Source of the DNA: a virus
Reading direction: 5' to 3' (one strand)
IMG/VR virus record: IMGVR_UViG_3300032462_001188
Span: 1-20,653 of that record
DNA length: 20,653 nucleotides
Shown here piece after piece: positions 1 to 20,653 of this stretch. The notes beneath the pieces are model-generated. The model was not told where the DNA came from. It saw only the letters and a list, made by a program, of their open reading frames with translations, and ran no database searches. The first letter of the stretch is position 1. The number at the start of each line of letters is the position of its first letter. A program made the position numbers and the translations under genes.

Positions 1-49
1 ATATTCTAAAGGTTCTATGATGGATTGAAAGCCCTCTATGTATAGGGTT

Positions 50-1057
50 TTAAAAGTTAGTAATTTCATAGGTTTGGTTTAAGATTGTAACCAGGGCTTT
101 CTGTTGTTCTTTAGTAGCTTTGTTTACTTTGCAATATTTATTACCGATACCTATTCTATCCTCGGTATTAGTGAAGTCAACTGCATCTTCTGATTCAACC
201 CTCAACTTAGGCTTTGTTATGTAGAAGTTTCTATCTTCCTTAGGCTCTTTGCCGGCCTTCAAATTAATAAACCGAGGATATCCTTTCAGTCTATTGAACA
301 TATAGGAGGCATCATTGTAGATAACCCAATACCCCATCTTCTCCCCCGCATCACTTTTCACTTGGTGTATGGGTGAGCCTAGAGTTATTAGCTTTCCTTT
401 GATGTTCACTTGGGGTTTATGTATGTGGCCATTAAGTACCAGTCTATACTTTTTAAAAGCCCTCTTGAGTTTAGCTGGTAGTCCATCTACCTTCTCTATT
501 ACTCTGTTAGAACAATCCTCTGCTCCAGGTATGTCGGTATGAATCATTAGAATATTGAAATTACTACCCCTTGTGTACTGGTCTAATTGTTCTAGGGATT
601 CCATGAAGCCATTATTATTCTTTAGGTAGGGTATTCCATGAATCCTTATGGGGCCTACATCTTGATAACTAAAGTCAACCAGCTTAAAATACTTAGGGGT
701 TAGTTCTGCAAGTCCGTTTAACCAAGTGGCCGAGTTATGGGTTATAGTGTTCCTTTCAAATTGGTCATGATTACCGCTTATGCTATACATTGTTATACCC
801 CTATTATATAATACACTTCTAAGGGCTGCACTTACCTGATTGAATATATCGTTATCGAGCTTCTTAGGATTATGTAGGAGGTCTCCTGCAAATAATAGGG
901 GTAAGGGTTTATCTTTAGAACCTAGATGGATGCACTCATCTGAGATTTCTTTCATAGCCCGGACACTATCATATATTCTTTTACCCTCATCATTAAACTG
1001 CTTCCATTTATTAAAGTGTATATCAGAGAAGGCTATGGCTATGGGTTTCTTAATCAT
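50..1057 (-). CDS. sbcD: SbcD/Mre11-like metallophosphoesterase nuclease
   Basis: A 335-residue calcineurin-like phosphoesterase of the SbcD/Mre11/T4 gp47 type. The metal-binding motifs appear in order: DIH (residues 12-14), GD (58-59), GNHD (95-98), a single His at 173 in the IHTD motif, and GHIH (210-213). In the family this subunit pairs with an SbcC/gp46 ATPase to process DNA ends for recombination-dependent replication. No SbcC gene is present here; it could lie beyond the left edge, since transcription runs that way. The ATG overlaps the stop of the upstream 5' nuclease gene in an ATGA, which indicates translational coupling. The nuclease fold is certain; the pairing with an SbcC partner is inferred. 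Confidence 0.88.
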   Translation of the reverse strand: MIKKPIAIAFSDIHFNKWKQFNDEGKRIYDSVRAMKEISDECIHLGSKDKPLPLLFAGDLLHNPKKLDNDIFNQVSAALRSVLYNRGITMYSISGNHDQFERNTITHNSATWLNGLAELTPKYFKLVDFSYQDVGPIRIHGIPYLKNNNGFMESLEQLDQYTRGSNFNILMIHTDIPGAEDCSNRVIEKVDGLPAKLKRAFKKYRLVLNGHIHKPQVNIKGKLITLGSPIHQVKSDAGEKMGYWVIYNDASYMFNRLKGYPRFINLKAGKEPKEDRNFYITKPKLRVESEDAVDFTNTEDRIGIGNKYCKVNKATKEQQKALVTILNQTYEITNF

Positions 1058-1947
1058 TTTTCAAAGGCTTTATAGAATTGGGGTGCAGAAAATCTTTTTA
1101 GTCCATACGTTTCACACATGGCAAGATACTTACCTAAAGCAAACTTACCCTTCATCACAATCTCATCCCAAACTGGAGTATACCCGTACTTCTTATGGAA
1201 TAACTTAAGGTCAATCAATACCCGGTTTAGTTTCAGAATCCTATGCTTCTCAGGGGTAATAACTTCGGGGGGATTCTTGAATAGTGAGTTAGGCTTCTCT
1301 TCGGCTCTTATGATTTCATCGAGTATGCTTCTTGCCTTCGATGGCCCAATACCTCCTACTCCCTTGATGTTATCTGAGGTATCTCCCGTAAGACTTAGGT
1401 ATGCAACAGTTTCTCTAGGTGAATACCCATAGATTTCTTTTACCTTCTTTGCATTTAGTAAGCCTCTTACACTATGATATACCTTCACATACTTGCTTAT
1501 CAATTGATGGAAGTCTTTATCTGAGCTCACTATCAAGATATGTTCATAGCCCTCATCTCTCAACTTCTTCTGGTATAGGTATATCAAATCATCTGCTTCG
1601 TACTTGATGTTATGTACCACGTCCATACCTAGATGTTGGAGCAAGACTTTTAAGTGGTGTTGCTGGCTCATCATCTGGTCATAGGTAGAGTTTAGTTTCT
1701 TCTCCTTCCTTTGGGCTTTGTAAAGGTTGTTCATCAATTGCTGCCTCTTATAATGCTTGTACCCATCGAAGAACACTACGATTTCTGCACCCGGATATTC
1801 TCTTGCCATACCCGATATGATACTGGGTACACCATATAGGATTGAAGTAGGTTTTCCTTTGTATCTAAACTTCTCATGGGTATTATGAGCTCTGTACATT
1901 AAGTTGTTTCCATCAACTAATATGTGGGTTCTATTCTTCTTCTTCAT
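1054..1947 (-). CDS. FEN-type 5'-3' exonuclease (flap endonuclease)
   Basis: A 5' nuclease of the PolI N-terminal/T5 D15/T4 RNase H family, which removes RNA primers and flaps. From the chosen start the acidic residues are D12 (VDGNN), D61 (FFDGY), E117/D119/D120 (YEADD), D143/D145 (SSDKD) and D189/D192 (TGDTSDN). A helix-hairpin-helix GVGGIGPSKA follows at about 196-205. The frame stays open to an upstream ATG at 1992, giving 312 residues. I prefer the ATG at 1947 (297 residues) because it puts the first catalytic Asp at a normal distance from the N-terminus and reduces the overlap with the recombinase gene to 17 nt. The DNA polymerase in this window lacks a 5' nuclease domain, so this gene supplies it in trans. 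Confidence 0.88.
   Translation of the reverse strand: MKKKNRTHILVDGNNLMYRAHNTHEKFRYKGKPTSILYGVPSIISGMAREYPGAEIVVFFDGYKHYKRQQLMNNLYKAQRKEKKLNSTYDQMMSQQHHLKVLLQHLGMDVVHNIKYEADDLIYLYQKKLRDEGYEHILIVSSDKDFHQLISKYVKVYHSVRGLLNAKKVKEIYGYSPRETVAYLSLTGDTSDNIKGVGGIGPSKARSILDEIIRAEEKPNSLFKNPPEVITPEKHRILKLNRVLIDLKLFHKKYGYTPVWDEIVMKGKFALGKYLAMCETYGLKRFSAPQFYKAFEK
1140..1172 (-). promoter_or_regulatory. Possible intragenic promoter upstream of the SbcD-like gene
   Basis: On the minus strand TTTG (1169-1172) is followed after 21 bases by TAAGTTTG (1140-1147), the same architecture and spacing as the two other promoter-like sites. It lies inside the 5' nuclease gene, about 80 bases upstream of the SbcD-like ATG. 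Because it is intragenic it is weaker evidence. Confidence 0.3.
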
Positions 1948-3079
1948 CCTTTGATTTTTTAGAGGCTTTTGGCATAGGATAGAGGTTCTCATCCATTGTT
2001 TCTAGCAATTTTCTTGTCTTTGATATAGTATTTATGTTGGCCTTAGATACTAAAAGCTTGCGCAATTTATCATCGTCATGCAAAAGCCTGATAAATTTAT
2101 CTTCTCCGTTACATATCAATGTACCCTTCCTGTAATATCTTGAACCCTTCTTCTTAACTATCTTAAGCCTCACAAATATTTCGGGTAATCCATTATACCT
2201 ATCATACCCTACGTAATCAACTACCATGTCCCGAAAGTAAACAGTGGTTTTAACTCGAGGCATTAGAGGGTAAGTTTTATTCTTTATGACATCAAGAAAG
2301 ATTCTTCTACCGACTTTCATGCCCTTCATTTTATCCTCTTTAAATACCCCCTTAACTATGCTACCCTTTAACATGGTACTGGCAGCTAAAGCGATTCGCA
2401 TTGAAGCAAAGAACTTAGTTGCATCACCTCCAGGGGTTATCTCCGCGTTCTCATACATAGTGGCATTTATCTTCTTCCTTATCTGGTTCACTATGATAAC
2501 TGTAATACCATACTTCTTAAAGAACCCTATTCGCTTCCGGTAAAACTCATTTATCTTCTTTGCCTTACCCATACCATAGCTTCCTTTCACATTCTTCTGG
2601 TCTCCGTCAATCTCTTCAAGGGTTTCAAGGGCAGCTAGTGAATCAATGACTAATAGGATGGGCTCATTGTTTACCAGTTTAGACCTATGATATAGTGACA
2701 TATCTCTAGCCCAATCTGAAACTCCTTCGATATCATTACCATCATACACGTAGAGTTTATCAAGGTCAAGTCCATTCTTTACAGCCCATGCGTAATCAAA
2801 TGCTTGTTCTGCATCATCCCATAATACTACCCCACCTAAGGATTGGGTTACATACCCAAAGTCTTTTGCTATTAGACTTTTACCGGTGGATTCATAACCG
2901 AATATCTCATGGACTTTCCCATAAACTAAACCCCCTCCGGTTTGTGCATTCAACCATATAACCCTAGAGGGTATTCTAAGGGCTCTTTTATTTTCAATAG
3001 TAATATCCTTCGCAACCACAGAGGCCGAACCATATTTCTTTTGTAGGTCTTTATCTGACATTAACTTAATTGCTGCCAT
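1931..3079 (-). CDS. recA: RecA/UvsX-family recombinase
   Basis: A 382-residue strand-exchange ATPase. Walker A is GYESTGKS at 61-68. The catalytic Glu (E91) lies in DDAEQAFD, comparable to the RecA IDAEHALD motif. Walker B is ILLVID at about 141-146. NQIRKK and a PGGDATKFFASMRI stretch at 198-229 match the L2/DNA-binding region. The C-terminus is strongly acidic (KDEEEE), as in RecA, where it modulates filament loading. It follows the SSB gene across an intrinsic terminator. The leader reads AACCCTAAAAATTAAAT before ATG, A-rich with no Shine-Dalgarno. Its neighbours (SSB, possible UvsY-like protein, UvsW-like helicase, SbcD) make up a T4-style recombination set. Confidence 0.92.
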   Translation of the reverse strand: MAAIKLMSDKDLQKKYGSASVVAKDITIENKRALRIPSRVIWLNAQTGGGLVYGKVHEIFGYESTGKSLIAKDFGYVTQSLGGVVLWDDAEQAFDYAWAVKNGLDLDKLYVYDGNDIEGVSDWARDMSLYHRSKLVNNEPILLVIDSLAALETLEEIDGDQKNVKGSYGMGKAKKINEFYRKRIGFFKKYGITVIIVNQIRKKINATMYENAEITPGGDATKFFASMRIALAASTMLKGSIVKGVFKEDKMKGMKVGRRIFLDVIKNKTYPLMPRVKTTVYFRDMVVDYVGYDRYNGLPEIFVRLKIVKKKGSRYYRKGTLICNGEDKFIRLLHDDDKLRKLLVSKANINTISKTRKLLETMDENLYPMPKASKKSKDEEEE

Positions 3080-3096
3080 ATTTAATTTTTAGGGTT

Positions 3097-3123
3097 AAAA
3101 AAAGGGAGCATGTAAGCTCCCTT
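3097..3123 (-). terminator. Intrinsic terminator between the SSB and RecA genes
   Basis: On the minus strand an 8-bp perfect stem (AAGGGAGC pairing with GCTCCCTT, loop TTACAT) is followed directly by seven T residues. This is a textbook Rho-independent terminator. It lies in the 63-base gap after the SSB stop and before the recombinase ATG, so it should reduce readthrough into the recombinase gene. Confidence 0.85.
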
Positions 3124-3142
3124 GATAATTAGTTCTCTGGTC

Positions 3143-3874
3143 TTAAACGTCTGACCTCTTCTTTTTCTTCTTCTTCTTTCTTGGAGCCTCATCTTCATCC
3201 TTTTCTTCGGCTTCTTTCTTGGAGGTCTTTAAGAAATCTTCTAAGTAAGAAACAGAGGTTTCATAAGAGGGTACTAATTCTCTTATCATGGCCTCTATAT
3301 CATAAGTTTTCTTCGAGTAGGGTGATGCTAACTTAGTTGGTCGGGCATCAAGAAGAGTATATTCTGTGTCCATCTGACCTGAACCTGTTCTCTTATACTT
3401 GATATCATAACCTGTCTTAGGGTCTGTAAAATCTCCCTTATCATCATCAAGGTAAAAGTCCAGTAGGGATTGATACATACCTTTGTGAAGTAGTGCTGGT
3501 TTTGCTCCTGCTTTCTCATCAATTGTTTTACCCTTATCATCTTCATACTTGATGTGAGCAACCATGAACTTCTGCTTAGGCCTCATTCGGTCTGCAAATT
3601 TTTGGTCGGATGCTTTCTTGGACTTCTTTAGTTTTTGCCAGTATTCATATAGGGCACATCGTTCTCCAAAGGTTGCGGCAGATATTACCCCTTTGACTTC
3701 GCCTCCAATATAGAAATGGGTTATCTCTAAAGCCCAATCTTTATTGGGTGGAGTAGGTAGGGGTCTCATTCGAGTAGTTCCTTCCTTAAAGATGAAGTAA
3801 TCATAGTTACCTCCTCCTTTCTTTAACTCCTCTTGCCTCTTCCTTAGTTTGGCTTTCAATTTATCGTTTGACAT
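3143..3874 (-). CDS. gp32-like single-stranded DNA-binding protein
   Basis: A 243-residue protein that I read as a T4 gp32-type SSB. It has a basic N-terminal helix (residues 1-20, like the gp32 cooperativity arm), then an OB-fold-like region. A remnant of the zinc site is visible: H53, A66, C73 and Y76 follow roughly the His-x12-Cys...Cys-x2-Cys layout of gp32, so only two of the four ligands remain. The C-terminus is odd. An acidic patch (about 216-230) is followed by a run of eight lysines and RSDV, instead of ending in the acidic tip usual for SSBs. It lies directly upstream of the recombinase. The family call is motif-level and distant. Confidence 0.65.
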   Translation of the reverse strand: MSNDKLKAKLRKRQEELKKGGGNYDYFIFKEGTTRMRPLPTPPNKDWALEITHFYIGGEVKGVISAATFGERCALYEYWQKLKKSKKASDQKFADRMRPKQKFMVAHIKYEDDKGKTIDEKAGAKPALLHKGMYQSLLDFYLDDDKGDFTDPKTGYDIKYKRTGSGQMDTEYTLLDARPTKLASPYSKKTYDIEAMIRELVPSYETSVSYLEDFLKTSKKEAEEKDEDEAPRKKKKKKKRSDV

Positions 3875-3889
3875 AGGTATTTGTGGTAT

Positions 3890-4363
3890 TTAGTTTCTTT
3901 CTTTACGTACATTTGAAGATAGGGTTTGGAGTAGATTTGATTTCAATTCCATTGACCTTACACATACCTCCAATATTGATATATTCGATTCTATTCGGGT
4001 AATCTCTCTTATGATTCTTTGGTACTTCTTATCCTGTTCAGCAGAGGCTGCGGCTAAATCCTTATTAGGGTATTTATTATTAGCTTTGTAGAATTTTGTG
4101 GTTCTACTCGATGAGTGGTGTAGAAACAATTTAGAATGGGTGCTTTTCTTACGTCTTTCTAGCTCCCTTAACTTCGCTAACATTCTTTTATGTAGCATTG
4201 ATATAAAACCATAACCTGCGGGCTGGGTTTTAACCATGTTGTTAATTTTATTCTCCACTATTTTTAATTCATTGCCAAGATGAAATTTAAAGACCTCCCC
4301 ATCAAGGGTAATCTCTACTTCCATTATGGACGAACTTTGCGAGTATTCAAATATCTTATTCAT
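3890..4363 (-). CDS. Possible UvsY-like recombination mediator
   Basis: A 157-residue mostly helical protein. After about 40 residues of beta-like sequence there is a Pro-Ala-Gly-Tyr turn (48-51), a basic helix (57-79), a Ser/Arg-rich loop with FYK and KYP (84-99), then LAAASAEQDKKY and a long final helix pair (105-150). That order resembles T4 UvsY (NP..Y, a basic helix, a Tyr-rich loop, then LSADKD and a terminal helix). T4 UvsY loads UvsX onto gp32-coated ssDNA. The position, immediately upstream of the SSB and recombinase genes, supports this role. The similarity is one of pattern rather than clear identity, and other helical DNA-binding proteins could look like this. Confidence 0.45.
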   Translation of the reverse strand: MNKIFEYSQSSSIMEVEITLDGEVFKFHLGNELKIVENKINNMVKTQPAGYGFISMLHKRMLAKLRELERRKKSTHSKLFLHHSSSRTTKFYKANNKYPNKDLAAASAEQDKKYQRIIREITRIESNISILEVCVRSMELKSNLLQTLSSNVRKERN

Positions 4364-4399
4364 TGCTATCCTATAGTATGCCTCTTAGAAGATGATGCC

Positions 4400-5059
4400 T
4401 TATAAGAGGGAGGGTGTATTTCTTATAATACCTGCTTCTATATCTCCAATCATATTAGTTACCGCAGCTTTTCTTCGGTTCAAATCCCAAAAATCAAGAA
4501 TCAAAACTGCAGGACCGTCCGTAGCATTGGGTATAAAGTAGTTTTTAATCCAGTATTCAAATTGGGCATCAATAGATTTCTGATAGAACCTATTTGAAAC
4601 TCTACTACCGTTTACCTCTACTGCTTGGGGTTGAACTGCTTTCACATATACTACTAAATCCAAGTTCTCCCAGGCTTTTAAACAATCTTCCATAAACTCT
4701 TGGGTCATGGCATCTGTTACGTGAGGATGATAACCTACTTGATTAATAAAGTAGGTAAGATTATCAGCCGGAGAACGGTCGGTTACAAAATTATCATTCT
4801 CTCTTATAATCTGAGCCCTCCTCATTTGCAGGATTTTCTGATTCATTACTCCATATTCGGGATTCAAAGCCGAGTATCTTATTACTCCTACGTGGCCACC
4901 CCCTGGGTATCTGAACATTTCATCGAGTAACATTTTATCACCCTCTTGCTTAACGTCGCCAGCAGAGCCTGATATATGTTTTAAGTCTGTTACCTCGGAT
5001 ACAAATTCAACGAGCGTTGTTTTACCGGAACCGCTTGAGCCGGAAAATGCTATTTTCAT
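4400..5059 (-). CDS. Deoxynucleoside monophosphate kinase-like P-loop protein
   Basis: A 219-residue P-loop kinase. Walker A is GSSGSGKT at residues 7-14. A DRSP motif at 94-97 (FVTDRSPADNL) resembles the DR(S/H)xxD motif of thymidylate/dNMP kinases, where it contacts the substrate. LDLVVYVKA and VLILDFWDLNRR give the later core strands. Phage dNMP kinases such as T4 gp1 phosphorylate dTMP, dGMP and hydroxymethyl-dCMP. Here it would act after the dUTPase, TS-fold and deaminase enzymes further up the cluster. An alternative is a NadR-like AAA_28 ATPase of unknown substrate. The leader AACCCTAAATAAATAAACC is A-rich, with no Shine-Dalgarno. Confidence 0.6.
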   Translation of the reverse strand: MKIAFSGSSGSGKTTLVEFVSEVTDLKHISGSAGDVKQEGDKMLLDEMFRYPGGGHVGVIRYSALNPEYGVMNQKILQMRRAQIIRENDNFVTDRSPADNLTYFINQVGYHPHVTDAMTQEFMEDCLKAWENLDLVVYVKAVQPQAVEVNGSRVSNRFYQKSIDAQFEYWIKNYFIPNATDGPAVLILDFWDLNRRKAAVTNMIGDIEAGIIRNTPSLL

Positions 5060-5079
5060 ATTGGTTTATTTATTTAGGG

Positions 5080-5304
5080 TTAAAAGGGTAAGTCATCCTC
5101 AGATTTTTTTATGGCTCCAAGTTCTTCCATTTTATTCATAAGAGGTAATAGCTTTTTCTGTATTCTACGAAGGTACTTAGCGTGTTTTTCGGGTGGTAAT
5201 TTATCTATCAAGACTGCTACTTCCATTGTACCCTTTATTATTCTTTTATACCCCCTAAGAATATCTCTAGTCGCAGACTTAAGGGCCTCATCAAATTTGC
5301 TCAT
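5080..5304 (-). CDS. Small helical protein with an SSB-like C-terminal tip (DDLPF)
   Basis: A 74-residue basic, helical protein that I do not recognise as a family. Two or three amphipathic helices (about 3-33 and 38-63) are followed by a short acidic tail ending SEDDLPF at the stop codon. That ending closely matches the C-terminal tip of bacterial SSBs (E. coli ends DDDIPF), the peptide that binds SSB partners such as PriA, RecQ and exonuclease I. The protein has no OB-fold. Its ATG overlaps the stop of the upstream CYTH gene in an ATGA. It could recruit or titrate host SSB-binding enzymes; that role is inference. Confidence 0.6.
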   Translation of the reverse strand: MSKFDEALKSATRDILRGYKRIIKGTMEVAVLIDKLPPEKHAKYLRRIQKKLLPLMNKMEELGAIKKSEDDLPF

Positions 5305-5894
5305 TTGGATAGGGATTTATTTGTCCATTGTTTTTGGCCTGTGATATCTGCGGTAGAGAGCTTAGGCACTTTGGCTAGTTGCTTCTCATCATCTACCTCA
5401 ATCTCTCCGAGTAATAGGTATCTATCTACAAACCCATCATACTCGACATCAAAGCCTTTGATATTCTTTACCAGTCTTTTCTTATAGACTCTTGCCCCTT
5501 TGGTTTCCTTGAAATACTTCTTGAATACCTTAGGGTCTAGCTCCCATTCTACTTCTCTCTTCTTGGTTTCCTTTCTATCCTTAACGGTTAGAATACATTG
5601 GCTACCATACCTTCTGAAACGTATCGTGTTCGGTCTAAAGTCAAGTTCTATTCCAAGCTCTTCTAAGACTTCTCTTGCTCGAACCATATCAGTTATGTAG
5701 CCCTGCTCGATAGGAGTTCCCTTTTCAAGAACTTCGTTATATAACTTGGACCCACTCTGGTTCTTGGTAAAGTCCTCTTCAACTGATAGGATTAAAAATC
5801 TCTTCTCAATCTCAAAGCCTGCAAATATTTGTTTCATGGGTTTGAATTTGTTATCCGGCCCTACGAGAGGCCGAAATTCGGTTGGTTCACTCAT
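5301..5894 (-). CDS. CYTH-domain / triphosphate tunnel metalloenzyme-like protein
   Basis: A 197-residue protein with most of the CYTH pattern. It has EIEKRFL at 28-34 (the family ExExK box, but with K and R at positions 4-5), IEQGYITD at 62-69, RFRR at 92-95, LTVK at 102-105, KREVEWEL at 112-119, KKR at 138-140, then GEIEVDDE at 163-170 and a C-terminal ITGQKQWTNKSL. Known members hydrolyse inorganic or thiamine triphosphate, or cyclise ATP (class IV adenylate cyclase). The substrate cannot be read from the sequence. The first 24 residues look like an added tail. It lies between the MazG-like and small-protein genes, overlapping the latter by 4 nt. Confidence 0.75.
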   Translation of the reverse strand: MSEPTEFRPLVGPDNKFKPMKQIFAGFEIEKRFLILSVEEDFTKNQSGSKLYNEVLEKGTPIEQGYITDMVRAREVLEELGIELDFRPNTIRFRRYGSQCILTVKDRKETKKREVEWELDPKVFKKYFKETKGARVYKKRLVKNIKGFDVEYDGFVDRYLLLGEIEVDDEKQLAKVPKLSTADITGQKQWTNKSLSK

Positions 5895-5897
5895 CTT

Positions 5898-6329
5898 TTA
5901 TTCAGGTTTACAAAATTTCTCATTTAATACATCGAACATTATAGGGTAGTTCCATTTCTCTGAGCTTTTAACAAAGCCCTCAATTAGGACGTGTTCAAAA
6001 TTCAAACCCGATTTATGGCAGATGTAAATTAGGTAGGAAACTACATCCCCTATTTCTCCTTCCAGGTTCTCTACTAATCTACCTCTATATAATTCCATAA
6101 TATTACTATGGGCCATATCCGGAAATTCATCCATTAGAGCCTTTATCTTTTCAGGCTTAATACCTCCAGGTTCATAGGACCTTAATATTTTCTTTACTGC
6201 CCCACAAACTTCTCCAGTTTCTTCTGCAAGGGCTGTTGTAAAATAAGATAAAGCCATGTTATTTAGTAGGCCGGGCATGACAACATTGCTCCTATCAATA
6301 GTTGCTTTTTCGAGTTCTGAGATATCCAT
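5898..6329 (-). CDS. MazG-like nucleotide pyrophosphohydrolase
   Basis: A 143-residue all-alpha NTP pyrophosphatase-type protein. The metal-binding pattern is EETGE (36-40) plus EIGDV (92-96), with E92 and D95 forming the second ExxD half; helices flank both. Family members cleave (d)NTPs to (d)NMPs. Phage MazG proteins are variously proposed to clean the nucleotide pool or lower (p)ppGpp. It follows the DNA polymerase gene across a 42-base gap and leads into the CYTH gene after 3 bases. The leader contains AAAACTAAATAAACATAAAT, a motif shared with other starts in the window. Confidence 0.75.
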   Translation of the reverse strand: MDISELEKATIDRSNVVMPGLLNNMALSYFTTALAEETGEVCGAVKKILRSYEPGGIKPEKIKALMDEFPDMAHSNIMELYRGRLVENLEGEIGDVVSYLIYICHKSGLNFEHVLIEGFVKSSEKWNYPIMFDVLNEKFCKPE

Positions 6330-6371
6330 ATTTATGTTTATTTAGTTTTGTTTCTGTATATAGTTTGCCGG

Positions 6372-8540
6372 TTATACCCATTTTTCGTATCTCTCCCAAG
6401 CATCATAATCTTTTAGTTCTCCCCAGTTTTTACCTACTTCCGTAGATACCTTCATCCTTACGCTCTTCATTTGAAACCCGAAATACTTTTCTGTGTCAGG
6501 GTTATTACAAATGTTGAGCATGATGGGTACTACTTTGTGTACGTCCTTGGGTTTTATAATATACCCGAGGGAATCATGTACTGTGTATACCTGCAAGAAG
6601 TCTTTGGGTAGATTTCCTTTTATTCTCTCCGAGTGTGCAACTACCGAAGAGAACTGTGTTAAGTCGGATGACCCGCCTTGTATAGGTGCGTTAACTGATT
6701 GGCGCATAGCCTCTAAATGGAAGCCCAATATACCTTCTTTCTTAGCCTCCATGAAGGTGTACATTGCATCCGGTAATCTTCTCCTCCTACCAAATACATT
6801 TGAAACATATCCATTCTTTCGGGCAAAAGCATGTTGGGCTTTAATCCATTTAGTTACCTGAGGGTATGACTCAAACCAGGTATTCATAAATTCTTTTGCC
6901 TCTTCGATTGATACTCCTAATTGTTGGGCAAGTTTGTATTCTGTTTCTCCGTAAAGAATACCGAAGTTAATAGTCTTGGCAAATTTCTTTTGAGTTTCCC
7001 AAAAATAGTTGTCGGGGTGATTCTCATCCTTTAGAATAGATTTGACTTTGTTATAGAGGTCTATTCCACCATTGATTTTACAGGCCGTAGCCACGTGAAT
7101 GTTGTAATCTCTTTGGAATATCTCAATCATTGCAATATCCTGCGCCATCTCTGCTACTAATCGAAGCTCTGCCTGTGAATAATCGAACTCAATTAGTAAG
7201 TAACCCGGAGGAGGTATAAACATTTTCTTGATGTCGGCAGCAGTAGTTCCTCTAGGTATGTTCTGCAGGTTGGGGTCCTTTGAAGATAGACGGCCTGTTA
7301 CTGTTCCATGTACTAAAAAATTACCATAGATTATATTGTCCTGGGTTCTTCTGTTTAACATACCCTGGACATAGGTAGAGTTCAATTGCTTAAGACTCCT
7401 GCTCTTCATGAGTAATTCCATGAAGCCTGATTTATCTGTAATCTGTAATTGTAATAGTACCTCTTCATCTACTGAGGCTCTATCGGAAGTTACCTTAGTC
7501 TGTTTGTTCTTTGTGTACTTAATAACATCAAGATTAAGGCCCTTGCGACTGAAGAATAAGAAGTCAGCTAATTGGACCGTGCTGCCGAAGTTTATCGGTT
7601 CTAATCTCTCTCTGTCTTTCTTGGTAGTTATATTACCTGCTATGTATTGGTTTAGTTTCTTCTCAGCATTCAAAGCTACTCGGTCATTACCTGATTCTTT
7701 TGCTACCTCTATCTTCTCCTCAATTTCTTTAAGTAGGGTTACAAGAACTTTTCTTTTTCGGGATTTCTCATATCTCAGGACTCTTGGAAATTTTCTTAGT
7801 TGAACCTCTACATCAGCTATTCGACCCACATAAGATTCAGACAATGCTTCTAAGTATGGGCCATCTACATTGATGCCTCTAAATTCTAAGTCATTCAATA
7901 CTTTTGTTCTGAGGGGTCCGGCTAAACTTCTGAATAATCTGTATAGGCCCAAGCTTTGTAGATTCTTCTCGAACCTTAGCATCAATCTCAGAGTTAAGTC
8001 TGTGTCAAGAGCATTACGTTCTGCTAGAGGTTGTAAAGGAATGTTGCCCCATCCATGTTGACGGGCTAATAGTTCTGTATCATCCTTGAAGCCTGCAAAT
8101 TCATCAAACATTACATTAACTGTATTGCCTAGGCCATGGGGTCTTTCTTCATCCAATAAGTGTTTAGCTAGCATGGCATCGAAATTTCTTCCGACCATCT
8201 CCCATCCATACTTCTTCCACCATTTACCCTCGAATGCCAGGTTCCAACCTATCTTGGTTATCTTCTCATTGATGATGAGATTCTCGGCTAAGTAATCAAG
8301 TATATTTATGTAGTCTTTGTTGAAGGGCGACTCACTATGCTTAAGGGGTATAACAATTGAATACCCTGGTTGGAAAGACATACCTATGATAGTGGGCCAA
8401 GATTCATCAGAGTGAAAAGGTTCGGCATTAGTTTCAAAGTCATGGCTAAAGTAACCTGTCTTTTTAGTATGTTTTACAGCCTCCTTAATTTCTGACCAGT
8501 GTTTGGCTATGATAAATTGATGGGTTGATTTAGACCGCAT
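6372..8540 (-). CDS. polA: Family A DNA polymerase with 3'-5' exonuclease domain
   Basis: A 722-residue PolA-type replicase: a DEDD exonuclease domain (about 1-190), thumb region (about 200-400) and palm/fingers (about 405-722). Motif A is EFDYSQAELR (D453). Motif B is KTINFGILYG with K522, F526 and Y530; Phe at the F762 position predicts discrimination against dideoxynucleotides. Motif C is VHDS (D656), with Ser replacing the usual Glu. The exonuclease keeps D34/E36 and D179, but has E104 at the ExoII Asp position and R175 where the ExoIII Tyr is expected. There is no 5' nuclease domain; a separate FEN gene supplies that. The start overlaps the dCMP deaminase gene by 11 nt. Confidence 0.95.
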   Translation of the reverse strand: MRSKSTHQFIIAKHWSEIKEAVKHTKKTGYFSHDFETNAEPFHSDESWPTIIGMSFQPGYSIVIPLKHSESPFNKDYINILDYLAENLIINEKITKIGWNLAFEGKWWKKYGWEMVGRNFDAMLAKHLLDEERPHGLGNTVNVMFDEFAGFKDDTELLARQHGWGNIPLQPLAERNALDTDLTLRLMLRFEKNLQSLGLYRLFRSLAGPLRTKVLNDLEFRGINVDGPYLEALSESYVGRIADVEVQLRKFPRVLRYEKSRKRKVLVTLLKEIEEKIEVAKESGNDRVALNAEKKLNQYIAGNITTKKDRERLEPINFGSTVQLADFLFFSRKGLNLDVIKYTKNKQTKVTSDRASVDEEVLLQLQITDKSGFMELLMKSRSLKQLNSTYVQGMLNRRTQDNIIYGNFLVHGTVTGRLSSKDPNLQNIPRGTTAADIKKMFIPPPGYLLIEFDYSQAELRLVAEMAQDIAMIEIFQRDYNIHVATACKINGGIDLYNKVKSILKDENHPDNYFWETQKKFAKTINFGILYGETEYKLAQQLGVSIEEAKEFMNTWFESYPQVTKWIKAQHAFARKNGYVSNVFGRRRRLPDAMYTFMEAKKEGILGFHLEAMRQSVNAPIQGGSSDLTQFSSVVAHSERIKGNLPKDFLQVYTVHDSLGYIIKPKDVHKVVPIMLNICNNPDTEKYFGFQMKSVRMKVSTEVGKNWGELKDYDAWERYEKWV

Positions 8541-8964
8541 AGTACCTCCTTACCTTAATATCTCTACCTATTAAAAAGTCTACCCCATCCTTTAATCTAT
8601 ATGGGTGTTCATATACTACCTCCTTAATTCGAGCCTCATGGATTATGTGGGCACAATCAAGACAAGGGGCATGAGTCACATATAGGGTTAGGGGTAAATT
8701 AAATTCATCTACTCCTAGGTATTTACGTAGGAACTGGATTGCATTTGATTCTGCGTGTGTGGCTATTGTGCAGGGTTTATCCACGTCACATATTTCGGTG
8801 CAGGGCTTTTCATTGGGTGCAGGTTGTCCATTATAACCCGATGATACAATTCTACCCTCATAGGTTATAATACAACCAACGTTCAACCTTTTGCAAGTTG
8901 AACGTTGGCCCATCAATTTGGCAATTTCCATTGAGGTTATATCTCTCTTATTACTTTGGGCCAT
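8530..8964 (-). CDS. dCMP deaminase
   Basis: A 144-residue zinc-dependent deoxycytidylate deaminase (dCMP to dUMP). HAES at 70-73 holds the zinc His and catalytic Glu72, and APCLDC at 99-104 gives the two zinc cysteines C101 and C104. RSTC..LNVG (21-30) and SGYNGQP (42-48) match the substrate-binding motifs. Extra cysteines C55, C59 and C65 could form a second metal site, as in T4 dCMP deaminase. It overlaps the upstream TS-like gene by 14 nt. A promoter-like element starts 27 nt upstream of its ATG. A perfect 12-bp inverted repeat lies in codons 19-30. Confidence 0.93.
   Translation of the reverse strand: MAQSNKRDITSMEIAKLMGQRSTCKRLNVGCIITYEGRIVSSGYNGQPAPNEKPCTEICDVDKPCTIATHAESNAIQFLRKYLGVDEFNLPLTLYVTHAPCLDCAHIIHEARIKEVVYEHPYRLKDGVDFLIGRDIKVRRYYAV
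8876..8908. repeat. Perfect 12-bp inverted repeat inside the dCMP deaminase gene
   Basis: CCAACGTTCAAC (8876-8887) and GTTGAACGTTGG (8897-8908) are exact reverse complements with a 9-base spacer. The stem would form early in the deaminase mRNA, about 57 nt into the coding sequence. It overlaps codons for the conserved RSTC...VG motif, so coincidence cannot be excluded. Confidence 0.8.
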
Positions 8965-9727
8965 GGTTTTTTAGTTTTCCTATTTCTATGTCAAAGATAT
9001 GCAAATTAGATATAAACATACAAAATTCTCCCAACAATAATTCGGGTATACTCACTTGGGTTCTAACCCATTCTGCGAGTCTTACCGCTAAATATATATC
9101 ATCCCTAAAGTGTCTGAGGTAGTCACATGAACGAATATGATAATTGAGGTTCAAACGTCCATTTCTGATGATGAAATGGTAGCCTATAGTGCAGGGAATC
9201 CTCCCTTTGTGAGAAGCACCTGTATCCTCGGGAAAGAATACTGGGAGGTAGGCCTGTCTTGTATGTGGTTCTCTCTTAATTAACTCGACCACCGAGTTTA
9301 AATCCCCGTAGTCGTATCGAATACCTCGGTTGGGGAATACTTCTGAGGTTTGTCCGGCATGCTTGGGCCAGAATCTTTCCATGTACGTGTGACTAAACTT
9401 TTCAGCTTGTGTGCGAATTTGATTATCTCTTCCATAGAAAGGCCAGTGTTTATATGACTCTCCTGGGTTGAGGGGTTTTCCTGAAATTCTTTCATCGAAG
9501 TGTATATTAGCCCAGGGGCAATTAGGTTGTATTTGTCCTACCAGATTAACTAAACTATTATCAGTAGGCATGGGTGCAGATATAACTATGTTGTTTATCT
9601 CATAGAAATCTCTTGGAGGTTTAATACCCTGCCATGATTCTGTTGCAACTATTGAACCCTTTATTCTTAGTTGTTCTTCTACTTCGGCTATCGCATCACG
9701 TAGGGTGTTCTCTCTTATGGCAATCAT
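8951..9727 (-). CDS. Thymidylate synthase-fold enzyme, possible dCMP hydroxymethylase
   Basis: A 258-residue TS-superfamily protein. Landmarks aligned to E. coli ThyA are: the REPHTRQAY segment (152-160) at the phosphate-binding Arg pair; catalytic C179 in RIPC; the FIIRNGRL strand (185-192); IRSCD (198-202, ThyA R166-D169); and NLHIF (241-245) at the ThyA HLY motif. Counting from the RSCD motif, the position of dUMP-specifying N177 is D210 (in RDDI). An Asp there marks T4 dCMP hydroxymethylase (D179) and engineered dCMP-using TS. The protein may therefore act on dCMP, making methyl- or hydroxymethyl-dCMP, rather than dTMP from dUMP. The ATG overlaps the upstream TS-like gene in an ATGA. Confidence 0.8.
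   Translation of the reverse strand: MIAIRENTLRDAIAEVEEQLRIKGSIVATESWQGIKPPRDFYEINNIVISAPMPTDNSLVNLVGQIQPNCPWANIHFDERISGKPLNPGESYKHWPFYGRDNQIRTQAEKFSHTYMERFWPKHAGQTSEVFPNRGIRYDYGDLNSVVELIKREPHTRQAYLPVFFPEDTGASHKGRIPCTIGYHFIIRNGRLNLNYHIRSCDYLRHFRDDIYLAVRLAEWVRTQVSIPELLLGEFCMFISNLHIFDIEIGKLKNHGPK
8992..9025 (-). promoter_or_regulatory. Bacteroidota-type promoter before the dCMP deaminase gene
   Basis: On the minus strand TTTTG (9021-9025) is followed after exactly 21 bases by TATCTTTG (8992-8999), fitting the Bacteroidota TTTG / TAnnTTTG consensus. It sits in the 3' end of the TS-like gene, with the -7 element 27 nt from the deaminase ATG. It could give separate transcription of deaminase and DNA polymerase. 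Confidence 0.55.
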
Positions 9728-10716
9728 TTCTTGACTTTCTTTTTCTTCTTCTTTTTAGGCAACTCATTTACTACCTCTACTTTTTTAGTTCGAGTGTTTA
9801 TTGAGTTCTCTTTTCTATACTTGGCCCTTTCTTTAGGTGATACCATGCCATCAGGGTATATAGATTCGGGAAATAGAATAAGTTGTTTAGCCTTCAAGGA
9901 CTTAACCCCTGACACAGGCCATCCATTTTCATCTTTCTGTAATTGCATTGCCGACCTTAAGAAAGTCTTGAAGGTCATCTTCAATGCCTCAGGTTTCTTG
10001 AATACTTTGAAAGTCTTTAATACCTTCTTTTGAAATCTACCCAGCTTTCCTTTATAGGGCCTCAATACTCTCTTAAGTTTTCGGTAGTTATCATACATAA
10101 TAACCGCTTCTGCTGCAATGTAGAATGAGGGTGCAATAAAATGAAGTTCTACTTGATGGTCGGGGCCATATACATATTCAACCATTCTCTCAACCATCAA
10201 GAAATCGAAGGCTAATCTCTTAGTTACCTCCGATACCCTAACTGTGAATACCACAATAGGTTTTGGGTTGTCAATTCTCTTGGTAAATATTAAAGAGATT
10301 AAACAATCCTTACCTGAACCGTGGTAGTTTTTAAAGTGGTATGAATAGTTATAGCTTTTCGCTTTCTTACCCTGACGCATATTAATCTCTGACTTCACTA
10401 AATCTAGGTAATCAACATCAAGGTAATTGTTCTTAAGACCTGACCATTTCTTATCAGAGTAGCCTAGGATATAACCGAAATCAAACTCGGGGTCCATTCT
10501 ACAATCTCTTACAATAACCATGTTATTGTAGGATAAAAATTCTGGCCCATAGATACCTCCTCCTCTAGCCCATATCTCTTTCTCTTCACAAAGTAGATAT
10601 TCATTTACTCCTGCCCAGGCTTCATGAAGGTTATCGAAGATAAGGGTTTTTGTGGAGTCTCTGTCTGTGACTTCGGGCTTAATAGCCCTCTTTTTGCCGG
10701 TTGAGATTCTTCTCAT
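9724..10716 (-). CDS. Divergent thymidylate synthase-fold paralogue with lysine-rich tail
   Basis: A 330-residue protein whose middle lines up almost without gaps with the neighbouring TS-like protein. KDC at 136-138 takes the place of the PC catalytic motif, RVSE (160-163) the place of RSCD, and D171 falls exactly at the N177/D210 position. The ThyA HLY motif is degraded (PSFY, 196-199). GGGIYGPEF (52-60) could correspond to the N-terminal TS loop. After about residue 210 comes a basic extension ending in seven lysines then VKK. It may be a modified-base enzyme, a regulatory or partner subunit for the adjacent enzyme, or catalytically dead. The TS-fold assignment is my alignment by eye. It overlaps the upstream dUTPase gene by 38 nt and the downstream TS-like gene by 4. 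Confidence 0.55.
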   Translation of the reverse strand: MRRISTGKKRAIKPEVTDRDSTKTLIFDNLHEAWAGVNEYLLCEEKEIWARGGGIYGPEFLSYNNMVIVRDCRMDPEFDFGYILGYSDKKWSGLKNNYLDVDYLDLVKSEINMRQGKKAKSYNYSYHFKNYHGSGKDCLISLIFTKRIDNPKPIVVFTVRVSEVTKRLAFDFLMVERMVEYVYGPDHQVELHFIAPSFYIAAEAVIMYDNYRKLKRVLRPYKGKLGRFQKKVLKTFKVFKKPEALKMTFKTFLRSAMQLQKDENGWPVSGVKSLKAKQLILFPESIYPDGMVSPKERAKYRKENSINTRTKKVEVVNELPKKKKKKKVKK

Positions 10717-11515
10717 GTTTGTTTATATAATTTTTAAGGGTTGACATTTCATTTACTCCGTACATATCCAGCAATTGCAGGTATGACATAAACCAAGTGC
10801 AGAGGCTTCTTCTTAAGTCAATCTCATTGATGGGTACTTCTTCTGCCCTCCAATATTTAGACTTCATCATGTTTAGTGACGTGTATAGGTTTTGTATTAC
10901 CTGAAAGTTTAAGCCATCCAAAACCGGTGAGGCTTCCTGGCTTAATCTTCTTCCAGCAACATTCAAATAACTATCATCTTCATGGGTTAAAGTTACATTT
11001 GTTCGGGTAATATTCAATTGATACGCACCCCATCTAATATTCTGTACCCTTGCTAGTTGCAACATTGAAGCCAGTAGATTGTCCTCTATCCAATAACCCG
11101 AGGCTTTGTATTCATCTCCTAGTTCATCCACAAACTGATGTTCTATATACCTCTCCAATTCACTTACTCTTACCCCTGCATATATCAATAGCTCTAGGGC
11201 AAAACAAAAAGTGTCGGCTATTTCTTCATTGAATCCATCGAGTTTAGTTAAAAATTCGGGAGTTGTTGTAAAGCCTCTTTCATGTCTAAGCTCTACTAAT
11301 TCTGCTAGGGCTATTCGAGCCTCGACTAATTCCTCTACATAAAAACCTGAGAGCTCTCTGAAAAAGGATTGGGATTCTTTTGTTTCGAGGTGTAAAGCTA
11401 CGGTTTCAATTACAGGTAATTGGCTTTTTGATATTAGGAGTTCTATAAACTCATGCTGCTTTCGATACATAAGTTCAAACCCATTGCCATCGAATATTTC
11501 TAGTTGTTCTTCCAT
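10679..11515 (-). CDS. Dimeric dUTPase/dCTPase (all-alpha NTP pyrophosphatase)
   Basis: A 278-residue enzyme of the dimeric dUTPase family, which includes T4 gp56 dCTPase-dUTPase. Metal ligands are in EELVEA (E61, E62, E65) and NEEIAD (E97, E98, D101), flanked by long helices. The C-terminus YINKHEKNLNRQKEGY matches the family's closing motif (YxxKNxLNxxRQxxGY). It would cleave dUTP and/or dCTP to the monophosphates, feeding the TS-fold enzymes and dCMP deaminase directly downstream. The substrate choice cannot be read by eye. If it uses dCTP, it would deplete normal dCTP, as in T4. The start overlaps the upstream gene's stop by one base (TAATG). Confidence 0.78.
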   Translation of the reverse strand: MEEQLEIFDGNGFELMYRKQHEFIELLISKSQLPVIETVALHLETKESQSFFRELSGFYVEELVEARIALAELVELRHERGFTTTPEFLTKLDGFNEEIADTFCFALELLIYAGVRVSELERYIEHQFVDELGDEYKASGYWIEDNLLASMLQLARVQNIRWGAYQLNITRTNVTLTHEDDSYLNVAGRRLSQEASPVLDGLNFQVIQNLYTSLNMMKSKYWRAEEVPINEIDLRRSLCTWFMSYLQLLDMYGVNEMSTLKNYINKHEKNLNRQKEGY

Positions 11516-11922
11516 TAGTTTTTATTTTTGTATAAGCGTGTAACAAAGGCTTTATCCGAGTCTGGAAATTTCTTTAGTACCAGTCTAAGGGTTTTCTTTA
11601 AGGAGTATTCTTTCTTTTTGTACTTACGAATCAACTTAGGTACTTGTATAGTTGGGTTCTCCTCATCTGGTATATCTTTCTCTACGTCCTTGAACGTTAT
11701 AGTTTCTTCGAGTTTCTCCCTTTTCAATTTGGCTTTCTGACTGAGCGCAATAAGGCATAACTCCGAATCCCCGCAAGATACGCATTCAGGTGCTTTCACA
11801 TCATGGTGCTTACCGAAGCAGGGGTCTTCAAGGGTTCCTATTTTTGAGAAGTCTAGGGGTTTTGTTATATCCTTAAACTCTTTGTTCTTACTGAGTTTTT
11901 TACGGGGTGTTCTTTTCTTCAT
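11515..11922 (-). CDS. Small Cys-motif protein of unknown function
   Basis: A 135-residue basic protein of no family I can name. A compact cysteine cluster at about residues 35-56 (DPCFGKHHD, then CVSCGDSELC) could bind zinc or an iron-sulfur cluster. The rest is lysine-rich, with a helical C-terminus (SLKKTLRLVLKKFPD). It lies between the SF2 helicase and dUTPase genes. Basic charge plus a metal-knuckle-like motif suggests nucleic-acid binding, but this is inference. Its leader carries AGGCATACTATA 10 nt before the ATG, a 12-mer also found before the possible UvsY-like gene. Confidence 0.65.
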   Translation of the reverse strand: MKKRTPRKKLSKNKEFKDITKPLDFSKIGTLEDPCFGKHHDVKAPECVSCGDSELCLIALSQKAKLKREKLEETITFKDVEKDIPDEENPTIQVPKLIRKYKKKEYSLKKTLRLVLKKFPDSDKAFVTRLYKNKN

Positions 11923-11943
11923 AACGTATATATATAGTATGCC

Positions 11944-13380
11944 TTATTTACCAAGAATTTTAATTTTTAAGTTTTGGGCTTTGTAATAGCCCAGTCTATG
12001 CTTAGAATGCCTCTTTAAATACTTGCCCTCATCCATGAAGTCAACAAAGTATTTCACTTTCTTACCCTCCTTCTTTCTCATTGCTCTACCCAAGATTTGT
12101 AGTGGGTCTTTAGGGTCATCACCTCCTGCGGCATTTATTACGGTTTCTGTTAGAGGTAGATTCATACCCCTTTTAAGGATTAAGGATGATACTAAAACAT
12201 CAATCTTACCTTGCTTGAAGTTCTCTAGGGTTTCCTTCCTTAGTTTCCCTTTACCAGGGTGTAGCCAGTCTATCGTATTCTCTTCTCCTAGTTTTTTTGC
12301 AAGATATCTATGTAGTTTCTTTATATGCAAGTGGTATCTGCATACTATAAGGATTGGTTTGCGGCCTCTTTTTAGTGCGTGCTTGACTTCAAGCCAGGTT
12401 TGTTTGTTTCTCTCCTTCGATATAGTAATACCCCTATGGTATTCTCCTTCATAGTCATTGGGTATTTTAATAAGGGTATTGCCATTGCGTATTCTAATTA
12501 TAACCTCAGAAGAATGACCCCTATCAATAAGTTCTCGGTTCGTTATCTCATATCTGACTTCTCCAAATATTTGTCTAAGGTTCTCATGGACAAACTTATG
12601 CTTGGCAAGTTTACCCTCATACATTGTACCGGACATACCAACTCTTACCCAAGCATTTATACACTTCTGAATAACTGATTTGTAGGTTTTACTTTCTGCA
12701 AGGTCGCACTCATCTACAATCAATACCTCTATGCTGGCTAGGAATTTTTTAATTACTGAATCTTCTGCCCGGCTTTTTAAAGACTGAACCATGGCAATTA
12801 CTATGGTATGGTTTAAGTTTATGTTCTTACCCTGACAAAAACCTACTTCATCTATACCCATTACCTCAGGTATCTCTTTCTTAATCTGATTATATAAGTC
12901 AGCTCGGTTAACTAAGAATAGGGTAGGCTTTTTTCTAAAGGCTTTGTATATACCACAAGCAATATGTGTTTTACCTGCATTCGTTGCAGCTTTCACAACT
13001 CCTACGGGGTGTTGTATATCTCCTACTTGGTTATTATAGATAGCAGCTACAGCCTCCATCTGGTATTCTCTTAAGTTAAGGTTTTTAATTACCTCTTCTA
13101 AATCCTTCTTCCAGGTCTTGGTATCTCTATAATCCTCAACTACCACATCACCCCTCTCTATTAAAAAGGGGTATATCTTCTCCAATAAACCAGACTTGAA
13201 AGAACCGTTTTCGGTTATGTATCTTCTGAATCCATCCCAACCTGGTTGCATATACCTCCTTACGAAGAAGGCATTTGGGTCCTTTAATTTGAAATGTTCA
13301 TAGGCAGCTTTCTGTATATCGTAGTTGCCTTCCATCTTTATCCGATTGTTATTGATGGTCAAGTGTACTTCTTTTCTCAT
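11944..13380 (-). CDS. SF2 DNA helicase, UvsW-like
   Basis: A 478-residue superfamily 2 helicase. A Q-motif-like LREYQ (103-107) precedes motif I ATNAGKTH (132-139), motif II DECD (223-226), motif III SGT (250-252), and motif VI QILGRAMRKKEGKK near residue 425. An N-terminal domain of about 95 residues precedes the core, as in T4 UvsW. In the family this enzyme unwinds branched recombination intermediates, reverses forks and removes R-loops, switching phages from origin-dependent to recombination-dependent replication. RecA, SSB and SbcD genes in the same cluster fit this. The ATG overlaps the upstream gene in an ATGA. Confidence 0.88.
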   Translation of the reverse strand: MRKEVHLTINNNRIKMEGNYDIQKAAYEHFKLKDPNAFFVRRYMQPGWDGFRRYITENGSFKSGLLEKIYPFLIERGDVVVEDYRDTKTWKKDLEEVIKNLNLREYQMEAVAAIYNNQVGDIQHPVGVVKAATNAGKTHIACGIYKAFRKKPTLFLVNRADLYNQIKKEIPEVMGIDEVGFCQGKNINLNHTIVIAMVQSLKSRAEDSVIKKFLASIEVLIVDECDLAESKTYKSVIQKCINAWVRVGMSGTMYEGKLAKHKFVHENLRQIFGEVRYEITNRELIDRGHSSEVIIRIRNGNTLIKIPNDYEGEYHRGITISKERNKQTWLEVKHALKRGRKPILIVCRYHLHIKKLHRYLAKKLGEENTIDWLHPGKGKLRKETLENFKQGKIDVLVSSLILKRGMNLPLTETVINAAGGDDPKDPLQILGRAMRKKEGKKVKYFVDFMDEGKYLKRHSKHRLGYYKAQNLKIKILGK

Positions 13381-13697
13381 AGGAGTTCCGATATTTGGGT
13401 TGACATTTCTTCGGGTATAGATTCTTCGAGAGGGTCTTGGAGTTCTCTGAATCTCTCTGCATCAAACCTAGGCTCTACAAACAGGCCAGGAATAACTTTT
13501 TCTATTTGAGGGTTGTGTATCTCCTCTAATAATACACTTAACTTTAAATACCCCTCTGTGGTTATAACCTTAAGAACGTGTCTAATTGTGTAATGCTTTC
13601 CTTTGACTACCCAATTAGGGTAGTGTAAACTTATCTCAACAATCTTATTCTGTTGTATAGTGTCCTCAATACATACTACTTTACTACCTACTTTCAT
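13377..13697 (-). CDS. Small beta-rich protein of unknown function
   Basis: A 106-residue acidic protein. The N-terminal 60 residues (MKVGSKVVCIED..., VKGKHYTIRHVLKV, YLKLSVLLEEIHNP) look like a small SH3-like beta-barrel. The C-terminal part is acidic (FVEPRFDAERFRELQDPLEES). I have an impression of similar small proteins in phages of Bacteroidota but cannot name a family. It overlaps the upstream gene by 14 nt and the SF2 helicase gene by 4, so it is translated as part of the replication cluster. Confidence 0.7.
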   Translation of the reverse strand: MKVGSKVVCIEDTIQQNKIVEISLHYPNWVVKGKHYTIRHVLKVITTEGYLKLSVLLEEIHNPQIEKVIPGLFVEPRFDAERFRELQDPLEESIPEEMSTQISELL

Positions 13698-14535
13698 TTT
13701 CTAAGGTTTTTATTTTATCCCACTCAATGTTTGATGGGGCTGGAGCTTTACCCGGTTTATGTTTCTTGTTCTTATATGCAAATTTAACATATCTTTGAAT
13801 AGCATTCTCAGAATTTAATTGGGTTGGTTCAGGAATACCTCCGGTCCAATCTAATCCTTCAAACTGCGCATCAATATAGTCGGTAATGGTTATTCGATTC
13901 TTTGCACAATACTCCGCAGCTTTCATGAACTCGACCATTTTTAGGGGGTTCTCATCTAACCCTTCTATTATCATACCGGCCCTACTATATACTTTATCAG
14001 AGTAATGCCTTATGCCCCGGTACGTTTCAGTTTGCCAAGGGTTCTCATCTAAGGCTTTATCTGCAAAGTATACCTCTAGGATTTGAGTTGATAGGGATTG
14101 AAATTTTGATAGTGCAAAACGGTTACCCATTAAATAATTACCCCAACTTATATACTGTTTACAGGCATTTGTAAAAGTTAATGTGGTTTCTTGGGCAAAT
14201 TCAGCTATTAGTGGCACTATCTTCTTCACTGTAGTCCAGTTAGTCGACCCCTCTTCAATAAGACTTACTCCCTTATGATGATTATTACGACGAATATTCA
14301 ATAACACCTTGCAAAATATGTACGCGTATTGGCTGGGGTTTTCTGCGTATAGACTGGCTTTCTTTATCTCTGCTTTGTTAGATAATAACAGAGCTCGGTT
14401 ATTACAGGACTTACCTTTGCAGGCTATAAGCAGGGCCTCAGCAAAGGATTCTGCTAATTGCTCCTCTCCTAATAATGACCTGAGGGCCTCTATAAGAACC
14501 GGCTTAGTTACATGCAGGCTCGGTATTCTCTTCAT
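13684..14535 (-). CDS. Helical protein of unknown function, possible replisome accessory
   Basis: A 283-residue predominantly helical protein with no motif I recognise and no signal peptide or membrane segment. Visible features are several Trp/Tyr-rich helices (about residues 115-180, including YISWGNYLMGNRFALSKF) and a basic, proline-containing C-terminus. Lying between the primase/helicase genes and the SF2 helicase, it could be a helicase loader or primase accessory, a slot often filled by fast-evolving proteins. That is guilt by association only. Its start lies inside the end of the upstream gene (32-nt overlap). Confidence 0.65.
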   Translation of the reverse strand: MKRIPSLHVTKPVLIEALRSLLGEEQLAESFAEALLIACKGKSCNNRALLLSNKAEIKKASLYAENPSQYAYIFCKVLLNIRRNNHHKGVSLIEEGSTNWTTVKKIVPLIAEFAQETTLTFTNACKQYISWGNYLMGNRFALSKFQSLSTQILEVYFADKALDENPWQTETYRGIRHYSDKVYSRAGMIIEGLDENPLKMVEFMKAAEYCAKNRITITDYIDAQFEGLDWTGGIPEPTQLNSENAIQRYVKFAYKNKKHKPGKAPAPSNIEWDKIKTLENESR

Positions 14536-14818
14536 CTTCTTCGGTAGATTTAGTTAGGAAATTTTCAGTCATAAATGTAAAGGCTTCTTCATAAGTAGGT
14601 ATTCTATCATTCTGATTCCAACCTGCTTTTGTTTTCAAATCCCAATACACTCTTGAATAATTGACTCCTCCAAATTCATCATAGTCAAATACAGAGCCTT
14701 CTCCAGTCGGGTCATCGGTTATTCTATTATCAGAAAGATGGATAAACTTACCCATGATATGGTCGTCACCAGTAGTGAGAACTATGTGTTCGGTTATTTG
14801 CGTGTGTTTTCTGCTCAT
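14504..14818 (-). CDS. Small acidic-tailed protein of unknown function
   Basis: The frame is open from 14899, but I choose the ATG at 14818 (104 residues, MSRKHTQITEHIV...) because it forms an ATGA overlap with the primase stop; the longer form would run 85 bases into the primase gene. The protein starts basic (SRKHTQ). Residues about 40-65 are rich in Asp, Gly and Tyr/Trp, and the C-terminus is acidic (STEEDEENTEPACN). No family is recognised. Its place in the replication cluster, between the primase and a helical unknown, is the only functional hint. Confidence 0.6.
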   Translation of the reverse strand: MSRKHTQITEHIVLTTGDDHIMGKFIHLSDNRITDDPTGEGSVFDYDEFGGVNYSRVYWDLKTKAGWNQNDRIPTYEEAFTFMTENFLTKSTEEDEENTEPACN

Positions 14819-15777
14819 AATAAATCGTCCTTTAATTGTAAGAGTTGCCCGAATGATAAGAATGGTGAAGCCCTCTCTATGGCTTTTGTTTTCTTCCATC
14901 CGAGTTTGTTAACGTCTGTGTCCTCGGGAAATTGTAGAATCTTTACTTTCTTTTGACCCACAAATTCGAGGGCTAATTTTATAGCCTGCTCAATTGCATC
15001 AGGGTCTAAACCTATAATCAATTCTTTGCAGGGGGATTTTACAATCTGATTCTTTTGGTAGGGTGATATGTTTTTACCTCCTATGGCTATGGATGGATTT
15101 CCTATGGTCAGGGCATTTGTTATAGATTCTACTAACCATATACGATTGTACATACCGAGGGCATCTTCATTATATATGACTTGTGTTTTTCCTATGCCGA
15201 GTTCTTCTTCATCAGGATTCCTAAACTTAGGCCCGAACCCTACGAAGTTTCGGGTTTGATAGTATACCAGCTTATTGTTCTTGAAGTATGGAAAAATGAT
15301 ATACCCGAATAGTTCTTCTCCATCTTCTACATACCCAACACCTGAGTAGGATAACTTTCGTATGTTGAAGCCCCTGGATTTTAAGTAGTTCCTGGCTAAC
15401 TTAGCTAACTCACTATCTCCTAAAGATATAAGTCGGTAGCCTAATGGAAATTCTACTAGAGGTTTTTCTCCATTATCTTCTACCTCTATCTCTTCGATAT
15501 ATCTTTCAAAACTTTCTTGGGTATAGGTTTTTAGAAACATATTTACTTCAGGCCAGGTATGAAAATGCTCCATGTCCATTAGTACTCCCATGGGTTGTTT
15601 CTTATAACCGCATACAAAACAGTTACTCCTATTCTGACTTAATTGTATTCCAAATTTCTTAGACTTACCACAACTTGGGCAATCGCCCCTGAGCCAATTT
15701 CTATGATAGTTTTCAAAGCCTCTACTCACTACAAAATAGTTATGGAGTTTCTTTTTTACCTCTATATTATAAATCAT
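14815..15777 (-). CDS. dnaG: DnaG-type primase
   Basis: A 320-residue phage primase with an N-terminal zinc ribbon and a Toprim core. The zinc ligands are C33/C36 (CPSC) and C53/C56 (CFVC). The Toprim part shows WLVESITNAL with its Glu, followed by IGLDPDA (the DxD motif) and FPEDTDVNKLG. It is shorter than bacterial DnaG (about 600 residues) because it lacks the C-terminal helicase-interaction domain. It lies directly downstream of the DnaB-type helicase gene with an 11-nt overlap, so the two are translated together and would form the lagging-strand priming complex. Confidence 0.88.
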   Translation of the reverse strand: MIYNIEVKKKLHNYFVVSRGFENYHRNWLRGDCPSCGKSKKFGIQLSQNRSNCFVCGYKKQPMGVLMDMEHFHTWPEVNMFLKTYTQESFERYIEEIEVEDNGEKPLVEFPLGYRLISLGDSELAKLARNYLKSRGFNIRKLSYSGVGYVEDGEELFGYIIFPYFKNNKLVYYQTRNFVGFGPKFRNPDEEELGIGKTQVIYNEDALGMYNRIWLVESITNALTIGNPSIAIGGKNISPYQKNQIVKSPCKELIIGLDPDAIEQAIKLALEFVGQKKVKILQFPEDTDVNKLGWKKTKAIERASPFLSFGQLLQLKDDLL

Positions 15778-17179
15778 TGGACACAGGCTTTTTACGTGGC
15801 TTCGTAGGTAAAGGTGCTTCCCTGCCCTGTGCTTCTGCTTCTTCTTTTTGTTTTGTGTACTCTTCCAATTGGGCTTTGTTAAATTCAGTTAGTCTTTGAT
15901 GTTTGTGGTTCACAAAGAAATAAGATGCCCCTCTCGGTCCATCCCTTTGGTCTAAAACTTCTAACCTTAATACCCCTCCCTTTTCTTCTTCTTCACTTTG
16001 CTGAATAGATAGGAGCATATCTACGTGTCGGTGTATACCAATACATAAAGCAGTATCTTCGGGTTCATATTTAGTTAGTCGTCTTGAGTAAGCAGCTCTT
16101 TGTACGTGATGGCCTGTCCATGTATGGATAATCTCATTCTTAGATGCCCAGTTCTTTACCTCTACATAGGCATTGTTAATTCTTGATTCATCATTGCCCT
16201 TTATGTTCTCATGTATTGAACCCATTAGACCCACGTAATCTATAACCGCATATCCAAATTTCAAACCAAACTCTCGGGTATAATAATCCATCCAATATTG
16301 TAAATCATCTGTGGTTGCGCCTGCGTACAATCTCTTTATAACTACCTCGCAACCGATTCTAGCATACTTTCGGGCGATCTTCTTAAGTTTCTGTTCATGT
16401 TCTCCGGAAAGCAACTCCAACTTATCTATACCGGCAAGGGATTGTTCGAGCCTCATGGACAATGAATCCTCTCCGTTTTCCAGGTCAAATATAATTATGG
16501 GTTTTTTATACCTCATATACATTTTAGCTACGTTCACAAGAAACCCCGTCTTGAAAGCCTTGGGCTTATCTATGACTGTGAAGATTGCACCCGTATTATA
16601 ACCCCTTGCATTGGTTAGATTATTGAGTTGGGTAATAGGTATAGGGTGTATGTTATCTCTATACCTTCTCTCCAATAATCGGATATTCATATCTCTTAGT
16701 AGGAACGTACCTGCGGATTCTTTAAGTGAGGTTCCTACTAGCATAGCATCTTGAATACGCTTAAGAAATTGTGGGTATGAAGAGAAGTCTTTTAGTTCAA
16801 GTGTTTCTGTGGCTTCTCTCATTTGAACATACGAGGCAAAGAGCCTTATCTCTTCAAGGAGTTCTTGGCCATCTTTAACGTGACCCTTATAAAGCTGGTC
16901 TGCTATTTTATATACGTTCTCAACATCCTCTGCCGATAGATTTTTTCTGATATCGGGTTTCCTTAGAAACTTCTTTAACCGCTCTTTAAGAATTATCTTC
17001 GAGGGTACTTTCTTTTTAAGTTTAAGGTAGTTCTTTAGATTTTGGGCAATTATTGCATGCTCTGCTAATGTAAAATAGTGGGCATCATAAAGATTTAGGG
17101 CTTTATACCCATCCCGGTCTGTAACAGTATACCTCAATATATTTTCTTGGAATTCCAATTCAAACTCAAATTTTTTCAT
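15767..17179 (-). CDS. dnaB: DnaB-type replicative helicase with atypical Walker A
   Basis: A 470-residue RecA-fold replicative helicase. An N-terminal helical domain (1-125) and linker precede the core. The nucleotide site reads VIDKPKAFKTGFLVN at 202-216: the Lys (K210) and Thr (T211) of GxxxxGKT are kept, but both glycines are replaced (D204, F209). FDLENGEDSL (231-240) supplies the catalytic Glu, and AVIDYVGLM (311-319) is Walker B with D314. The C-terminal QRDGPRG and HKHQRLTEF match the DnaB tail motifs. It is the first gene of the leftward cluster, 66 bases from the -7 element of a Bacteroidota-type promoter. Confidence 0.85.
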   Translation of the reverse strand: MKKFEFELEFQENILRYTVTDRDGYKALNLYDAHYFTLAEHAIIAQNLKNYLKLKKKVPSKIILKERLKKFLRKPDIRKNLSAEDVENVYKIADQLYKGHVKDGQELLEEIRLFASYVQMREATETLELKDFSSYPQFLKRIQDAMLVGTSLKESAGTFLLRDMNIRLLERRYRDNIHPIPITQLNNLTNARGYNTGAIFTVIDKPKAFKTGFLVNVAKMYMRYKKPIIIFDLENGEDSLSMRLEQSLAGIDKLELLSGEHEQKLKKIARKYARIGCEVVIKRLYAGATTDDLQYWMDYYTREFGLKFGYAVIDYVGLMGSIHENIKGNDESRINNAYVEVKNWASKNEIIHTWTGHHVQRAAYSRRLTKYEPEDTALCIGIHRHVDMLLSIQQSEEEEKGGVLRLEVLDQRDGPRGASYFFVNHKHQRLTEFNKAQLEEYTKQKEEAEAQGREAPLPTKPRKKPVSNDL

Positions 17180-17239
17180 CCTTTATATGTTACAATCTAC
17201 TTATAGTTTGGAATTAGTACCCATCTTTGTTTATATCTC

Positions 17240-17277
17240 ATTTGCAAATATATCAAATAATTTGCTTTCTTTGCAAA
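17240..17277. repeat. Pair of TTTGCAAA palindromes over the promoter
   Basis: Two identical 8-bp palindromes, TTTGCAAA at 17241-17248 (extended to ATTTGCAAAT at 17240-17249) and at 17270-17277, lie 29 bp apart centre to centre. They overlap the -7 and -33 elements of the leftward promoter. They could be operator half-sites, or may partly result from the promoter sequence itself. Confidence 0.5.
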
Positions 17278-17278
17278 A
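17245..17278 (-). promoter_or_regulatory. Bacteroidota-type promoter for the replication cluster
   Basis: On the minus strand TTTTG (17274-17278) is followed after 21 bases by TATATTTG (17245-17252), a full match to the Bacteroidota TTTG / TAnnTTTG consensus. It lies in the divergent intergenic region and would start transcription near 17238, leaving a leader of about 60 bases before the DnaB-type helicase gene. I found no equally good element on the plus strand for the sigma gene. Confidence 0.7.
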
Positions 17279-17291
17279 CTAAATTCTAAAA

Positions 17292-17924
17292 ATGGAAGAG
17301 CATAGACTAAAAGAAATGGGCACTTATGATGAGTCAAGGTTCAATAGGTTATATAAATCAATGACTCCCTTGAAGCGAAAGTTAGCCTCCAATATTTCAT
17401 ATCAAAGATTAGGGTTGGAATATAAAGACATACTGGCAGAGTTCGATATCAAGTTTCTGTTTGCCTATCATAAGTATCAAAGTTTCGATGAGAATAAACT
17501 TCAAGCCCATCTAATAAGAGCCCTTCAATTTTATAAGTGCCGAATACTCAGAGAAATCTATAAAGAAAAGAACTCGAGTACTAAAGTAGAAATCAATGAC
17601 CAGACTGAATATGAACATGGGTTGATTGATACCTCGATAGAAGATAGTAAAGCCTACCAGTTAGAAACTGCAATTGATTGGATTAATAAAAACCTATCCC
17701 CTGACGGTAGAAAAGTATTTGTTACAGAGTTAAATCCACCCGCATACATTATCAATAAATTACAAATCGGAGGTAGGAAGGTTATAAACCATATTCCTGC
17801 CTCTCTTGTGTGCGAGTATCTAGGTTGGGAGAATACCCAAGCGCAATTGAACCGTATATCAGACCTACGTAAAGAGATTCGATATACGGTTCAATTAGCA
17901 AGAACCCACTTCAAGAGAGATTAA
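17292..17924 (+). CDS. Probable phage RNA polymerase sigma factor
   Basis: A 210-residue protein and the only plus-strand gene. Residues about 45-92 (KDILAEFDIKFLFAYHKYQ, then LIRALQFYKCRILREIY) resemble sigma-70 region 2. Residues 130-205 (LSPDGRKVF, LNPPAYIINKL, ASLVCEYLGW, then a RISDLRKEIR helix) look like a region 4 helix-turn-helix. The layout is similar to small phage late sigma factors such as T4 gp55. It is divergent from the replication cluster and convergent on the structural genes, sharing their stop in a TTAA. It could redirect host RNA polymerase to late promoters. No domain is unmistakable, so a DNA-binding regulator is the alternative. Confidence 0.5.
   Translation: MEEHRLKEMGTYDESRFNRLYKSMTPLKRKLASNISYQRLGLEYKDILAEFDIKFLFAYHKYQSFDENKLQAHLIRALQFYKCRILREIYKEKNSSTKVEINDQTEYEHGLIDTSIEDSKAYQLETAIDWINKNLSPDGRKVFVTELNPPAYIINKLQIGGRKVINHIPASLVCEYLGWENTQAQLNRISDLRKEIRYTVQLARTHFKRD
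17845..17896. repeat. Perfect 16-bp inverted repeat in the 3' end of the sigma-like gene
   Basis: AATTGAACCGTATATC (17845-17860) and GATATACGGTTCAATT (17881-17896) are exact reverse complements separated by 20 bases. They end 25 bases before the shared stop of the convergent genes. No T-tract follows on either strand, so it is not a classic intrinsic terminator. It could be an mRNA hairpin or a protein-binding site. Confidence 0.9.
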
Positions 17925-19285
17925 TCTAACCTGAATGAGAAGTTTAAGTAAAAAGGGTGTAATTCTATTTGAGCTAAAGAGGCAACATTTAGAATTACAT
18001 GGCCCGTTGAATCTTCAATAGCTATCCTGTAAGTTTGAGCATCCCCTCTACCGGGTAGGATTACGAATTGAGTAGGTCGGTATCCAGCTGGTAGAGTAAA
18101 TATTCTTCCATCAGCATTAAGTGCATCCCATAACACTGCACCTTGAAGATAACAATTTCCCATATCATCTCTCTTAAATCTTAAGGGCATTGGTACAGAT
18201 GATATAAAGTTGTTTTGAAAAGCTGGATTGCCTGCTTCACCTACTACTCTCCAAGCCTCCTGTACTTTATTGGCTTTGGTATTAATAGAAGCATTCAGGG
18301 CTGCTATGCTTCCGTTTAGTGAGCCTATTGCTGCGTTTTGACCCGAGGTTATTACTAAAGACCAATAAGGGTTTGTTGTAGTTATATCAGTTCCTATATT
18401 GCACCAGAATAATGCCCAACCCTGAGGAGGTATTGATACTGTAGTTTCTTGGGTATCAATGGCTGCGTACTTACCCCATATTGAGGGGTGTAAGGGTTCA
18501 CCTCCTAACCCATCATTTACACTATGTCTAATAGGCATATTAAAAGTAGTAAAATTCTGTATCATCAAAAAAGTACTACCCTGTACTCTTGGTAGAAATG
18601 ATACCTCATTAGCAATTCCGGGTTGTGGAAGATTACGAATCGTGTTACCCTGTGCTTCTGTAAACCCGGTCCAATCTTGGGCCCCATCATTCAATACTAC
18701 CCGAAGCCCTGCAACAGTTTTGAACTGGTTTAGGTTTTGGAACTGGTTTACCTCATTTAGTATTGCAGCTAATAATCCTCCCGTGTGAAATACTTTCGCA
18801 TAGGTATAGATTGCACCTGCTGTAGTAGCCGTACTGGGCTGCATAGTGATATATCCAAGAACGATTTGTTTCTGAGGGGCTGTAAGTGGAGCAGGGTTCT
18901 CATCTCCATCGGGGCCTTGTATAATTGAATAGATGGCTTCTTGTCCACCGGGCGAGTTAGTAATTTCATGTTCTACTACAAAGGTATCAACTCTTCTAAA
19001 GGCGTTGGCAACATTGGATAAAATTGGTAGGGGTCCAATGACATCATCCTCTTTTATTGTTACTCCCTGTCGGCTAAGGGTTACTCCCTGCGGAAAGGTA
19101 AGGCTTTGATTTAACCGAGTTTCTACTACACCGGTAATAGCATGGGCTATGCTAATAGTATTTGTACCCCATTTTGGAGTATCGAATCCTCGGTATCTTC
19201 CTGGCTCCAGCATACCTAGAAGCCTTCTGTTCTCATCGAATGATACTAGGGGTCTGTTGTAATTGTGGGTTCTAATTTGTGTCAT
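17921..19285 (-). CDS. Tail fibre / baseplate-like structural protein
   Basis: A 454-residue virion-type protein rich in Asn, Thr, Gly and Ala, with no signal peptide. The N-terminal segment (NRPLVSFDENRRLLGMLEPGRYRGFD) looks like a baseplate attachment part. About residues 320-345 (IGSLNGSIAALNASINTKANK) look like a short trimeric coiled coil. The C-terminal domain (about 345-454), with FTLPAGYRP and alternating beta-like stretches ending YLNFSFRLD, resembles receptor-binding tips of phage fibres. It probably contributes to host recognition or the baseplate edge. Its stop overlaps that of the sigma-like gene on the other strand. Confidence 0.6.
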   Translation of the reverse strand: MTQIRTHNYNRPLVSFDENRRLLGMLEPGRYRGFDTPKWGTNTISIAHAITGVVETRLNQSLTFPQGVTLSRQGVTIKEDDVIGPLPILSNVANAFRRVDTFVVEHEITNSPGGQEAIYSIIQGPDGDENPAPLTAPQKQIVLGYITMQPSTATTAGAIYTYAKVFHTGGLLAAILNEVNQFQNLNQFKTVAGLRVVLNDGAQDWTGFTEAQGNTIRNLPQPGIANEVSFLPRVQGSTFLMIQNFTTFNMPIRHSVNDGLGGEPLHPSIWGKYAAIDTQETTVSIPPQGWALFWCNIGTDITTTNPYWSLVITSGQNAAIGSLNGSIAALNASINTKANKVQEAWRVVGEAGNPAFQNNFISSVPMPLRFKRDDMGNCYLQGAVLWDALNADGRIFTLPAGYRPTQFVILPGRGDAQTYRIAIEDSTGHVILNVASLAQIELHPFYLNFSFRLD

Positions 19286-19287
19286 GT

Positions 19288-19599
19288 TTATTCAGGTATT
19301 ATTTCGTTTATTAAATCTCCTTCTATGAAAGCCACTTTTCTACCCTCGGTCGTTGTAAATATAGGGGATATACATTTTCCTTCTACGTTCCATCTAGCCT
19401 CCATTCGAGTAGTTTTACCCCCCTCAACTATGTCCATGTACCCTTTTGCACAGAGGAAACGATTAGTATTGGGAGATACCTCATACGAACTAAATCCGAA
19501 CTGAGTTATTTTTGTAGGGTAGCCTTGAGGCGTACATTCTTTAAGGGCTTTAAATCTTTCAAGGTTTCGGAGTTGTATTTCTGGTGTTGAATTTTCCAT
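19288..19599 (-). CDS. Small protein of unknown function in the structural cluster
   Basis: A 103-residue soluble protein of no family I recognise. It begins with a helix (IQLRNLERFKAL), followed by mostly beta-like sequence (FGFSSYEVSPNTNRFLCAKGYMDIV, TRMEARWNVEGKCISPIF) with two cysteines (C47-region and in GKCIS). It ends two bases before the start of the tail-fibre-like gene, so the two are probably co-translated. A fibre chaperone or small structural protein is possible, from position only. Confidence 0.6.
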   Translation of the reverse strand: MENSTPEIQLRNLERFKALKECTPQGYPTKITQFGFSSYEVSPNTNRFLCAKGYMDIVEGGKTTRMEARWNVEGKCISPIFTTTEGRKVAFIEGDLINEIIPE

Positions 19600-19621
19600 A
19601 ATAGGGGTTTTAACAGGTTAA

Positions 19622-19828
19622 TTAATCTTCAATTATAGGTTTTAAAACAAACCCATTTAAGTCAAACACGCCTTGTGTTTGTGGTACATAATAGTATTTG
19701 TCAAAACTAAAGTCAGGGGGGCATTGAAAGAACTGAACATTATCGGGTTCTATATTTCTATGCCATGACATTATTTTATTGGGTTCACCTGACAGACTAC
19801 CATCTAAATCAATTAAAACCGTTCCCAT
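19622..19828 (-). CDS. Very small protein of unknown function
   Basis: A 68-residue acidic protein, unrecognised. It opens MGTVLIDLDGSLSG, which resembles the first motif of HAD phosphatases (DxDGxL) but is far too short for that fold, so the likeness is probably fortuitous. The remainder is aromatic and Pro-rich (FFQCPPDFSFDKYYYVPQTQGVF), typical of small beta-structured virion or accessory proteins. Its ATG is two bases from the stop of the beta-propeller-like gene, and 22 bases separate it from the next gene downstream. Confidence 0.5.
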   Translation of the reverse strand: MGTVLIDLDGSLSGEPNKIMSWHRNIEPDNVQFFQCPPDFSFDKYYYVPQTQGVFDLNGFVLKPIIED

Positions 19829-19830
19829 AA

Positions 19831-20653
19831 TTAAAATATTTTGAATTTGGTTGTTGTTGCAAAGTTTGCCCCCGAAGCTCCATGGTCTGTCACATACGCA
19901 TACCCGTTCGCTAAATCTAAAGTTATGCTATAAACAATTGGGGCTGTTGTTGCTTGTCGTAATCCTGCCGACACTCTTACTATTTTATTTGTCACACTAT
20001 TAATTATCGTAAGGATAACTGTTGATGGTGTACCCCCTGCTACGTAAACTAATCCCGTTGCTTGGTCGATTGCAATTCCGTAAGGATTAATAATGCCTCT
20101 AATTTCGGTAACTACTGCAAAGGTTGTCGCTGTTGCTGGCTCTAAAACAACAATACTATTTGGTGTTGTGTTGGCCACATAATATTTGTCCGATAAATTA
20201 CTATGGACAAGGTATGCAGGTTGATTAAGCAAAGAACTTGGATTTACAGCCGTTGCAACCACTGTTTCAGTTGTTGGATTAATTAACGAAATCGTAGATA
20301 AGTTTCTTGCTGTAACTGCAACTAATCCAAAATGTAAAGAACCAACTCTTTTGTTCTCCACCATCGCAAAACAAGCGTTGTTAATACCCAATTGTATCGT
20401 TGTTATAGATGATGATATTACCCTTGTAACGGGGTTGATAAATTGGATAGCATTACCTGAAGAACCCGTTGTACAAATTACTTTTGTTGGTGAAAATTCA
20501 ATAAAGTCTTTACTGACCGCGCCAAATGTAAAAGTTGCAGGAACTAAAGGAACGCCTAGTAAGGAATAACGATATGTTAAAGTGCTATTACCCATTAACC
20601 AAATTTCATTAATTGACTCTACCCTGTAAACAGTTTGTGGAATGTTTACACCT
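19831..20653 (-). CDS. Beta-propeller-like (YVTN-type) protein, partial at right edge
   Basis: Repeating blades are visible, for example NPYGIAIDQATGLVYVAGG and VYSITLDLANGYAYVTDHG, together with NSIVVLEPATAT, the pattern of YVTN/NHL beta-propellers. An internal ATG at 20595 would give 254 residues. However, the frame remains open from there to the edge, encoding YRVESINEIWLMGNSTL, which reads like another blade. I therefore call the gene 5'-truncated, with its true start beyond 20653. In a phage, such propellers are found in tail or adhesion proteins. It lies upstream of two small unknowns and the tail-fibre-like gene on the same strand. Confidence 0.6.
   Translation of the reverse strand, partial: GVNIPQTVYRVESINEIWLMGNSTLTYRYSLLGVPLVPATFTFGAVSKDFIEFSPTKVICTTGSSGNAIQFINPVTRVISSSITTIQLGINNACFAMVENKRVGSLHFGLVAVTARNLSTISLINPTTETVVATAVNPSSLLNQPAYLVHSNLSDKYYVANTTPNSIVVLEPATATTFAVVTEIRGIINPYGIAIDQATGLVYVAGGTPSTVILTIINSVTNKIVRVSAGLRQATTAPIVYSITLDLANGYAYVTDHGASGANFATTTKFKIF

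Follow-up and report, generated by a model that had tools for sequence, protein, structure and literature searches.

A central question at this locus is the role of two adjacent genes of the thymidylate synthase (TS) fold; namely, whether they supply thymidylate, form one heteromeric enzyme or act separately on cytosine nucleotides. We analysed a 20.7-kb virus record (IMGVR_UViG_3300032462_001188, referred to here as the window), with a GC content of approximately 38% and no tRNA genes. The ends given for the two open reading frames (ORFs) in the initial annotation are correct, and their 4-nt overlap at 9724–9727 is confirmed; the strand was absent from that annotation. Translation of 8951–9727 and 9724–10716 on the plus strand yields many stops, and the ORFs are real on the minus strand, which carries nearly all genes of the window. 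The transcription order is DnaB-like helicase, primase-like protein (labelled from its position, without Pfam support), ResIII helicase, dCTPase/dUTPase-like protein, P0002, P0001, dCMP deaminase, DNA polymerase I (Pol I), MazG-like protein and P-loop kinase, followed by gp32-like and RecA-like proteins. The features considered here are:

10679..11515, minus strand: all-alpha dCTPase/dUTPase-like pyrophosphohydrolase (PF08761, C-terminal part)
9724..10716, minus strand: P0002, 330 aa, divergent TS-fold protein (phrog_34294, E = 1e-6; hhalign; AlphaFold pLDDT 89.4)
10423..10425, minus strand: P0002 Tyr98 codon (94/94 relatives)
10303..10305, minus strand: P0002 Cys138 codon (94/94 relatives)
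10237..10239, minus strand: P0002 Arg160 codon (94/94 relatives)
10204..10206, minus strand: P0002 Asp171 codon (93/94 relatives, Glu in one)
8951..9727, minus strand: P0001, 258 aa, TS-superfamily enzyme (PF00303, E = 7e-8; phrog_160, E = 7e-27; AlphaFold pLDDT 92.8)
9191..9193, minus strand: P0001 Cys179 codon, the nucleophile (conservation and profile alignment)
9098..9100, minus strand: P0001 Asp210 codon, the base-specifying position (profile alignment)
8530..8964, minus strand: dCMP deaminase, overlapping the end of P0001 (PF00383, phrog_174)
6372..8540, minus strand: family A DNA polymerase with 3'-5' exonuclease (Pfam)
5898..6329, minus strand: MazG-like nucleotide pyrophosphohydrolase (Pfam)
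4400..5059, minus strand: P-loop (d)NMP/deoxynucleoside kinase-like protein (PF01712, PF13521)

Both the T4 gp56 dCTPase/dUTPase and the product of the gene preceding P0002 match PF08761 over the same C-terminal portion. An ORF at 5301–5894 has phrog_6660 (of unknown function) as its sole match and may encode a CYTH-like protein; in a related locus (L158), the region from Pol I to the kinase contains a gene whose match falls slightly short of the PF01928 (CYTH) cut-off.

P0001 is a further member of a kind that is already known. It scores over the cut-off for PF00303, and its AlphaFold model (pLDDT 92.8) has the TS fold, matching AfhB, TS and MilA structures at Z = 19–20 (AfhB at 20.0, with other TS structures within about 1 Z). 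The motifs read from the sequence by the initial annotation are all present (C179, R199-S-C-D202, H243-I-F and D210). Profile alignment pairs C179, R199, D202, D210, Y115, R157 and H243 with ThyA C146, R166, D169, N177, Y94, R126 and H207, with corresponding residues in T4; each is invariant in 126/126 distinct relatives, and S200 is kept in 123/126. The catalytic Cys, phosphate Arg/Ser, Tyr94 and His207 of the superfamily are therefore represented. The asparagine at position 177 of canonical dUMP thymidylate synthases is replaced by Asp in all 126 relatives, and D210 aligns with N177 of ThyA, D179 of T4 gp42 and the equivalent Asp of AfhB, as had been proposed.

A close described counterpart is the T4 gp42 dCMP hydroxymethylase, with which P0001 shares its PHROG (phrog_160, also that of an AfhB-like protein), the catalytic Cys, the Arg-Ser pair, the pterin Asp and an FR(N/D)D motif in which the base-specifying position is Asp, as well as dCTPase/dUTPase, dCMP deaminase and kinase neighbours. 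Asp179, Cys148 and the pterin Asp171 of gp42 correspond to D210, C179 and D202. Phrog_160 scores ahead of phrog_3676, the best PHROG of an Ackermannviridae TS-like protein in which the aligned position is not Asp. However, P0001 is very divergent from gp42, has a partner gene in P0002 and carries Gln in place of the second trans arginine, a position occupied by Gln or Lys in almost every relative. It also lacks a clear counterpart of Glu60 (Glu58 in ThyA): the aligned column is not Glu, in an N-terminal region where the alignment is weak and residues were mapped by profile alignment rather than superposed coordinates, and the folate step could thus differ. The top PDB sequence match of P0001 is the CMP 5-hydroxymethylase MilA, likewise an Asp-type member of the superfamily, although MilA is a larger protein of secondary metabolism with a ribonucleotide substrate. 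Replacement of Asn177 by Asp turns TS towards dCMP (established work cited in PMC8670742). On these sequence features, P0001 is most likely a dCMP C5-(hydroxy)methylase.

P0002 is, on its modelled structure, a new variant: a TS-fold family in which the Cys/Arg/Asp site is retained and the folate site is gone. The residues noted previously (C138, R160-V-S-E163 and D171) are present. The protein matched no Pfam family even at E = 1, PF00303 included, and had one weak PHROG match, to phrog_34294 (E = 1e-6, unknown function); relatives also match phrog_13667. These two PHROGs contain P0002 and its relatives, such as gp47 of phage Muddy, and have no assigned function. A P0002 sequence profile matched no TS structure in the PDB, so the link to TS comes only from profile–profile and fold comparison. 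Using hhalign, the P0002 family matched the TS family of P0001 with P = 7.6e-5 and a probability of 62%, compared with P = 0.3–0.5 and probabilities of 0.1–0.2% for three control families, and a P0002-family profile built without any TS reached TS ORFs at E of approximately 6e-4. The AlphaFold model (pLDDT 89.4, pTM 0.84) has top PDB matches that all belong to the TS superfamily (Z of approximately 10–14.7); the best solved match is AfhB (Z = 14.7, rmsd 3.6 over 180 residues), and further matches include MilA (Z = 11–13) and TS (Z of approximately 10–11). Together, the profile alignment and the model place P0002 in the TS fold, as suspected from the sequence.

Among 94 relatives, with identities down to approximately 13%, the only columns conserved in at least 97% are Y98, C138, R160 and D171. 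Of these, hhalign pairs C138 with C179, R160 with R199 and D171 with D210, which correspond to the TS nucleophile, the phosphate-binding arginine and the base-specifying position. The proposed Asp at the N177 position is thus upheld for P0002 as well (D171 in 93/94). An alignment of the two proteins described earlier as nearly gapless holds for this Cys-Arg-Asp core, where a 2-residue gap separates Cys and Arg, but not elsewhere. Approximately 60 residues of P0001 (about 81–142, containing N87, P88, W95, Y115 and R118) have no counterpart in P0002, a reading that rests on aligned secondary structure rather than superposed coordinates, and C-terminal helices have been added, within which R254 is nearly invariant. 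The position of the pterin Asp (Asp169 in ThyA) is E or Y (163), and there is no conserved His for H207; the small-domain segment with Trp80 and Tyr94 is likewise missing. This pattern indicates that the nucleotide site has been kept and the folate site has not, which makes ordinary folate chemistry unlikely for P0002. The lysine tail is present in this member and is peculiar to it, rather than a family feature. Its codons form a purine-rich run (9728–9752) shortly before the start of P0001, and the tail may therefore have more to do with ribosome binding than with protein function.

Relatives of P0002 were identified first from their position ahead of P0001-type genes and afterwards, without reference to that position, from an alignment of their own. 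Queried in this way, the family occurred in 65 viral contigs or loci and one bacterial bin; a single-sequence scan of viral contigs with P0002 gave no match. A P0001-type gene lies in the fetched stretch for 86 of 90 distinct P0002-type loci, with the exact 4-nt overlap in 21 of the 86. Conversely, 43 of 74 distinct P0001-type loci (first set) have no P0002. When P0001 types paired with P0002 were compared position by position with those lacking it, lineage differences emerged but no active-site switch. The cassette occurs in eight isolated phages (Muddy, Gibbous, PMBT14, Serbin, Polewnik, KimJongPhill, Shrew and Yersinia P744), in the order kinase, dUTPase/MazG, P0002-type protein, TS, usually dCMP deaminase, and Pol I. 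Relatives of Muddy gp47, a P0002-type protein, are found in 85 actinophage records, 68 of them from Gordonia phages, and the counts of P0002-type genes for Gordonia, Mycobacterium and Streptomyces equal those of P0001-type genes. The products are mostly labelled 'hypothetical protein', and 'pyrimidine hmase synthase' in two records. The pair does not appear in the literature that we found on PMBT14, P744, CUB19, Muddy or paired TS-like proteins.

Several loci depart from the simple arrangement. Three human gut phages (L082, L083 and L084) and a Dysosmobacter bin (L166) have two consecutive P0002-type genes before a divergent P0001-type gene, and in the gut phages both copies keep the Cys, Arg and Asp. 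In L036 (6806–7486), L064 (7041–7577) and PMBT14 (L085; 4855–5403), the interval from the P0001-type gene to the deaminase holds a second P0002-like ORF of shorter length; in PMBT14 this ORF overlaps the annotated dCMP deaminase gene in another frame. In 20 related loci without P0002 (including L021, L035 and L061), an IMPDH/GMP-reductase-like gene is directly upstream of the P0001-type gene, and an asparagine-synthase-like amidotransferase occupies this place in up to three others. The genes upstream of P0001 relatives that have no P0002 (IMPDH, asparagine-synthase-like, PhoH and C5-methyltransferase) were considered as P0002 relatives and rejected, being unrelated to it.

The initial annotation suggested that the two proteins could form a heteromer. 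P0002 might then be a dedicated partner subunit that regulates or completes the enzyme in a P0001/P0002 heterodimer, with a shared TS-type interface supplying Arg157 of P0001 to the P0002 site. The 4-nt overlaps suggest coupled translation, the linkage is close and 1:1, and the trans arginine is conserved in 126/126 P0001 relatives and has no conserved counterpart in P0002. However, three loci (L110, L137 and L158) encode P0002 with all four conserved residues and no P0001-type gene, which argues against an obligate heterodimer and implies that P0002 need not act on a P0001 product. Gene order around P0002 is otherwise unchanged in L137 and L158, and the 61-kb L158 record has no TS or ThyX match anywhere; as the records may be fragments, the absence of P0001 from these loci is no proof. 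Furthermore, similar P0002 types adjoin divergent P0001 types, the two proteins show no co-divergence beyond the polymerase background (partial r = 0.03, 77 loci), and no P0001–P0002 fusion ORF occurs among the distinct P0002-type loci. The P0002-only loci and the lack of excess co-divergence weaken the obligate heteromer, and we consider a dedicated partner subunit unlikely. We favour two enzymes in one pathway, although coupled translation would be compatible with a complex as well. Where P0001 is missing from L137, an orphan 191-aa ORF (3331–3906) lies between P0002 and the deaminase; judged by eye, its strand-turn-strand-helix recalls TS without the Cys, Arg or Asp.

AfhB, the flavin-dependent dCMP 5-hydroxylase of phage HY126 (Mosigvirus; 9iqu and 9iqc), raises another alternative, in which P0002 (or P0001) would be a similar hydroxylase and the DNA would contain 5-hydroxycytosine. 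It has a compact TS fold with the same Cys, Arg and Asp, both models match it better than any other solved structure, and in both AfhB and P0002 the pterin Asp is missing. However, no connection between P0002 and AfhB emerges from sequence profiles, and P0002 has a shorter middle, in which the stretch of approximately 50 residues before the AfhB catalytic core is missing, and its own C-terminal helices. For P0001, the narrow margin of AfhB over other TS structures counts against this identity, as does the pterin Asp, which is retained in 126/126 relatives, as in T4 gp42 and ThyA, and is Asn in AfhB and the AfhB-like Mosigvirus protein. An AfhB-type activity is accordingly rather improbable for either protein. 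Least probable is ordinary thymidylate synthesis, in which P0001 would make dTMP and P0002 would be an accessory or decaying duplicate: public annotations name P0001 homologues thymidylate synthase and the dCMP deaminase and dUTPase could feed dUMP, but position 177 is Asp throughout the P0001 relatives, 8 of the 27 records carrying the pair have a separate ThyX (7) or full-length canonical Asn177 TS (1), which implies that the P0001-type enzyme is not simply their dTMP source, and the selective conservation of the P0002 Cys, Arg and Asp contradicts decay.

We therefore lean towards a phage cassette for cytosine-nucleotide modification in which P0001 would be the dCMP one-carbon enzyme and P0002 a second enzyme that does not use folate. 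The cassette, the gp42 PHROG and the Asp in both proteins fit the cytosine-modification setting that was initially proposed. The surrounding dCTPase/dUTPase, kinase, dCMP deaminase and Pol I resemble the T4 toolkit for replacing dC. In the MetaGPA analysis (PMC8670742), contigs with modified cytosine were enriched for Asp177-type TS, accompanied by PF00383 deaminase and PF01503 domains; the carbamoyltransferase that is a partner in MetaGPA is absent from the 27 records with the pair. Counting against the pathway, Asp at position 177 also occurs in AfhB, which is a hydroxylase rather than a hydroxymethylase and heads the structural matches of P0001 and P0002 alike. From the predicted fold, the residues, the gene linkage and the cassette, all of which are observed, we infer the substrates, the reactions and modified cytosine in virions.

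In the proposed cytosine-modification pathway, the dCTPase/dUTPase neighbour would remove dCTP and supply dCMP, and a dCMP-specific P0001 would add a folate-derived one-carbon unit at C5, giving 5-hydroxymethyl-dCMP or 5-methyl-dCMP. P0002 would bind a cytosine nucleotide through the same Cys/Arg/Asp site and carry out a second step on that nucleotide or on the P0001 product; given the loss of its folate site, this step would be non-folate. Phosphorylation of the modified dCMP to its triphosphate would fall to the kinase together with host enzymes, and incorporation into DNA to Pol I; dTMP would continue to be provided, via dUMP, by the dCMP deaminase. P0002 is thus most likely a separate cytosine-nucleotide enzyme. 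More tentatively, and with low expectation, P0002 may found a widespread folate-free TS-fold family in which a Cys-C6 adduct leads to an exocyclic-methylene intermediate and a different group is attached at C5 of a cytosine nucleotide; this substrate might be the 5-hydroxymethyl-dCMP that P0001 would produce. This chemistry would imply nucleotide-level cytosine hypermodification in therapeutic phages such as Muddy.

The recurring pair suggests an undescribed enzyme in the making of modified cytosine for viral DNA. If so, a 'hypothetical' gene of Muddy, of 68 Gordonia phages and of many environmental phages would encode a further TS-fold enzyme that takes part in modifying cytosine. Modified DNA would be predicted in phages whose modification state goes unreported in the literature that we found, and would offer them a route around restriction and CRISPR. 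The pair also makes testable the question of what chemistry a TS fold performs when its Cys/Arg/Asp site is kept and its folate site is gone.
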